Shown piece after piece: positions 1 to 64,000 of a stretch of 64,000 nt of DNA. Under the pieces are notes generated by a model. It did not search any database and was not told the origin of the DNA. It was given only the letters and a program-made list of their open reading frames with translations. The DNA is from Synechococcus sp. CC9902. GTDB taxonomy: Bacteria > Cyanobacteriota > Cyanobacteriia > PCC-6307 > Cyanobiaceae. The DNA lies in the NCBI RefSeq assembly GCF_000012505.1, contig NC_007513.1, forward strand, positions 1,550,001 to 1,614,000, in the 5' to 3' direction. Position numbers and translations under genes: made by a program. Position 1 is the first letter of the stretch; every line of letters starts with the position of its first letter.

Positions 1-456
1 GGCTGCAAGGCAGCATCCCATCGTTGGATTGAACGCATCAATCTACGTTTGGCATCTTCATGGTTTCAAGCATCTCTGTTGATCAGCTTGACTTTTTTGG
101 CCATCATGGTTGCAACTATTCTGATGGGCAACAATTCCTACTTCCTTCAGCAAGCATTGCCAATTTTATCGGCCCTCATTCCATTCGTAGGCTGGGGCTA
201 TATGGCTATGTTTCTTACTTGGACTCAGCAGCATGAGCACATTGGCGGAGCATGGTTAGCCCAAGCAGGACGAGATGGCTTTGGTGCCTATTTGATTCAC
301 ATGCCCATCCTCTATGGATGTTTTATGCCCCTCTACCTGTTAGGTATAACGAATATTTGGATCCTGAGCCTATCGGCCACGATTTTGGCCATCGTTCTGT
401 CGTTTTGGGGAAGTCATCAATTGCGAAACATTCCTGCCGTCCGTCGCATCATCTAA
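1..456 (+). CDS. Acyltransferase-3-like membrane protein, C-terminal fragment
   Basis: The reading frame is open from base 1 and ends at TAA 454-456, so the gene begins outside the window. The visible 151 residues contain about three hydrophobic segments and the stretch GRDGFGAYLIHMP, which resembles the C-terminal membrane part of acyltransferase-3 (OafA/OpgC-like) proteins. Members of that family move acyl groups onto sugars or glycans at the inner membrane. The catalytic N-terminal histidine region is not in the window, so substrate and activity cannot be judged. The family call rests on the overall pattern of this fragment and is only moderately certain. Confidence 0.55.
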   Translation, partial: GCKAASHRWIERINLRLASSWFQASLLISLTFLAIMVATILMGNNSYFLQQALPILSALIPFVGWGYMAMFLTWTQQHEHIGGAWLAQAGRDGFGAYLIHMPILYGCFMPLYLLGITNIWILSLSATILAIVLSFWGSHQLRNIPAVRRII

Positions 457-520
457 GACTTCGAGCGTCCCAACAGGTGTGGGGCAGACACCTTCAGAGA
501 CAACACCTACCCGTCTGCGG

Positions 521-1846
521 ATGAATCAGCGACACTCAGGCCAACACCTCGCTCACCCTCCACTGATCAACAAACTTCTGATCGATCAACTGCGCTTCAG
601 CCTGATGGCGTTGTTCGCCGGCGCAGCAAGTGGGGCGGGCGTGGCATTGATCATCAGCCTGATTGATCTCGCCACACGACAGCTTTGGGGAGGTCCGGTT
701 GAACAGGCCCTCGGACAAGCTCCACCCTTGGCTTGGTCGGTGTTGGTCTGCGGGGGCTTTGGATTGCTTCTCTCGTTCATTCATCGCGGTGGTTCCTCCA
801 CCTTGCTGCCCGAACTCCCAGAAACCATGGAGGACTTGCGTCATCCAGACCGGGCACCAAAACGAGACGAGCGCAGGGCCATTCTTGGGGCTGCCCTCGC
901 CCAGATCGGTGGTGGCAGCATTGGCCCAGAAGCCCTAATGACGCGACTTGCGACATTGATCAGTCGTCGAATGTGGAAAGGCAACGATCAAGCTCTGCAG
1001 TCAGCCTCTGTGGCCGGAAGCTTGGGATTTCTCGGCGCCCCTCTCTTGGGAGGCATGGTGGTCGGTGAGCGGAAACAAGACGTTCTTCGCCGTTGGATCC
1101 CTGGAATTCTGGGGGGGCTTAGTGGTTTTGTTGCTTTCCACGGCATCAATGAAGCCAGCGGTGGGTCCCTCAAAAACTTGCCCTACGTCTGGCCCTCCAA
1201 CATTGGGGAAAGTTTCGACACTCTTGTTGCAGCGTTGCTAGCCGGAGCAGTCGGTTGCGGGTTGGGACTCATCTTCCAAAGGTGGCGTTACTGGCTAGAA
1301 CAACGGCGGCTCATGGCGCGCTGGTGCTGGTGGCCTGTAGTCACCGGAGTGCTGCTAGGTGCCTTGATGCATTGGCTTCCCCTCGTGCCTTTTGGCGGGG
1401 AAGAGCAGATGCGGCCTCTGCTGGAAAACCAACAAAGCCATCCCTCCGCACTGCTGTTCTTATCCGCCTTCGGCAAACTGTTGATGCTGGGCCTTTGCCT
1501 TGAAACAGGCTGGCGTGGTGGGATCTTTTTCCCTGTTTTTTTGATTGCCTGTGCCACCGGCACGGGGCTCCATCAAATCTTTCCCGACCTGGGCAGCCTC
1601 GGCAGCTGGTGCGGAGGGCTCACGGGCGCCTTTTATCGCATTCTTTTGCCTTCACCACTGGTGGTTGTTGTGCTGGGCTTGGCTTTACTTCAGGGGCATG
1701 GGGCTAGTGGTCTGCTGGTGGGAGTCGCCATGGCTCACCTGATCAAGCAGGGGACAAGCCTGGGTGATGTCCCTCCACCTCCCCAGCGAACACTCGACTC
1801 GCACGAATGTCCGAAGCCTCAATGGTCATCAAGTCGTCCTTTGTAA
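521..1846 (+). CDS. ClC-family chloride channel/transporter
   Basis: A polytopic membrane protein of about 441 residues, with roughly ten hydrophobic helices. ClC-type signatures occur in the expected order: GGSSTLLPE (selectivity-filter region), GGSIGPEAL (the GxEGP region) and GGIFFP (the GxFxP region). ClC proteins are dimers that pass Cl- or exchange Cl- for H+. The position of the conserved gating glutamate in GxEGP is isoleucine here (GSIGP), which in known ClC exchangers would loosen coupling; that is inference. I chose ATG 521; GTG 479 in the same frame would add 14 residues. The 3' end overlaps the convergent cbbX gene by 104 bases. Being next to a carboxysome cluster suggests, without proving, a role in ion balance during inorganic carbon uptake. 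Confidence 0.8.
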
Positions 1847-2651
1847 AGGCGTCTCCCATCCGCTCAAACAATCGATTTGCCTGACGCAGTCGTGCTCGAT
1901 CGATGGCATTGCGAATCGATCGGGCATTCGCAAAAAACGGCAGCTGACGGCGTCGACCGATGTACTCCTCAAAGGCCTCATTTGCTTCAGGACTCAAGCA
2001 ATAGTGCTGAGCTTCAAGCAACAAATCTGCAATGGCCATCAACTCTTGATCGCTGTAATCGGGAAAATCAAGATGGTGCGCTACCCGCGATGAAAGGCCT
2101 GGATTGGAGCTATAAAAAGTCTCCATTTTGTCTTTGTAGCCAGCAAAAATCACGACAAAATCCGTTCGTTGTCGCTCCATTTCCTGCAACAGGATCTCAA
2201 TCGCCTCGGCGCCATAGTCCCGCTCATTTCCTGGCTTATAGAGGTAATAGGCCTCATCGATAAACAGCACACCACCCTGGGCACGCTTGATCATCTCTTT
2301 TGTTTTTGGCGCTGTGTGGCCCACATATTGACCAACCAGATCATCCCGGGTCGCCGTCACCAAATGCCCTTTACGCAAATATCCCAAACGGTGGAGGATT
2401 TGCGACATGCGCTGCGCAACGGTGGTTTTTCCTGTGCCAGGACGCCCTGTAAAGGACATGTGCAAACTCGGAGCCGTGCTGGGGAGATCCATCTGTTGCC
2501 GTGCCTGATCCACGAGCAACAGCGCTGCAATCTCACGAATCCGCGTCTTCACCGACGTCAGACCAATCAGCTCACGGTCCAGCTGCTCTTGAACATCGGC
2601 GACCCCAGATTCGGCATAGGCCGCCGCTAAATCAACGGATGAGGGCATCAA
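1743..2651 (-). CDS. cbbX: CbbX, AAA+ Rubisco activase (red-type family)
   Basis: A 302-residue AAA+ ATPase. Walker A is GRPGTGKTT at about residues 69-77, Walker B is GGVLFIDEA at about 126-134, and a tyrosine pore-loop motif QYVGHT lies near 108-113. In proteobacteria and red algae, CbbX remodels inhibited Rubisco by pulling on the C-terminal tail of the large subunit, releasing bound sugar phosphates. It is the last gene of the minus-strand carboxysome run. Its start overlaps the end of the acRAF-like gene by 20 bases, which suggests translational coupling. The large subunit in this window is green-type and lacks the long red-type tail, so how this CbbX recognises Rubisco is an open question. 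Confidence 0.93.
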
Positions 2652-2883
2652 TCTCTACCGCAAAACTGCGATCCGCATCCGTCAAAACAGCATCAGCCTC
2701 ATCCGACTCAGGGCGAAGCGTGATGTTCACATACGTTTTTCCAAAACTGATATCGGGAAAGCGTTGGGTTGTCTCACTGAACTCCCCAAGGCGATCCAAG
2801 AAATCCCTGGTGGCGTTGTAACTCTCGAATTCGTAGCGCCGCTCAAGACAAACCGGGCGCTTGCGTTCCTGCCACTGATCCAT
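2632..2883 (-). CDS. acRAF-like pterin-dehydratase-fold Rubisco assembly factor
   Basis: About 83 residues with the fold pattern of pterin-4a-carbinolamine dehydratase (PCD/DCoH). The usual catalytic HHP motif is replaced: the matching stretch reads [18 protein letters not shown], so dehydratase activity is unlikely. Homologues beside alpha-carboxysome operons are known as acRAF and act as Rubisco assembly chaperones, and the position here between chpX and cbbX fits. I start at ATG 2883; the frame is open further upstream to 2961, but that extension reads into chpX and does not resemble the family. The end overlaps the cbbX start. Confidence 0.8.
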
Positions 2884-2915
2884 GCAACGTACCGAGACCA
2901 AGCCCTCCCTAAAAC

Positions 2916-4052
2916 CTAGAGGAGCGCTCCCCGCTGACAGCCCATCAACCGCCCAGACCAAGCCTCGGCATAGGCGCGGTTGGCAGCTTGTTGATCAGCA
3001 TCGGTGGTATCGAGCGCATGGGGCATCGTTCCAGCAATCGCCCCGTTGGTGACACAGAACATCGACTTCTGGAAACTGACGCAGATTTGAACATGCACAT
3101 CAACTTGGCCACGGCCGTGATCGTCGTACCAACGACCGAGTTCCTCCGGCAGATGCCGGAACATATCTTTCATGCAGAGACTGGGGGGAATACCAGCTCC
3201 CATGCTGGGAATCGGATCGGCGTATAGAGCGCCGTACTTGAAATCACTGATGTCTGGTGAAATCTGACGTGCCTGGGCGTTGTAAGACACGGTGCCGAGG
3301 AACGGCATACCCCTAAAAAACACCGCTTCCACGTAAGGAACAGCGACATCCACCAAAAATGTGAGACCAGCTTCCGGGGGCAACACCCAGATTTTTTCTC
3401 CCGCCACATCCACCCCGTAGGTGATTGGGTTAGCGGCAGCAGCAACAAGCCCATCACGGATGTGATGCACCACATCGTTGACACAGGTGACTTCCTTGAT
3501 CGCATAGCGACGAGCCAAATCAACGAAAAGATCACTCATCACACGCCAGAACAAGCCCAAGCAATAGATCGTGGTGAGAGAACGAATCGACTCCGGAGCA
3601 AACCCTGGATACAACTTGTTGGTGAGGGCCAGCAAAGGATCGCGCTGGGCTTTTCGCTGGATGATCCTCTGGCAAACATCCTGAAAAGGCTCACTATCGA
3701 GATAGGCATCAAGGCCCCCAGTGCCATGCCAGAACATCGCTTTTTGACAATATTCGGCGTACTCGAAATTAATCCGATCACCGAGAAGGTGATCCCAGAG
3801 CCGCTTTGGCGTTAACCCCTCGTGGAAAAAACGAAAAATGGGGAAAGGATTGAGCAACTGCTTCTCTCCTTGATCCACCAAGTTTTTGCTGTAAGCATCA
3901 AGAACGATTCCATAGGTCTCCAACACATTCACCACCTGAACGAGATGGTCTTGCGTATCCGCCAACAACGGGGAGTCAGACAACAGGCGCTGAATTAATT
4001 CCTCTTGATCGGGGAGAACAGGCGCTGTGATTGGTTTCACTGTTGTGGTCAT
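2916..4052 (-). CDS. chpX: CO2 hydration protein ChpX (CupB type)
   Basis: A 378-residue soluble-looking protein of the ChpX/ChpY (CupA/CupB) family, which occurs only with specialised NDH-1 complexes. It is thought to convert CO2 to bicarbonate inside the cell, using energy from the NDH-1MS complex on the thylakoid or plasma membrane. The sequence is rich in conserved His and Cys, and has family-like stretches such as FWHGTGGLDAYL and GTMPHALDTTDAD. The start ATG overlaps the ndhD4 stop in an ATGA arrangement (4 bases), and ndhF4-ndhD4-chpX is the typical order. The adjacent partners point to the constitutive NDH-I4 form, so I call it ChpX rather than ChpY. Confidence 0.92.
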   Translation of the reverse strand: MTTTVKPITAPVLPDQEELIQRLLSDSPLLADTQDHLVQVVNVLETYGIVLDAYSKNLVDQGEKQLLNPFPIFRFFHEGLTPKRLWDHLLGDRINFEYAEYCQKAMFWHGTGGLDAYLDSEPFQDVCQRIIQRKAQRDPLLALTNKLYPGFAPESIRSLTTIYCLGLFWRVMSDLFVDLARRYAIKEVTCVNDVVHHIRDGLVAAAANPITYGVDVAGEKIWVLPPEAGLTFLVDVAVPYVEAVFFRGMPFLGTVSYNAQARQISPDISDFKYGALYADPIPSMGAGIPPSLCMKDMFRHLPEELGRWYDDHGRGQVDVHVQICVSFQKSMFCVTNGAIAGTMPHALDTTDADQQAANRAYAEAWSGRLMGCQRGALL

Positions 4053-5563
4053 GACAATCCTCCGCTGAGTTGACTCAATCCGGTTGTGGCGGCCTCGCTG
4101 AGGTTGGAGAGCAGCTCAGGAGCCAAACCAAGGGCCAGAACACCAAGGCTCAAGGCAATCGCTGGCACCTGCTCGCGCAGGGAAACCCGATCCAGAACGC
4201 GCGGATTGGCGACTTCGCCTGGAGCAATGGCCAAACGCCCAAAGAATGCGCGGTTCACCAACAACAGAAAATAAACAGCGGTTAAGCCAGATCCCACCAT
4301 CGAGAGCAGGGTGGCAACAGGGAACGGTTGCAAACTGCCCCGGAAAATCAGGAATTCTGAGATAAAACCAGCCATACCAGGAATACCCGCACTCGCCATC
4401 ACGCCAATGATCATGAGGGATCCCGTCAGCGGCAGGCCCCGTTCGGGGTTGAGGAGGCCCCGCAAAACATTGAGATCCCTCGTGCCCGTCCGGGCGTAAA
4501 CCACACCCACCAAGAGAAACAACACGCCTGAAATCAAGCCATGACTAATCATCTGGAACAGCGCCCCCATCAATCCCAGGGGAGTCGCCGCTGCTGCTGC
4601 CAATAGGACGTATCCCATGTGGCCAACGGAGCTGTAAGCCACCATCCGTTTCATATCTGTTTGGGCAATGGCCGCCAGCGAGCCATACAGCACTGAAATG
4701 GCGGCCCAAGCAGCCAGCCAAGGGGCTGCCAACTGCCAAGCCTCTGGGAATAAACCCAAGCAAAAACGCAGCAGACCGTACGTTCCCAACTTCAACAGAA
4801 CACCAGCCAAAAGCACGGAAACTGGTGTTGATGCCTCCGTGTGGGCATCGGGTAGCCAGGTGTGGAACGGGAACAGCGGAATTTTGATGCCGAAACCAAT
4901 CAGCAGAGCTCCCATCAGCAAGAACTGAGCTTTCAATCCCAATTCACCGCTCAGGATTGGCCTCAGGCTGAAATCCATCGTTCCGGTGACGAAGGCAAGC
5001 CCCAGGAACGCGCCAAGAATCAACATTCCCGACACAGCCGTAACGATCAAAAACTTTGTTGCGGCATAGGAGCGATTCGCCCCTCCCCAAACAGCAATTA
5101 AGAGCCACAGCGGAATCAGCTCTAATTCATAGAAGAGGAAAAAGAGAAGCAGGTTTTGAGAGAGAAACGCTCCATTCACCGCACCACTGATCACCAGCAG
5201 GAGGGCGAAATAAATCCTCGGACGGTTGTCGATGGATCGGGACGCCACTGCTGCCACCAAACACAGCACGGCATTCATCAGCACCAGTGGCAGCGACAAA
5301 CCATCCACTGCCAAGGCGTAATCAAGGCCAATGGAATGCACCCAGCGAGCCTGCTCGACCAGTTGCAGGGCTGCATCGGTGGGGTCGAAAGGAAGCAACA
5401 GGGCAAAACTGGCAACGCATTGCACCACCAAAATCACAATCGCGCCGATCCGAATCCGCTCACTGCTTTGGGTCGTTGGCCAAAGCAGTAAACCGAGAGC
5501 CCCAGAGAACGGGATCAGAAGTAGGAGCGAGAGCAACATCAGATCAACTAAGTGAGGAACCAA
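4049..5563 (-). CDS. ndhD4: NDH-1 subunit D4 (CO2-uptake type)
   Basis: A 504-residue, very hydrophobic protein of the NuoM/NdhD proton-pumping family, with about 14 membrane helices. Recognisable family features are the FFLFYELELIPLWLLIAVWG region (helix 5 glutamate), FHTWLPDAHTEA (conserved lysine/histidine helix) and the DMKRMVAYSSVGHMG helix. Together with NdhF4 and ChpX it would form the membrane arm of the CO2-uptake NDH-1 complex. The first codon overlaps ndhF4 by 16 bases; the ATG eight codons later (5539) is also possible. The stop overlaps chpX by 4 bases, so the three genes are very probably co-translated. Confidence 0.94.
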   Translation of the reverse strand: MVPHLVDLMLLSLLLLIPFSGALGLLLWPTTQSSERIRIGAIVILVVQCVASFALLLPFDPTDAALQLVEQARWVHSIGLDYALAVDGLSLPLVLMNAVLCLVAAVASRSIDNRPRIYFALLLVISGAVNGAFLSQNLLLFFLFYELELIPLWLLIAVWGGANRSYAATKFLIVTAVSGMLILGAFLGLAFVTGTMDFSLRPILSGELGLKAQFLLMGALLIGFGIKIPLFPFHTWLPDAHTEASTPVSVLLAGVLLKLGTYGLLRFCLGLFPEAWQLAAPWLAAWAAISVLYGSLAAIAQTDMKRMVAYSSVGHMGYVLLAAAAATPLGLMGALFQMISHGLISGVLFLLVGVVYARTGTRDLNVLRGLLNPERGLPLTGSLMIIGVMASAGIPGMAGFISEFLIFRGSLQPFPVATLLSMVGSGLTAVYFLLLVNRAFFGRLAIAPGEVANPRVLDRVSLREQVPAIALSLGVLALGLAPELLSNLSEAATTGLSQLSGGLS

Positions 5564-7392
5564 CTCACTGCTGTGAGAAAAAGAACAATGGCCACCAGAA
5601 CCGTGAGCACATACGACTGGCTTTGACCGCTCACACTGAGCTTGAGCCCTTCTGCACTTTGCAAGGACAAACGAGCCACACCGTGAAGAACGCCGTCGAC
5701 AACGTTGCGATCAAACCAAGCCGCAAGTCTGGAGAAACCAGCCACGACATTGACAATCGTGAGTCGATAAAAACGCTCGGTATAAAAGTCGTAGGCCAGT
5801 AGATCCTGAAACCAGCGGAGCACTGGATTCAACGACCGCGACCAAGCTTTGCTCAAGGGGATTAAGGCGCCTGCCAGCAGGCCAATCAAGCCACTGCCAA
5901 CAACCAGTCCTGCCGCCCACAAAGGAAAAGCCAGCAAACCATCGAGGGATTCAAGGCGCACCAGAAGAACAGGCGTGAGAAGAACCACGACACATAAGGC
6001 GACCATCGGCAGCGCCATTTGCCAGTTCACCTCGGCGGCTCGACGGGATTTGATCAAAGCATCACCCAAGAACACATGCCGGAAGACGCGAACCAAACCC
6101 AAGGCCGTCAGCGCATTGGTGATCAGGAACACCGCCATAAACGGAATTGAGCGGACGCTTAACAACTCGATCGACTGAGCAAAAGCGAGAAAACCTCCCA
6201 GCGGCAGGAACGCGACTAAACCAGCCCCGCCGATGATGAACGACGTGGTGGTGGCAGGCATCCGGCTGCCTAAGCCCCCCAGTTCGGTGATGTCTTGGCA
6301 GTTCGTCGATGCAATCACCCCTCCGATGCTCATCGAGAGCAAAGCTTTCGAGACGGCATGGGAGAACAACAACAGCAGAGCCAACACTGGAATTTGCAAA
6401 GCGATGGCGATAAAAACCAAGCCCAGGTGTGCCGTTGTGGAATACGACATGGTTCGCTTGATATCCACCTGAGCCAAGGCCACCAAAGAGCCGCCAATCG
6501 CACTGATGCTTCCGATCACTAAAAGCACCGTCAATGCCACCGGTGAGTGCTGAAGGATGGGCATCACCTTGAGCAAAACGATGGCTCCACAGGTGACCAC
6601 CACCGAATTTCTCAAAATTGAAGCGGGATTCGGCCCCTCCATGGCTTCATCTAGCCAAAGATGCATCGGGAACTGAGCGCACTTTCCGGTTGGCCCTGCG
6701 ATTAAACCAAGGCCCAAAAGCGTTGCGGCAAGGGGTGACAGGGAATCAGTGGCAGCCCATGCATACAGGTCATTGAATCCCATGCCTCCAGCAAAACTGC
6801 ATAGAGCCACTACGCCCATGAGCAGCAGCACATCTCCCACACGTTTGGTGAGAAAGGCATCCCGCGCGGCAGTGATCACCAGAGGCTGGGCATACCAAAA
6901 ACCGACTAATAGATAAGTGGAGAGGGTGAGCATTTCCAAGAGGAAATAGCTCTGAAAGAGTGAGTCGCTCAGCACCACACCACTCATCGCTCCCTCAAAG
7001 AAGCCAAGCAAGGCAAAGAAACGAGCCAAAGCCCATTCCTTATCCATATATCCAAGCGAATACACCTGGGAAAACAGGCTCAACCCTGTGATCAGCTCGA
7101 GGGCGACAAGGTTGGTCAGCGACAAACTGAAACTGATGTCGAGCTCCAAATCCGCAACGGTGAGCCAGGGATAGGAGAGATCAACGGGTCCGGACTGAAA
7201 CACCTCTTGGAGAATCACGCTGCCATGCACGAAGGCCAGCAGCGTGAGCAAGATGTTGAGATAGGCCGCTGGCCGATGGGCCACACGACGGAACAAGCCA
7301 GCTGCCCAGGGCAGGGAAACAAGCATCCCGACGAATCCGTACAACGGAATCAACCAGGCGGTTAGCAGAGAGAACGAAAGCTCCTGATTCAA
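5548..7392 (-). CDS. ndhF4: NDH-1 subunit F4 (CO2-uptake type)
   Basis: A 614-residue NuoL/NdhF-type proton-pumping subunit with about 15-16 membrane segments. Motifs include FALLGFFEGAMSG, the KCAQFPMHLWLDEAMEGP helix that contains the channel lysine/histidine residues, and DIKRTMSYSTTAHLG. Its place before ndhD4 and chpX identifies the F4 paralogue used for CO2 uptake rather than for respiratory NDH-1. The only start I see near the conserved N-terminus is TTG at 7390-7392, followed by NQELSFSLL. It lies 112 bases below csoS1E, the largest gap in this part of the run. Confidence 0.92.
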   Translation of the reverse strand: MNQELSFSLLTAWLIPLYGFVGMLVSLPWAAGLFRRVAHRPAAYLNILLTLLAFVHGSVILQEVFQSGPVDLSYPWLTVADLELDISFSLSLTNLVALELITGLSLFSQVYSLGYMDKEWALARFFALLGFFEGAMSGVVLSDSLFQSYFLLEMLTLSTYLLVGFWYAQPLVITAARDAFLTKRVGDVLLLMGVVALCSFAGGMGFNDLYAWAATDSLSPLAATLLGLGLIAGPTGKCAQFPMHLWLDEAMEGPNPASILRNSVVVTCGAIVLLKVMPILQHSPVALTVLLVIGSISAIGGSLVALAQVDIKRTMSYSTTAHLGLVFIAIALQIPVLALLLLFSHAVSKALLSMSIGGVIASTNCQDITELGGLGSRMPATTTSFIIGGAGLVAFLPLGGFLAFAQSIELLSVRSIPFMAVFLITNALTALGLVRVFRHVFLGDALIKSRRAAEVNWQMALPMVALCVVVLLTPVLLVRLESLDGLLAFPLWAAGLVVGSGLIGLLAGALIPLSKAWSRSLNPVLRWFQDLLAYDFYTERFYRLTIVNVVAGFSRLAAWFDRNVVDGVLHGVARLSLQSAEGLKLSVSGQSQSYVLTVLVAIVLFLTAVSWFLT

Positions 7393-7453
7393 AACGGCAA
7401 GCGGGATCGCAATCGGGCAGGTCGTTGATCGGGCCGAGAATCTAGGCGTGAAA

Positions 7454-7509
7454 AGGCCAATTGGGGGCCTCTGGTTGAACCACTTTCATCGGCGATTTGT
7501 GGTTTCAAC
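7454..7509 (-). terminator. Two hairpins after csoS1E, terminator-like
   Basis: Read on the minus strand, AACCAC (7499-7504) pairs with GTGGTT (7478-7483) just after the csoS1E stop. A second hairpin follows, with AGGCC and GGCCT arms (7466-7470 and 7454-7458) and directly after it TTTT. This resembles a weak intrinsic terminator that could reduce transcription from the carboxysome genes into ndhF4. Stems are short, so read-through is likely. Confidence 0.4.
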
Positions 7510-8029
7510 TGCGACGGATCGCTCCTGTGCCAACGAGAGCTGGCTCAACACCATCATTGGGGCGGGCAATGATGTGGGCAGCCACGAGGCCATCGCCGAC
7601 ACGCTCGCAGGCGTCGGCACCGGCACGCACTGCAGCGTTCACTGCACCGGTCTCACCACGCACCATCACCGTCACATATCCACCACCGACATATTCACGG
7701 CAAACCAAGCTCACTTCCGCAGCTTTGGTCATTGCATCAGCGGCTTCAATCGCTGGAACCATGCCGCGAGTTTCAATCATGCCAAGGGCAACTCCACCGA
7801 CACGGGCGTTCGAGCCTGCACCGGATGGGGCCAAGCCACCACCCCTCGGAGGCGTTTTTGCTATTGATTTCGAGGCAGGGCTCGACGACTTCTGAGCGGC
7901 CTGAGCGGTCTTCCCCTTGTCAGTCGCGCCTGCGCTTGCTGCAGCCGTGGTCGCAGCAACCGGCTTCACATCAACTGTCTTGTTAGCAGCAGTACTGCGA
8001 CGACGCGGTGTGGAGGAAGGAGTAGCCAT
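7505..8029 (-). CDS. csoS1E: Carboxysome shell protein CsoS1E (BMC-H with long N-terminus)
   Basis: A 174-residue protein with a C-terminal BMC-H shell domain nearly identical to CsoS1 (GMIETRG, VGGGYVTV, GETGAVNAAVRAGADAC, VGDGLVAAHIIARP). The first 75 or so residues are low-complexity, rich in Ala, Ser, Thr, Lys and Pro, and probably disordered. CsoS1E is found in a subset of alpha-cyanobacteria and is expected to sit in hexamers in the shell, with its tail reaching into or out of the particle. I start at ATG 8029; the frame is open further upstream, but that part does not look coding. It follows csoS4B by about 50 bases. Confidence 0.9.
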   Translation of the reverse strand: MATPSSTPRRRSTAANKTVDVKPVAATTAAASAGATDKGKTAQAAQKSSSPASKSIAKTPPRGGGLAPSGAGSNARVGGVALGMIETRGMVPAIEAADAMTKAAEVSLVCREYVGGGYVTVMVRGETGAVNAAVRAGADACERVGDGLVAAHIIARPNDGVEPALVGTGAIRRS

Positions 8030-8081
8030 AGCTGGTAAAAATTGGATGCAGAACGGAGGCGGAGGAGAGGAGGGACAATCC

Positions 8082-8333
8082 CTATCCGTCCGGCGTCCAG
8101 TGATCGATGATCCCGCCGATGGTGAGATCGGTAAGCACGGTGTTATCTGGGCAGGCATGCCGCGCAGCCGAACCGCTAGCGGTGAAAACCCAGTTGCCCT
8201 TTCTGGCGCCTACAGGATCAACAGCAACCAGTTTCTTGCCCTTGTTATTCACAAGAATGCGCAAATGCATGTGATCCAAACCGGCAACGCGGAAGGTGCA
8301 GATCAACGTGTCGGATACCTGCATGATCTCCAT
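8082..8333 (-). CDS. csoS4B: Carboxysome vertex protein CsoS4B
   Basis: An 83-residue BMC-P (CcmL/EutN-type) protein. The pentamer-forming signature is visible as DHMHLRILV, KLVAVDPVGARKGNWVF and the C-terminal DLTIGGIIDHWTP. CsoS4 pentamers cap the twelve vertices of the alpha-carboxysome icosahedron. The start ATG shares one base with the csoS4A stop (TGATG), so the two vertex genes are translationally coupled. The ATG three codons later is an alternative start. Confidence 0.95.
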   Translation of the reverse strand: MEIMQVSDTLICTFRVAGLDHMHLRILVNNKGKKLVAVDPVGARKGNWVFTASGSAARHACPDNTVLTDLTIGGIIDHWTPDG

Positions 8334-8647
8334 CAGCCTGCTGAGCCTCCTGACGATTTGGTGGAGGGAGAAGAACTGGGTGAGGGCGACGCTGTTTTAG
8401 GCGGATCCGGTTCCCAATGATCGATGATCCCGACAATCGTGAGATCGCTGGGATACGACTTACTTCCAGCCGCTTCTCGAGCAGCTGAACTACTCACACA
8501 AATCACCCAGTCGCCTGGCTTGGCACCAACAGCGTCTACGGCGACTTTTTTGGTGCTGCCATCAAGCACAACCTGCAAATGCTTGTGCTCGAAATCTGGA
8601 ATGCGATTGGTAGAGACCAGTGGCTTAACGACCTTGACGATGAGCAT
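8333..8647 (-). CDS. csoS4A: Carboxysome vertex protein CsoS4A
   Basis: A 104-residue BMC-P vertex protein. The core is standard: MLIVKVVKPLVSTNRIPDF, KKVAVDAVGAKPGDWVI and LTIVGIIDHWEP. Unlike CsoS4B it carries a C-terminal tail of about 25 residues rich in Ser, Pro, Thr and Lys, which is probably flexible. It follows csoSCA after a gap of only two bases and overlaps csoS4B by one base, forming a tight csoSCA-csoS4A-csoS4B translational block. Pentamers of this protein are expected to close shell vertices and limit CO2 leakage. Confidence 0.95.
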   Translation of the reverse strand: MLIVKVVKPLVSTNRIPDFEHKHLQVVLDGSTKKVAVDAVGAKPGDWVICVSSSAAREAAGSKSYPSDLTIVGIIDHWEPDPPKTASPSPSSSPSTKSSGGSAG

Positions 8648-8649
8648 GA

Positions 8650-10398
8650 TCAGTGAGCCTCCTGAATCTGGGGGTCGAGCGTTGAGCCGATAATCTCGGC
8701 CGTTGTTGCTTGATGCCGGTCACGAACGGTCAAGCACGTGTGCAGCAAACCGTCTTTGACCAAATCGGAATAACGATCTGCGATGGCTTGATTCACGCGC
8801 CAACAATCGGCAATGGCGCGATCGCGAGCACCGGGAACACGCCCCGAATAATCGAAGCGAACCAGCACAGGGATCGGTAAATCTCGAGACACATTGAGTC
8901 CTCGAAAAATTTTGACGCCCACATCGAGATCAGGGGCTCCTTCCTCGACGGTGTCGAGGTGGGCGAAATAGGTGAGATTTCGAAGATGCACTTCTTTAAA
9001 ACCAATGCCCACACCAATAAAACGCTCGGCATGTCCGGCATCGGGATAGGGCGCTCCATGCAGATCCTGCACGTAATCAATCTGTGAGCAGTTGTTGGCC
9101 AATAAACGGGTCATGAACGTAACCATGCCGGGCTCCATCGGACCTGGAGCAGCAGATTCCAAAGCCTCGGCCAACTGGGCCATCGCCTGATCCGGAGACA
9201 TCCCAGCGGTTGCGTCATGGAGCTCGCGAGCACAAACCCACTGATCAAGAACCATTTCGCTGTCGCGATTCGGTGGATGAACGCGAATCGCATCGGTATC
9301 GGTATCAAGGCCGATCAGGAGGAGATCAACGGAGGCACCACAACAAAAGCTGTTTTCAACGGCTTCTCGAAAATCCAAGAGGCGCTGTAGACCGGCCGAT
9401 GCCGCCAATGCATCGTTGCTGCTGTGGGCTGCGCAGCCTTGATGATGGGGATCAAGAGAGCTGAAGTGATACGTGACCACCTTCAGATAGCGAGTTGGTT
9501 CCGTGGATGGATTGGGCTTGCCCTCTCGATGACGGCGATGTTCTGTTTTCACCCAGCGGTTCACCGTGTTCTCTACGTCGAACATCGCTCCAGCGTGAGA
9601 GCGGCGGCGTACAGCGCTAAACGGAATCCGCAACGCATAGGCCACGGTGTGAGCCAAGCGGCCATCGGAACAGGGCGTCACATCCAAAAGATGGATGCCG
9701 CAATCGAGCAAAAACTGTTCAAATTCTTGGGCAGCAGCACTCCCCTCAGCGCCCTGCAACGGGTCGTCCTGAAAAAAGCGATCACTAAACAAGCGGTGGC
9801 TTTCAAACACACACCAGGCAAATAAGCCGCGCATGTCGAGGGGACGCACCCATGCCCGTTCCAGGATGTGGCTAGGCAAATCAAATCCCAGCTCAGCCCG
9901 ACTCAAGCGCTGTGCTTGGACCAGGAAGTCGGACTCATGCTGGAGAGCAGAGACCTGCTGGAGCAGGGGAACAATGCGATCAAAGCGACCCTTCACATCC
10001 AGCTCATACGAACGAAGACGTTCGTTCGCAACCTGATTGGTGAGGGGGTGTTGACGAGAATTGAGAGGCAGGGAGGAACGACTGAGGTTGAACGGCACCG
10101 AGCGCGATGGTGCCTGATCCCGTCTCACCCATCCCGGTTGCTGGGGCGTCGGACGACGCTTGTCGCGTCCAGTGCGAGTACGGCCAGCCCCAAGGGAACC
10201 TTGCACCACAACCGCAGCTTTACCAGCCGTCGTCAAAGCACGGCGTCGTTCGAGGGCGACACTGCGAGCTGAACCGGTTGAACTGTTCGAGGCCGGGGAG
10301 CGATCCGTTTGATCGGAACGCTCTTGCTGCAACTGACGTCGACTCGGAGCCGTGGGGGCCTGAGCTCGCCCGCTGCGGGAAGGCATAGAGCGAACCAT
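8650..10398 (-). CDS. csoSCA: Carboxysomal carbonic anhydrase CsoSCA
   Basis: A 582-residue carbonic anhydrase that turns bicarbonate into CO2 inside the carboxysome. The active site is readable: Cys243, Asp245 and Arg247 (motif CSDGR), His311 and Cys322. The His-Cys spacing of eleven matches the Zn ligands of the Halothiobacillus enzyme. Three parts follow the known layout: N-terminal helical region, catalytic beta-CA-like domain, and a C-terminal pseudo-domain with stretches such as HAERFIGVGIGFKEVHL. The first ~100 residues are Arg/Gln/Ser-rich and disordered, and contain VALERRRALTTAGK (residues 47-60), very similar to a CsoS2 N-repeat, so this tail probably docks on Rubisco. It lies seven bases below csoS2. 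Confidence 0.96.
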   Translation of the reverse strand: MVRSMPSRSGRAQAPTAPSRRQLQQERSDQTDRSPASNSSTGSARSVALERRRALTTAGKAAVVVQGSLGAGRTRTGRDKRRPTPQQPGWVRRDQAPSRSVPFNLSRSSLPLNSRQHPLTNQVANERLRSYELDVKGRFDRIVPLLQQVSALQHESDFLVQAQRLSRAELGFDLPSHILERAWVRPLDMRGLFAWCVFESHRLFSDRFFQDDPLQGAEGSAAAQEFEQFLLDCGIHLLDVTPCSDGRLAHTVAYALRIPFSAVRRRSHAGAMFDVENTVNRWVKTEHRRHREGKPNPSTEPTRYLKVVTYHFSSLDPHHQGCAAHSSNDALAASAGLQRLLDFREAVENSFCCGASVDLLLIGLDTDTDAIRVHPPNRDSEMVLDQWVCARELHDATAGMSPDQAMAQLAEALESAAPGPMEPGMVTFMTRLLANNCSQIDYVQDLHGAPYPDAGHAERFIGVGIGFKEVHLRNLTYFAHLDTVEEGAPDLDVGVKIFRGLNVSRDLPIPVLVRFDYSGRVPGARDRAIADCWRVNQAIADRYSDLVKDGLLHTCLTVRDRHQATTAEIIGSTLDPQIQEAH

Positions 10399-10405
10399 CA
10401 GCAGA

Positions 10406-12745
10406 TCAGCCCCTGGCTCCGCCGGAAAGGGTGATCAAAGAGCCTTTGTCGGTGCTGCCACTGGAGCCCGTCACACGACTCATCGGCCACTCGATTTCCT
10501 CATTCCGCTTGTTGTCCTTAGGCGCCATGGCACTCATGGGACCAGGACGGGTGGGGTTGCGGCGACGGGCCGAAACGCCTTCTGTACCGGTGACGTGCTC
10601 TCCACGATCCCAGTCATCACCAGTCACTTTGGTGGACGAGCCTTCACCAGTTACCCGGGACACAGGCTTGGCAGGTTCTTTGTCGGCCTGGGGAGACATA
10701 ACCGTGGGTTGAAACTGGCGGGTTTGTTGCTGACGGGTTTGGAACTCACGGTTGTCAAAGCGAAATTGCTCTGTACCGGTCACTTTTCCGCCAGCCAGGT
10801 CAAAAGGGCCAGTAATCCGTTGGCCGTCCTCATAAGACGTACCGGTGACAGAAGACGTTGCATCCTTCTGCTGTTGAGCGGCCCGAGCGGGTGACACCAC
10901 GCTGAAGCTTGTCCATGGAGATCCGCTTTCAGGCTGTCCATGACTATCGGCTCCAGCCGGAGCATCGGCTCCGCATGCCGCGGCCAGCTGATCACCACCG
11001 ATGTACGGCGTACCAGAAATCACTTCGCAAGCACCGCGCTCTGCACCCGTCATCACACCACCGATTCCGGGCTGAAGCCCAGTCATGGGAGCCGCTGGCG
11101 TACCAGGACGAGACGGCGTGCGTTCACGAATCGCTTGAACCGCAGGGGTGCCGCAGTACTGACCGGCTTGCTCAAGACCTGCGTAGGGGGTTCCCGTCAC
11201 GGCTTTGCACGTGCCGGGTTCGTCCCCAGTGACGCGCTCCGAACGGCCGGTTTGGGTTCCACTCACCACCAGATTGCGGTTGGTGACGCTGAAGCCCACT
11301 TTGGAAGCTTGTGCTTCTGGTTTGGCACCACAGAACGTAGAGAACTGTTCAGAACTCAAGTACTGATTGCCAGTGACGCGGTGGCAAGACCCGAACTCAT
11401 CACCGGTGACTGCCGATGAACGGCCGACAAGAGTGCCAGTAACACCAGTTCCAGAGAGAGTTTCAGACAAACCAACCTTGGTGGCTGGGCGTCCTTCAGG
11501 CAAAGGATCAGATCCAAGATATTGATCACCCGTCAGGCTGCGGTTTGCACCGGCCTCATTGCCCGTGACATTGGAAGACTGGCCGACCATGACGCCACTA
11601 ATGCGTCTGCCCTGTTGGCTTTGGCTATGTCCAACCTTGCGAGGGGAAGGAGTCGAACCGCCGCAATAGGCAGCGGATTGATTCGCCGAGATGTATTCGG
11701 TACCGGTCACGTTCTTACAGGTACCGGGCTCATCGCCCGTCACTTTCTCGGAGCGACCCACTTCATTACCGGTGACCCGGTTGCCATGGGTTGTGGCAGA
11801 GACACGAACCTTCGCTGGTGTTGTCTTTTCAGGTGCGGATTGACAGAAGGTTTGGAAGACTTCAGCACCGAGGTACTCAGTACCAGTGATCGAACGGCAA
11901 GTGCTGGCTTCGTTCCCGGTGGTCTTCACCGAGCGATTGGCTTGGGTACCGGTGACAACTTGTCCAGCGGAAGTCTCACTTTCACCCACTTTCCAATGGG
12001 CATCGGCAGCCTGCTTGGCGCCATGACGATTGGGGCCAGATGGACGCGTGATCCCGGCGCTTTGTTTCGTACGAGAACCAGACTTGGCACGCAGTTCACG
12101 AACCTGTTGCGCGAGTTCACGGCTGGTGAGGTCTGGATTGGCCTGGCGGGCCACTGCTGCAGCACTCGTGGGCTGTTTGCCAGCGGTTTTTCCATGCTTC
12201 GACATGGCATCACGACGCGCCAAAACCAAAGCGCGACTGGGATTTTCAATCGCACGACGCTTTGGAGTGGCTTGGCGCCTCTCGCTGGAGCGTCCACTCA
12301 ACTGAACGGTGGCCGCAGCACGGGATGGAGCTGCAGATGACTCAGTGGCTGCTGCTGAAGCAACAACTACTGAAGCAACAACTGGAGTCTGACGAGCGAC
12401 GTCGGCACGATTCCGATCACTGGTCTTGTCGGCGGTTTTCCCTCGACGTGAAAGTGCTTCTCGACGGGCAAGCACCAATTCACGACTGGGTTGGCTTACC
12501 GGCTTAACCCGGGAACGCGGAGCTGACGATGCGGTCAATGTCTGCGGGCGTCGCGGAGCTACAGCGACGGCAGGTGTCGACACTTCAACAGCGGCATCCG
12601 ATGCATTGGCATTGGTGCGAGTTGAACGGGCATCGGCCGCTATGCGAACACGACCCGAACCGGAGGCAACCGAAGCCTTCTTCCCGGAGGTAGTGAGGGC
12701 CTTACGGCGCTCAAGTGCTAATTCGCGACTGGAAAGTCTGGCCAT
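10406..12745 (-). CDS. csoS2: Carboxysome scaffold protein CsoS2
   Basis: A 779-residue intrinsically disordered scaffold that binds Rubisco through its N-region and shell through its M- and C-regions. Four N-repeats with the pattern SRELxLxRRxAxxxxGK begin near residues 5, 86, 168 and 206 (the fourth is degenerate). Six M-repeats, each with several I/VTG motifs, run at about 252-302, 312-362, 370-418, 423-473, 482-532 and 553-592. Most carry a Cys after the second VTG and a Cys at the end; the third lacks both. The C-region ends with the conserved peptide GSLITLSGGARG. I noticed no homopolymer slippery site, so I expect a single long form. A hairpin precedes the gene. Confidence 0.96.
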   Translation of the reverse strand: MARLSSRELALERRKALTTSGKKASVASGSGRVRIAADARSTRTNANASDAAVEVSTPAVAVAPRRPQTLTASSAPRSRVKPVSQPSRELVLARREALSRRGKTADKTSDRNRADVARQTPVVASVVVASAAATESSAAPSRAAATVQLSGRSSERRQATPKRRAIENPSRALVLARRDAMSKHGKTAGKQPTSAAAVARQANPDLTSRELAQQVRELRAKSGSRTKQSAGITRPSGPNRHGAKQAADAHWKVGESETSAGQVVTGTQANRSVKTTGNEASTCRSITGTEYLGAEVFQTFCQSAPEKTTPAKVRVSATTHGNRVTGNEVGRSEKVTGDEPGTCKNVTGTEYISANQSAAYCGGSTPSPRKVGHSQSQQGRRISGVMVGQSSNVTGNEAGANRSLTGDQYLGSDPLPEGRPATKVGLSETLSGTGVTGTLVGRSSAVTGDEFGSCHRVTGNQYLSSEQFSTFCGAKPEAQASKVGFSVTNRNLVVSGTQTGRSERVTGDEPGTCKAVTGTPYAGLEQAGQYCGTPAVQAIRERTPSRPGTPAAPMTGLQPGIGGVMTGAERGACEVISGTPYIGGDQLAAACGADAPAGADSHGQPESGSPWTSFSVVSPARAAQQQKDATSSVTGTSYEDGQRITGPFDLAGGKVTGTEQFRFDNREFQTRQQQTRQFQPTVMSPQADKEPAKPVSRVTGEGSSTKVTGDDWDRGEHVTGTEGVSARRRNPTRPGPMSAMAPKDNKRNEEIEWPMSRVTGSSGSTDKGSLITLSGGARG

Positions 12746-12801
12746 GTCCGCCCGAGAGTGTCGTCAATAAGTGAAGGGAGTCTTTCCCTTCGAAAAGTCT
12801 T

Positions 12802-12828
12802 GAGCCCTGATCAAAAAGATCAGGGCTC
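12802..12828 (-). promoter_or_regulatory. Perfect 11-bp hairpin between rbcS and csoS2
   Basis: GAGCCCTGATC (12802-12812) and GATCAGGGCTC (12818-12828) form a perfect 11-base stem with a five-base loop, which reads TTTTT on the transcribed strand. It lies in the 104-base gap between the rbcS stop and the csoS2 start. No long T-run follows, so it may be a partial terminator or an RNA-stabilising structure that keeps Rubisco message above the shell-gene message. Confidence 0.6.
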
Positions 12829-12849
12829 GTTGATGAAGTGATCGAAAGA

Positions 12850-13191
12850 TCAGCGTCCTTCAAACACCACGAAGCAGGAGCCTTGGCCCTGGGTGTAGGC
12901 GTCGTAACCAACGATGCGTACGTGATGGTCGGGGTATGCGCGGTGGCAAGCCTCGAGCTCACTTACAACAACGTTCAAGTCCTTCTCGCCAAAGAAGGGA
13001 AGCTTCCAATAAGACCAATAAGTGGCCATGGAATTGGAGGGGTGGACGTGCTCTACGAGCGGGCTCCAACCCTGGGCAATGATGTACGCGATCTGGTCAT
13101 AGATCTCGTCCTGGGTCATCGGCGGAAGAAAGCCGAAGGTCTCCAGGGTGGCGACTGTTTGATAGTCACCCACGGTGCTCTGAAAAGGCAT
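12850..13191 (-). CDS. rbcS: Rubisco small subunit, Form IA
   Basis: A 113-residue small subunit of ribulose bisphosphate carboxylase. Family landmarks are TFGFLPPMT, the central YWSYWKLPFFGEKD region and HRAYPDHHVRIVGYD. It assembles with RbcL into the L8S8 enzyme packed in the carboxysome. It follows rbcL after a 119-base spacer with two hairpins and precedes csoS2, the standard alpha-carboxysome order. Length and start (ATG 13191) are normal for Form IA. Confidence 0.97.
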   Translation of the reverse strand: MPFQSTVGDYQTVATLETFGFLPPMTQDEIYDQIAYIIAQGWSPLVEHVHPSNSMATYWSYWKLPFFGEKDLNVVVSELEACHRAYPDHHVRIVGYDAYTQGQGSCFVVFEGR

Positions 13192-13219
13192 GGGGATCCT
13201 GGTTTAAGGAAAAGTGAGT

Positions 13220-13255
13220 GACCGGATATCCCAAAGACTTGGGTTGAATCCGGTC
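13220..13255 (-). promoter_or_regulatory. Compound hairpin in the rbcL-rbcS spacer
   Basis: GACCGGAT (13220-13227) pairs with ATCCGGTC (13248-13255), and inside it CCCAA (13230-13234) pairs with TTGGG (13239-13243) around a four-base loop. It sits about 30 bases before the rbcS start. The structure could protect the rbcL 3' end or modulate rbcS translation; no T-run suggests a strong terminator. Confidence 0.45.
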
Positions 13256-13276
13256 GGAGTTATGACAAAAGGCGGT

Positions 13277-13304
13277 GGTTGGACGACGTTGATGCCGTCC
13301 AACC
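13277..13304 (-). promoter_or_regulatory. Hairpin directly after rbcL
   Basis: GGTTGGACG (13277-13285) and CGTCCAACC (13296-13304) form a perfect nine-base stem with a ten-base loop, only six bases after the rbcL stop codon on the minus strand. Together with the neighbouring compound hairpin it may act as an exonuclease barrier for the abundant rbcL message. Confidence 0.5.
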
Positions 13305-13310
13305 TGCCGA

Positions 13311-14723
13311 TCACTGGACGTCGAGCTTGTCGACGGTGTCGAACTCGAACTTGATCTCCTTCCAGGTCTCGAGAGCGATGGCCAGCTCGGGGCTGTGCTT
13401 GCCGGCTTCCATAAGGATGTCGCGGCTTTCTTTCTCGATCTCGCGACCGGCGTTACGTGCCTTGACGCAGGCCTCAAGGGCAACGCGGTTAGCAGCAGCA
13501 CCAGCTGCGGAGCCCCAGGGGTGACCGTGGGTACCACCACCGAACTGCAGGACGGAATCGTCTCCGAAGATCGCCACCAGTGCGGGCATGTGCCACACGT
13601 GGATACCACCGGAAGCAACGGCGAACACACCGGGCATGGAACCCCAGTCCTGATCGAAGAAGTTGCCGCGGCTGCGGTCTTCAGGAACGAAGGATTCACG
13701 CAGTTGGTCGATGTAGCCGAGGGTGGTCTGACGATCACCCTCCAACTTGCCGACCACGGTGCCGGTGTGAAGCTGGTCACCACCGGAGAGACGCAGGCAC
13801 TTCGCGAGAACGCGGAAGTGAATGCCGTGCTTGGGATGACGGTCAATCACAGCGTGCATGGCACGGTGAATGTGCAGCAGCATGCCGTTCGCACGACACC
13901 ACTTCGACAGACCGGTGTTGGCGGTAAAGCCACCGGTGATGAAGTCGTGCATGATGATCGGCTGATTGAGTTCTTTAGCGAACTCAGCGCGCTCATACAT
14001 CTCTTCGGGAGTGTTGGCGGTCACGTTGAGGTAGTGACCCTTGCGCTCACCGGTCTCCTGTTCGGCCAGCTTGATGGCTTCCGCAACGAATTCGAAGCGG
14101 TTCTGCCAACGCTGGAACGGCTGGGAGTTGATGTTCTCGTCGTCCTTGGTGAAGTCCAGACCGCCACGCAGGCACTCATAGACAACACGGCCATAGTTCT
14201 TGCCGCTCAAGCCAAGTTTTGGCTTGATGGTGCAACCCAACAGTGGACGGCCGTACTTGTTCATACGGTCACGCTCAACGGCAATGCCGTTTGGTGGGCC
14301 TGCGCAGCACTTGATGAATGCAATCGGGAAGCGAATGTCTTCCAGACGCAGGTGGCGCAAAGCTTTGAAGCCGAACACGTTGCCGACCAATGAGGTCAGA
14401 ACGTTGGTGATCGAACCCTCTTCGAACAGGTCGAGGGGGTAAGCGATGAAGGCATAGAACGCCTCCTTGTCACCAGGAACGTCTTCGATGCGATAGCAAC
14501 GGCCCTTGTAGAAGTCGAGGTCGGTGAGGAGCTCGGACCACACAGTGGACCAGGTGCCGGTTGAGGATTCAGCAGCCACAGCAGCGGCAACTTCTTCCTT
14601 GGGAACACCTTCTTGGCCGGTGCACTTGAAGCAGGCCAGGAGGTCGGTGTCTAGGGGAACGTAATCAGGAGTCCAGTAAGTGTCCCTGTACTCCTTGACC
14701 CCAGCGTCGTACTTCTTGCTCAT
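13311..14723 (-). CDS. rbcL: Rubisco large subunit, Form IA
   Basis: A 470-residue large subunit that carboxylates ribulose 1,5-bisphosphate in the Calvin cycle. Catalytic landmarks are Lys167 (TIKPK), the carbamylated Lys193 with Asp195 and Glu196 (FTKDDEN), His286 (HIHRAMH) and loop-6 Lys326 (GTVVGKLEG). Overall sequence and gene order identify the green-type Form IA of alpha-cyanobacteria and proteobacteria. The C-terminus ends DKLDVQ, without the extended tail typical of red-type Form IC/ID enzymes that CbbX pulls on. It follows csoS1 by about 70 bases. Confidence 0.98.
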
Positions 14724-14792
14724 TGGAAATTTCCGTTAATCGGTGAAGAGGGGGGTGAGACGTGATGGCCTCAATTGAGGCTCAGCTAGGTC

Positions 14793-15104
14793 TCAGTCCT
14801 TTTGACCAAGGAAATTGCCATTGCCCAATGCAGGCTCCACTTCGCGGTGGGGGCGAGCAATGATGTGAGCAGCAACCAGGCCGTCGCCCACACGCTCGCA
14901 AGCATCTGCACCTGCACGCACTGCAGCGTTAACAGCGCCGGTTTCACCGCGGACCAAAACGGTCACATAACCACCGCCGACGAACTCACGACCAATAAGA
15001 CGCACTTCGGCGGCTTTGGTCATCGCATCAGCGGCTTCAATTGCGGGAACCAGGCCGCGAGTCTCGATCATGCCGAGAGCGATACCCATGGTTTCGTTAG
15101 CCAT
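14793..15104 (-). CDS. csoS1: Major carboxysome shell protein CsoS1 (BMC-H)
   Basis: A 103-residue single-domain BMC protein whose hexamers tile the shell facets. It shows the full BMC-H core: GIALGMIETRGLVPAI, VGGGYVTVLVRGETGAV and GDGLVAAHIIARP. It is the first gene of the minus-strand carboxysome run, so transcription for at least the cso-rbc part probably starts in the gap upstream. The closest paralogue in the window is csoS1E, which shares the core but has a long extra N-terminus. Confidence 0.97.
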   Translation of the reverse strand: MANETMGIALGMIETRGLVPAIEAADAMTKAAEVRLIGREFVGGGYVTVLVRGETGAVNAAVRAGADACERVGDGLVAAHIIARPHREVEPALGNGNFLGQKD

Positions 15105-15450
15105 TGCCTACCGGAAAGAGGTTTGGAATGTTCGCTCGGGACATTGCTCTGCCAAGACCCTCGCCGTCAAGCGTTTCCAGAGTCGATCTCGATCACTGTC
15201 CATACTGAACTTAATAAGCTTTGCTTATCAGCCTGTCCCTGACTGTTCCGAACTGCTGTGGGGAGTCATGTATGGACTTCCGCATAGTTCGTTGCCGACG
15301 TCTTTGTAACGCCATAGCTTTACAAATCGCAGTATTTCTTGGTGCTTTAAGCGGCCTGGAATTTCGGGTCTTTTTCACCGCTGCAACCAACGCGATAATC
15401 GTTCTCAGCTCTCCTAAGCACAGAATGGGTGCCTCATCCCTGGGTCACCC
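15105..15450. promoter_or_regulatory. Divergent control region of csoS1 and rdgB
   Basis: This 346-base gap separates the carboxysome operon (minus) from rdgB (plus) and should carry the main carboxysome promoter. A dyad ATAAGC-TTT-GCTTAT lies at 15214-15228, about 110 bases before the csoS1 start, and is a candidate site for a dimeric regulator, for example of the LysR type. I cannot assign -10/-35 boxes with confidence, and no convincing coding frame is present. Confidence 0.45.
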
Positions 15451-16032
15451 TTGAGCCAGCTTTTGACCATCGCCAGCGGCAACCCCAGCAAGGTCGCAGA
15501 GATCGAAGCCATGCTCGGCCCTCTACCACTTGTTGTTCAACGCCAACCCGACGATTTGGACGTTGAGGAAACAGGGGACACCTATGGAGACAACGCCAAC
15601 CTGAAAGCCACCGCCGCGGCCCTACGAACCAAAGGGTGGGCCATCGCCGACGATTCCGGCCTAGAGGTGGATGCGCTTCAGGGGGCTCCAGGCCTCTACT
15701 CAGCCCGCTACGCAACTGGCGATCAAGCCAAAGTTCAACGAATCCTCGATGAATTAGGCAACACTCCTTACCGAAGCGCCTGCTTCAGAAGCACGATGGT
15801 GCTCAGCGATCCAACGGGCAACTGCGTCGCAGCCGCGGAAGGGGTGTGCTGGGGAGAGATTCTTAAAGCACCTGCCTATCTCAATGGCGGGTACGAGTCG
15901 TTGCTTTGGGTGCGCGAAGCCGGCTGCACCTATGGCCAACTCAATGAATCACAACTCAGTCGACTGGGAAGCCGAGGCAAAGCAGCTCGCGCTTTGGCAA
16001 CACACCTAAAACAATTTTTGAAGCTTCACTGA
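15451..16032 (+). CDS. rdgB: Non-canonical purine NTP pyrophosphatase (RdgB/HAM1)
   Basis: A 193-residue Ham1/RdgB family hydrolase that removes dITP, XTP and related damaged nucleotides from the pool. Family motifs are ASGNPSKVAEIEAML at the N-terminus, ADDSGLEVDALQGAPG with the catalytic acidic pair, and the C-terminal LSRLGSRGKAA. The start is TTG at 15451; no ATG or GTG lies in frame just upstream, and the family N-terminus begins at this point. It is divergent from csoS1 and ends six bases before the convergent csoS1D stop. Confidence 0.93.
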   Translation: MSQLLTIASGNPSKVAEIEAMLGPLPLVVQRQPDDLDVEETGDTYGDNANLKATAAALRTKGWAIADDSGLEVDALQGAPGLYSARYATGDQAKVQRILDELGNTPYRSACFRSTMVLSDPTGNCVAAAEGVCWGEILKAPAYLNGGYESLLWVREAGCTYGQLNESQLSRLGSRGKAARALATHLKQFLKLH

Positions 16033-16037
16033 GGAAC

Positions 16038-16826
16038 TCAGCGATATGACGCGTTGCGGTTGACCATCTCAATAGCCCGCATGGCAGCAGCGGCCGCTTC
16101 CTCCACATCACCCTCACGACCAGCCAGGGTCAATCGCCCAAAGGCACCCACAGCCTTCACATCCACAAGAGTGATGTTCGATGATTTTTCAGCCTCGTTG
16201 GCTGCGATCAGCACGTAACCGGCAGGCTCTGTTTCGAGAATGAACATGCTCATGCCCGCCTCAATCATCGATCCGCGGCGGTTCTGACGATTGATCAAAA
16301 CAGCGTGATCAGGCGTGATCGCACGGATCACCTCAGTCCAGCTCACCTCAGCCGGATTGCGCTGGGCAATCGTGCTGCCGATGGCTTCCAGAACCACATC
16401 CCCGGAATGCAGCACCGTGCTCTGATCACGGTGATAAAGGGCCATCGAGCCGAAAGCCCGTTCCACCACCATTTGGCCAAGCCGAACATTGCTGGCCTTC
16501 AGCGCAATATCAGTAACGCGGTGCACAGCCATCCCTGGTGACACCTCCATCCACAGGCACGCATCTCCGGGGATGGGAAGAAATCCCTGACTCACCGTTC
16601 CCATGTAGGCCGCCAGTTGCGGCTGAAGCGAGTCGATAAAAACGTAGGTGCGCAGCTCAATCGACTGAACCTGGCTGTTTTGGCGCAACAACCGTGGGGA
16701 TTCCGAGTCGGTTGTGACGACGCAGCTGGCTCCACTAGCAGAGGCTTTCTGCACCTCTGTTCCAGTAACGAGCGAGCTACCACCAAGCCGCCGCTCCCGT
16801 TCCTCGAAGCTGGCGAATCGGGTCAT
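16038..16826 (-). CDS. csoS1D: Tandem-BMC carboxysome shell protein CsoS1D
   Basis: A 262-residue protein with two fused BMC domains (about 55-150 and 155-256). CsoS1D forms pseudohexameric trimers that stack and have a large gated pore, probably for RuBP and PGA. The gating pair Glu122-Arg123 ([10 protein letters not shown]) is present, two positions later than in the Prochlorococcus protein. The N-terminal ~50 residues are flexible and include SSLVTGTEV (residues 17-25), very like the VTG motifs of CsoS2. It is transcribed apart from the main operon, with rdgB between them, which would allow its level to be set separately. Confidence 0.93.
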
Positions 16827-16939
16827 CGGGGGAGTGTAACGGACGATTTATTACCAAAACCGGGCAGCCATGGATCATCCCTGCGGTCTTGCGTGTTGGA
16901 ACGCAAGCGATACCGTCCGATTAATCGATCCTTTGACCT

Positions 16940-17329
16940 ATGGCAACCGCGGATCAAACTCCTACCAATGCCCTTGGGCTCAATGCCGATCAGGCTCTGG
17001 GCATGGTGAGCTTCGGCTTGATGCAACGCCTGGCGCAAGATGGGCAAGTTGACTTGCCTTGGCTTGAAACAAACGTCAACAGCACCACAGAACGAGCCCG
17101 TCAGCTTCGTCAACGGCTCGAGCTGACCGCTCTCGCTATCGACACTGGCGCACCTCTAACCACGGCGGAAGTAACAATGCTGTTGGGAGCTCGACCCGGC
17201 ACAGAACGCGTCGAACGCGGTGGGCTCGTTGCTCGACGTGTGAGCCGAAATGTATGGAATTTGAGCCGACTGAGCAGCTCAGATCGTTCCGAGAATGAGC
17301 GTTACGACGGCTTCAGGCGACGGCTCTGA
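16940..17329 (+). CDS. Small unidentified protein, possible HTH DNA-binding
   Basis: A 129-residue soluble protein I do not recognise by name. Residues 80-115 read like a small helix-turn-helix of the excisionase/AlpA type: LTTAEVTMLLGARPG followed by a basic RRVSRNVWNLSRLSS segment. The N-terminal half is helical and polar. It is divergent from csoS1D (113-base gap) and upstream of the chlN region, so a regulator of either neighbour is conceivable, but that is inference. A long perfect inverted repeat lies about 40 bases after its stop. Confidence 0.7.
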   Translation: MATADQTPTNALGLNADQALGMVSFGLMQRLAQDGQVDLPWLETNVNSTTERARQLRQRLELTALAIDTGAPLTTAEVTMLLGARPGTERVERGGLVARRVSRNVWNLSRLSSSDRSENERYDGFRRRL

Positions 17330-19095
<1,766 letters not shown>

Positions 19096-19152
19096 CGCCG
19101 GCGAACACCGCATCGTTTCGCCTTTTTAAGCCCCCCTCGTTTGTGATCTCCC

Positions 19153-20778
19153 ATGGAATTAACGCTCTGGACCTATGAAGGCCCCCCCCATGTGGGGGCG
19201 ATGCGCATCGCTGCATCCATGAAAGGCGTGCACTACGTACTCCATGCACCCCAGGGAGATACCTACGCCGATCTGCTCTTCACGATGATTGAACGGCGGG
19301 GGAAACGCCCCCCCGTTACATACACCACATTTCAGGCTCGGGACTTGGGCGGCGACACAGCAGAGCTGGTGAAGCGCCACATCCGTGAAGCCGTTGAACG
19401 ATTCAAGCCAGACGCCCTACTGGTGGGAGAAAGCTGCACAGCGGAATTGATCCAAGATCAACCGGGGGCCCTTGCTGGCGGCATGGGATTTGATCTTCCG
19501 ATCGTGAGCCTCGAGCTTCCGGCTTACAGCAAAAAAGAAAATTGGGGCGCATCAGAAACGCTGTACCAACTGGTACGAGGACTCCTCAAAAATCAAGAGA
19601 TCAATAGCGAAGGCCATAACCCAAAGGCATGGCAGAACCAGGGCCGCCGACCCCGCGTCAACCTGATCGGTCCATCGCTGCTCGGATTCCGATGTCGCGA
19701 TGATGTGATTGAAATCAGTCGACTTCTGGCAAGCCACGGCATCGACGTGAACACTGTTGTGCCCCTGGAAGCAACGGTGGCCGACGTGATGCGCCTGACA
19801 GAAGCGGATCTCAATATCTGCCTCTACGCGGAAATTTCCGAATCATGTTGCAGCTGGATGGAGCGGCAATTTGGAATGCCCTTCTCACGAACCATGCCGA
19901 TCGGTGTAGGCGCCACAGCCGATTTCCTTGCTGAAGTGCATGGCCTTCTTGGCATGGATCCACCGGACCCAAGGGAAGGGGAGCACAGTTCAAAATTGCC
20001 CTGGTATTCGGCATCGGTTGACTCGACTTACCTCACCGGCAAACGGGTGTTCATCTTTGGAGATGGAAGCCACGTGCTGGCGGCGGCCCGCATCGCCAAC
20101 GAAGAGCTGGGTTTTCAAGTAGTGGGTCTCGGCACCTACAGCCGGGAGATGGCCCGTCCCGTGCGCGCTGCAGCCAAAGAGCTAGGTCTTGAAGCCTTAA
20201 TCAGTGACGACTACCTAGCGGTAGAAGCCGCCATGGCAGAAGCCGTACCGGAGCTGGTGCTCGGAACACAAATGGAACGCCACAGCGCCAAACGATTGGG
20301 CATTCCTTGCGCTGTAATCAGCACCCCAATGCACGTCCAAGATGTGCCCGCCCGATTCAGCCCTCAAATGGGCTGGGAAGGCGCGAATGTGATCTTCGAC
20401 AGCTGGGTGCACCCGTTAATGATGGGGCTCGAAGAACATCTGATTGGCATGTTCCGCCACGACTTTGAGTTCGTCGACGGGCATCAAAGCCATCTGGGGC
20501 ACTTGGGCGGACTGCAAAGCGCCCAGGTTGAAGATGCTCCCGCAGCAATAGCGAACAACTCCACTGAAACCCATGCCATTGAGGCAGACACATCATCTGT
20601 AGCTGTGGCGACAGCCACCTTGGAATGGACCATGGATGGAGAAGCGGAATTGAAAAAGATCCCCTTCTTTGTGCGAGGCAAAGTGCGACGAAACACAGAA
20701 GCCTTTGCAAAAGAGAAAGGTCTCAATCAGATCGACAGCGAAACGCTCTACGACGCTAAAGCGCATTACAGCGCTTGA
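19153..20778 (+). CDS. chlB: Light-independent protochlorophyllide reductase subunit B
   Basis: A 541-residue ChlB, partner of ChlN in the DPOR catalytic core. The N-terminus [18 protein letters not shown] is typical, and its first Asp/Glu-containing region contributes to the cluster. [14 protein letters not shown] lies in the first domain. The last ~45 residues form the PCP_red helical domain ([20 protein letters not shown]), which closes over the substrate. The acidic/Ala-rich linker before it is longer than in many homologues. It lies between chlN and chlL, as is common in cyanobacteria of this group. Confidence 0.96.
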
Positions 20779-20927
20779 TTAACAAAAACCTCTCCACCTG
20801 GCATAAGTATTTACTACCAAATAATGCCAAAAAATTATGGGCAAACGAACACTGTTCAACCACTTATGTCAAATCAACTCTGTTCAATGCAGACGGGTCA
20901 ATGCTGACCTTGAATACATATAAATAG

Positions 20928-21827
<900 letters not shown>

Positions 21828-21868
21828 GTAAAATACCGGCTAGGCATTGATTCATAGCCAAGACCCCA

Positions 21869-22717
21869 ATGCAAAGACTTTTTCTAAGCATTGGGGCCAT
21901 GAAGGCTGGCACGACTTGGGTTTATTCATTTTTATCTAGACATCCCGAGATCAACTTTACGCCAGAAAAAGAAATCCATTTTCTGGCCGATTTCTATACA
22001 AATCAAAATCCCCTAACGACTCAACATTTAAATCAACGGTTGAGTGCAAGGCTCAAAGGCATCCAGCATCTACGAGCCGAACGCCAGAAGAGCATTCAAG
22101 AGTGGTACGAACATGTTTATATCCCTGGCGAGAAGACAGTTGAATGGTACAAAGGCCTATTCAATAACAAACCAACTGGTCAACATTGGAATGCAGATTT
22201 TAGCAACTTATCTGCATTAATCAGTGAGCAAGGGTGGCAAAAAATCACGGAAGATATTAGCAATCAAATCAAGGCGATTTATATCCTGAGAGAACCCTGC
22301 GAGCGCCTGTGGAGTCAATTCAAATTCAGCCAAAAAACCGACAGCAAAGCCTCTGAAGCAGAGCTAATTCAGCAAGCATCAAAATTTATAGGTACACGTT
22401 CAGCTCAAGTTCATAGCCAATATTGTCTTAATCTCGACAATGCTCGAGCTGGGCTTGGCATTGAAAATGTTAAACCACTTATCTTTGACGACATCCAAGA
22501 CAAGCCAGTAGAATTTCTTAGATCAATTGAACAATTCCTCAAAATCTCCGAATTCAACCATTCAAACGCTGGAGAATTAAAGAGGAAGATAAATACAACA
22601 TCTAATAACTCACCACCAAAACAATTCCGTCAACTTTGCGAGTCAATAACACATCGAGAACTCGAAGGATTAAATCGCAGAGGGATCGACATCCCGCAAC
22701 GTTGGCGTCTCACTTAA
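21869..22717 (+). CDS. Sulfotransferase-family protein
   Basis: A 282-residue protein of the PAPS-dependent sulfotransferase family. The 5'-phosphosulfate loop is GAMKAGTTW (residues 9-17), and the 3'-phosphate region is YILREPCERLWSQFKF (about residues 138-153). Such enzymes add sulfate to sugars, peptides or small molecules; the acceptor here is unknown, and a surface glycan is a reasonable guess. Base composition is clearly AT-richer than the flanking chlL and por genes, and codons are AT-ending, both signs of recent transfer into the chlorophyll cluster. It is convergent with por, with 16 bases between them. Confidence 0.85.
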   Translation: MQRLFLSIGAMKAGTTWVYSFLSRHPEINFTPEKEIHFLADFYTNQNPLTTQHLNQRLSARLKGIQHLRAERQKSIQEWYEHVYIPGEKTVEWYKGLFNNKPTGQHWNADFSNLSALISEQGWQKITEDISNQIKAIYILREPCERLWSQFKFSQKTDSKASEAELIQQASKFIGTRSAQVHSQYCLNLDNARAGLGIENVKPLIFDDIQDKPVEFLRSIEQFLKISEFNHSNAGELKRKINTTSNNSPPKQFRQLCESITHRELEGLNRRGIDIPQRWRLT

Positions 22718-22733
22718 GAGATTATCGACTACA

Positions 22734-23699
<966 letters not shown>

Positions 23700-23758
23700 T
23701 CAAGAGAAAAACAGTTTGAACGCCACGACAGAATCACCGGCGCCCGTGGTTACGAAAC

Positions 23759-24115
23759 TCAGCGCCAGATGATCCGAATTCGATTGGGAGCAATCCACTG
23801 ATCCTGTTCACCCATCAGGCGTTGCTCGCCACCAATGCTGAACACACGATCAAAGCGCTTTTGAAGAGCTTCTAATTTCACCGACTCCACTGCCACAACA
23901 GCTGCCAACTCCCCGTGACGGTCGAGACGCTCTTGATAAGCACCGGAAAGGCGGATCAAGCTGACACCACCCAAAATCACCAAACCCACTTTGACCGCCA
24001 AGGCCATGACGCTGCATTGCATCTCACGACGATCGGTCTGCAGCTGAATTGCGGCTGCCAGGGATGCTGCGTCAGGCCGAGATTGTGGCTGTGCTCGAGC
24101 CCTATACGAAGACAA
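23759..24115 (-). CDS. Small single-pass membrane protein, function unknown
   Basis: About 118 residues, with one membrane segment (VMALAVKVGLVILGGVSLI, near residues 36-54) followed by a charged, heptad-like stretch (VAVESVKLEALQKRF) that may form a coiled coil. The C-terminus QWIAPNRIRIIW looks like a conserved end. An internal ATG at 24022 is a possible later start. I do not recognise a function. It lies between por and psaM on the same strand, so a link to thylakoid or pigment assembly is possible by context only. Confidence 0.7.
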   Translation of the reverse strand: MSSYRARAQPQSRPDAASLAAAIQLQTDRREMQCSVMALAVKVGLVILGGVSLIRLSGAYQERLDRHGELAAVVAVESVKLEALQKRFDRVFSIGGEQRLMGEQDQWIAPNRIRIIWR

Positions 24116-24191
24116 AGGACAAAGCGCGTTACCCGCTTGTAACGCACCCCGATACCGATGCCAAGGTCATCCCATCAATGAATGACTGGGA

Positions 24192-24296
24192 TCAGGCGCG
24201 ATAGAGGCTCACCGAAAGGCGCAAAGCCAAAATGGCTGCGTGGGCGGCCACCACGAGAGCAATGAAGATCTCAGGGGAGGAAATTGCGGAGTCCAT
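24192..24296 (-). CDS. psaM: Photosystem I subunit XII (PsaM)
   Basis: A 34-residue open frame with a single membrane helix. It reads SPEIFIALVVAAHAAILA and then LRLSVSLYRA. This fits the PsaM pattern of a short N-terminus, an ALV-rich helix and a closing LRLSxxLY. PsaM helps stabilise PSI trimers. ATG 24296 is the likely start; an in-frame ATG at 24305 would add three residues. It is divergent from the CRR6-like gene and upstream of the unnamed membrane protein and por. Confidence 0.85.
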   Translation of the reverse strand: MDSAISSPEIFIALVVAAHAAILALRLSVSLYRA

Positions 24297-24379
24297 GGCT
24301 GACATGCATCAAACGCATTCATTCTTCTCCCTTGAGGGCTCTAGAGGCCATCATTCGCAAAGGCCTGTCACACCTGCTC

Positions 24380-24850
24380 ATGGATCCGGTTCTGATTGAT
24401 GCCGAATCAATTCGCCGTCTCGATCTCAGCCCGCTGCGGATCTGGTCCGATCAGCCCCTTAAGGATTTGCTGAAACAGGGGCCAATCCTCGAGCTCAACT
24501 TTCACTGGCCACGGGACCCAGAAGACCCACGGGAACTCGCGGAATGCCCAGAGCCTCGGTTGTGGTCTTTACGGGCGGATGCCCGCTATCCCTGGCTACC
24601 GCTCATGCTGGAGCGTGACCGCGGCAGCCTGATTCGCCACGTTGCGATGGTGGTCCCCCACAGCTTTAACCGCACTGAAGGACTCCGCTTCGATCCCCAA
24701 GCGCTTGAGCTTTGGATCACCCATCGTTTGATGCAGCTGGATGACCTCTGTCAGGAACAGCTCGACCGAACGATGCGCGGCAACCTTTCACAAATGTCTG
24801 CAGCCCTCGGTTACGAACTGAACGACAGCTTTTGGTCTCTCTTGAACTGA
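24380..24850 (+). CDS. CRR6-type NDH-1 assembly protein (DUF1817)
   Basis: A 156-residue protein matching the CRR6 pattern, with LELNFHWPRDPEDPRELAEC, ARYPWLPLML and VPHSFNRTEGLRFDPQALEL. CRR6 homologues assist assembly of the hydrophilic arm of the plastid and cyanobacterial NDH-1 complex. I start at ATG 24380 because the homologous part begins there; the frame is open to 24284 but that extension looks unrelated. It is well placed functionally, since this chromosome segment also carries ndhF4 and ndhD4. Confidence 0.85.
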   Translation: MDPVLIDAESIRRLDLSPLRIWSDQPLKDLLKQGPILELNFHWPRDPEDPRELAECPEPRLWSLRADARYPWLPLMLERDRGSLIRHVAMVVPHSFNRTEGLRFDPQALELWITHRLMQLDDLCQEQLDRTMRGNLSQMSAALGYELNDSFWSLLN

Positions 24851-24857
24851 ATAGCAC

Positions 24858-25625
24858 TCAGCTCAACCAGAGTTGGGCGGCCCGTCGGCAGCTATCGATC
24901 GCCAGAACAATCGCCAAACCGCGCAAACAGCGCACCAAAACCACCGGATCAAATCGATCAAGCCGACTCGCGGTCCACTGGGCAGCCAAGGCAGCAACTC
25001 CACCCAGCAGCAGTCCCATCAAGGGGATGCCGCGGCCCTCATGGACGAATTGCAGCGAAGCAGCACTGGCCGAACACAGCACCGCCACGGTGCTGAGTCG
25101 TACCGCCTGATGGATGGGAACAGACAAGGGTCCACTCATCAGGGGCACCATCACCAATCCGCCGCCAAGACCAAGCATCCCGGCGGTCCAGCCAGCGATA
25201 CAGCCCACCCCGGCCAACCAAGACACAGGGGTGGACACCTCATCGCTCAACTCATCCGTTGATGGTCGCTCACGCACGCAAAAAGCCAACACCACATAGA
25301 GCACCGTTTGCATCGCCAGCAACATCCAACCCTCGGCTCGGTCGGCCAACCCACCGAACAACAACGCTGAAGCAAAGGCCGCCAGGCCAATTCCTAACGC
25401 TGGGCGGAGGGGAATACGGCCACCGCGCAGGTGAATGATGGTGCCTGCCAGCGCCGTCGGCACGATGGCAAAACTGCTCGTCGCCAACGCCTGATGAGCC
25501 GGTAAATCAAGCCAAAGCAACAACGGAGCAAAGATCAGACCGCCGCCAATTCCCAACAATCCCGCCAGACCACCGGCCAACAGACCAAGCCCGATCAAAA
25601 TCGGCAGATCCCACCAGGGCAGCAT
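24858..25625 (-). CDS. TauE/SafE-family permease
   Basis: About 255 residues with eight hydrophobic segments. It carries the duplicated glycine-rich motif of TauE/SafE proteins: GLAGLLGIGGGLIFAPLLL in the first half and GMLGLGGGLVMVPLM in the second. Members export sulfite, organosulfonates or related anions; the substrate cannot be told here. ATG 25625 is preferred over TTG 25640, which would overlap the divergent lipoate-ligase gene. Its end is eight bases from the convergent CRR6-like gene. Confidence 0.9.
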   Translation of the reverse strand: MLPWWDLPILIGLGLLAGGLAGLLGIGGGLIFAPLLLWLDLPAHQALATSSFAIVPTALAGTIIHLRGGRIPLRPALGIGLAAFASALLFGGLADRAEGWMLLAMQTVLYVVLAFCVRERPSTDELSDEVSTPVSWLAGVGCIAGWTAGMLGLGGGLVMVPLMSGPLSVPIHQAVRLSTVAVLCSASAASLQFVHEGRGIPLMGLLLGGVAALAAQWTASRLDRFDPVVLVRCLRGLAIVLAIDSCRRAAQLWLS

Positions 25626-25639
25626 GGCAACCGACTCCA

Positions 25640-26398
25640 ATGCCTAACAATGCGACGGCAGGGTCCAGCATGGTCCCTACAGGACGGTTGATCCCCACCC
25701 TGCGGGCGGATGGTTACACCCAGATGGCATTGGATCGCTTGCTGCTGGAGCAATGCCAAACAAGTGGACCAGTGCTGCGCTTCTATCAATGGGAGGGTCC
25801 ATGGCTCTCCCTGGGACGGCATCAACAGCAATGGCCACACCACTGGAATGAGCTTGTCCGAAACAAGACGATCGCCATGGTCCGTCGGCCGAGCGGTGGC
25901 CGAGCGGTCTTGCATGCCGGGGGCTTGACCTATGCGCTGATTTGGCCGGACGCACCCCGTCGGCGTAAACAGGCCTACCGAGAGGCCTGCCAATGGCTCA
26001 TTGATGGTTTCGGCCACTTGGGCCTCACCCTGCAATTTGGTGACGAGTCCGCCAGTGTTGACGATCCCAACTGCTTTGCACGATCCACGGCAGCAGACCT
26101 GGTGGACCAGAACGGCATCAAACGCATCGGCAGTGCTCAGCGCTGGCAGCACGGCTGCCTGCTGCAACACGGAGAAATCATGCTGGACCCTCCACAGAAG
26201 CTGTGGCGAGCCATCTTTGCTGAATCCGCCCCTCCACCGGCTCCTAAATCAATCCCGAGAGATGGCTTGGATCAACATCTCAGCAACGCCCTGCAAACCC
26301 ATTGGCACCAGTTGGACTGGTCAACTCACGAATTAACGAATCAAGAACGTGAGGCACTGGCCTCACTGGAAAGCTCCTCATCCTCAACCGTCTTTTGA
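25640..26398 (+). CDS. Lipoate-protein ligase A-family protein
   Basis: A 252-residue member of the biotin/lipoate ligase fold. The signature RRPSGGRAVLHAGGLTYALI matches the RRxSGGGxVxH motif, and IKRIGSAQRW carries the lysine of the KxxGSAQ motif that contacts lipoyl-AMP. Such proteins attach lipoate or octanoate to carrier proteins of 2-oxoacid dehydrogenases or glycine cleavage. ATG 25640 and ATG 25670 are both possible starts. The 3' end overlaps the convergent M50 protease gene by 58 bases. Confidence 0.85.
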   Translation: MPNNATAGSSMVPTGRLIPTLRADGYTQMALDRLLLEQCQTSGPVLRFYQWEGPWLSLGRHQQQWPHHWNELVRNKTIAMVRRPSGGRAVLHAGGLTYALIWPDAPRRRKQAYREACQWLIDGFGHLGLTLQFGDESASVDDPNCFARSTAADLVDQNGIKRIGSAQRWQHGCLLQHGEIMLDPPQKLWRAIFAESAPPPAPKSIPRDGLDQHLSNALQTHWHQLDWSTHELTNQEREALASLESSSSSTVF

Positions 26399-27636
26399 GC
26401 CTTCATCGATGACACCACCTGGGGAAGCATCACCAGGCCCATGGGGTAGGTGTTTTGTTGACGCGCCGCGGACAGCACTGAAGGGGGCAAGGTGACGCCA
26501 AGCCGTTTGAGCACGGCATCTCCCACATCACTGCGGTCCACCGTTCCGTTCGGCAGGCCCGCTGCACTCAGCACAAGCAATCTCCCCTCAGTCGATGCCT
26601 CAAGGGCTTCCACCGCCTGCCAGAGAGGGGCGGTGGAAGCGATGGATGGGAGCTCGTTCAATGGCTTCATATGGTCTTCGACCTGCTGTTGATCCCATTG
26701 CTGAACGGGCAAATCACGCAGGGGACGATCATCAATCCAACCGACCCAGCGGCCCTGACGACACACCAAGACCCAGTCCGCCGCCCCAGAGGTTTCACTG
26801 GTTTGCAAGCGCATTTGGCTCATCCGACGAAGGGGCTGATCGGCTTCCAGCACGCGGAATGCACGCCCCGCAGCCTGCTCAACCTTCAAATCCTGAAGAA
26901 TCTTCTGCAGGAACAACATCTGGGATTCACTGCGGTTGGCTCCCAGGCCAAACCAACCAATCAGGATGAGCAGTAGGCCGTTGATTCCGCCGCCTTGCCA
27001 AAGCAAAACACCACCCATCACGATCATCAGGGTGGAGAGCACCCGGCCTGAGGCGGAAGCCACCTCAACCCCGCGTTTTTTGCTTCCCGAAACCTGCCAA
27101 ACCAGAGCTTTAAGGATCAAGCCTCCATCGAGGGGAAGACCTGGCAAGAGGTTGAACAAGCCGAGCATCAGATTGAGCAACCCCACCTGCGTGAGCAACA
27201 CCGTGAGCTGGGGTTGCTGTTTTGCAAGGGCTGCAGCGCCAAGCAACATTCCCAACGCAAGGGTGAGACTCACCAAAGGGCCCGCAGCGGCAATTCGGAG
27301 GTTGCCCATCGCCGTAGGACATTCCTTCTCCACTCGGGCAATGCCACCCAGGTGAAACAGGGTGATGCTCAAAACCTTCACACCCTCCCGAATCGCCATC
27401 AGGGCATGACCAAGTTCGTGGAGCAACACCGAGGTGAACAGGAGCAGCGTCGTGAACAACGCCAACCCCCAACTCAGGGCAACAGGCTCAATGGTGGCGG
27501 CATATCGAGGCTGAAACAGGGTTGTGAAGATCGCAACCGCAAACAACCAGGTGGGCTGAATCCTCAGGGGAATTCCCACGATCTTGAACAGCTGCCAACC
27601 TTCTCCCACCACTAATTCCGACGTGTGTCGCAGCAA
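26341..27636 (-). CDS. Site-2-type M50 metalloprotease with C-terminal regulatory region
   Basis: A 431-residue intramembrane zinc protease. The catalytic HELGH motif is at residues 73-77, and the third ligand region is NLLPGLPLDGG. About six membrane segments fill the first ~225 residues. The C-terminal ~200 residues resemble a pair of CBS-like domains, as in sporulation factor SpoIVFB-like proteases of cyanobacteria, which would sense nucleotides. Such enzymes release membrane-held regulators or clear cleaved signal peptides. It overlaps the lipoate-ligase gene tail to tail and is divergent from trpF (43-base gap). Confidence 0.88.
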   Translation of the reverse strand: MLRHTSELVVGEGWQLFKIVGIPLRIQPTWLFAVAIFTTLFQPRYAATIEPVALSWGLALFTTLLLFTSVLLHELGHALMAIREGVKVLSITLFHLGGIARVEKECPTAMGNLRIAAAGPLVSLTLALGMLLGAAALAKQQPQLTVLLTQVGLLNLMLGLFNLLPGLPLDGGLILKALVWQVSGSKKRGVEVASASGRVLSTLMIVMGGVLLWQGGGINGLLLILIGWFGLGANRSESQMLFLQKILQDLKVEQAAGRAFRVLEADQPLRRMSQMRLQTSETSGAADWVLVCRQGRWVGWIDDRPLRDLPVQQWDQQQVEDHMKPLNELPSIASTAPLWQAVEALEASTEGRLLVLSAAGLPNGTVDRSDVGDAVLKRLGVTLPPSVLSAARQQNTYPMGLVMLPQVVSSMKAQKTVEDEELSSEASASRS

Positions 27637-27679
27637 CGACTGTCGTCCATGATCCTAGGGAGAGAAAACAGCAGCCTCT

Positions 27680-28351
27680 GTGAGCGACACTCTCACCCCG
27701 CCAGCGATCAAGATCTGTGGGCTCACGGACATTGAACAGGCGTTGGCGATTGCCGCCATGGATGTTCAAGCCATTGGCGTGATTGGCGTTGCCAACACGG
27801 CACGATTCGTCGAATCCGCTCGACGGCGAGAGATATTTTCTGCCCTTGCCCTACACACTCCAACGATCAAGCGGGTGTGGGTTGTGGCCGATCCCAGCCC
27901 TTCGGATTTAGAGGATGGGCTAGCCGGCGAAGGCCGTCCCACGGTTGTTCAGCTCCATGGCAACGAAACACCCGCACGGTGTGCAGCGCTTCGAAAATGG
28001 CGACCAAACATTGCCTGGTGGAAAGCCTTGAGGCTGCGGGAAGCCAAGGATGTAACGACTGCAAAGCATTACGTCGGCTCGGTTGATGCCCTACTTCTTG
28101 ATGCTTGGAACCCCAACCAACTCGGTGGTACGGGCCATCGCATTCCGTTGGACTGGATTTCAAACCAAACTCACGACGTTGCCTGGTGGTTGGCTGGTGG
28201 CATCAGTGCCGAATGGATTCCAGAACTTATGAAGGACGTTTCACCGGATGGGCTTGATGCATCGAGCCGGCTTGAAACCAAACCTGGCTGGAAAGATCTC
28301 AGCAAAGTGAAAGCCCTTGTGGACGCTGTTAGGCATTCACAAGGGCTTTGA
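27680..28351 (+). CDS. trpF: Phosphoribosylanthranilate isomerase
   Basis: A 223-residue TIM-barrel enzyme for the third step of tryptophan synthesis. The N-terminal catalytic motif IKICGLTDIEQA and the phosphate-binding end GLDASSRLETKPGWKDLSKV are clear. The start is GTG at 27680. The gene stands alone, away from other trp genes, as is common in cyanobacteria. Its last codons form half of an inverted repeat shared with the intergenic end (listed separately). Confidence 0.95.
   Translation: MSDTLTPPAIKICGLTDIEQALAIAAMDVQAIGVIGVANTARFVESARRREIFSALALHTPTIKRVWVVADPSPSDLEDGLAGEGRPTVVQLHGNETPARCAALRKWRPNIAWWKALRLREAKDVTTAKHYVGSVDALLLDAWNPNQLGGTGHRIPLDWISNQTHDVAWWLAGGISAEWIPELMKDVSPDGLDASSRLETKPGWKDLSKVKALVDAVRHSQGL
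28310..28349 (+). terminator. Inverted repeat overlapping the trpF 3' end
   Basis: AAAGCCCTTGTG (28310-28321) and CACAAGGGCTTT (28338-28349) are exact reverse complements, separated by 16 bases. The right arm runs into the trpF stop codon, and folE converges from the other side, ending 20 bases away. It may serve as a shared, coding-embedded terminator for both convergent genes; no long T-run is present. Confidence 0.45.
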
Positions 28352-28370
28352 AGATGAACCAGGTTCTTAC

Positions 28371-29126
28371 TTAAGAACTCAGCAAGGCTTCCTGCTGTCG
28401 GACCAATTCAAAGAACTCCTGCTTGAGGCTGGGGTCATGCCTGAAATCACCTCGCACCACGGAATTCACCATGCTTGTTTGGGGCTCTTTCACACCGCGC
28501 CACTTCATGCAGTAGTGCTGTGCTTTGACGATGATTCCTAGTCCCTGCGGTTCGCAAAGCTTTTCAATCTCATCGGCCAAAATCATCACCGCTTCCTCTT
28601 GGATATGAGGACGTGAGAACACCCAATCAGCGACACGGGTGAATTTGGACAATCCAATAACACGAACTCCAGGCTTAATCCCAATCCAGCAATTGCCCAT
28701 GATTGGAACAAGGTGGTGGGAGCAAGCGGATCGAACCGTGATTGGTCCCACGGTATAAATCTCATCCAGCTGCTTCACATTTGGGAAGCTGGCAACCTTC
28801 GGCTGAGGGTGATAACGACCTTTAAAAACTTCATGGAGATACATCCGAGCCACACGCTCAGCGGTCTCGCTGGTGTTGTGATCGTTATCGATATCAATCA
28901 CAAGAGTGCGCAGCAAATCGCGCACCTTGTCGGCCACCTCAATCTCAAGAAGAGATAATTCACCCGGCTCTAAATGATCGGAGATGTTGTCATTCGCGAG
29001 GAATGGAACGCCAGCGTTCTGAAGACGTTCGCGGATCTTCGAAGCAAGATCGGGATGGAGTGTTGCGTTGCCATTGCCGTTGCTGAGAGCAGCGCCGCGG
29101 GAAACGAAGGGGACGGTTGTGGTCAT
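28371..29126 (-). CDS. folE: GTP cyclohydrolase I
   Basis: A 251-residue type I FolE, making dihydroneopterin triphosphate from GTP for folate and pterin synthesis. The zinc and active-site motif SACSHHLVPIMG is intact, as are GLSKFTRVADWVFSRPHIQE and the third-ligand region VKAQHYCMKWRG. About 40 residues at the N-terminus are variable. It follows the SDR gene after nine bases, so the two are probably co-transcribed. Confidence 0.95.
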   Translation of the reverse strand: MTTTVPFVSRGAALSNGNGNATLHPDLASKIRERLQNAGVPFLANDNISDHLEPGELSLLEIEVADKVRDLLRTLVIDIDNDHNTSETAERVARMYLHEVFKGRYHPQPKVASFPNVKQLDEIYTVGPITVRSACSHHLVPIMGNCWIGIKPGVRVIGLSKFTRVADWVFSRPHIQEEAVMILADEIEKLCEPQGLGIIVKAQHYCMKWRGVKEPQTSMVNSVVRGDFRHDPSLKQEFFELVRQQEALLSS

Positions 29127-29135
29127 AACGATCGT

Positions 29136-29843
29136 TTAAAAGGCGCCGGCAGCCGGCATAAGTGTTAGGTCTTCGATCACTTGGCTCGAGGGTTGCTCTG
29201 CCAAGTTCACCAAAGCATCAGCCGCTTGATCGACGGTGAGCATGGCACGACGATCGAAATCGCTTTGTACGGTTTCTGCATCCCAGAGAGGGGTATTCAC
29301 CGCACCGAGGGTGAGCGTGCAGGCACGAATGCCTTGATCCCGCTCTTCTTCAGCTAAACAGCGCGTGAAACTGGCCAGAGCTGCCTTGGTAATGCAGTAA
29401 GCACCCCATTGAGGGAATGCATTGCGTGCAGCATGGCTGCTCACATTGATTACCAAGCCTCCCCGCGAACGCATGGAAGGAACCACAGCTGAACAAACCT
29501 GCATCACGCTGGTGAGATTCAACTGAAGCAACCATTGCCAACGCTCTAAGGGCATTGCCAAGAGATCACCGGTGTAGGCAGCACCTGCATTGTTGATCAA
29601 TACAGACGGCGGTTCGCCCTCCGACATCAACCTTGCAAATGCAGGCTGGATGTCGGAGGGGCTGGTTAGGTCAACTGCTGCAGTTGCAACAACCTGACTC
29701 GAAGTTCGCAAACGAGTTGCGAGATCTTCAAGGTCATCGCCGCTGCGTGCCGTTAACAACAGGTTCCAGCCTCGCTCAGACAAGAGCTCCGCAGTGCGGC
29801 GCCCAATGCCTCGACTGGCCCCAGTGATTAATGCCGTAGGCAA
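29136..29843 (-). CDS. Short-chain dehydrogenase/reductase
   Basis: A 235-residue SDR. It has the NAD(P) motif TGASRGIG (residues 7-14), the NNAG motif, Ser in VINVSSHAA and the catalytic YCITK. The family oxidises or reduces alcohols, ketones or sugars, and the substrate is unknown here. The position nine bases upstream of folE could suggest a pteridine reductase-like role, but this gene neighbourhood is not proof. It starts 24 bases below the accA stop. Confidence 0.9.
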   Translation of the reverse strand: MPTALITGASRGIGRRTAELLSERGWNLLLTARSGDDLEDLATRLRTSSQVVATAAVDLTSPSDIQPAFARLMSEGEPPSVLINNAGAAYTGDLLAMPLERWQWLLQLNLTSVMQVCSAVVPSMRSRGGLVINVSSHAARNAFPQWGAYCITKAALASFTRCLAEEERDQGIRACTLTLGAVNTPLWDAETVQSDFDRRAMLTVDQAADALVNLAEQPSSQVIEDLTLMPAAGAF

Positions 29844-29867
29844 ACGCTGTTAGCGAACGAACATATC

Positions 29868-30857
29868 CTAAGCGATATCATCAAATTCCTGTGACATTTC
29901 CTCAGCAAAACGCCCCATTGCGCGGAATTTCGTGTAACGCGCGTCTCGAAGCTCTTGTTCCGAAAGCGTGAGCAGTTCGCCGAGGTGGCGTTCGAGGGCC
30001 GCGCGAAGGGTTTGACCAGCCTCCAACGGAGCCCAGTTATTTCCTCCGGATGGCTCGGCAAGCACTTCATCCACCACACCCAGTTCCAGCAAATCTCGGC
30101 CCGTAATCTTCAGGGCAGCGGCAGCATCAGGGGCCTTCGCCGCATCTCTCCAAAGGATGGATGCACAGGCTTCTGGACTGGCAACGGTGTAGACGCTGTG
30201 CTCAAACATCAGCAAACGATCGGCAACGCCGATTCCTAAGGCACCACCAGACCCACCCTCACCAATCACCGTGGCGATCACAGGAACGCGCAAACCAAAC
30301 ATGTCCCGCAGGTTCACCGCGATGGCTTCCCCCTGCCCCTGCTCTTCGGCCTGGAGGCCTGCATAAGCTCCTGGGGTGTCGATAAAGGTAAGAATCGGCA
30401 ACCGAAATCGATCCGCATGCTCCATCAGGCGCATGGCCTTGCGGTATCCACCGGGGGTGGCCATGCCGAAATTACGGGCCACATTTTCTTTGGTATCGCG
30501 CCCTTTTTGATGCCCAAGCAGAAGGACAGCACGATCCCCTAATCGACCCACGCCACCAATCAGGGCCTGATCATCGTTACCCCGACGGTCTCCATGGAGT
30601 TCAACGAAGTCGTCGCAAAACATCTGAATGAAATCGAGCGTGCTCGGCCGGTGGGGGTGACGAGCAACTTGAATCTTCTGGGCTGGGGTTAATCCCTGAA
30701 AAATCTCTTGTCTTCGTCTCGATGCGAGGGATTCGAGCTGTTGCAGCTGCTGGGTAACGTCGACTTCGGAATCGCGAGCAAGCTGGCGGATTTGTTCAAT
30801 CTGCTGCTCCAGTTCCACCAGAGGCTTCTCGAACTCGAGTAAGGGACGACGGGGCAT
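29868..30857 (-). CDS. accA: Acetyl-CoA carboxylase carboxyltransferase subunit alpha
   Basis: A 329-residue AccA, which with AccD transfers the carboxyl group from biotin to acetyl-CoA in the first step of fatty acid synthesis. Clear landmarks are [18 protein letters not shown] at the start, [32 protein letters not shown] and the oxyanion-loop region [15 protein letters not shown] 30857 fits the family N-terminus; the open frame upstream lies inside aar. It follows aar by 16 bases, a conserved ado-aar-accA arrangement that feeds malonyl-CoA to the fatty acids used for alkanes. Confidence 0.96.
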
Positions 30858-30873
30858 GGGATTGGGGAGGAGT

Positions 30874-31914
30874 TCAGGCGACGGCGGCCTGGAGGTTCGT
30901 CTTGAGGTTGAGGGTTGAGAAGCCGTGGCGGACGGAAGCCGCGCCAATGAAGTCCATCTTTTCCAGGGTGATGTTGTTGCGGCCCCAACTGAAATTGGTG
31001 TGGCAACGCTCGAACTCGAGCAACATTGCCTCCGCAAAACAAGCAAACATTTGCCGCTGAGGTTTTTCCATTTCAGCGATTTCCATCATCGACCAACCGA
31101 TATCCCTACAGAACTCCACGATCCCACCCTTGAGAACGTGGATCCCACCCCCAGCCACTTTTGAATCGAGGTTTTTGGGATAACCGCCATCAATCATCAA
31201 GCAGGGCTTCTTCAGGCTGTTGTTATCGATTTCCAGGGTGCGCGGCATACTCGCCACCCAAACCACCACATCAGCCTCAGACAGCGCATCACTTAGGGCG
31301 AGTATGCGACCGCCACCCAGTTCCGCTTGAAGATCGGCCAGCGGTTGAGGCTGACGGGCCACCAGGAGGAGTTCGCCCACATTGGTGCGCGCCGTTAACC
31401 AACGACAAACAGCACTGCCGATATCTCCTGTTGCCCCAACAACAGCAACCTTCGCCGTCTTGAGATCGATCCCCAGACTCGGAGCGTTGTTCTCAACCTG
31501 ACGGCAAATCACCCAGGCGGTATGGGTATTACCGGTGGTGAAACGCTGCCAATCGAGGGTGGTGCTGCGAACCGTTTGGTGCTGCAGCAGGTTGAAATTC
31601 TCGAAAATAATGGAGGTAAAGCCCCCTAATGCCGTGATGTTGATCCCCTTCTTCTGGGCCAACTCCATGGCGTTGAGAACCTTGCGGCGAGCCGTTTTAA
31701 AACGACTCAGCATTTCGGGAACAAAGCAGGAATCAATGTACGCACCTTCGATGGTGATTCCTGCGGGGCTCGTGACCTCCACATGCTCCACAAGCTGAGG
31801 GGGAGCACTACACCAAACATCCAGATCGCCATCGGCGATGTGATCGAACCCGAGCTCCAACGCCTTGCGGCGAGCCGCCTCAAAACTCGTTGAATGTCCG
31901 ATCAGACCAAACAT
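30874..31914 (-). CDS. aar: Long-chain acyl-ACP reductase (alkane pathway)
   Basis: A 346-residue acyl-ACP reductase that makes fatty aldehydes from acyl-ACP with NADPH. The nucleotide motif GATGDIGS is at about 160-167, and Cys292 in MFACFAEAM matches the acyl-binding cysteine of the Synechococcus elongatus enzyme. ATG 31914 ([18 protein letters not shown]) is the usual start; earlier in-frame codons are not conserved. It lies 111 bases downstream of ado on the same strand, forming the cyanobacterial alkane/alkene pair, whose hydrocarbons sit in membranes. Confidence 0.96.
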
Positions 31915-32025
31915 GTCCTGTCTCTGAGTTCCCGAAGGGACGGTTCTGAGATCCCATGGTCCCACGGCAACCGGTATCAATCACAACGAACGTGACTGAT
32001 CACCGGTGCCAAAAGACGCGGGCAA

Positions 32026-32745
32026 TCAAATAGCCAACGCTGCTGCAGCCATTTTGGCGATATCTCTGGAACTAAAACCGATCTCATTCAGAGCTTCCTG
32101 ATAGGCGATTAAGAAGTCTTCGATCAAGTCTTCTTTCTCCATATGAAGCACCGCGGCGTCTGCAGCCACACCTTCGAGCATCGAGCGAATTAACGGAAGA
32201 TTGGCCTTATTGGCTGCAAACATTTCGTCTTTGCTGGCCTCAAAGTTGGCTTTCAGCCATTCCTGGCCGTAGTTGAGGTGGGTGTACTCATCCTTCACGA
32301 CCCCTTCAGTGATTTTGCGAGCAAAGGGATCGGCCACTGGGATGTAGATGTGATAAGCCGAAATCGCAAACGCCTCAATCAAAAGCGCCTGGATCAGAAG
32401 ACAGGTCACAACCTTGCCTTCCTTCAGAGCAACTTGAAAATTGCCGTGGAGAGGTCCGAAAAAATCTTTAGCGAAAGGCATATCCGCCTCAACACCAAGG
32501 TTGCGAGCACAGGCGGTGAAACCCTTCATGTGCTTCATTTCCATCCGGGCAAGACGGCTTAACTCATCCGCCTGCTCTGGAATCAATGTGCCTAAGGAAA
32601 TGTAGTTGTCGTGGGCCTCTTGCTCACCCTCGATCACGATGGCGTTAATGCGGCTGTAGGCGTCCTTGTACTCAGCTGTCGTGAAGTCCGGCAGCGCGTC
32701 CTGGCCCTCCAGCACGGAAACTTCTGGTGCGTTGAGGGTAGGCAT
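32026..32745 (-). CDS. ado: Aldehyde-deformylating oxygenase (alkane synthase)
   Basis: A 239-residue ferritin-like di-iron enzyme that converts fatty aldehydes to alkanes plus formate. The metal ligands fit exactly: Glu41, Glu69, His72, Glu124, Glu153 and His156, each four positions below the numbering of the well-studied Prochlorococcus enzyme. ATG 32745 ([20 protein letters not shown]) is the expected start. With aar next door it makes C15-C17 hydrocarbons, a near-universal cyanobacterial trait. The creatininase-family gene ends about 75 bases upstream. Confidence 0.96.
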
Positions 32746-32821
32746 AAGAAGTAATTCGACACATTGAATCCGACAGACAATAACCAGACCCCCAGGATTT
32801 CTGGACACTTGGGTCGAAACT

Positions 32822-33652
32822 TCAGGATTTTCGAGGCCAATCCACAACGCTTTCAGTCGGCGGCCAATCACTGCTGAGCAGGCTTTTGAAGCGCTGCGTC
32901 CAATGCAAAATCAAAGCTTGCTCTAACTCCAACCCCAGCTCAGCGGACGCCAAACGAGCATCGCCAATCACCCCTGATTGGCTCAAATCGCTCGTCAACC
33001 ATGCACATGGCGCAGCCCCCTCCAGGCTCCAACCGTCGGGCGGGGCAAGGGCGGAGCGAGGTCCGTGGGCCCCATCCACGGGACGCGACGGACCCACCAA
33101 CTCAGGGGCCATATGCAGCATCAAGCTTGTCTCCGCCTGACCGGCGTGGAGTCCATGGGCCAGTTCTTCCGGGGGCAAGAGCGATGACAAACCATCCACA
33201 CCGCTCCAGATAAAACAAGGGAGGACGCCCATCGATGGACAGCGCAAGCGCAGCTGTCGTGCAGCCACCTGAAGCAAGCCGATCTGGCCACCATGGGCGT
33301 TCAACAACACCAACCGTTCCACCCCCATCGCCGCCAACTGACCGCCGACCTGATCCACAAGCTGCAGCATCAATTCAGCCGAGAGGCTCAAAGTGCCTGG
33401 GAACGGCTGGTGTTCCGGTGAAAAACCAATCGACTGCAGCGGCAGTCGCCAGATCGGCCATTCACCATCAAGGTGCTCCAACACGGAGTTCAAAATCCGA
33501 TCAGCAAACAATGCATCGGTAGCCAAGGGCAGCTGGGGGCCATGCTGTTCGCAAGCTCCAAAGGGCCAAACAACAGTGGCGCCAGCCTGTTTTGCCGCTT
33601 TTTCGGCCTCCGGCCATGCCAGTTGATCGAAGCGTCGTTTTAGTCCATCCAT
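32822..33652 (-). CDS. Creatininase-family amidohydrolase
   Basis: About 276 residues of the creatininase family. Zn-ligand motifs are visible: [17 protein letters not shown] near the N-terminus, [10 protein letters not shown] in the middle, and [13 protein letters not shown] near residue 175. Family members hydrolyse cyclic or linear amide bonds, for example in creatinine or pterin/flavin precursors, and the substrate in cyanobacteria is not settled. ATG 33652 has an AGGGA stretch at a good distance; ATG 33676 would add eight residues. It is divergent from the S1-domain gene. Confidence 0.88.
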
Positions 33653-33724
33653 CCCGGTTCCCTTGCAGAGAGGCATTCACAAACCTTCCCTGTCAGACTG
33701 GTCTATCGATGATCCCGTTGGTTC

Positions 33725-34963
33725 ATGGCCGCAGCCGGCAGTCCTCAGCCCAACCGCCCCAAGGCGCCGCAACAGGCTGCGAACAAGCCTCTGCAGGTGA
33801 TGAAGATCAACCGCAAAGACGAGCAAGAGAAGCTGCAACGGGAGGCAGCTGAAGCCCGCGCAGCCGCTGAAGCCGCCGCCGAAAAAGCAAGAATGCTGGA
33901 GGAGCGTGCCGGACTCGCCGCACCGCCACGGTCCCGTCAAGCCGAAGCCTCCAGCCAGAGCGATGAGGAGAGGTTTGACATGGGTGCCATGGAGGGCATG
34001 TCCATGGCAGATCTGATGGGCTCACCCGACGACAAACCCAAACGAGAGCAGCGCAGCGAACCCCGCAGCGTGGACGACTTCGATTTCGACGAAGAAGCTT
34101 TTCTCGCCGCTTTGGATGAAAACGCCCCTGTCGGTACGACGGGCGAGGTAATTAAGGGCACCGTGATTGCCCTCGAAAGCGACGGTGTGTATGTGGATAT
34201 TGGGGGCAAAGCCCCCGGTTTCATGCCAAAAAGCGAAGCCGGCCTTGGTGTGATCACCAACTACCAGGAGCGCTTCCCCAAGGGCCTCGAAGTGGAAGTT
34301 CTCGTTACTCGGGAACAAAACGCCGATGGCATGGTCACGATCAGCTGTCGTGCACTGGAGTTGCGCAAGAGCTGGGACAAGGTGAAAGTTCTTGAGAAAG
34401 AAGGAAAGGTGGTGCAAGTGATCGTGAGCGGCTTCAACCGGGGTGGCGTCACTTGCGATTTGGAAGGTTTACGCGGCTTCATTCCCCGCTCCCAACTCCA
34501 AGATGGCGAAAACCATCAGGAGCTAGTTGGCAAAACCCTTGGCGTGGCCTTTCTTGAGGTGAATTCAGGCACCCGGAAGCTTGTGCTGTCCGAAAAACGT
34601 GCTGCCACGGCTGCTCGTTTCCAAGAGCTTGAGGTGGGCCAGTTGGTTGAAGGTCTTGTCGCCTCCGTGAAGCCCTACGGCCTGTTTATCGACCTCGGCG
34701 GCATCAGTGGATTGCTACATCAATCATCGATCACGAATGGAAGTCTGCGCTCCATTCGTGAGGTCTTCGACCAAGGCGATCGCGTTTCGGCTCTGATCAC
34801 CGATTTAGATCCAGGTCGAGGGCGGATTGGCCTCAATACAGCGCTGCTGGAAGGCCCCCCCGGTGAGCTCCTCATCGACAAAGACAAAGTGATGGCAGAA
34901 GCCAGCGACCGTGCATCAAGGGCTCAAAACACCCTGAAGCAAAACGAACAATCAGCCGGATGA
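33725..34963 (+). CDS. S1-domain RNA-binding protein (ribosomal S1-like)
   Basis: A 412-residue protein with a ~130-residue charged, Ala/Glu/Arg-rich and partly coiled N-terminus, followed by three S1 OB-fold domains (about 140-210, 220-285 and 300-370). Typical S1 pieces are GTVIALESDGVYVDIGGKAPG and VKPYGLFIDLGGISGLLHQS. Cyanobacteria often encode a second S1-like protein beside the standard RpsA, thought to help load certain messages onto ribosomes. Its stop overlaps the tab2-like gene by four bases, so it is likely co-translated with another translation-related RNA-binding protein. Confidence 0.9.
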   Translation: MAAAGSPQPNRPKAPQQAANKPLQVMKINRKDEQEKLQREAAEARAAAEAAAEKARMLEERAGLAAPPRSRQAEASSQSDEERFDMGAMEGMSMADLMGSPDDKPKREQRSEPRSVDDFDFDEEAFLAALDENAPVGTTGEVIKGTVIALESDGVYVDIGGKAPGFMPKSEAGLGVITNYQERFPKGLEVEVLVTREQNADGMVTISCRALELRKSWDKVKVLEKEGKVVQVIVSGFNRGGVTCDLEGLRGFIPRSQLQDGENHQELVGKTLGVAFLEVNSGTRKLVLSEKRAATAARFQELEVGQLVEGLVASVKPYGLFIDLGGISGLLHQSSITNGSLRSIREVFDQGDRVSALITDLDPGRGRIGLNTALLEGPPGELLIDKDKVMAEASDRASRAQNTLKQNEQSAG

Positions 34964-35841
34964 AATCGGCCGTAAGCAAAGGCTCTGACTGGGAATTGGA
35001 TTTTTACTCCAGGCCCATTCTTGATGCGGATGGACGCAAGCGATGGGAGCTTTTGATCACCACGACACCATCCTCTGAGGATGGAGACACCCCATTTCGT
35101 TTTGCCAAGGTCTGCCCCTCAAGTGAGGTGAACTCAATTTGGTTAAACACGGCGCTAGCTGAGGCCCGAGAGAGCGCACTTCAGGAGGGTTATGGCGCTC
35201 CCGTTCGCCTGCGCTGCTGGCGCAGTTCGATGCGAACGATGGTGCAACGGGCCGCAACCGAACAAGACATCGAAGTGATTTCCAGTCGTCGCACGTTTGC
35301 ACTGCTCGATTGGCTAGAGCATCGGGAACGAGAGGTGTACCCAAAAGAAGAGGGATTTATGGCTGGCCCGCTTGCCCCTCCTCCCGCACCGGTGGTGACC
35401 CCACCAATCCCCCTTCCAGAGGAAGTGCAAGGGGATGCCTGGTCTTGGGCCACCCTTCCCGCCGGACTTCTGCGCGATGCCGGCGACTGGCCAATGAGCT
35501 TCAGCGGGTTGCTTCCTGTGCCGACCAATCTTGAGGATGAAGCCCAAGTTCCGGGACTGCGCTTATTCAGCCGAACCCGCTCCCTCGCTATGGCGGGATG
35601 GCTGGGGGGCTTAGAACCAGTCCGCCTGCTCGTTGAGGGTCGCCAACTGATCCTTGAAGCCGGTCAGGACGACCGTTGGTTGGTGAGTGATCTCGATGGA
35701 GAGGCCGCAAAAAGTATTACCTCGGCCCTCGAAACCTGCCAAACCTCTGTTCGTGGCCTTCAATTCATCGCAATTCAAGCCAGCCCAGACGAACAGGCCT
35801 TCGCAGGCTTTTGGATGATGCGCGACATTCCCATGGCATGA
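34960..35841 (+). CDS. Tab2/Atab2-family RNA-binding protein
   Basis: A 293-residue protein of the Tab2/Atab2 family. The diagnostic beginning is WELDFYSRPILDADGRKRWE, and the middle has CWRSSMRTMVQRAA and EDEAQVPGLRLFSRTRSLAM. In algae and plants these factors bind mRNA leaders and help translate photosystem reaction-centre proteins. The start overlaps the S1-like gene by four bases, and its end overlaps the pgeF-like gene by four, giving three coupled genes. Direct RNA targets cannot be read from this window. Confidence 0.9.
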   Translation: MKSAVSKGSDWELDFYSRPILDADGRKRWELLITTTPSSEDGDTPFRFAKVCPSSEVNSIWLNTALAEARESALQEGYGAPVRLRCWRSSMRTMVQRAATEQDIEVISSRRTFALLDWLEHREREVYPKEEGFMAGPLAPPPAPVVTPPIPLPEEVQGDAWSWATLPAGLLRDAGDWPMSFSGLLPVPTNLEDEAQVPGLRLFSRTRSLAMAGWLGGLEPVRLLVEGRQLILEAGQDDRWLVSDLDGEAAKSITSALETCQTSVRGLQFIAIQASPDEQAFAGFWMMRDIPMA

Positions 35842-36665
35842 ACGGAACCAGCATCAATCCGTTCGATCGCCCTGATAGCCAGTTCAATACGCTCCAGGAC
35901 TGGACCTGGGTTGGTTGCTATGGCGGCTACTACCTGCAATCAGACCTTCTCCAACGAGTGGGCTTTGAACACGGTTTTTTCACCCGTTTGTGGCAAGGCC
36001 GTGAACCGGATGCCCTAGCCGGCTACATCAGTGCCGGTGTTTCAGTTCACCGCCCCCAACAAATTCACAGTGGACGGGTTCTATCGGCCAACGAGGCGAC
36101 CGGATCTCCATGGCCTGAGGCCGATGGTTTGGTCAGCAACCAAGGCGGGCAAAGCCTCTGGGTGTGCGGCGCCGACTGCACCCCAGTACTGATGGCTGAT
36201 CCCGGCACAGGGCATGCGGCTGCATGCCATGCCGGTTGGCGTGGCGTGGCCTCCAGGATTCTTCCAGAAGCGATCCGGCAGCTGGAAGCTTTGGGAGCTC
36301 ATCGGTCTGACCTATTGGTGGCGTTCGGTCCCGCCATCAGCGGACAGCATTACCAAGTCGGAGACGACGTGGTGGATGCGATCAGCAACAGTTTGGAGGC
36401 ACACCCATCAAGCGGCATGGATTCCTCTGGGCTTCTCCAAACAACAAAGGTGCTGCTCCCCGACGATGAACCCGGACGGCACCGCCTCGACATCCGTGGC
36501 GCAGCGGCACTCCAACTCCAACAGCACGGACTCGATTCAAACCAGATCAGTGACTGCCCTCTGTGCACGCTGAGTGAACCAAACTTGTTTCATTCCTGGC
36601 GACGCGATCACGTGAAAGCCGTGCAATGGAGCGGCGTTGTGGCTCAAGCACCAGCCACCATCTGA
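35838..36665 (+). CDS. PgeF/YfiH-type laccase-domain protein
   Basis: About 275 residues of the polyphenol-oxidase (laccase domain) / purine nucleoside phosphorylase-like family. It has the motifs IHSGRV, CGADCTPVLMAD and HAGWRG, which hold the His-Cys-His zinc site. Bacterial members act on purine nucleosides or correct peptidoglycan errors. The start is the ATG in the ATGA overlap with the tab2-like gene. The 3' end overlaps the convergent flavoprotein gene by 22 bases. Confidence 0.9.
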   Translation: MNGTSINPFDRPDSQFNTLQDWTWVGCYGGYYLQSDLLQRVGFEHGFFTRLWQGREPDALAGYISAGVSVHRPQQIHSGRVLSANEATGSPWPEADGLVSNQGGQSLWVCGADCTPVLMADPGTGHAAACHAGWRGVASRILPEAIRQLEALGAHRSDLLVAFGPAISGQHYQVGDDVVDAISNSLEAHPSSGMDSSGLLQTTKVLLPDDEPGRHRLDIRGAAALQLQQHGLDSNQISDCPLCTLSEPNLFHSWRRDHVKAVQWSGVVAQAPATI

Positions 36666-38317
36666 AGCGCTAACGCTTCCGCAGCGCGGATCCCATCGAT
36701 TCCAGCTGAAAGAATGCCACCGGCATAGCCAGCGCCCTCGCCAGCGGGGAACAAACCCCGCACATTCACCGACTCCAGCGCCAAATCCCGGGGGATTCGC
36801 ACCGGAGACGATGTTCGCGTTTCCACGCCAGTCAGAACCGCATCGGGGTGGTCGTAACCGCGCACGCGACGGGCAAATGCAGGGAGAGCCTCCCGTAACG
36901 CCGCAATCATCGGTGGCGGGAGAAGCGCATTCAAATCAGACGGCTGAACACCAGGCTGATACGACGCTGCAATCGATCCAAGGCTTTCCGATGGTTGATT
37001 GGCGAGGAAATCTTCCAACCGTTGGGCGGGGGCGGCATAGGTGCTGCCACCGAGGAGATAGGCGCGATGTTCCAAATCCCGTTGCAGGGCAACCCCTGCC
37101 AAAGGATCTCCGGGATGCCGTTCATAGGGGGCGAGATCCTCAGGTTGCAGCTGCACCACTAACCCGCTGTTGGCATTGCGCTCATTGCGGGAGTGCTGGC
37201 TCATCCCATTGGTCACCACCCGACCCACCTCCGACGTTGCACCGACCACAAACCCGCCCGGGCACATACAAAAGCTGTAAACGCACCGACCATTGGTGGC
37301 GTGATGGACCAGCTTGTATTCAGCAGGCCCCAGACGGGGATGGCCAGCGGAAGGCCCCCAACGGGCAGCATCGATAAGGGGCTGGGGATGTTCAATCCGC
37401 ACCCCTACAGAAAAGGTCTTGGCTTCAATTTGAACGCCGATTTGTTCGAGCATGGCAAAGCAATCCCGAGCCGAATGCCCCGGTGCCAAAACGAGATGGC
37501 GGCAAGGGATGGCATCGCCATTGGCCAAGTCGAGACCAACGAGTTGATGGCTCTTCTCGCCCTCACTGGGGTCCAAGCGCAGCCGCTCCACTCGGCTGCT
37601 AAACCGAACCTCCCCGCCCAGGGCCTCAATACGAGCACGCAGCCCCCGCACCACCGTGGCCAGCTTGAAGGTGCCGATGTGGGGGCGTTGCAGGGTGAGG
37701 ATGTCTTCATTAGCCCCAGAAGCCACCAATTCCTCGAGCACCTTGCGTCCGTAATGCTCAGGATCACTCACCTGGCTGTAGAGCTTTCCATCCGAGAACG
37801 TTCCGGCACCACCCTCTCCAAATTGGGCATTGGACTCTGGATCAATGCCTGTTTCTCCACGCCAGAAGGCAAAGGTTTGCAGCGTGCGCTGTTTCACAGG
37901 CTCGCCACGCTCCAATAACAGCGGTCGAAACCCCATTTGGGCCAACAGCAACGCAGCGAAATAGCCACAGGGGCCAGCACCCACCACCACGGGTCTGTGC
38001 TCTCCCTGATCAAGACCAGCCCGAGGCAACTGAGCCACTGGTTTGTAGGTGGTGTCTGGCGCCTGTCGGACGCGTGAGGTCTTCCCGAGACGCCGCAATA
38101 AAGCCGCCTCGCCACGCACCCGCACATCAACGGAGTAAATCAGCTGAATTTGATCGCGGCGACGCGCATCGATGCTGCGTTTCACGAGCCGTTGTTCAAA
38201 AACATCGTCAGGAGGAATGCGCAGCCGTTTAAGCACAGCTTTTTGAAGGGCGTCCTCAGCGTGATCGAGCGGAAGCTTTAACTCACTCAGGCGCAGCATG
38301 GAAATCTCTTGCCCCAA
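36644..38317 (-). CDS. FAD-dependent dehydrogenase (COG2509-like)
   Basis: A 557-residue flavoprotein. The Rossmann FAD motif VVGAGPCGYFAALLLA lies near residue 110, after an ~100-residue N-terminal domain typical of this family. Further family pieces are GGAGTFSDGKLYS, VYSFCMCPGGFVV and FPAGEGAGYAGGILSAG near the end. The family is widespread but its substrate is unknown; reduction of a quinone or pigment precursor is a guess. ATG 38299 is an alternative start, with the better match to homologues (MLRLSELKLPL). Confidence 0.9.
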   Translation of the reverse strand: MGQEISMLRLSELKLPLDHAEDALQKAVLKRLRIPPDDVFEQRLVKRSIDARRRDQIQLIYSVDVRVRGEAALLRRLGKTSRVRQAPDTTYKPVAQLPRAGLDQGEHRPVVVGAGPCGYFAALLLAQMGFRPLLLERGEPVKQRTLQTFAFWRGETGIDPESNAQFGEGGAGTFSDGKLYSQVSDPEHYGRKVLEELVASGANEDILTLQRPHIGTFKLATVVRGLRARIEALGGEVRFSSRVERLRLDPSEGEKSHQLVGLDLANGDAIPCRHLVLAPGHSARDCFAMLEQIGVQIEAKTFSVGVRIEHPQPLIDAARWGPSAGHPRLGPAEYKLVHHATNGRCVYSFCMCPGGFVVGATSEVGRVVTNGMSQHSRNERNANSGLVVQLQPEDLAPYERHPGDPLAGVALQRDLEHRAYLLGGSTYAAPAQRLEDFLANQPSESLGSIAASYQPGVQPSDLNALLPPPMIAALREALPAFARRVRGYDHPDAVLTGVETRTSSPVRIPRDLALESVNVRGLFPAGEGAGYAGGILSAGIDGIRAAEALALQMVAGA

Positions 38318-38407
38318 ACGTCATGGATGCATTGATTAATTCTGTCGACCTCGAGCTAAGCCGTCACTGACTCCACAACAGATCAAACCGCACCCAACAG
38401 TTCCCAC

Positions 38408-38629
38408 TCAAGGGGCGTCATCTAGCTCATCCGATTCGTTTGTTGAGGCGTCATCCGTTCGCACCTGCGACAACATCCCAGCCACAAGCAAACCCAACCC
38501 GATACCAACGGCGAGATTTCGATTTTCCGCTGCAGCACCTTGTCCCCACACAGCTGTAGCTAAAAACGCAGCGCCGAGAAGAAGGCAAGGCACCAAAACA
38601 ATGCCTCGAGCAATCCTGTTATCCGCCAT
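38408..38629 (-). CDS. Small two-helix membrane protein
   Basis: A 73-residue protein with two predicted membrane helices (GIVLVPCLLLGAAFLATAVW and LAVGIGLGLLVAGML) and an acidic C-terminal tail (SDELDDA). No function is recognised. It starts directly after the stop of the nuclease-like gene upstream on the same strand (no gap), so they probably form an operon. Confidence 0.65.
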   Translation of the reverse strand: MADNRIARGIVLVPCLLLGAAFLATAVWGQGAAAENRNLAVGIGLGLLVAGMLSQVRTDDASTNESDELDDAP

Positions 38630-38998
38630 TCAACCAAGCTCCGCGGAACAGCGATTGGTGGCCAACCCAGCGGCAATCAAACCAGCATTGAGGTCACTGT
38701 CCTCTCCCAACGGCGTCACCCGAGCCACCAATTGACCATTACTGCTGCCAACGGGGCGAAGGTTCACCCGACGGCGGCGGGGCAGCTGTTGACGCAACCA
38801 AGCGATAGCGTCCGCTTCCTGCTCCTCACCGACGGAAACACAGGCCAACTCAACGGTGTAGGTGCGATTGCGATCACCAACCTGCAGCAGCGATCCACTT
38901 CTCACCTGAAGCACTTCAGCTGCAGAGGCTGGTGCAACAGCACAACACAACAGTAGAAAACAGAGACAACAAAACCGGATCAAAGGGATGCGCCGCAC
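38630..38998 (-). CDS. Secreted SNase-like (thermonuclease-fold) small protein
   Basis: A 122-residue protein with a clear signal peptide: basic start, hydrophobic [15 protein letters not shown] and a cleavage-like ASAAE at about 24-28. The rest resembles the OB-fold core of staphylococcal nuclease ([43 protein letters not shown]). I do not see the catalytic Arg/Asp/Glu set clearly, so nuclease activity is unsure. Its first codons overlap the ilvB end by 19 bases, linking it to ilvB transcription. Confidence 0.7.
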
Positions 38999-40836
38999 TG
39001 GGGACAGAACCGGTGTTCATGGGCCGTGACGGTACCGCAGGATGAACAATTCCGCGTTGTGCCCATCGCCAGTTCTGGATGGGATGGCAAGCCCACCATC
39101 TGAGCGTTGCTCTTGCCGGGCGGAACCATCGGATAACAATTCTCACCACGACGCACATGCACATCAATGAGCATTGGCTCAGGGGAACTGAGCGCAGCTT
39201 TTAAGTCTTGATGCATGGAGGCACGCTCTGTGATTTTGACGCCGTTGACGCCAAAAGACCGGGCCAATGCAATGAAATCAGGCATGCCATTGAGCATGTC
39301 CGACGAGGAATAACGCTCGTCGTAAAAGCTTTCCTGCCACTGACGCACCATGCCTTGCCAGTGATTGTTCACAATCACCACTTTCACCGGCAGGTTGTAA
39401 GCCGCAATCGTTCCCAACTCCTGAATGTTCATCAGGATGCTGGCGTCTCCCGCGATACAAACCACCTGACGGCTTGGGCAAGCCACCTGCGCTCCCATGG
39501 CAGCAGGCATGCCATATCCCATCGTTCCAAGACCAGCGCTGCTGATCCAGCCCCGCGGTCCATTGCGTAGGTATTGGGCAGCCCACATCTGATGCTGGCC
39601 CACATCGGTGGTGACAATCGCGTTCGGGGCGAGATCGCGCACGGCCATCAGCACCTCCTGCGGGTAGATCGCTCCTTCCTCTGGGGGAACCGTGAGGGGG
39701 TAATGCTGCTTCCAGGATTGAATCCGCTTCAACCAAGCAGCGGTATGGGGGTCGGCCTCGCGTCCCAAGCTCAACTGCACGAGCCGGGCCATGCTCAAGC
39801 TCAGATCACCCAGCACCGCCACTTCCGGACTGCGGTTTTTGCCGACTTCTGCGGGATCAATTTCAAAGTGGATCACCTTGGCCCTTGGGGCAAATGTGTC
39901 GAGCTTGCCGGTGACGCGATCGTCAAATCGCGCTCCCACAGCAATCAACAGATCGCATTCCGTGACGGCGAAATTGGCGTAAGCAGTGCCATGCATGCCA
40001 AGCATGCCCACGGCCAGAGATTCATTTTCATCAAAGGCACCCTTGCCCATCAGGGTTGTGGTGACGGGAATCTGATATCGCTCAGCAATCAAACGGAGGT
40101 TGTCGTGCACGCCTGCGGAGATCGCGCCACCACCCACGTACAGCAACGGGCGATGGGAGGTTTCGATCAGATCGAGCGCGGCATTGAGCGCCGAATCGAT
40201 CGGAGGTTCAGGCTGCCGAAAACCGCTGGGTACAACGGAGCCTGGCTCCACAGGGACGTACTCAAACAGCTCTTGGCCAACATCCTTTGGGATATCGATC
40301 AAAACCGGACCAGGCCTTCCACTGGCCGCAATCAAGAACGCCTGGGCAACGATGGAACCGAGATCCGCAGGATCGCGCACCACCCAGGAATGCTTCACGA
40401 TTGGGAGGGTGATGCCAAAAATATCGGTTTCTTGGAACGCATCGGTGCCAATGGCTGGACGCGGCACTTGCCCCGTGATCACCACCATGGGAACTGAATC
40501 CATCTGGGCCGTGGCGATCCCGGTGACGAGGTTGGTGGCGCCTGGCCCTGACGTGCCAAAACAAACACCCACCTTGCCGGTGGCTCTGGCATATGCATCA
40601 GCCGCATGGGTGCCTGCCTGCTCGTGTCGCACCAAAAAGTGCTTCACCCAACCCTCACTCTCAGCAATATGCAGAGCGTCGTAAATCGGGAGGATCGCTC
40701 CCCCCGGATAGCCAAATATGGTGTCGACCCCATGGCGACGCAGGGCATCCATCAAGGCGGTCGCGCCTGAAATCTGACCCGTCCCCTCAGCCGCCTGCGG
40801 TCCGCCAATTGCCGTTGAAGCGGAGGTGACTGTCAC
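38980..40836 (-). CDS. ilvB: Acetolactate synthase large subunit with zinc-ribbon tail
   Basis: A 618-residue thiamine-diphosphate enzyme starting valine, leucine and isoleucine synthesis. Expected motifs are [15 protein letters not shown], the catalytic Glu in [20 protein letters not shown], and the ThDP motif GDASILMN. The catalytic part ends near residue 590. After it comes a short four-cysteine zinc ribbon, Cys597-X2-Cys600 and Cys611-X2-Cys614 (CSSCG then CPQCG), which is not part of the standard enzyme. The gene follows hemH by 91 bases with a hairpin between. Confidence 0.95.
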
Positions 40837-40894
40837 AGCGGCAACGGAATTACAGACTTCAAGATTAGGCGCCAGCTGGAGGTTGGCATCCCCT

Positions 40895-40924
40895 GAAGGG
40901 CGCGTCGTTCGACGACGACCCTTC
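40895..40924 (-). terminator. Hairpin after hemH
   Basis: GAAGGG (40895-40900) pairs with CCCTTC (40919-40924), and inside it CGTCG (40903-40907) pairs with CGACG (40910-40914). It sits four bases after the hemH stop on the minus strand, before ilvB. It is GC-rich but lacks a following T-run, so it may be a partial terminator. Confidence 0.45.
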
Positions 40925-40927
40925 GAG

Positions 40928-42103
40928 CTAAAGCAGGCCTAGGGCATGCAAGGGACCATGACCACTCAGGAGTTCGAGCAGAAACGCCGAAAAACCCACC
41001 ATGGCGATACGGCCATTCCAGACTTCCGAGCTGTTATTCCAGCCCCATTCCCACTTTTCTTGAGGATACAGCTTCACTTTGGTTGGCAACTCGGCTGCGG
41101 CATCAAGGCTCACCTCGGGGCCTTCCAGACTTGTGGTGACCAGATCGGCCAGACCCTCGATGAAAGGTTTGTAGGTGTCGAGGGCGCGAACCCGACGAAA
41201 ATTCACAACCCCTGCTTCCGTTGCCAACTCTCGATATTCGATATCAATCTCTTCCAGTGTTTCGATGTGCTCGCTTACGAAACTGATCGGTACAACAACG
41301 AGATCCTGTGTTTTCGCATGGCCCAACTCTTCTAAGGCTTCTTCGGTGTAGGGCTGAAGCCACTCCACCGGACCCACACGGCTCTGATAGGCGAGGGTAT
41401 GGGGATTGCTATGCCCCACAAGTTCAGCCAGTTTCTCCATGATTAGAGCGGTGCATTTCTCGATCTCCTGTTGATAGGGATCGCCGGCCTCTTCGACATA
41501 ACTTTTGGGAACACCATGGGCACTGAAAAACACGTGCGCAGCTTCTGGAACATCACTGTTGTGAATCTCAGTGGCGATCAACTCAGCCATGGATCGCAGA
41601 TATCCGGGGTGGTCGTACCAGCTGCGGATGCATCGAATTGGGAGCTGTTCAAACGCGTTGTCTCCCTGCCTTAATCGCTGCAACTCCCGGAAACTGGATC
41701 CACTCGTACTGATCGAAAAATGGGGATACAGCGGTAACACCACCACTTGATCCATACCGTCGGCCTTGATGTCGGCCACAGCCGATTCTGTGAAGGGATG
41801 CCAATAGCGCATCGCCACATAGCTGGTGGCATCAATCCCCCGTTGCCGCAACAAACTCTGCAGCTCACGGGCCTGTTGCTCTGTGATCCGTCGCAGAGGT
41901 GAACCGCCTCCGATCGAGCGGTAGGCCTCCTGTGATTTGCCACTTCTCAGGGTGCTGATCAGCCAGGCCAGGGGCTTTTGCAGCGCTGGACTGGGCAATC
42001 GAATGATTTCGGGATCGGCAAAAAGGTTGTACAGGAACGGGCCGACGTCCTGGATTCTTTCTGGTCCGCCCAGGTTCAGCAGGATGACGCCGACGCGGGA
42101 CAT
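40928..42103 (-). CDS. hemH: Ferrochelatase with C-terminal Hlip domain
   Basis: A 391-residue ferrochelatase that inserts iron into protoporphyrin IX. The N-terminus [17 protein letters not shown], the middle [18 protein letters not shown] and Glu in [16 protein letters not shown] are normal. The last ~45 residues form a chlorophyll-binding helix like that of high-light-inducible proteins ([20 protein letters not shown]), usual in cyanobacterial and plastid enzymes, where it helps balance haem against chlorophyll synthesis. I start at ATG 42103, where the family begins. It is divergent from the recombinase-like gene. Confidence 0.96.
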
Positions 42104-42174
42104 ACGGACAAAAGCACTGTCGAGGGTTGAGGGTAGCTGCCTCAAACGTCATCTTTGGAACGGATGACACAAAC

Positions 42175-43329
42175 ATGGAGCTGCAAAGCCAACTTATGGC
42201 CGCCAACGAAGGGCTGGCGGCCCAAGGTTCCCGCCTCCGCGTCGAGCAGCGGGGACAAAAACTTTGCTTACGCGGCACCCTTCCCAGCCGCGACGATCCA
42301 GCACGGCAATCCGTCCAAAGAATCAGCCTGGGATTGAACGCTGATCCAAAGGGATTCGAGGAAGCCAGCCAAACGGCCCGGATGGTTCAACGACAGCTGG
42401 AGCGCGGCACGTTCAAGTGGGATGACTGGCGCTCGCGATCCATCCGTCCAACGGCAAGCGTTGCGGCTTTGGCACCCGAATCCGCCATCGAACGCTTCCA
42501 GCAAGCCTTTTTTGCCGACCCAAGACGTCGTCGATCTCCAGCCGGAAGCAAAACGACATGGACGGGGGCCTATCAGCCCTACTTGAGGCGATTGCAAGCC
42601 CATGCAGGACATCGGACGATCGATGCCAACCTGTTACTTGAAACGCTTCAGAGCTACGACGACGGCAGTCGCAGCCGTCAGCAATGCGCCACGGCGCTGG
42701 CGGCCTTGGCACGCCATTTAGAACTGGTTTTGCCGGAGGGATGGCGCCAAGAAGCGGGGGGTTACGGACTGCATCGCGCCCAGTTCCGACAGTTACCAAC
42801 GGACCGCCAGATCCTGGAGGCTGCACTTCTTATTCCCAATCCCCGCTGGAGGTTGGCCTATGGGTTGATGGCCACCTACGGACTCCGCAATCACGAGGTG
42901 TTCTTTTGTGATGGTCATTCCCTTGCTGATGGAAGCGATCAAGTGCTTCGAATTCTTCCCACCACCAAAACCGGAGAACATCAAAGCTGGCCCTTTCACC
43001 CCGAATGGGTGGAGCGTTTTGGCCTATTGGAGCTGGCCGACAACCCGAAAGCCCTGCCCATGGTGACCACGGATCTCAAACGCACCACCCTCCAGCAAGT
43101 GGGCCGGCGGGTGAGTGAGCAATTCCGTCGCTATGAGCTACCGATCACCCCCTATGACCTGCGGCACGCATGGGCGATCCGCACCATCCATATCGGCCTA
43201 CCGGACACGGTGGCCGCCAGGATGATGGGGCATTCCGTGGCCATCCATACCCGCACTTACCACCACTGGATCACCCGCCGCGATCAGCAGCAGGCAGTGG
43301 ATGCGGCCCTCGCCCGTCACCGTGCCTGA
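42175..43329 (+). CDS. Tyrosine recombinase-like protein (chromosomal)
   Basis: About 384 residues with a C-terminal phage-integrase catalytic domain. The catalytic set can be read: Arg in YGLRNHEV, Lys in TTKTGEH, Arg in YDLRHAW (the usual first His is Tyr), His in MMGHS and the tyrosine in HTRTYHHW. The N-terminal half resembles a core-binding domain. Nothing around it looks like a mobile element: no att repeats, phage genes or tRNA were seen, and its end is coupled to a methyltransferase gene (TGATG). It may be a resident recombinase with a housekeeping role. TTG 42127 is an alternative start. Confidence 0.85.
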   Translation: MELQSQLMAANEGLAAQGSRLRVEQRGQKLCLRGTLPSRDDPARQSVQRISLGLNADPKGFEEASQTARMVQRQLERGTFKWDDWRSRSIRPTASVAALAPESAIERFQQAFFADPRRRRSPAGSKTTWTGAYQPYLRRLQAHAGHRTIDANLLLETLQSYDDGSRSRQQCATALAALARHLELVLPEGWRQEAGGYGLHRAQFRQLPTDRQILEAALLIPNPRWRLAYGLMATYGLRNHEVFFCDGHSLADGSDQVLRILPTTKTGEHQSWPFHPEWVERFGLLELADNPKALPMVTTDLKRTTLQQVGRRVSEQFRRYELPITPYDLRHAWAIRTIHIGLPDTVAARMMGHSVAIHTRTYHHWITRRDQQQAVDAALARHRA

Positions 43330-43958
43330 TGACTTCATTTCTTAGACCGCTTGCTTACCGCCACCGTTGGATCTACGACAGCGTCACGGCGGTGTCGTCC
43401 CTGAGTGTGGGCGGCGTTGCACGACTGCGAGGGCTCGGACTTGAAAGCTTGAGGAACCGCCTCGAGCCCGATGCCGAGATTCTTGATCTCTGCTGCGGCA
43501 GTGGTGAAGCGGCAGCCCCTTGGATCAGCGCTGGCTATGCAGTAACTGGTCTCGATGTCTCTCCACGAGCACTCGATTTAGCAGCACAACGCCATCCCCT
43601 CATGCAAAGGGTTGAGGGACTTGCTGAGGCGCCTCCCATGAAGGATCAAAGCTTCAATGCCATCCAGCTGAGTGTTGCTCTCCACGAGTTCCCACGGGCG
43701 GAACGGGAGCAAGTACTCAGCAATGCCCTGCGGCTGCTGAAACCCGGGGGCTGGTTGGTGTTGGTGGATTTACACCCTGCAGATCCGCTCATGCGACTCC
43801 CCCAGCAAGTGTTCTGCGCTTTGTTTGAAACCGAGACCGCCACCGCCATGCTGGAGGACGACCTACCGGCTCAACTTTCGGCTCTCGGCTTCATCCATGT
43901 GGAGCAAGAGTTGTTGGCAGGTCGGGCTCTGCAACGGATCACTGCCCAACGCCCATGA
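43329..43958 (+). CDS. Class I SAM-dependent methyltransferase
   Basis: A 209-residue methyltransferase. The SAM motif is ILDLCCGSGEAAAPW, with further class I pieces GLDVSPRALDLAA and LLKPGGWLVLVDLH. The pattern is close to UbiE/quinone- and pigment-type methyltransferases, but the substrate cannot be assigned. The start ATG shares a base with the recombinase stop, and the stop overlaps cobO by four bases, so it sits in a coupled run of three genes. Confidence 0.9.
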   Translation: MTSFLRPLAYRHRWIYDSVTAVSSLSVGGVARLRGLGLESLRNRLEPDAEILDLCCGSGEAAAPWISAGYAVTGLDVSPRALDLAAQRHPLMQRVEGLAEAPPMKDQSFNAIQLSVALHEFPRAEREQVLSNALRLLKPGGWLVLVDLHPADPLMRLPQQVFCALFETETATAMLEDDLPAQLSALGFIHVEQELLAGRALQRITAQRP

Positions 43959-44635
43959 CCAACAACGCTCCTGAGACGACCAACCTCGACCAATCCGCCG
44001 CCGACCTCGGCATGGGTGGACATTTGGCCCCTGAACAGGACGATGCGGGCTACCGCAAACGGATGGAACGGCGCCAAGAGGTGCAACGCCAACGCGTGGA
44101 AGAACGCAACAAAGAAAAGGGGTTGGTGATGGTGTTCACCGGCCAAGGCAAGGGCAAAACAACAGCTTCACTCGGCCTCGTTCTCCGCACCCTTGGCCAT
44201 GGCAAACGCGTGGCCGTTATTCAGTTCATCAAAGGAGGTTGGGAACCCGGTGAGGCTCGAGCCCTACGGACCTTTGGCGATCAAGTGGTGTGGCATGCCT
44301 TAGGGGAGGGGTTCACCTGGGAAACCCAAGACCGAGCCCGCGACCAACAACTCGTGGAGGAGGCTTGGCAAACGGCACTGACCTATCTGCGCGATGCGGA
44401 GATCCAGCTCGTAGTACTGGATGAAGTGAATGTGGCGATGAAGCTCGGCTACATCTCCGCCGAAACCGTATTGGCAGGCGTTCGAGAACGCCCTGAACTC
44501 ACCCATGTGGCCCTCACTGGCCGAGGTGCACCAAAGGATCTCATCGAGAATGCTGATCTGGTCACAGAAATGACCCTGGTGCATCACCCATTCCGCGAAC
44601 AGGGCGTCAAAGCCCAGGCCGGCATCGAGTACTAG
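43955..44635 (+). CDS. cobO: Cob(I)alamin adenosyltransferase
   Basis: A 226-residue CobA/CobO/BtuR-type P-loop enzyme that adds the adenosyl group to cobalamin precursors. Walker A is TGQGKGKTT (residues 62-70). Other family parts are QFIKGGWEPGE, VVLDEVNVAMKLGY and the ending HHPFREQGVKAQAGIEY. The first ~55 residues are charged and probably flexible. The start overlaps the methyltransferase stop (ATGA). Marine cyanobacteria make pseudocobalamin, and this enzyme would serve that pathway. Confidence 0.94.
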   Translation: MTNNAPETTNLDQSAADLGMGGHLAPEQDDAGYRKRMERRQEVQRQRVEERNKEKGLVMVFTGQGKGKTTASLGLVLRTLGHGKRVAVIQFIKGGWEPGEARALRTFGDQVVWHALGEGFTWETQDRARDQQLVEEAWQTALTYLRDAEIQLVVLDEVNVAMKLGYISAETVLAGVRERPELTHVALTGRGAPKDLIENADLVTEMTLVHHPFREQGVKAQAGIEY

Positions 44636-44645
44636 ACCTCTTTCG

Positions 44646-44837
44646 CTAGAGGTCAGCAGCGTCGAGATCGTCCTGCAACAGCCGGGTCCCGGCCGTGAGC
44701 ACCGACAAGCCGCTCACCAACAGCGCGCGATACACCAACGGATCGCGCCAACAAGCGGGATCGTGACTGGCGCGCTCAAGGGCCGACAAGGTGAGACGGG
44801 CCATCACCGTGCTTTGGCTCCCTTCGGCATCAGGCAT
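44646..44837 (-). CDS. Small unidentified protein
   Basis: A 63-residue, mainly helical protein (ARLTLSALERASHDPACW, RALLVSGLSVLTAGTRLL). The gene is convergent with cobO, with a short GACCTCT/AGAGGTC inverted repeat at the junction. No function is recognised. It fits the gap well, and the codon use looks normal, so I think it is real, but the evidence is modest. Confidence 0.55.
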   Translation of the reverse strand: MPDAEGSQSTVMARLTLSALERASHDPACWRDPLVYRALLVSGLSVLTAGTRLLQDDLDAADL

Positions 44838-44920
44838 GGCCCACCAGCAGTTGTGTCATCCAAGCGGCAATCCAGACAGCTAGCCAGTGCTTGCTACTGT
44901 CGTAAGGATCTGGACCGTTG

Positions 44921-45634
44921 ATGAAGTACACACGCGTCCTGTTGAAGCTCAGCGGCGAAGCCCTGATGGGATCACAGGGATATGGCATCGATCCTGAGAT
45001 CGTTCATTCGATTGCAGAAGATGTTGCCAAGGTGGTAGCCAGCGGAACGCAGCTCGCGATTGTTGTTGGCGGAGGCAACATCTTCCGGGGACTCAAAGGA
45101 TCGGCCGCCGGGATGGATCGGGCCACCGCCGATTACGTGGGAATGTTGGCGACGGTGATGAACGCAATCACCCTGCAGGACGGCCTCGAACGGGCAGGCG
45201 TTCCCACCCGCGTGCAAACCGCCATCGCCATGCAAGAAGTAGCGGAGCCCTACATCCGGCGCAAAGCGATGCGGCACCTTGAGAAAGGGCGGGTTGTGGT
45301 GTTTGGAGCTGGCTGCGGCAACCCTTTCTTCACCACAGACACCACTGCCGCCCTCCGCGCTGCTGAAATCAATGCCGATGTGGTGTTCAAGGCCACCAAG
45401 GTGGACGGTGTCTACGACAAGGATCCCGCCAAACATCCTGATGCCGTGAAACACGATCACCTCAGCTATCAGGATGTGCTCAGTGGTGAACTTGGCGTGA
45501 TGGACGCAACGGCCATCTCCCTCTGCAAAGAGAACAACATCCCGATTGTGGTGTTCGATCTTTTCGAACCTGGCAACATCGGAAAAGCCGTTGCTGGAGA
45601 ACCGATCGGCTCCCGAATCGGCAACCCAGTCTGA
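44921..45634 (+). CDS. pyrH: UMP kinase
   Basis: A 237-residue bacterial UMP kinase of the amino acid kinase fold, phosphorylating UMP to UDP. Motifs are [23 protein letters not shown] and GTGCGNP-like [16 protein letters not shown] 44921 is chosen; a TTG precedes it in frame. It is followed by frr, the common bacterial order pyrH-frr. Confidence 0.97.
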
Positions 45635-45669
45635 AGCAACCACCACCGACGTCGTTCCCCACCTCAATC

Positions 45670-46218
45670 ATGTCGACCAAGGACCTCGAAGCCAGCATGC
45701 GCAAGTCGCTGGAGGCCACCCAACGCAACTTCAACACGATCCGCACCGGGCGGGCGAACTCATCGTTGTTGGATCGCATCAGCGTTGAGTATTACGGCGC
45801 CGATACACCGCTTAAATCCCTCGCCACCCTGTCCACACCGGATTCCCAAACGATCCAGATTCAACCCTTTGATATCAGTGGTTTGGCTGCGATCGAAAAG
45901 GCAATCGCGATGAGTGAGTTGGGCTTCACGCCTAATAACGACGGCAAGGTGATTCGGATCAATGTTCCGCCATTAACGGAAGAGCGTCGCAAAGAATTTT
46001 GCAAAATGGCTTCCAAATATGCAGAAGAGGGAAAAGTGGCGCTGCGCAATTTGCGCCGCGATGCCATCGACAAAGTGAAAAAGCAAGAAAAGGATGGTGA
46101 TTTCTCAGAGGATCAAAGCCGCGATGAACAAGATTCCGTGCAGAAAGTGCTCGACAAATTCATCGTTGAGCTTGAAAAGCAGCTCGCTGACAAAGAGGCG
46201 GCCATCCTGAAGGTGTGA
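45670..46218 (+). CDS. frr: Ribosome recycling factor
   Basis: A 182-residue RRF that splits post-termination ribosomes together with EF-G. The sequence shows the standard [23 protein letters not shown], the [15 protein letters not shown] hinge segment, and a C-terminal helix with [20 protein letters not shown]. It lies 35 bases after pyrH. Its stop overlaps the following GTG start by three bases (GTGA). Confidence 0.97.
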
Positions 46219-47360
46219 GCGAAGCCGTTCCAACCAGCTGCGATGTTCTGGTCATCGGCGCTGGTGCAGCGGGGGGAGCAGCCGCCTTTCATCTCGCTGC
46301 AGCAGGCCATCGCGTTGTTGTGGTGGAAAAAGATGCGGAGCTCCGGGTGAAACCCTGCGGTGGTGGCATGGCGGCTTCTGTTCAGCAGTGGTTTCCGTTT
46401 TCGCTTGAACCAGCCGTCGAACAGGTGATTCGCGAGGTGGATTTCAGCTGGTGCCTCAACGATCCGGTGGTGGCAGAGCTACCGGGCGACGCTCCCTTTT
46501 GGATCGTTCGACGCGAACGGCTCGATCAACTTCTTGCCGAACACGCTGTTGAGGCTGGTGCAGAGCACTACAGAGGTGTCGCGGTCCATCGGGTTGAGCG
46601 TCATGGCAACCACTGGGAGGTGTCGGCCAGCGATGGGCTGCAGTGGTGCAGCCGAGCCGTGGTGATCGCTGATGGCTCAGGATCCCCCTGGCCGCAGCAA
46701 CTCGGCCTTGGCCCAAAGCACGTACAAATGGCCTCCACCATGTCGGTGCGGTTGGAGGGCCAAGGACAACTAGCTGATGGCACAACCCGCTTTGAATTCG
46801 GGCTGGTAAAGCAGGGCTTTGCCTGGGCCTTTCCCATCGCCGGAGGCGTGAACATCGGTGTGGGGAGCTTTATCGGCAAACAAGACGCTGATCCTGATGC
46901 TGTCTTGAGTGAGCTCTTGCCCGATTTGGGCTTCGAGGCCTCTGCAGGCATCCGCCAACGGGGGCAACTGCGCGTCTGGAATGGTCACCATCGATTGGAT
47001 GGTGACGGTGTTGTGGTGGTTGGAGATGCAGCGTCGCTTTGCGATCCCTTCCTGGCGGAAGGCTTAAGGCCAGCCCTGATGAGCGGTTGCGAAGCAGCCC
47101 ATCATCTGGACCTCTGGCTCAAGGGTGAGCAAACCAATCTGCGGGGCTACAGCCAAGCCATGCGTCGCCGCTGGGGAGACTCCATGGCCTGGGGTCGGCG
47201 CATCGCCCAGGTGTTTTATCGCTTTCCTGGTGTGGGCTATCAACTCGGCATCAAACGACCCACCGCACCACAACGCATTGCACAAATCCTGTCGGGTGAG
47301 ATGGGGTACGGCGACATCGCGCAGAGAGTGATCAAGCGCTTACTGCTGCAACGGAGTTAA
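46215..47360 (+). CDS. Geranylgeranyl reductase-family flavoprotein
   Basis: A 381-residue FAD protein. It has the Rossmann motif [18 protein letters not shown] (residues 11-28), KPCGGGMA typical of geranylgeranyl reductases, and a [19 protein letters not shown] motif near residue 275. Members hydrogenate isoprenoid chains of chlorophyll, tocopherol or archaeal lipids. It may be a paralogue of ChlP rather than ChlP itself. The start is GTG overlapping frr. Its stop overlaps the convergent photolyase gene by four bases. Confidence 0.88.
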
Positions 47361-48847
47361 AGGTCGAAACTGAGCTGCTGAAGTCTTGGATCTATCTGTG
47401 AGGCCTTACGGCGACGCCGTGAGGTAGGACGTGATCCGGAGGGCTTCATACCAGCCTTTCGAGATCCATGCTTCTGCTGAATCGCATCGGCATGGCGATC
47501 AAAACCTGCTGAACGACGGATCGACCAAATGCGATTTTTCGCCTCCTGCATCGAGGCGGTGACATCCACGATCGGTGATGGCATCCCACCGCCCAGCTCC
47601 CATGGCTCATGGATATAGATCTCCGGCACATCCCGCAATTCAGGGCACCAGTGTCGAATGAACAGACCCTCTGGATCGTGATCGCGCCCTTGTTTGATCG
47701 GGTTATAGATCCGGATTGTATTGATCGAGGTGCTCCCCGATTGCATCTGGCATTGGCTCCAATGGATGCCCGGCTCGTAATCCACAAACTGGCGTGCCAG
47801 ATGCAAGCCGCTCTGCCGCCATGGCAACCAAAGGTTGTAGCTAGCAAACGACATCAACATCGCTCGCATGCGGAAGTTGATCCAACCGTGGGCTCGCAAG
47901 GCCCGCATACAGGCATCCACAAACGGCACTCCGGTGCGCCCCTCCGCCCAGGCCTGAAGCTTCACCCGATCAAAATCCCGAAGACCGCGCATCAACGGAT
48001 GAAAGTCCTGGAACTCAATCGACGGTTCGTCTTCCAGTTTTTGAATGAAATGGCAATGCCAGTGAAGGCGCGACCCGAAGCTGTTGACGCCGCGGCCTTT
48101 CACAGTTCTGCTCTGCTGAAGCACCTCACGCATCGAGAGGCATCCCCAGGTGAGGTAGGCCGACAAGCGTGAACAGCCAGTGAAAGCCTTATTCGGACTA
48201 GAGATAGAACTGCAATACCGCTCAACCCGCTGATTTAAAAAATCGCGAAACTCCAGTTCGCCCTGACGTCGACCACCAAGCTGACGGTGGGGACAAGGGT
48301 CTGGAGCGATGGCTCCAGGGGGGAGATCAGGAATCTTGCCGGGGTCAAGGCCATCCAATCTCGGCAGTGAAGTGGGTGGCTGGGTGATCGGCTCGGCCAT
48401 CTGCTCTTCCCAACGCTTCGCCCAGCCATTGCGGGATGTCAGGCGCCGGGTCACACCAAATTGCGGAATTTCAACCCAACAGATGCCGTGCTGTTTGGCC
48501 CAAGCGCCGACGCGCTTGTCGCGTTGGTAGGTCCAGCCATTCCCGGTTTCTTCATGGCTCCAGAGCGCATCGATCCCGAACTGGAGCCTGGCCCGCTCCA
48601 ACACCTCAACAACATCGCCACTGCGCAACACCAAGGGTTGGCCAAGCGTCGCCAGAGCCCGCTGAAGATCCAGCAGCGATTCACGACAAAACAACCACTG
48701 CCGTTTGGAGGAGTCGGGCTGCTGCCATAGGCGAGTCTCCACCACATAGAGAGGCAGCACCGGGCCACGCTTAGAGGCCTCGATAAGGGGTCGGTGATCC
48801 ACGATCCGAAGATCTCGCTTGAACCAAACAATCTGGAGCGCCGACAT
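47357..48847 (-). CDS. Cryptochrome/photolyase-family protein
   Basis: A 496-residue protein of the photolyase/cryptochrome family. The N-terminal antenna-type domain starts IVWFKRDLRIVDHRPL. The FAD-binding domain has LSAYLTWGCLSMREV, TGVPFVDACMRALRAHGWINFRMR and NPIKQGRDHDPEGLFIRHW. The tail is basic and Ser/Arg-rich. It may repair UV lesions with blue light or act as a photoreceptor, and sequence alone does not decide. The gene is alone on its strand, convergent with the reductase gene. Confidence 0.92.
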   Translation of the reverse strand: MSALQIVWFKRDLRIVDHRPLIEASKRGPVLPLYVVETRLWQQPDSSKRQWLFCRESLLDLQRALATLGQPLVLRSGDVVEVLERARLQFGIDALWSHEETGNGWTYQRDKRVGAWAKQHGICWVEIPQFGVTRRLTSRNGWAKRWEEQMAEPITQPPTSLPRLDGLDPGKIPDLPPGAIAPDPCPHRQLGGRRQGELEFRDFLNQRVERYCSSISSPNKAFTGCSRLSAYLTWGCLSMREVLQQSRTVKGRGVNSFGSRLHWHCHFIQKLEDEPSIEFQDFHPLMRGLRDFDRVKLQAWAEGRTGVPFVDACMRALRAHGWINFRMRAMLMSFASYNLWLPWRQSGLHLARQFVDYEPGIHWSQCQMQSGSTSINTIRIYNPIKQGRDHDPEGLFIRHWCPELRDVPEIYIHEPWELGGGMPSPIVDVTASMQEAKNRIWSIRRSAGFDRHADAIQQKHGSRKAGMKPSGSRPTSRRRRKASQIDPRLQQLSFDL

Positions 48848-49040
48848 CCTCCGGAAACAAGGGATTCAATGTCTAGTGGATTGACCGCAAGACCGTGCTC
48901 ACGTCAGCAAAAGTTGTGAGACGTATCTTGCTAATAATTGCTCCAGCAACAAACAATCACCAACTTCTAAACATCACAAGCATGACTACTTAAAAAGATC
49001 AGTACCAACAAATAAGCGGATCCAATCAATTCACTATCTT

Positions 49041-50420
49041 CTAGACAAGCCTTTCTAATCGAGACTGGATATCCCTACGGAAGCCATCCACATCCAACCG
49101 GTGCATCAACACAGCAGCCACTAAAAATCCAGCGATCTGTAGGCCAAAAACACTGCCATAAGATCCAAAGACATCATCTGGATTCAAAGTTTTAAACAAC
49201 GTGAGCAAACCACCACCACTCATGGTGGCCAAACCACGGGAGTAGGCATACAAAGCACCCCAGATCCCAAGCAGCAAGCCAACCTTGCCAGGCTCAACAA
49301 AGCTGAACATCAACGTAAAGCTGGCATGGATACAAATGCCAAGCGATAGACCGAACAGCATCACAGCAAGCTGGAAACCTTCCAAAAACTGCCACGGCAC
49401 CGATAACAACATCAGAGCTAAAGCCGTCGCAGCAAGAATGGCGCCGAGCTGAGCCGTGCGGACATTCCCCATTCTCTCGACCAGTAGGAATCCACTCAGG
49501 CCAAGTCCAACAAAAAATCCAATGGCCATCAATGCATTCAGTGCCGTTGTGGCACAAAGACTCATGCCAAACAACGCAGCCCCATAGGGCTCAAGCACTG
49601 CATCATTGAGAAACATACTGAAGGTGAATAGGCACAAAACACCTACAAATCGTCCGAACTGAGGGATAGTCCGCAAACAGCCAAATAATTGGAGTAGTTG
49701 CACAGTCTTCGGCGGATCGTTGGCCACATCAGGCATCGCAGATTGAGCTCTTGAATCGCGCGAAACAACCCGATGTTCCACTCCGAGAACTGAGAACAGA
49801 GCAAGCCCAAACAACAGCAACGGACTCACCACAATCAACTGCTCCAGCCCAGACTTCAAAGCATCTCCACTGGCCCCCTCTTCACAGGCTGCTCCAAACA
49901 ATCGAGCGATAAAAGCACTGCCTAGCAAGACTCCCAGCAGTCGCATTCCCCAAATAACAGACAACACACGGGGACGCTCACGCTCGGAGGTGAGATCAAC
50001 AACCAGCGCAGAAAAAGCCGTACCTCCCGCAGAAATCGCCGTACCAATGGCGATCGAAATCAGCGTCAGTACACCGATCCAAACACCCACAAAAGGCTGA
50101 CTTGGCAGGGCCACAGTTTCAGCCAGCTGCAAAACAACCCAGCCCGCCAATCCAAACAGCAACGAAAAAGCCAGAGCACTCTTCACGATGTAAGGCGTCC
50201 GCTTTAGACGCCCTCCAGCGATTCGATCCGACCGGTTACCAAACCAAACCCTGGTGAACCCCATCAGCTGCTGAGACCCAAGCGCGAAAGCAACAACGGC
50301 TGCAGGCAGTCCAATCTCTGCAATCAGCAGCCGATTGAACAAGCCCAGCATCAACACCCCAAGGATCCCAAGGCTCAGCTGAAACAGACCAAGACGAAGG
50401 GCAAGACGAACAACGCGCAC
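49041..50420 (-). CDS. PucC/BCD-family chlorophyll transporter-like protein
   Basis: A 459-residue major-facilitator-type protein with about twelve membrane segments. It belongs to the PucC (bacteriochlorophyll delivery) family, which marine Synechococcus also carries. Typical parts are GFTRVWFGNRSDRIAGGRLKR in the first cytoplasmic loop, and SALVVDLTSERERPRV. It is thought to help deliver chlorophyll to proteins. The start is GTG at 50420. The 193 bases between its end and the photolyase start are AT-rich and hold no further gene. Confidence 0.88.
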   Translation of the reverse strand: MRVVRLALRLGLFQLSLGILGVLMLGLFNRLLIAEIGLPAAVVAFALGSQQLMGFTRVWFGNRSDRIAGGRLKRTPYIVKSALAFSLLFGLAGWVVLQLAETVALPSQPFVGVWIGVLTLISIAIGTAISAGGTAFSALVVDLTSERERPRVLSVIWGMRLLGVLLGSAFIARLFGAACEEGASGDALKSGLEQLIVVSPLLLFGLALFSVLGVEHRVVSRDSRAQSAMPDVANDPPKTVQLLQLFGCLRTIPQFGRFVGVLCLFTFSMFLNDAVLEPYGAALFGMSLCATTALNALMAIGFFVGLGLSGFLLVERMGNVRTAQLGAILAATALALMLLSVPWQFLEGFQLAVMLFGLSLGICIHASFTLMFSFVEPGKVGLLLGIWGALYAYSRGLATMSGGGLLTLFKTLNPDDVFGSYGSVFGLQIAGFLVAAVLMHRLDVDGFRRDIQSRLERLV

Positions 50421-50569
50421 CGACGACTTGACACTTGAAAAACATACTCATTATCCAGGCAAGAGCCGGATCGAGCAGAATTTTCGAGTCAATTGATAGT
50501 TGTCCTCATAAAGAGCCATCCGGCTCAATCGGACCCTCTTTCAACGTGCATTTCAAGACGGCATAACAT

Positions 50570-50600
50570 GAAGTGCTAGCTCAAAACTGAACAGCACTTC
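50570..50600 (-). terminator. Hairpin downstream of tal
   Basis: GAAGTGCT (50570-50577) pairs with AGCACTTC (50593-50600) around a 15-base loop, about 70 bases after the tal stop on the minus strand and upstream of the pucC-like gene. A second, smaller GAGCC/GGCTC hairpin lies at 50513-50526. Either could terminate tal, but neither is followed by a clear T-run. Confidence 0.4.
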
Positions 50601-50670
50601 ACGCAGTTGGAATCAAATATCGTCACCACAAAACTGATACTGGGGTCTCAAATAAGGAGAGCCCAATCAA

Positions 50671-51843
50671 TCATGCTGTAGTCAATGACAATGCAGCACC
50701 AAAGCCCAAACGGACGTCATCAGGTGTTAGGCGGCCATCGTGATCCTGGTCGAGGGCATCAAAAACCGCATCACTACCGAGCCATTCATCGCGGGTGATG
50801 CAACCATCGCCATTGAAATCGTTAAGTAGGAAAATTTCCTGAACAGCGTGACCAAATGCCGATCCACCTTCAACTTCGGCAAGTCGATGGGCAAGTTGCT
50901 GCTCAAGCGTTTCAATCGCCTTACTAAAGCCTTTGATGCCTTCCCCAAGCTTATCGGTGGCCATGCGATCGTCGGCCATCAAGGCATCAAAACCCTCACG
51001 ATCCAATTCAACTTTTTGAGCACCTCCCACCGGATTTGAAGCGTCTAACTTACGAACTAGGGGCTGATTCGTTTCCCGCAGTTGATCAAGAAGTTTGGGT
51101 GAGATTGTGAGAAGGTCGCAACCAGCCAATTCCACAATCTCATCTAGATTGCGGAAACTAGCACCCATCACTTCTGTTTTATAACCAAAACTCTTGTAAT
51201 AGTTGAAGATTTTAGTCACGGAAAGTACACCGGGATCTTCTGCTCCCGGATAGGAATCACGGCCAGTTTCAGCTTTATACCAATCCAAAATACGTCCTAC
51301 AAATGGAGAGATCAACGTGACGCCCGCTTCTGCACAAGCAACGGCCTGTCCGAAACCAAACAGGAGAGTGAGGTTGCAGTGAATGCCTTCTTTTTCCAAA
51401 ACTTCAGCGGCCTTAATCCCCTCCCAAGTCGATGCAATCTTGATCAAGACACGGTCGTTACTAATACCAGCATCGTTGTAAAGACGAATCAGTTTTCGTC
51501 CTTTCTCAATGGTGGCTTCCGTGTCGTAACTCAAACGGGCATCAACTTCCGTCGACACACGGCGAGGAACAATCTTGAGGATCTCCTTACCAAAAATCAC
51601 ACTGATTTCATCGAGTGCTTCACGCACCACCTCCTCAACGGGTGCGTTCTCTCCAATCAATTTGCGAGACGACCGCAAGGCCTCATCAATCAAACTCTGA
51701 TAAGCCGGAATCTGTGCCGCAGCCAGAATCAGCGAGGGATTGGTGGTTGCATCCCGAGGCGTGAACTTTTTGATGGCCTCAAGATCACCGGTATCCGCCA
51801 CAACAACGGTCATCTCGGAGAGCTGCTCAAGCAGACTGGCCAT
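50671..51843 (-). CDS. tal: Transaldolase with C-terminal EF-hands
   Basis: A 390-residue transaldolase of the pentose-phosphate pathway. The Schiff-base Lys135 ([12 protein letters not shown]) and the motif TTNPSLIL are normal for the TalB type. The catalytic part ends near residue 325. After it come two EF-hand loops, [12 protein letters not shown] (residues 342-353) and [12 protein letters not shown] (365-376), each with good Ca2+ ligands. EF-hand tails are known on cyanobacterial transaldolases and suggest calcium-sensitive carbon flow at night, which is inference. Confidence 0.95.
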
Positions 51844-51891
51844 GGTGCATAAGGCTCTGATCTTTTTAACGTAGCTGCGATTTCCAGGCCG

Positions 51892-53721
51892 TCAGCTCTT
51901 CGTTGGCTTGTTCAAATCAACGGGTTTTGATGGCGCGATTCGCTCCACCACCAACAGCGCATCAATAATCTGTTTTGCAACAGGTACAGCCACCGTCGAG
52001 CCATAGGCATGGGCTCCTTGGGGTTCATCCACAGCCACAAAAACCACATATCGCGGATCTTCGATCGGCAATGTGGCCACGAAGCTACAAATCTTGGCCC
52101 CAGGCAAATAAATCCCGTTCAATGCTTTCTGAGCCGTGCCGGTCTTCCCGCCAATGCGATAGCCCGGCGTTTGCACACCCTTACCACTGCCTTGATCAAC
52201 AACCGATTCCATCCACTGCAAAACAGTGCGCGTCACTTCCGGCCGAAGCAGCTGCTGACCGGAGGGAGGTGCTGCGGGAGCTAGGGCAGCACCTGAACGA
52301 AAGCCCCGGGTGATATGGGGACTCACCAAACGACCATCGTTCGCAAGCATGCCGTGCAACTGAACCAGCTTCAGCGGAGTGAGGGAGAAACCCTGACCAA
52401 AGGCTGTTGTTGCCGGCTCAATCGGTTGGGTCATGAACTGCTCCTTGGTTTTCAGCTGACCAGCAACAGCTCCAGGAAGATCGGTATCAGGGCGTCGGTC
52501 AATGCCCAATCGATGCATCCAGGTCCAATACAACTGATCATCCAGTTGCCGCATCGCTTGGACCATGCCGACATTGCTCGACACCTGGAGAACCTTGGCG
52601 AAATCAATCAAGCCATTGGCTTTCTTGTCGTGGTTGTTAATCGGCCAACCACCAACCATGAGTTGACCGATGTCATGAACGCGGTCGTCGGGTTGAATCG
52701 CCTTCTCCTGTAAAGCCAAGGCCAAGTTGATTGGCTTAAAGGTGGAGCCAGGTTCATAGAGATCCTGAACAGACCACTCACGGAAAAGTCCTGTCGGGAA
52801 ACTCCAATATTGATTGGGGTTGTAAGTCGGAGTCGACGCCAACACCAACAGCTCACCGTTGGTGACATCCATCACGATCGCGGCGCCTTTCTTCGCCTTC
52901 CATTGCGCCACTTGCGCCGCAAGGGCCTTCACCGCCAATTCCTGCAACCTGGAATCCAGCGTGAGCTGAAGTCTTAAGTCGTCGCCGTAAAACACGCCTG
53001 GAGCAAGGTTATCGGGCAAGGGAGTGCCGTCGGCTCCACGCCGGAGGCTCCTGGTCTGTTCATGTCTCACGAGATCGCTATCGCGGCTTTGTTCAAGACC
53101 CGCCTGTGGAACGCGCTCTGCATTGAGGAAGCCGACAACATTGGCAAACAGCGACGCTTGGGGATAAATCCGTTGGGGATAGGCCTCAAGATCAAGCCCG
53201 CTGATGCCAAGCGCCTGAATGCGTTTTGCTGTTTCAGGGTCGAGCTCCTCGCCCAACTTGATTCCCGAGGATCGTGTGCGTAGCGCTATCAACAACTCAG
53301 ACGCTGGAATCGCTAGGTGAGGAGCCAAAAGCTCCACCACATCGGAGGGAGGTCGCACCAAGTTGGGGGGGTCCCCAGGAAGGTTGAAATAACGGGGGTG
53401 GGCCCAAAGACGGAAGCGCTTCTCATCGATCGCGACCAAACGACCGGTGCGATCAACGATCGGTCGACGTTGCCCCAAGGGACGTGTGCGTTGGGTTTGA
53501 AGCTGGCGAGCCTGCTCCTCCAAGACCGGGGCTTGCACCAACTGGAGCCAAGCCATCCGGCCAACGAGGCCCGCCAAGCCAGTGCAAAGGATCAAAAAAA
53601 CAATCCACAAGCGCTTCGGTGGAACTGGCGCCAACGAAACAACCCTTGAACGGGTCCGATTTGTAGACGTGCGCGACGGACGACGCGACCGCTGCTCAGG
53701 GCGGGAGCGTCTCGCCATCAA
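51892..53721 (-). CDS. ftsI: Division-specific transpeptidase FtsI (PBP3-type)
   Basis: A 609-residue class B penicillin-binding protein that cross-links septal peptidoglycan. It has a basic cytoplasmic start, one membrane anchor (LWIVFLILCTGLAGLVGRMA), a PBP dimerisation domain, and the transpeptidase motifs STFK (EPGSTFKPI), SSN (VSSNVGM) and KTGT. The start overlaps the ftsL-like gene by four bases (ATGA), a classic arrangement in division clusters. Confidence 0.95.
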   Translation of the reverse strand: MMARRSRPEQRSRRPSRTSTNRTRSRVVSLAPVPPKRLWIVFLILCTGLAGLVGRMAWLQLVQAPVLEEQARQLQTQRTRPLGQRRPIVDRTGRLVAIDEKRFRLWAHPRYFNLPGDPPNLVRPPSDVVELLAPHLAIPASELLIALRTRSSGIKLGEELDPETAKRIQALGISGLDLEAYPQRIYPQASLFANVVGFLNAERVPQAGLEQSRDSDLVRHEQTRSLRRGADGTPLPDNLAPGVFYGDDLRLQLTLDSRLQELAVKALAAQVAQWKAKKGAAIVMDVTNGELLVLASTPTYNPNQYWSFPTGLFREWSVQDLYEPGSTFKPINLALALQEKAIQPDDRVHDIGQLMVGGWPINNHDKKANGLIDFAKVLQVSSNVGMVQAMRQLDDQLYWTWMHRLGIDRRPDTDLPGAVAGQLKTKEQFMTQPIEPATTAFGQGFSLTPLKLVQLHGMLANDGRLVSPHITRGFRSGAALAPAAPPSGQQLLRPEVTRTVLQWMESVVDQGSGKGVQTPGYRIGGKTGTAQKALNGIYLPGAKICSFVATLPIEDPRYVVFVAVDEPQGAHAYGSTVAVPVAKQIIDALLVVERIAPSKPVDLNKPTKS

Positions 53722-54155
53722 TACCCCGAGCGTGGCCGCTGGAACATCACCTCACCAATCGAAGCGGCCAACGACGCATGGGTCGAAGGCTGGGTGGTGG
53801 AGATAGGCCGCTCAACATGAACCAGATTGGCCACTTGCGTCGGGACGAGGCTGGCCGGCTGAGTGGTGCTCCTCAACAGATGCTGTTCCATCACAGCCGT
53901 TGATTCAGTCAAGCGATGGGCCTGAATGCGCGTCGACTCAAGACGATTGAAGGCAACGGTCCAACGGTGCTGCCAGTGCAGGGTCAAACCAGCCAACACA
54001 GCAGCAGCGCCTACAACCCCCAGCAGGGTGCCGTCCATCAGACGGTGCACGCCCCCTAACCAGGGCGACCGCCTGGCAACGCGTCCAGACGACAAAGAAC
54101 CTTGAATGAGCTCTAAGGTCCGAGTCGTTGAGCGCTTTTCCGGAGCGGCTACCAC
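53718..54155 (-). CDS. FtsL-like small membrane protein
   Basis: A 145-residue protein with a basic N-terminus, one membrane helix (LLGVVGAAAVLAGLTLHW) and a following heptad-like helix (AFNRLESTRIQAHRLTESTAVMEQHLL). This layout, size and the direct upstream position before ftsI fit FtsL, a short coiled-coil partner of the FtsW/FtsI septal machine. The sequence itself is poorly conserved, so the call rests mostly on layout and place. The start is GTG at 54155. Confidence 0.65.
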   Translation of the reverse strand: MVAAPEKRSTTRTLELIQGSLSSGRVARRSPWLGGVHRLMDGTLLGVVGAAAVLAGLTLHWQHRWTVAFNRLESTRIQAHRLTESTAVMEQHLLRSTTQPASLVPTQVANLVHVERPISTTQPSTHASLAASIGEVMFQRPRSGY

Positions 54156-54208
54156 CCTGGGAATAGCGAATAAGTAAGTGAACCACCTGCTTCAAGGAGC
54201 GGCAAGGC

Positions 54209-55471
54209 TCAGAGCACAAGCAAATTGAGAAAGGTGACGGCATTCCAAAGGGCATGCATCAACACCGATGGAAGGAGTCGGCCCGTGCTGACGCGCACCA
54301 ATGCCAAACCAATGCCGAGCACAGTCAAAGGTGCCAACTCACCGATGCTGATGTGGGCCATGGCAAACAACAGGGCACTCAGCACAACGCCCCCCGCGGT
54401 GCCCCAGCGCTTAGCCAAAACCGGAAGAAGCGCTCCGCGAAAAATGGTCTCTTCAAACAGCGGCGCCAACACCACAGCTGTTAACCCGAGAAGAAACAGA
54501 GCCAGCGGATCTTGGCTACCCAAAACGAGCTCCAATAGGGGATTGCTACCTCCGGGATCGCCGACCAAACGAACCAAAAGCCAACCCGTTGCCACCACCA
54601 CAGGCGTCACCATCAGCCAACCTCCAATGGCAGACGAGATCGCTCCGGGCCATGGCTGCCAGCGCCACTGGAGCCATCCCCCTTTGGGTGCATGAGCTCG
54701 AGGCAGCGCCTTGAGCTGACGCCAAAGGATGAACAAACTTGGCAGGGCCATCACGCTGTAATTAATCACCACCGTGACGGCCTCCCGCCGTGGACTTTCA
54801 AGCCCTGCGGTGAAGCTTGAGACCAACGGCAGGGCGACCAATGGCACGCCGACGGCGCTGATCACTACAAAACCGCCAGCCACCAACAGCACCACATCGA
54901 TCAGGCTGAGGGCGGGCCCATCCACAGCCGGCCAAGGCTGAAGGCGCCCCCGCAGAGCTCGGACGATTTGAACCAACAACAGCAAACTGCCCACCAGCAC
55001 GGTGAGTAGGGGCAACAGGCCACTCACGGCGAGACGCCACGCCGCTGCTGACGCCACATCGGCATCCACACAACCGTCAACGCTCGATGGTTGTCGCTCA
55101 CAGATCAAACGCCGGATGAGCGGATCAGCTAGCCAGCGGTTCTCCACCACAGGCGGTTCCTGATCCGACCGCAGCAATTCCAGCAGCAACTGCTGCCGGT
55201 CATTACGGTCCGCTGGTGCGCTGCCCTCCAAGGCTTGAAGCAAAGCATCGCGGGGATCTTCGCCCAACAGCACCGGTTGCAATGACGGTGGCACTGCTGG
55301 CTGAGCCAACAACGACAGCTCCTGTTGTTGGAGGGTTAGTGACGGGGAAACCGATGGTCTTGAAAGACTGTCAACAAGCCCTGACAGCCAAATTGCCCCT
55401 GCCAAAAGCAGCGAAATAGCCGCCAGAAACACCTTCCAACGCGGAGAAACCTGGCGTGACGAACTGGACAC
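54209..55471 (-). CDS. CPBP intramembrane metalloprotease (Abi/Rce1 type)
   Basis: A 420-residue membrane protein with about eight helices in its C-terminal two thirds and a CPBP/Abi signature: the EETIFRGALL motif (Glu-Glu-x3-Arg), then a histidine in AMAHISIGELAPL and HALWNAVTFL near the end. Family members are glutamate/histidine-type intramembrane proteases, or help process proteins and peptides. The N-terminal third is a soluble loop between membrane helices. It starts with GTG at 55471, divergent from the tandem phosphatase gene. Confidence 0.88.
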   Translation of the reverse strand: MSSSSRQVSPRWKVFLAAISLLLAGAIWLSGLVDSLSRPSVSPSLTLQQQELSLLAQPAVPPSLQPVLLGEDPRDALLQALEGSAPADRNDRQQLLLELLRSDQEPPVVENRWLADPLIRRLICERQPSSVDGCVDADVASAAAWRLAVSGLLPLLTVLVGSLLLLVQIVRALRGRLQPWPAVDGPALSLIDVVLLVAGGFVVISAVGVPLVALPLVSSFTAGLESPRREAVTVVINYSVMALPSLFILWRQLKALPRAHAPKGGWLQWRWQPWPGAISSAIGGWLMVTPVVVATGWLLVRLVGDPGGSNPLLELVLGSQDPLALFLLGLTAVVLAPLFEETIFRGALLPVLAKRWGTAGGVVLSALLFAMAHISIGELAPLTVLGIGLALVRVSTGRLLPSVLMHALWNAVTFLNLLVL

Positions 55472-55547
55472 CTGGTGAGGGCGATGTCTTCTGATTGTCC
55501 CTCTGCAGCCCTTGCCCCATACGATGGCCGCGCATTGAAGCCAAACG

Positions 55548-56882
55548 GTGTCCCTTCGCCTTCTCCTGGTCCGTCACGGTCTGAGCAGCTTCAACAAAGA
55601 GCGCCGGATCCAAGGGCGCGACGACCTTTCCAACCTCACGGACGAAGGCCACGAACAGGCCAGATCGCTGGGACGAACCCTCAAGGAGGTCAGCATCGAT
55701 GCGGTGTACAGCTCTCCGCTGAAACGAGCTGCCTCCACCACCGCATCCCTCCTCGAGGGGCGCGGTGGCGAATCACCAGCCACCACGTTTGACCAGGGAC
55801 TTCTGGAAGTTGATCTCGAGCCATGGTCAGGTCAGAGCATCGAGGAGCTCATCGAACGTCATCCAGACGATTACAGCTTGTGGAAACGCCAGCCTCTGGA
55901 ACTCGAATTGCAGCGTCGCGATGGCTCGACCTACAAACCGCTTGTTGAACTACAAGCGCAGGCGCACCAGTTCATCGAAGACCTGATCCAACGTCATCCG
56001 GTGGAGAGCGATGCCACCGTTCTTGTGGTGGCCCACAACGCCATCCTGCGCTGTTTGATGCTCGCCCTCCTCGGTGAACCAGAGCGGGGGTTTCGACGGT
56101 TGCGGGTCGACAACACCTCCCTCTCGATTTTTAATCTGCGCCCCGGCATTGGGGGCGAGGGCCCTCAAGTGCAAATCGAATGCCTGAACAACACCACCCA
56201 CCTTCAACCCCTACCCCCCAAAGGTGAGGGTGCTCGCTTGATTTTGGTCCGCCACGGAGAAACGGATTGGAATAAAGCTGGGCGATTCCAGGGCCAAATC
56301 GACATCCCTCTCAATGACAACGGTCGAGGCCAAGCCGCAGCTGCGCGCGACTTTCTGAGCAACGTGACGATCAATCGGGCCTGGAGCAGCACCATGTCGC
56401 GGCCCACTGAAACCGCCGAAATCATTCTTCAAGCCCATCCCAACGCTCCTCTGAGCCAAACGGAAGGGTTGGTAGAAATCGGCCATGGCCTCTGGGAAGG
56501 AAAGCTGGAATCGGAAATCCGGGACGGATGGTCGGAGCTTTTGGATACCTGGAAGCAGCGTCCAGAAACAGTGCAAATGCCGGAGGGCGAAACGATTCAG
56601 GACGTTTGGGCCCGGTCGGTGAAGAGCTGGGGCGACATTGCTACCAGCCTGAAATCGGAGGAAACGGCCCTTGTGGTAGCCCACGATGCTGTGAACAAGA
56701 CGATCCTTTGCGATCTCCTGGGACTCACACCAGCGGACATTTGGGCCGTCAAACAGGGCAATGGCGGTGTCACCGTTGTCGACATCCCTTCGGATTCCGG
56801 CCAGCCTGCGGTGGTGACTTGCCTCAATCTCACGTCCCACTTCGGCAGCGTGATTGACCGCACAGCTGCAGGCGCCCTCTAA
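55548..56882 (+). CDS. Tandem histidine-phosphatase (phosphoglycerate mutase-like) protein
   Basis: A 444-residue protein made of two histidine phosphatase domains, residues 1-200 and 225-444. Both have the catalytic RHG motif (LLVRHGLSSFN and ILVRHGETDWN) and a second catalytic histidine (VVAHNAIL and VVAHDAVN), so both look active. Such proteins act as phosphoserine phosphatases, phosphoglycerate mutases or general phosphatases; the substrate is unknown. The start is GTG at 55548. The gene is followed by the dihydroorotase-like gene after five bases. Confidence 0.9.
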   Translation: MSLRLLLVRHGLSSFNKERRIQGRDDLSNLTDEGHEQARSLGRTLKEVSIDAVYSSPLKRAASTTASLLEGRGGESPATTFDQGLLEVDLEPWSGQSIEELIERHPDDYSLWKRQPLELELQRRDGSTYKPLVELQAQAHQFIEDLIQRHPVESDATVLVVAHNAILRCLMLALLGEPERGFRRLRVDNTSLSIFNLRPGIGGEGPQVQIECLNNTTHLQPLPPKGEGARLILVRHGETDWNKAGRFQGQIDIPLNDNGRGQAAAARDFLSNVTINRAWSSTMSRPTETAEIILQAHPNAPLSQTEGLVEIGHGLWEGKLESEIRDGWSELLDTWKQRPETVQMPEGETIQDVWARSVKSWGDIATSLKSEETALVVAHDAVNKTILCDLLGLTPADIWAVKQGNGGVTVVDIPSDSGQPAVVTCLNLTSHFGSVIDRTAAGAL

Positions 56883-56887
56883 CCGCT

Positions 56888-58150
56888 ATGGACAACACCC
56901 TGCTGCTCGATCCGGTTCGCATCCTGCCTGGCATCGGCCAGTCGGTTGAGCAGGGGGCTGTCCTGGTGGAGAAGGGGGTTCTAACGGCGTTTGACGGCGA
57001 TGCCCGTCAAAAGGCCAAGGCCTTAGGGCTGCCCCCCACAGAAGCGCCTGAGCAACTGCTCGCTCCATGCTTAGTGGATCCCCACTCCATTCTGGAAACA
57101 CCGTTTAGCGGTGATCACGAAACCATTGAAAGCCTGCGGCGTTGCGCCGCCTCAGGCGGCTATGGACAAGTGGCTCTTTTGCCCCGTGGCCGAACCTGGC
57201 GAGACCAACCAGAGTGCCTTCAAGGCTTTTCCAAAGACCCCAAGAACGGCGTTCAACTTCACCTTTGGGGAGGGTTCAGCCAGGGTGGAACATCCGAACG
57301 GTTAGCGCCCCATGGCGACTTGCTCGAACACGGCGCCATTGGATTAGCCGACGACGATGCCCTGATTTCACCTCAGTTACTGGAACAGGGCTTGGTCCTC
57401 GGAGAAATGGGCAGTTGCCCTGTTCTCGTCGCCCCGCGGGACCCCTGCCTACAGGGGTCTGGCATGGTGCGGGAGGGGGTCGAAACACTGCGGGCTGGAT
57501 GGCCCCCAGACCCCATGAGCAGTGAGATCCTCCCTATCAGCCAACTGCTGGCGTTACATCAACGCCACCCCGATCGACAACTGCGCCTAATGAACCTGTC
57601 CACCGCTGCAGCGGTGGAGCAACTCGTGGCCTTTGGAGACCATCCACCCTTAAGCAGTGTCAACTGGTGGCATCTCCTTGCAGATCGCAATGGTTTGGCT
57701 GCGGACGATCCTGGCTGGCGGGTTCGTCCCTCCCTCGGGGGGGGGCAAGACCGAGAACGGCTCATTGATGCCGTGCTCAGTCAAACCATCACAGCGATTT
57801 CAGTTCATGCGGTGTCGCTCGATGACGAGGACATGCTGTTGCCCCCAGATCAGCGACCTCCAGGGCTCTGCGGCCATCACCTGGTTCTCCCCACTCTTTG
57901 GGATGCCCTCGTTCGGCAACGGAACACGTCAGTGGAACAACTCTGGCAGGCCTTGAGTTTTGGCCCATCGGCTCTAATCGATCAACCACCGGAAGAACTA
58001 CGCCGCGGCAGTCGACGCTGGCTCCTCTTTGATCCCAACCATGAATGGACCGTCCGCCGGGACGACCCCCAAGCTCCCCGGGGGGCCAACATGCCGTACC
58101 TCGGTCAAGCGATGAAAGGACGCGTGGTCGCCTGCGGACTTAATCGCTGA
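56888..58150 (+). CDS. Dihydroorotase-like protein, probably inactive
   Basis: A 420-residue amidohydrolase-fold protein clearly related to dihydroorotase. The metal-binding DxHxH motif is degraded: PCLVDPHSILETP keeps Asp64 and His66 but has Ile68 in place of the second His. The C-terminal Asp of DHAPH is also replaced (ISVHAVSLDDED). Non-catalytic dihydroorotases that support aspartate carbamoyltransferase are known, so a structural role in pyrimidine synthesis is plausible. It is five bases after the phosphatase gene and overlaps lepB tail to tail by 11 bases. Confidence 0.82.
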   Translation: MDNTLLLDPVRILPGIGQSVEQGAVLVEKGVLTAFDGDARQKAKALGLPPTEAPEQLLAPCLVDPHSILETPFSGDHETIESLRRCAASGGYGQVALLPRGRTWRDQPECLQGFSKDPKNGVQLHLWGGFSQGGTSERLAPHGDLLEHGAIGLADDDALISPQLLEQGLVLGEMGSCPVLVAPRDPCLQGSGMVREGVETLRAGWPPDPMSSEILPISQLLALHQRHPDRQLRLMNLSTAAAVEQLVAFGDHPPLSSVNWWHLLADRNGLAADDPGWRVRPSLGGGQDRERLIDAVLSQTITAISVHAVSLDDEDMLLPPDQRPPGLCGHHLVLPTLWDALVRQRNTSVEQLWQALSFGPSALIDQPPEELRRGSRRWLLFDPNHEWTVRRDDPQAPRGANMPYLGQAMKGRVVACGLNR

Positions 58151-58832
58151 GGGGGCCAATACGAGCCGGAGGCCAGAACCGAAACACGGCACGGCCAATG
58201 ATTTGATCATCGGGGAGGAAGGGTCCACCTGGCCAACGGCGGGCGTCCTGACTGTTCCTGCGGTTATCGCCAAGAACCACCACCTTGCCCTTCGGAACTG
58301 ATGCATACAGCCCCTTGCAACCGGGCATCCCGCTACCGGTTATGCAGTAATTAGAGACGTAGGACTCCTCAAAACGCTTGCCGTTAATCGATACCTGCCC
58401 TTGAGCATTCACCTCGATGACATCACCAGGCACGCCAACGACACGCTTAATCCATGCTTCGCACTCTGGATAACGCTGCAAAAGCACCCGATCGACAACC
58501 CAGCTCACCCCTGGGAAGGTGACTAATCCACACTTCAAGGGATCCGGGCGGCCGGCATCTAGCATCCAAACCGGGTCAAATGCAGTCGGTGAATTGAACA
58601 CAACGATGTCGCCTCGGCGGGGCGGCTTTGCTTTGTAGGAAAGCTTTTCAACGATCAATTTGTCGCCGACCTGCAGGCCTGGAAGCATCGATCCCGATGG
58701 GATATACCGCGCCTCAAAGGCAAACTGCCGAATCAGAAGATAGATGGAAACAGTGAATAGGAATGGAGCCCAGAACTCCCATATGGCACTGACTTTGCTT
58801 GACACACCCGAAGGGTCTTTCTCCGCGTTCAA
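58140..58832 (-). CDS. lepB: Signal peptidase I
   Basis: About 230 residues of a type I signal peptidase, which cuts signal peptides from exported proteins. The catalytic Ser is in YIPSGSMLPGLQVGD and the Lys in WIKRVVGVPGDVIEV, followed by VVLGDNRRNSQDAR. One membrane anchor (FLFTVSIYLLIRQFAFEA) precedes the catalytic Ser. The start is uncertain: TTG 58832 avoids overlap with the divergent gene, whereas ATG 58922 would add 30 residues that do not resemble the family. Confidence 0.9.
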   Translation of the reverse strand: MNAEKDPSGVSSKVSAIWEFWAPFLFTVSIYLLIRQFAFEARYIPSGSMLPGLQVGDKLIVEKLSYKAKPPRRGDIVVFNSPTAFDPVWMLDAGRPDPLKCGLVTFPGVSWVVDRVLLQRYPECEAWIKRVVGVPGDVIEVNAQGQVSINGKRFEESYVSNYCITGSGMPGCKGLYASVPKGKVVVLGDNRRNSQDARRWPGGPFLPDDQIIGRAVFRFWPPARIGPLSD

Positions 58833-58883
58833 TGTGGGCAGGCTCGATCTTTGCGCCCACGATAGGAGCAGCGTGTATCCGAC

Positions 58884-60386
58884 ATGATCCGTCCCCGCTG
58901 GCAAGGACTGAGGCCGCAGCAAAACGCTGTGGCATGGCGTCGATGGGACCGATTGGTGGCGATCATCGCCACCTTGAATTTGGCTTGGGTGCTCGTGGAT
59001 CTGAGCTACATCCCCCTCCGAAATTTTTGGTTGCAGCGCAACTTATATCCCGTTCCATCCCTCCCCCTGGTGGTTCCCCTTCCCTGGCTTCCCGATATCA
59101 CCCCCGTTTTAGATCCACTGAAAGGGATTCGGCCTCACCGCGAAACCCAGGCTTATCTCGATGGTTTCAAACGCCTCGACCAGGCACTCCAAACCGAGAG
59201 CAGCCTGGAATCGACCATCACGCTGCTGAAGCAACAACAAAAGCTGACGGAGAACCTCATCAGCTCTCAACGGTTGTTGAGTACCAGTAACGCGTCAGCC
59301 CTCGACCAACTAAAAAACCGCCTGCGAGCACGGACCGGCTTGAACTCAGCGCAACAGTCGGCCGACTTACTGCTCAGTGAAGGCCACATCAATCAGAGCG
59401 GATGGAATCGCGAACGCCAATTTTGGAACCAACAAATCCTTCCCCTGGTTGAAATCAACTATTGGAGAAGCATTGACGAAAACGGTCGACCAACGGACTT
59501 GAGTTGGCGCGTTGACGCTCCGTTTCAGCTGCTTTTTCTACTGGACATCGTTCTTCGATGTCTTCGGCTGAAGTCGCGATACCCAGCGATTCGCTGGCGG
59601 GATGCGGTTCTACGGCGATGGATCGACCTCCCACTATTGCTTCCCTTCGCCCGTTGGATGCGCCTTGTTCCTGTCACTGAGCGACTGTCCAGGACTGGGC
59701 TCATCCAACTGGAACCGCTTCGTGCGGTGATTAGCCGCGGCGTTGTGGCCCTCTTGGCCGTAGAGCTTTTCGAAGTGATCACCATTCGCGTGGTGGATAC
59801 CTTTCAACAGCTCATCCGATCGCCGCAGCTACCCGAGCGGGTGCGCAGCCTCTGCAGCCATCAAACGAGCAACGCAAACGAGGATCGGGAACTGCTCGAG
59901 TTACTCAGACTTTGGCTTCCGCTGTTGTTAACCAAAGTGGGGCCTGCCTTACGACCGCAGCTGGTGGCTTTGATCGGACATCTACTCCAACAAAGCTTGA
60001 GTCGGAGCGTGATGCCTGAACCACTGCGTCGTGTGGCAGCGCTTCAATCCGCCGAAGCCGAATTCAGCCGACAGCTGGCAACGGGGGTGGTGGATTCCGT
60101 GTTGGATGTATCTCGAGGGGCCGGCAACCGGATTGGTCAACGGGATCAAGTTCTGGAAACCCTTGGAACTGATGCCCTCGACCGTCTCTGGGAAGAACTG
60201 GCCGTGATCTTGGAACAAGGACCCGTTTTGGAGCGAAGCCAAGACCTACTCACCTCTTTTTTAGAGGAACTCAAACGTTCTGGATTCCGCCAATTCAGCG
60301 ATCAAGATGATGTTGACGCTCTGATCAGTGAATTGGACGGACTGAATTTCAGTCCTGCAGACCGGACGCCCAAACCTCCGGCTTGA
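58884..60386 (+). CDS. Unidentified membrane protein, conserved-looking
   Basis: A 500-residue protein with an early hydrophobic helix (RLVAIIATLNLAWVLVDLSY), a central hydrophobic block (PFQLLFLLDIVLRCLRL and the region to AVISRGVVALLAVELFEV) and long charged helical stretches before and after, possibly coiled coil. Its central region loosely resembles ion-channel voltage-sensor helices (FLLDIVLRCLRLKSRY), but no pore is visible. I do not recognise the family. It is divergent from lepB, and its last 38 bases overlap the convergent arsC-like gene. Confidence 0.75.
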   Translation: MIRPRWQGLRPQQNAVAWRRWDRLVAIIATLNLAWVLVDLSYIPLRNFWLQRNLYPVPSLPLVVPLPWLPDITPVLDPLKGIRPHRETQAYLDGFKRLDQALQTESSLESTITLLKQQQKLTENLISSQRLLSTSNASALDQLKNRLRARTGLNSAQQSADLLLSEGHINQSGWNRERQFWNQQILPLVEINYWRSIDENGRPTDLSWRVDAPFQLLFLLDIVLRCLRLKSRYPAIRWRDAVLRRWIDLPLLLPFARWMRLVPVTERLSRTGLIQLEPLRAVISRGVVALLAVELFEVITIRVVDTFQQLIRSPQLPERVRSLCSHQTSNANEDRELLELLRLWLPLLLTKVGPALRPQLVALIGHLLQQSLSRSVMPEPLRRVAALQSAEAEFSRQLATGVVDSVLDVSRGAGNRIGQRDQVLETLGTDALDRLWEELAVILEQGPVLERSQDLLTSFLEELKRSGFRQFSDQDDVDALISELDGLNFSPADRTPKPPA

Positions 60387-60711
60387 AACCAACCAGAAAA
60401 GAACCATCCGACCGTTTCACAAACGGTCGCTTGATCAACTTCCCGTCCTTTGCAAGTGCCGCGAGGGCTTCCGAGTCCGACATGGCTTTCACCACAGCTG
60501 AACCAAGGGCGCGGTAGCTCTGACCACTGGTGTTGAACAACAGCTTGCGATCGCCCAAAAAGGCGAATGCAGCGTCGAGATCGTTTCGAGATGGAGGATT
60601 TTCCACGATGTCGTGCACATCGTGGGCAATTCCTTGATCCGTGAGCCAAGCCAAGGCCTTTCGGCAAGTACTGCAGCGGTTATAGCTGTAAACCTGAAGC
60701 GGTTCAGCCAA
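60349..60711 (-). CDS. ArsC/Spx-family protein
   Basis: A 120-residue thioredoxin-fold protein of the ArsC/Spx family, with the redox pair Cys13-X2-Cys16 (NRCSTCRKAL). It also has SGQSYRALG and GKLIKRPFVKR, family-typical at the C-terminal half. Members reduce arsenate or bind RNA polymerase (Spx), and in cyanobacteria the role is unsettled. The start appears to be TTG 60711, two bases after the ferredoxin stop upstream on the same strand, suggesting an operon. Confidence 0.85.
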   Translation of the reverse strand: MAEPLQVYSYNRCSTCRKALAWLTDQGIAHDVHDIVENPPSRNDLDAAFAFLGDRKLLFNTSGQSYRALGSAVVKAMSDSEALAALAKDGKLIKRPFVKRSDGSFLVGFKPEVWASGLQD

Positions 60712-60713
60712 AA

Positions 60714-61103
60714 TCAGCGGCCAAACAACGACTTAATGGCACCAACAAGGCTGTTCGAACCGCGACCCACTCCCTCCTCGGGCTTGGTGCGAACCGTGAT
60801 GTCACCAAACACGGTTGTGCGGCAGCTGAGGCGGAAATTAGCCGGGCGATCGGCGAGGTAAACCTCTTCAACGTCGCTGCGGGGGGACAGGTTGTCTTGG
60901 CCCTCCACCACTTCCATGACACAGGTGCCGCACTGGCCAACACCGCTGCAATTGTTGAGGTTATTGAGGCTCTTGTAGGGATTAATTCCAGCGTCCAAGG
61001 ACGCCCTACGGAGATTTGCACCCTCAATGCACCCAACCTGTTCTCCTTCCTGCTCAAATCGGATGGTGGGCACGGGTTCTGCTGGATCTCTAGTGCGCAC
61101 CAA
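60714..61103 (-). CDS. 2Fe-2S ferredoxin, adrenodoxin-like cysteine spacing
   Basis: A 129-residue 2Fe-2S ferredoxin. The ligands are Cys52-X5-Cys58-X2-Cys61 (NNCSGVGQCGTCVMEV) and Cys94 (RLSC). The X5 spacing is that of adrenodoxin/ISC-type ferredoxins rather than of the photosynthetic PetF type (X4). A C-terminal tail of about 25 residues is basic and glycine-rich. The start is not certain: TTG 61103, GTG 61100 or GTG 61073. It is followed by the arsC-like gene. Confidence 0.88.
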   Translation of the reverse strand: MVRTRDPAEPVPTIRFEQEGEQVGCIEGANLRRASLDAGINPYKSLNNLNNCSGVGQCGTCVMEVVEGQDNLSPRSDVEEVYLADRPANFRLSCRTTVFGDITVRTKPEEGVGRGSNSLVGAIKSLFGR

Positions 61104-61143
61104 CTTACAAGCATCTGGCCATCAAGAGGGGACCAATTTCAGA

Positions 61144-61653
61144 TCAATTCGCGGCCTTAATGCAGGAGTCGAGTAATGGCTGCACTGCATGGACATCCCG
61201 CCAACCGCTAATCGTCACGACTCGTCCATCCAAATTGCGGTAAGTGCGGAAAAATTCAGCGACGTCTTCGAGCCGTGATGCGCCGATCTGCCGAATGCTG
61301 TTGATGGAGGCTTGTCGTGGGTCGGCTTCTGGCACGCACAGGATTTTGCCGTCGTAGGCACCGTGATCATTCATATCCAGCAGCCCGATGGGGCGGGCCC
61401 GGATCAAACATCCTGCAAAGGTTGGTTCCGCCATGATCACCATGGCGTCGAGGGGAGAGCCGTCCTCCGCCAAGGTATTCGGGATAAATCCGTAATCGAA
61501 TGGGTATCGCACTGATGCGTGCAAGACCCGATCCAGAACCATCACTCCTGACTCGGCAGAATATTCATACTTGTTGCGACTTCCTGCGGGAATTTCAACG
61601 AGAAGGTTGATCAACCCTGGTGAGGGAGACGGGGGCAGATGGCGGAGATCCAT
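61144..61653 (-). CDS. ppa: Inorganic pyrophosphatase, family I, altered active site
   Basis: A 169-residue family I soluble pyrophosphatase. Comparison with the E. coli enzyme gives matching positions Asp64, Asp69, Asp96, Asp101 and Lys103, but the residue equal to E. coli Asp67, a key catalytic acid, is Ser66 here (EDGSPLD instead of DGDPxD). I verified this codon (TCT). Activity may be low or lost, or carried by another residue. The fold motifs NKYEYS and YPFDYGFIP are intact. The gene is upstream of the ferredoxin on the same strand. Confidence 0.93.
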
Positions 61654-61855
61654 GACGATCCAAGGTGGTGGGGATCAGTCGTGATGGCGAAATCGAACGA
61701 TCGGTGATGACAGCAGCCAGCGGCGCTCCGAGACTGAAACAAGCGATCAACAGCCCTGTTATCGCAGTGATTTGTGCACTCGGACTGAACGGTTCATCAG
61801 AGTCTGCGGCAGGGAGGCCGTCGTCACCGGATGGGAATGATGGGTCTGAAGCCAT
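61595..61855 (-). CDS. Possible small membrane protein overlapping ppa
   Basis: An 86-residue frame with an acidic, Pro/Ser-rich start, one good membrane helix ([21 protein letters not shown]) and a basic end, starting at ATG 61855. It overlaps the first 59 bases of ppa in another frame. The order and even length of hydrophobic and charged parts make a genuine protein plausible, but I cannot exclude chance. It would be the first gene of the ppa transcript. Confidence 0.4.
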
Positions 61856-61930
61856 GGAATAGGAGGCTGCAGAGCAGCATCCACAACTCATCGTTGAAAG
61901 ATGTTGCTCAGTCTGTCATCGATTGCGTCG

Positions 61931-62398
61931 TTACGCAGCAGGACGTTCTTGACGATCGCGTCGCGCGGCCAGGTCGGATGGTGCTTCCTCTCCTGAACCC
62001 TCAAGATGAGCCCGAATCCCTCTGAGCTCCTCAAGAATGGCTCCCAGCATTTGTTGCGTGGCTGTTGAGGGTGAATTCAAAACCTCAACCGTGACCTCCT
62101 TAATCCGAAGAACATCCTTGGCAAAACGAGCAACCTCGTTGGGATGAAAATAAAGAGGATCTTTTTGATCGCTCCGATACTCGGGATTGAGCTTGCGAGG
62201 GTTAAAAGGAGGGTTGAGATTTCGGGGGTCTGTGTTGGTGTAGCGATACACCGAAGCCCGGGAACGATTCAAAGACTTCTGAACGTCATCGATGCCAACA
62301 AGAGCATCAGATTGCGCGGAGACGATGGGGGTTTCCATCGAGATATCAACTGATTGTTGAACTTGTGAGGCCACACTTTCAACAGATCGAGGAAACAT
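61931..62398 (-). CDS. Small protein with a likely helix-turn-helix
   Basis: About 155 residues from ATG 62398; ATG 62338 is an alternative start. Residues 33-65 (VGIDDVQKSLNRSRASVYRY then the basic NPRKLNPEYR) look like a winged or MerR-like helix-turn-helix. A helical segment (TQQMLGAILEELRGIRAHLE) follows and could allow dimer formation. Upstream reading frame to 62611 is open but does not look coding and collides with proS. Divergent from proS (about 145 bases apart). The function is unknown. Confidence 0.65.
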   Translation of the reverse strand: MFPRSVESVASQVQQSVDISMETPIVSAQSDALVGIDDVQKSLNRSRASVYRYTNTDPRNLNPPFNPRKLNPEYRSDQKDPLYFHPNEVARFAKDVLRIKEVTVEVLNSPSTATQQMLGAILEELRGIRAHLEGSGEEAPSDLAARRDRQERPAA

Positions 62399-62544
62399 TG
62401 AGGTCCGCGCGCTATAGCTTGATGGCTCGGACGGTAGCAGTTGAGACTCAGGTCGTACAGGGGTATCCAAGAGAAACGGACACTTCCGGCAGCGGCACCA
62501 GATCAAGCCGGTGATAGCTTCCAAAACTCTTTGAACTCTTTCCC

Positions 62545-64000
62545 ATGCGCGTCTCCCGCCTGTTGCTGGTGACGCTCCGGGATGTGCCAGCAGAAGCAGA
62601 GATTGCCTCACACCAATTGCTCTTACGCGGGGGATACATCCGCAGGATTGGGTCAGGTATCTATGGATACCTTCCGTTGATGTGGAAGGTGATCCAACGG
62701 ATTACTGCCATTGTTCGAGACGAACTCAACACCGCCGGGGCCCAAGAAACTCTCCTTCCTCAGCTACATCCCGCTGAACTGTGGCAACGCAGTGGCCGAT
62801 GGCAGGGCTACACCGCCGGAGAGGGGATCATGTTTCACCTTGAAGACCGACAGGGGAGAGAACTGGGACTGGGGCCAACCCACGAAGAAGTCGTGACCAG
62901 TCTCGCTGGGGAGCTGTTGCAGTCCTACAAACAGCTGCCGGTGAATCTGTACCAAGTCCAAACCAAATTTCGGGATGAAATTCGCCCCCGTTTTGGGCTC
63001 ATGCGTGGGCGTGAATTCATCATGAAAGATGCCTACTCGTTTCATGCCAACGAGGCCGATCTCCAGAACACTTATCTGGAGATGGATCAGGCCTATCGAC
63101 GCATTTTTGAACGCTGTGGCTTGGCAGCGGTTCCCGTTGATGCCGATAGCGGTGCCATCGGAGGCGCTGCGTCTCAAGAGTTCATGGTCACCGCCGATGC
63201 AGGCGAAGACCTGATCTTGTTGAGCGACGACGGCACCTATGCCGCCAACCAAGAAAAGGCCATCTCGACTCCTTCCAAGGCGATCCCCCTCGAAGGGGCC
63301 TCAATGGAGCTGATCAGCACTCCAGATGAGACCAGCATCGACGTGCTTTGCCGCTCCCATGGCTGGCATCAAAGCCAACTGATCAAAGTTTTACTGTTCA
63401 TCGCCCGCTTGGACGACGGCGTTGAACAGCCCCTCCTCATCAGCCTGCGAGGGGATCAAGACCTCAACGAGGTGAAACTGATCAATGCGGTGGGGCGCCT
63501 ATCAGGGCAAGAGGTCTTGGACTGCCGTCCAATCCAGACTGAAGACCTAAACAAACAGGGCATTGACACCATTCCCCTCGGCTTTATCGGACCGGATCTA
63601 GACGATGGCGTGCTGCGCTCAGCACGCAGTTGGACGAAACAATTTCTGCGTTGCACCGACAGCACAGCCGCAGCCATGGATCGCATGGTCTGTGGGGCAA
63701 ATCAACCCGATCAGCACCGCCTCTATGCCACGTGGGCCGATCTCGGTGGAGCACCCAAAAGCCTCGACCTGCGCAAGGCCAGAGCCGGTGAAGCCTGTGT
63801 TCACAATCCCGAGGCTCATCTCATCGAGAAGAGAGGCATCGAGGTGGGACACATTTTTCAACTGGGACGAAAGTATTCCGAAGCCATGGACAGCCGCTTC
63901 ACCAACGAAGCCGGCAAGACCGAACACTTTTGGATGGGCTGCTACGGCATTGGAATTTCACGGCTAGCCCAAGCAGCCGTTGAACAGCACCACGACGACG
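62545..64000 (+). CDS. proS: Proline-tRNA ligase, 5' part
   Basis: The first 485 codons of bacterial-type prolyl-tRNA synthetase, continuing past the window end. The N-terminus MRVSRLLLVTLRDVPAEAE and class II motif 1 region GSGIYGYLPL are clear. Motif 2 reads KFRDEIRPRFGLMRGREFIM. An editing-domain insertion (YAANQEKAIS and onward) begins near residue 230. ATG 62545 is the start. The end of the gene, with motif 3 and the anticodon-binding domain, is not in the window. Confidence 0.96.
   Translation, partial: MRVSRLLLVTLRDVPAEAEIASHQLLLRGGYIRRIGSGIYGYLPLMWKVIQRITAIVRDELNTAGAQETLLPQLHPAELWQRSGRWQGYTAGEGIMFHLEDRQGRELGLGPTHEEVVTSLAGELLQSYKQLPVNLYQVQTKFRDEIRPRFGLMRGREFIMKDAYSFHANEADLQNTYLEMDQAYRRIFERCGLAAVPVDADSGAIGGAASQEFMVTADAGEDLILLSDDGTYAANQEKAISTPSKAIPLEGASMELISTPDETSIDVLCRSHGWHQSQLIKVLLFIARLDDGVEQPLLISLRGDQDLNEVKLINAVGRLSGQEVLDCRPIQTEDLNKQGIDTIPLGFIGPDLDDGVLRSARSWTKQFLRCTDSTAAAMDRMVCGANQPDQHRLYATWADLGGAPKSLDLRKARAGEACVHNPEAHLIEKRGIEVGHIFQLGRKYSEAMDSRFTNEAGKTEHFWMGCYGIGISRLAQAAVEQHHDD

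Follow-up and report, generated by a model that had tools for sequence, protein, structure and literature searches.

The scaffold protein CsoS2 of the alpha-carboxysome contacts the shell by means of short [IV]TG motifs, which touch His79 of the shell protein CsoS1A (PMC10484944; PMC13159521) and are described as binding the strand that bears this residue via main-chain hydrogen bonds (PMC10484944). Exchange of the VTG units in the M-region for AAA is reported to weaken shell binding, to prevent condensates in standard buffer and to cause a dramatic loss of growth in air (PMC11365436). The M-repeats carry further distinguishing marks, namely triplets placed 8 residues apart, a tyrosine, a lysine and a cysteine pair (PMC11365436). 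For the pore protein CsoS1D, shell entry and position are called unclear (PMC12918739; PMC11606499; PMC10689251). The preliminary description of the locus treated here had known of no other scaffold contacts of CsoS1D; such contacts are on record, since CsoS1D is reported to have bound CsoS2 peptides and to have formed complexes with CsoS2 and CsoS1 (PMC4499774). As given in the same report, the eluate of GST-CsoS2 contained no CsoS1 on the stained gel, and CsoS1 was seen by Western blot with CsoS1D co-expressed, so that these pull-downs agree with a bridging role of CsoS1D. In the 8-mer array of that report, the M-region of CsoS2 gave contacts for Rubisco only and not for CsoS1, despite its VTG units (PMC4499774). 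Very limited co-evolution with other shell proteins is stated for CsoS1D of Cyanobium (PMC10689251), and CsoS1D of H. neapolitanus was detected in recombinant shells (PMC11606499).

Two other described systems bear a likeness to the case presented below. The encapsulation peptides of bacterial microcompartments (BMC) are also short terminal peptides that attach a protein to the shell, but they are amphipathic helices on cargo (PMC8217296), whereas CsoS1D is a shell protein with a putative extended VTG strand. In a handful of Prochlorococcus, the Rubisco-binding pattern of CsoS2 is found in CsoSCA (PMC10614612), where a short CsoS2 motif again lies in the disordered N-terminus of another carboxysome protein. 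That motif belongs to the type of the CsoS2 N-region and targets Rubisco, whereas the motif of CsoS1D belongs to the type of the M- and C-regions and would target the shell.

The csoS1D gene and its surroundings

The window, which is the whole stretch of DNA analysed, comprises 64,000 nucleotides of Synechococcus sp. CC9902. It contains a csoS1D gene that adjoins the cso locus, in which CsoS1, CsoS2 and CsoSCA were recognised by family matches and the Rubisco large subunit by eye. The following genes are considered:

16038..16826, minus strand: csoS1D, 262 aa, ATG start; tandem-BMC gated pore protein (BMC-T, permuted, double-stacking type)
14793..15104, minus strand: csoS1, major shell hexamer (NCBIfam BMC_CsoS1, 6.1e-56); presumed docking partner
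13311-14723, minus strand: Rubisco large subunit, ORF read by eye
10406..12745, minus strand: csoS2, scaffold compared for VTG motifs (NCBIfam NF050159, E 0; Pfam CsoS2_M, 8.2e-215)
8650-10398, minus strand: csoSCA, named by family match
7505-8158, minus strand: single-BMC gene with a long N-terminal part, probably csoS1E, the name that we presume for this ORF

With its tandem permuted BMC fold and its neighbours in the cso locus, the window protein is a CsoS1D. The Pfam BMC domain is found in the ORF at 1.7e-9, and the solved chain 7dhq_A, which we take to be CsoS1D of H. neapolitanus, matches by sequence with an E value of 1.5e-85. In the CsoS1 of the window, His80 sits in VAAHIIA and is taken here as the equivalent of His79 of H. 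neapolitanus CsoS1A. The best match in the PDB by sequence comparison is the CsoS1D chain 3f56_A (E 1.9e-127), which comes from Prochlorococcus MED4 (PMC5853799). CsoS1D was present in 361 of the 392 genomes searched of the family and in all 40 genera; the phage collection searched contained no match to it.

The VTG block and its similarity to CsoS2

Ahead of the BMC fold, CsoS1D has an N-terminal tail in which two blocks can be distinguished:

16662..16826, minus strand: N-terminal tail, residues 1-55, ahead of the BMC fold; fast-evolving outside the two blocks
16752..16778, minus strand: VTG block, residues 17-25, SSLVTGTEV; T21 and G22 invariant in 117 aligned sequences
16761..16769, minus strand: VTG triplet, codons 20-22; [VIL]TG in 149/149 distinct tails
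16701..16733, minus strand: second tail block, residues 32-42, GASCxVTTDSE, with one cysteine (C35); T38, T39 and D40 invariant in the 117 sequences

The preliminary description had given residues 17-25 as SSLVTGTEV and had likened them to the VTG units of CsoS2; the translation of the 262-aa ORF confirms the former, and the latter is borne out by a nine-column matrix built from 333 unique [VIL][TS]G contexts of 31 CsoS2 proteins. Among the 19,038 9-mers from 62 greedily chosen ORFs of the window, with CsoS2 left out, SLVTGTEVQ took rank 2, behind a segment of an NADH-dehydrogenase-type membrane subunit (4049-5563). Shuffled tails scored at least as high as the CsoS1D site in 72 of 20,000 cases, so that chance is disfavoured, not excluded, from the window sequence alone. 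The similarity includes the residues after the triplet, where T (+3) and E (+4) are the commonest letters in CsoS2 and V (+5) is the second commonest. The chain 3f56_A reads GSSLVTGSEVQ at the matching position. The tail in the window has a CsoS2-type [VI][TS]G triplet with CsoS2-like flanks, and this element is conserved.

What the tail has in common with CsoS2 is the triplet with its flanking T-E-V; the repeat as such is absent. In the M-repeats and the C-region of CsoS2, the motifs likewise read [VI]TG, often followed by T-E or D-E, and in both proteins they lie in the same compartment and in a putatively disordered chain. However, the CsoS1D tail has one triplet per chain instead of triplets at 8-residue spacing, has no tyrosine and no lysine, and contains one cysteine instead of two; moreover, its VTG is carried by a shell protein, whereas that of CsoS2 is carried by the scaffold. 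A single copy of the triplet per chain was counted in 147 of the 149 distinct tails. A full M-repeat was rejected for the tail, as a 20-residue M-repeat profile finds CsoS2 and not CsoS1D in the genome of the window with E values up to 10. In 12 other genomes, none of the matches listed for this profile fell at the place of CsoS1D, which is known in 11 of the 12. A 20-column HMM scored 91 of the 149 tails higher than the 99th percentile of the shuffles (5,995 reported of 7,450 made). In this test, the VTG block and the remaining tail are not distinguished, and in a further test the best matches fell on the VTG block itself. An independent rise of such a three-residue motif and its borrowing from CsoS2 are equally possible as its origin.

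Conservation within the alpha-cyanobacteria

Tails could be read at 189 of 193 loci; the stretches preceding the fold, taken to a length of at most 60 aa, comprised 149 distinct sequences. The tails cover 31 of the 40 genera with a match, one of them (g39) read by hand; the divergent genera were sampled by hand-picking, and one tail search used the best 80 of 454 matching stretches. Conservation in close homologues was one of two points on which the preliminary description had let its proposal depend, and the comparison did not refute it: the triplet is the most widely kept feature of a fast-changing tail. All 189 readable loci have [VIL]TG, and so do all 149 distinct tails, with 91 VTG, 51 ITG and 7 LTG. 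When only [VI]TG is counted, 142 of the 149 tails contain it, compared with about 7.9 expected from shuffles. After thinning at 60% identity, the 26 representatives all retained [VIL]TG, where 2.1 would be expected; together with the 149/149 tails, this excludes chance across the relatives. In all 149 tails, a candidate start codon (ATG, GTG or TTG) lies in frame with the triplet, either upstream of it or at the triplet itself; in 131 of them it is an ATG.

Outside the script reading, loci L026 and L036 have VTGTEV, and the sequence of L153 is cut before the tail. Locus L152 contains ITGTE, but a stop lies in frame a few codons before it; either a short tail or an imperfect sequence may account for this.

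For the comparison of single positions, 117 sequences of one length class were aligned; they represent 137 of the 189 loci, those with the triplet 33-37 residues ahead of the fold and an ATG 12-24 residues ahead of the triplet, minus identical DNA. The selection required the triplet, and no locus was lost for lacking it (189/189). In this alignment, T21 and G22 are invariant with all four codons in use for each, residue 20 is V or I in 117/117, and E24 and V25 are conserved in 112 and 115 of the sequences, respectively. Free variation is seen at tail positions such as 14, 26 and 27.

A second conserved block

The preliminary view of the tail was correct for the VTG block and missed a second, more constrained block at residues 32-42. 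The pN/pS values, which were taken from 521 close, overlapping sequence pairs and are descriptive only, describe a mosaic: 0.341 for the N-terminal part (residues 2-18), 0.192 for residues 19-25 and 0.146 for residues 20-25 of the VTG block, 0.571 for the spacer (26-31), 0.054 for block 2 (32-42), which is near the 0.047 of the BMC fold, and 0.161 for the linker (43-55). The core of block 2, [VI][TA]TDx[ED], is present in 139 of the 149 tails, and the longer form with cysteine, C-x(1,2)-[VI][TA]TDx[ED], in 120. The 10 tails that lack the block belong to genera g46, g57, g58 and g59, in which CsoS1D is more divergent and LTG or ITG is nevertheless kept, making the VTG-type triplet the most widely kept element of the tail.

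The cysteine C35 is conserved in 95 of the 117 aligned sequences. It lies mostly 11 residues from the VTG, and up to 29 in other genera, compared with 5 residues in CsoS2. In locus L076 and 18 similar Prochlorococcus loci (L082-L110), GASC is swapped for letters of the DDPKR type, with [VI]TG and VITTDSE kept, so the tail cysteine is dispensable there. Block 2 weakly resembles the CsoS2 sequence GTCxxVTGTEY, with p<0.05 in 93 of 110 segments and p<0.01 in 24, but the segments are homologous copies of one block and these counts are therefore not independent.

Structural data on the tail are in line with disorder. For chain A of the MED4 structure 3F56, the structural table gives 207 residues (PMC5853799), whereas the chain sequence has 281; the listed number is about the length of the fold alone and, with the fast evolution of the tail, fits a disordered segment. 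An AlphaFold model of CsoS1D from 32 sequences had a mean pLDDT of 38.1 and was discarded.

Relatives without a tail

Within the sample taken, only the alpha-cyanobacterial CsoS1D has the tail. The two proteobacterial CsoS1D compared, from Thiodictyon syntrophicum and Nitrobacter hamburgensis, have the same fold with 66-70% identity over the matched part, but they start one or two codons before it and have no N-terminal tail; no VTG was found in the 40 in-frame codons upstream, which hold stops. In both species, the cso genes with this tailless CsoS1D lie on plasmids (L230, L231). In the solved chain 7dhq, no more than 18 residues precede the fold. CcmP shares the tandem-BMC fold, with roughly 40-50% identity to CsoS1D over the matched part, and has neither a tail nor an upstream VTG: in the CcmP-type loci from other cyanobacterial families, a candidate start lies at most 4 residues before the fold in 20/20, and [VIL]TG occurs upstream of the fold in 0/20. 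As a further control, the disordered N-termini of 20 CsoSCA proteins, found among 30 CsoS2-containing loci of the same family as the window, contained no [VIL]TG (0/20).

A possible role in shell docking

We consider it the best explanation, with a probability of roughly 60%, that CsoS1D is docked onto the CsoS1 hexamers next to it by lumenal [VI]TG tails, three per trimer. The flexible N-terminal tail would carry a CsoS2-type [VI]TG shell-docking peptide and would emerge from the shell-embedded trimer on the convex side, which faces the lumen, as is expected from the circular permutation of the BMC domains. Each of the three tails could then pair, as a short extra strand, with the edge strand that bears His79 in a neighbouring CsoS1 hexamer, in the manner of the CsoS2 VTG units and next to the sites used by CsoS2. 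Three tethered VTGs per trimer would keep the rare pore within the lattice of hexamers, in register with its neighbours, and the GASCxVTTDSE block is probably a second contact. The original suggestion, that a borrowed VTG peptide tethers the gated pore to CsoS1 hexamers, is partly supported by these data and plausible, with the binding itself being what we infer.

The published topology favours the lumen side for the N-terminus of CsoS1D. Shell proteins are described as turning their concave face to the cytosol and their convex face to the lumen (PMC10902431), and in a redesign of PduA, circular permutation places the termini on the convex side (PMC6109187). The latter report words the termini of PduU ambiguously, as 'on opposing faces', and refers to a native orientation that is still debated (PMC6109187). 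A caveat arises from the class to which CsoS1D belongs, BMC-Tdp, in which the concave faces of two trimers meet (PMC8217296). In such a stack, the tails of the outer trimer would extend towards the cytosol and would find no CsoS1 partner there.

Further points bear on the strength of the proposed contact. Since the 8-mer array gave no M-region contacts for CsoS1, a lone VTG is probably weak, and the avidity of three tails would be needed. As a counterpoint to docking, the tyrosine that matters in the M-repeats is absent from the CsoS1D tail, and the M-repeat profile does not pick up CsoS1D. The very limited co-evolution of Cyanobium CsoS1D with other shell proteins (PMC10689251) likewise speaks against it. 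Moreover, the occurrence of H. neapolitanus CsoS1D in shells and the at most 18 pre-fold residues of 7dhq indicate that a long tail is not required everywhere. A more far-reaching form of the proposal is doubtful: the tail might act as a miniature scaffold, in which the VTG and the cysteine block dock the pore at CsoS2 sites, competition with CsoS2 sets the number and position of the pores, genus g44 adds a CsoS2-N-like Rubisco peptide that would connect pore, shell and enzyme, and the proteobacteria are tailless.

An alternative, which we regard as unlikely, is that the tail acts chiefly on CsoS2, beside the M-repeats or in competition with them at the hexamer junctions, where its cysteine may pair with CsoS2 and the scaffold places CsoS1D. 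The binding of CsoS1D to CsoS2 peptides and the CsoS1-CsoS1D-CsoS2 complexes (PMC4499774) agree with this, as do the cysteine pairs of the M-repeats (PMC11365436) and the conservation of C35; however, the contacts in the array map to the N- and C-regions of CsoS2 and not to M (PMC4499774), and the Prochlorococcus group with DDPKR-type letters in place of GASC keeps its VTG and dispenses with the cysteine.

Still less probable is that the tail is kept for an unrelated reason, such as processing, modification or stability, and that its likeness to the CsoS2 VTG is a coincidence. Three residues are few, shuffled tails can score as well and a membrane protein of the window scores higher, but the match extends to T-E-V, the variation at the first position (V, I, rarely L) is the same as in CsoS2, and the triplet occurs in a protein of the same compartment as CsoS2.

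The least probable reading is a gate or plug, with VTG and GASCxVTTDSE folded back on their own or the stacked trimer so as to control the 14 A pore. Although the tail leads directly into the first strand of domain 1, the constraint on block 2 is close to that on the fold, and residue 61 (16644-16646), matched by eye to His79 of CsoS1, is a Y in 87 of the 117 sequences and an H in the other 30, tailless relatives such as CcmP have a gated pore (PMC5853799), the 207 residues listed for the MED4 crystal chain suggest that the tail was apparently not seen plugging the pore (PMC5853799), and the CsoS2 identity of the conserved triplet is left unexplained. With residue 61 at a His79-like position, CsoS1D itself might accept a VTG peptide.

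As regards the preferred reading, docking onto CsoS1 hexamers, no published description of a VTG motif in the CsoS1D tail was found in the journal literature searched; an earlier mention is possible, and the first impression that the motif may be undescribed has held within that literature. What appears to be new is that the shell-docking triplet of CsoS2 is found on a second protein, for which a docking role is predicted from sequence. The conserved VTG suggests how the rare CsoS1D pore may be held in the shell, and a peptide of three residues makes its shell entry directly testable. If the proposal is true, the shell code of CsoS2 extends to a second protein, engineers could tag alpha-carboxysome shells on their lumen face with a minimal peptide, and results obtained with CsoS1D of H. 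neapolitanus, which apparently has no long tail, may not transfer to the main carbon fixers of the ocean.

Rubisco-type motifs in CsoS1D tails and CsoSCA

The N-repeat of CsoS2, the Rubisco-binding pattern RxxxxxRRxxxxxxGK, was also compared with the tails and was rejected for the window tail (p 0.3). A likeness at p<0.01 was obtained for 5 of 124 tails, three of them in genus g44, and is clear in g44 only. The g44 tails L104, L158, L161, L165 and L169 carry SR[DE]ELAL[RS]RRRE ahead of the VTG, which resembles the N-repeat with p 0.003-0.013 against shuffles. L104 and L158 are apparently the same gene, from Synechococcus sp. CS-1331, and L104, L158 and L161 have a second VTG further upstream in the tail.

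In the window itself, residues 45-60 of CsoSCA (10219-10266, minus strand) read RSVALERRRALTTAGK, an exact fit to RxxxxxRRxxxxxxGK, and the NCBIfam model of CsoS2 also matches CsoSCA, at residues 41-96 with 4.2e-5.
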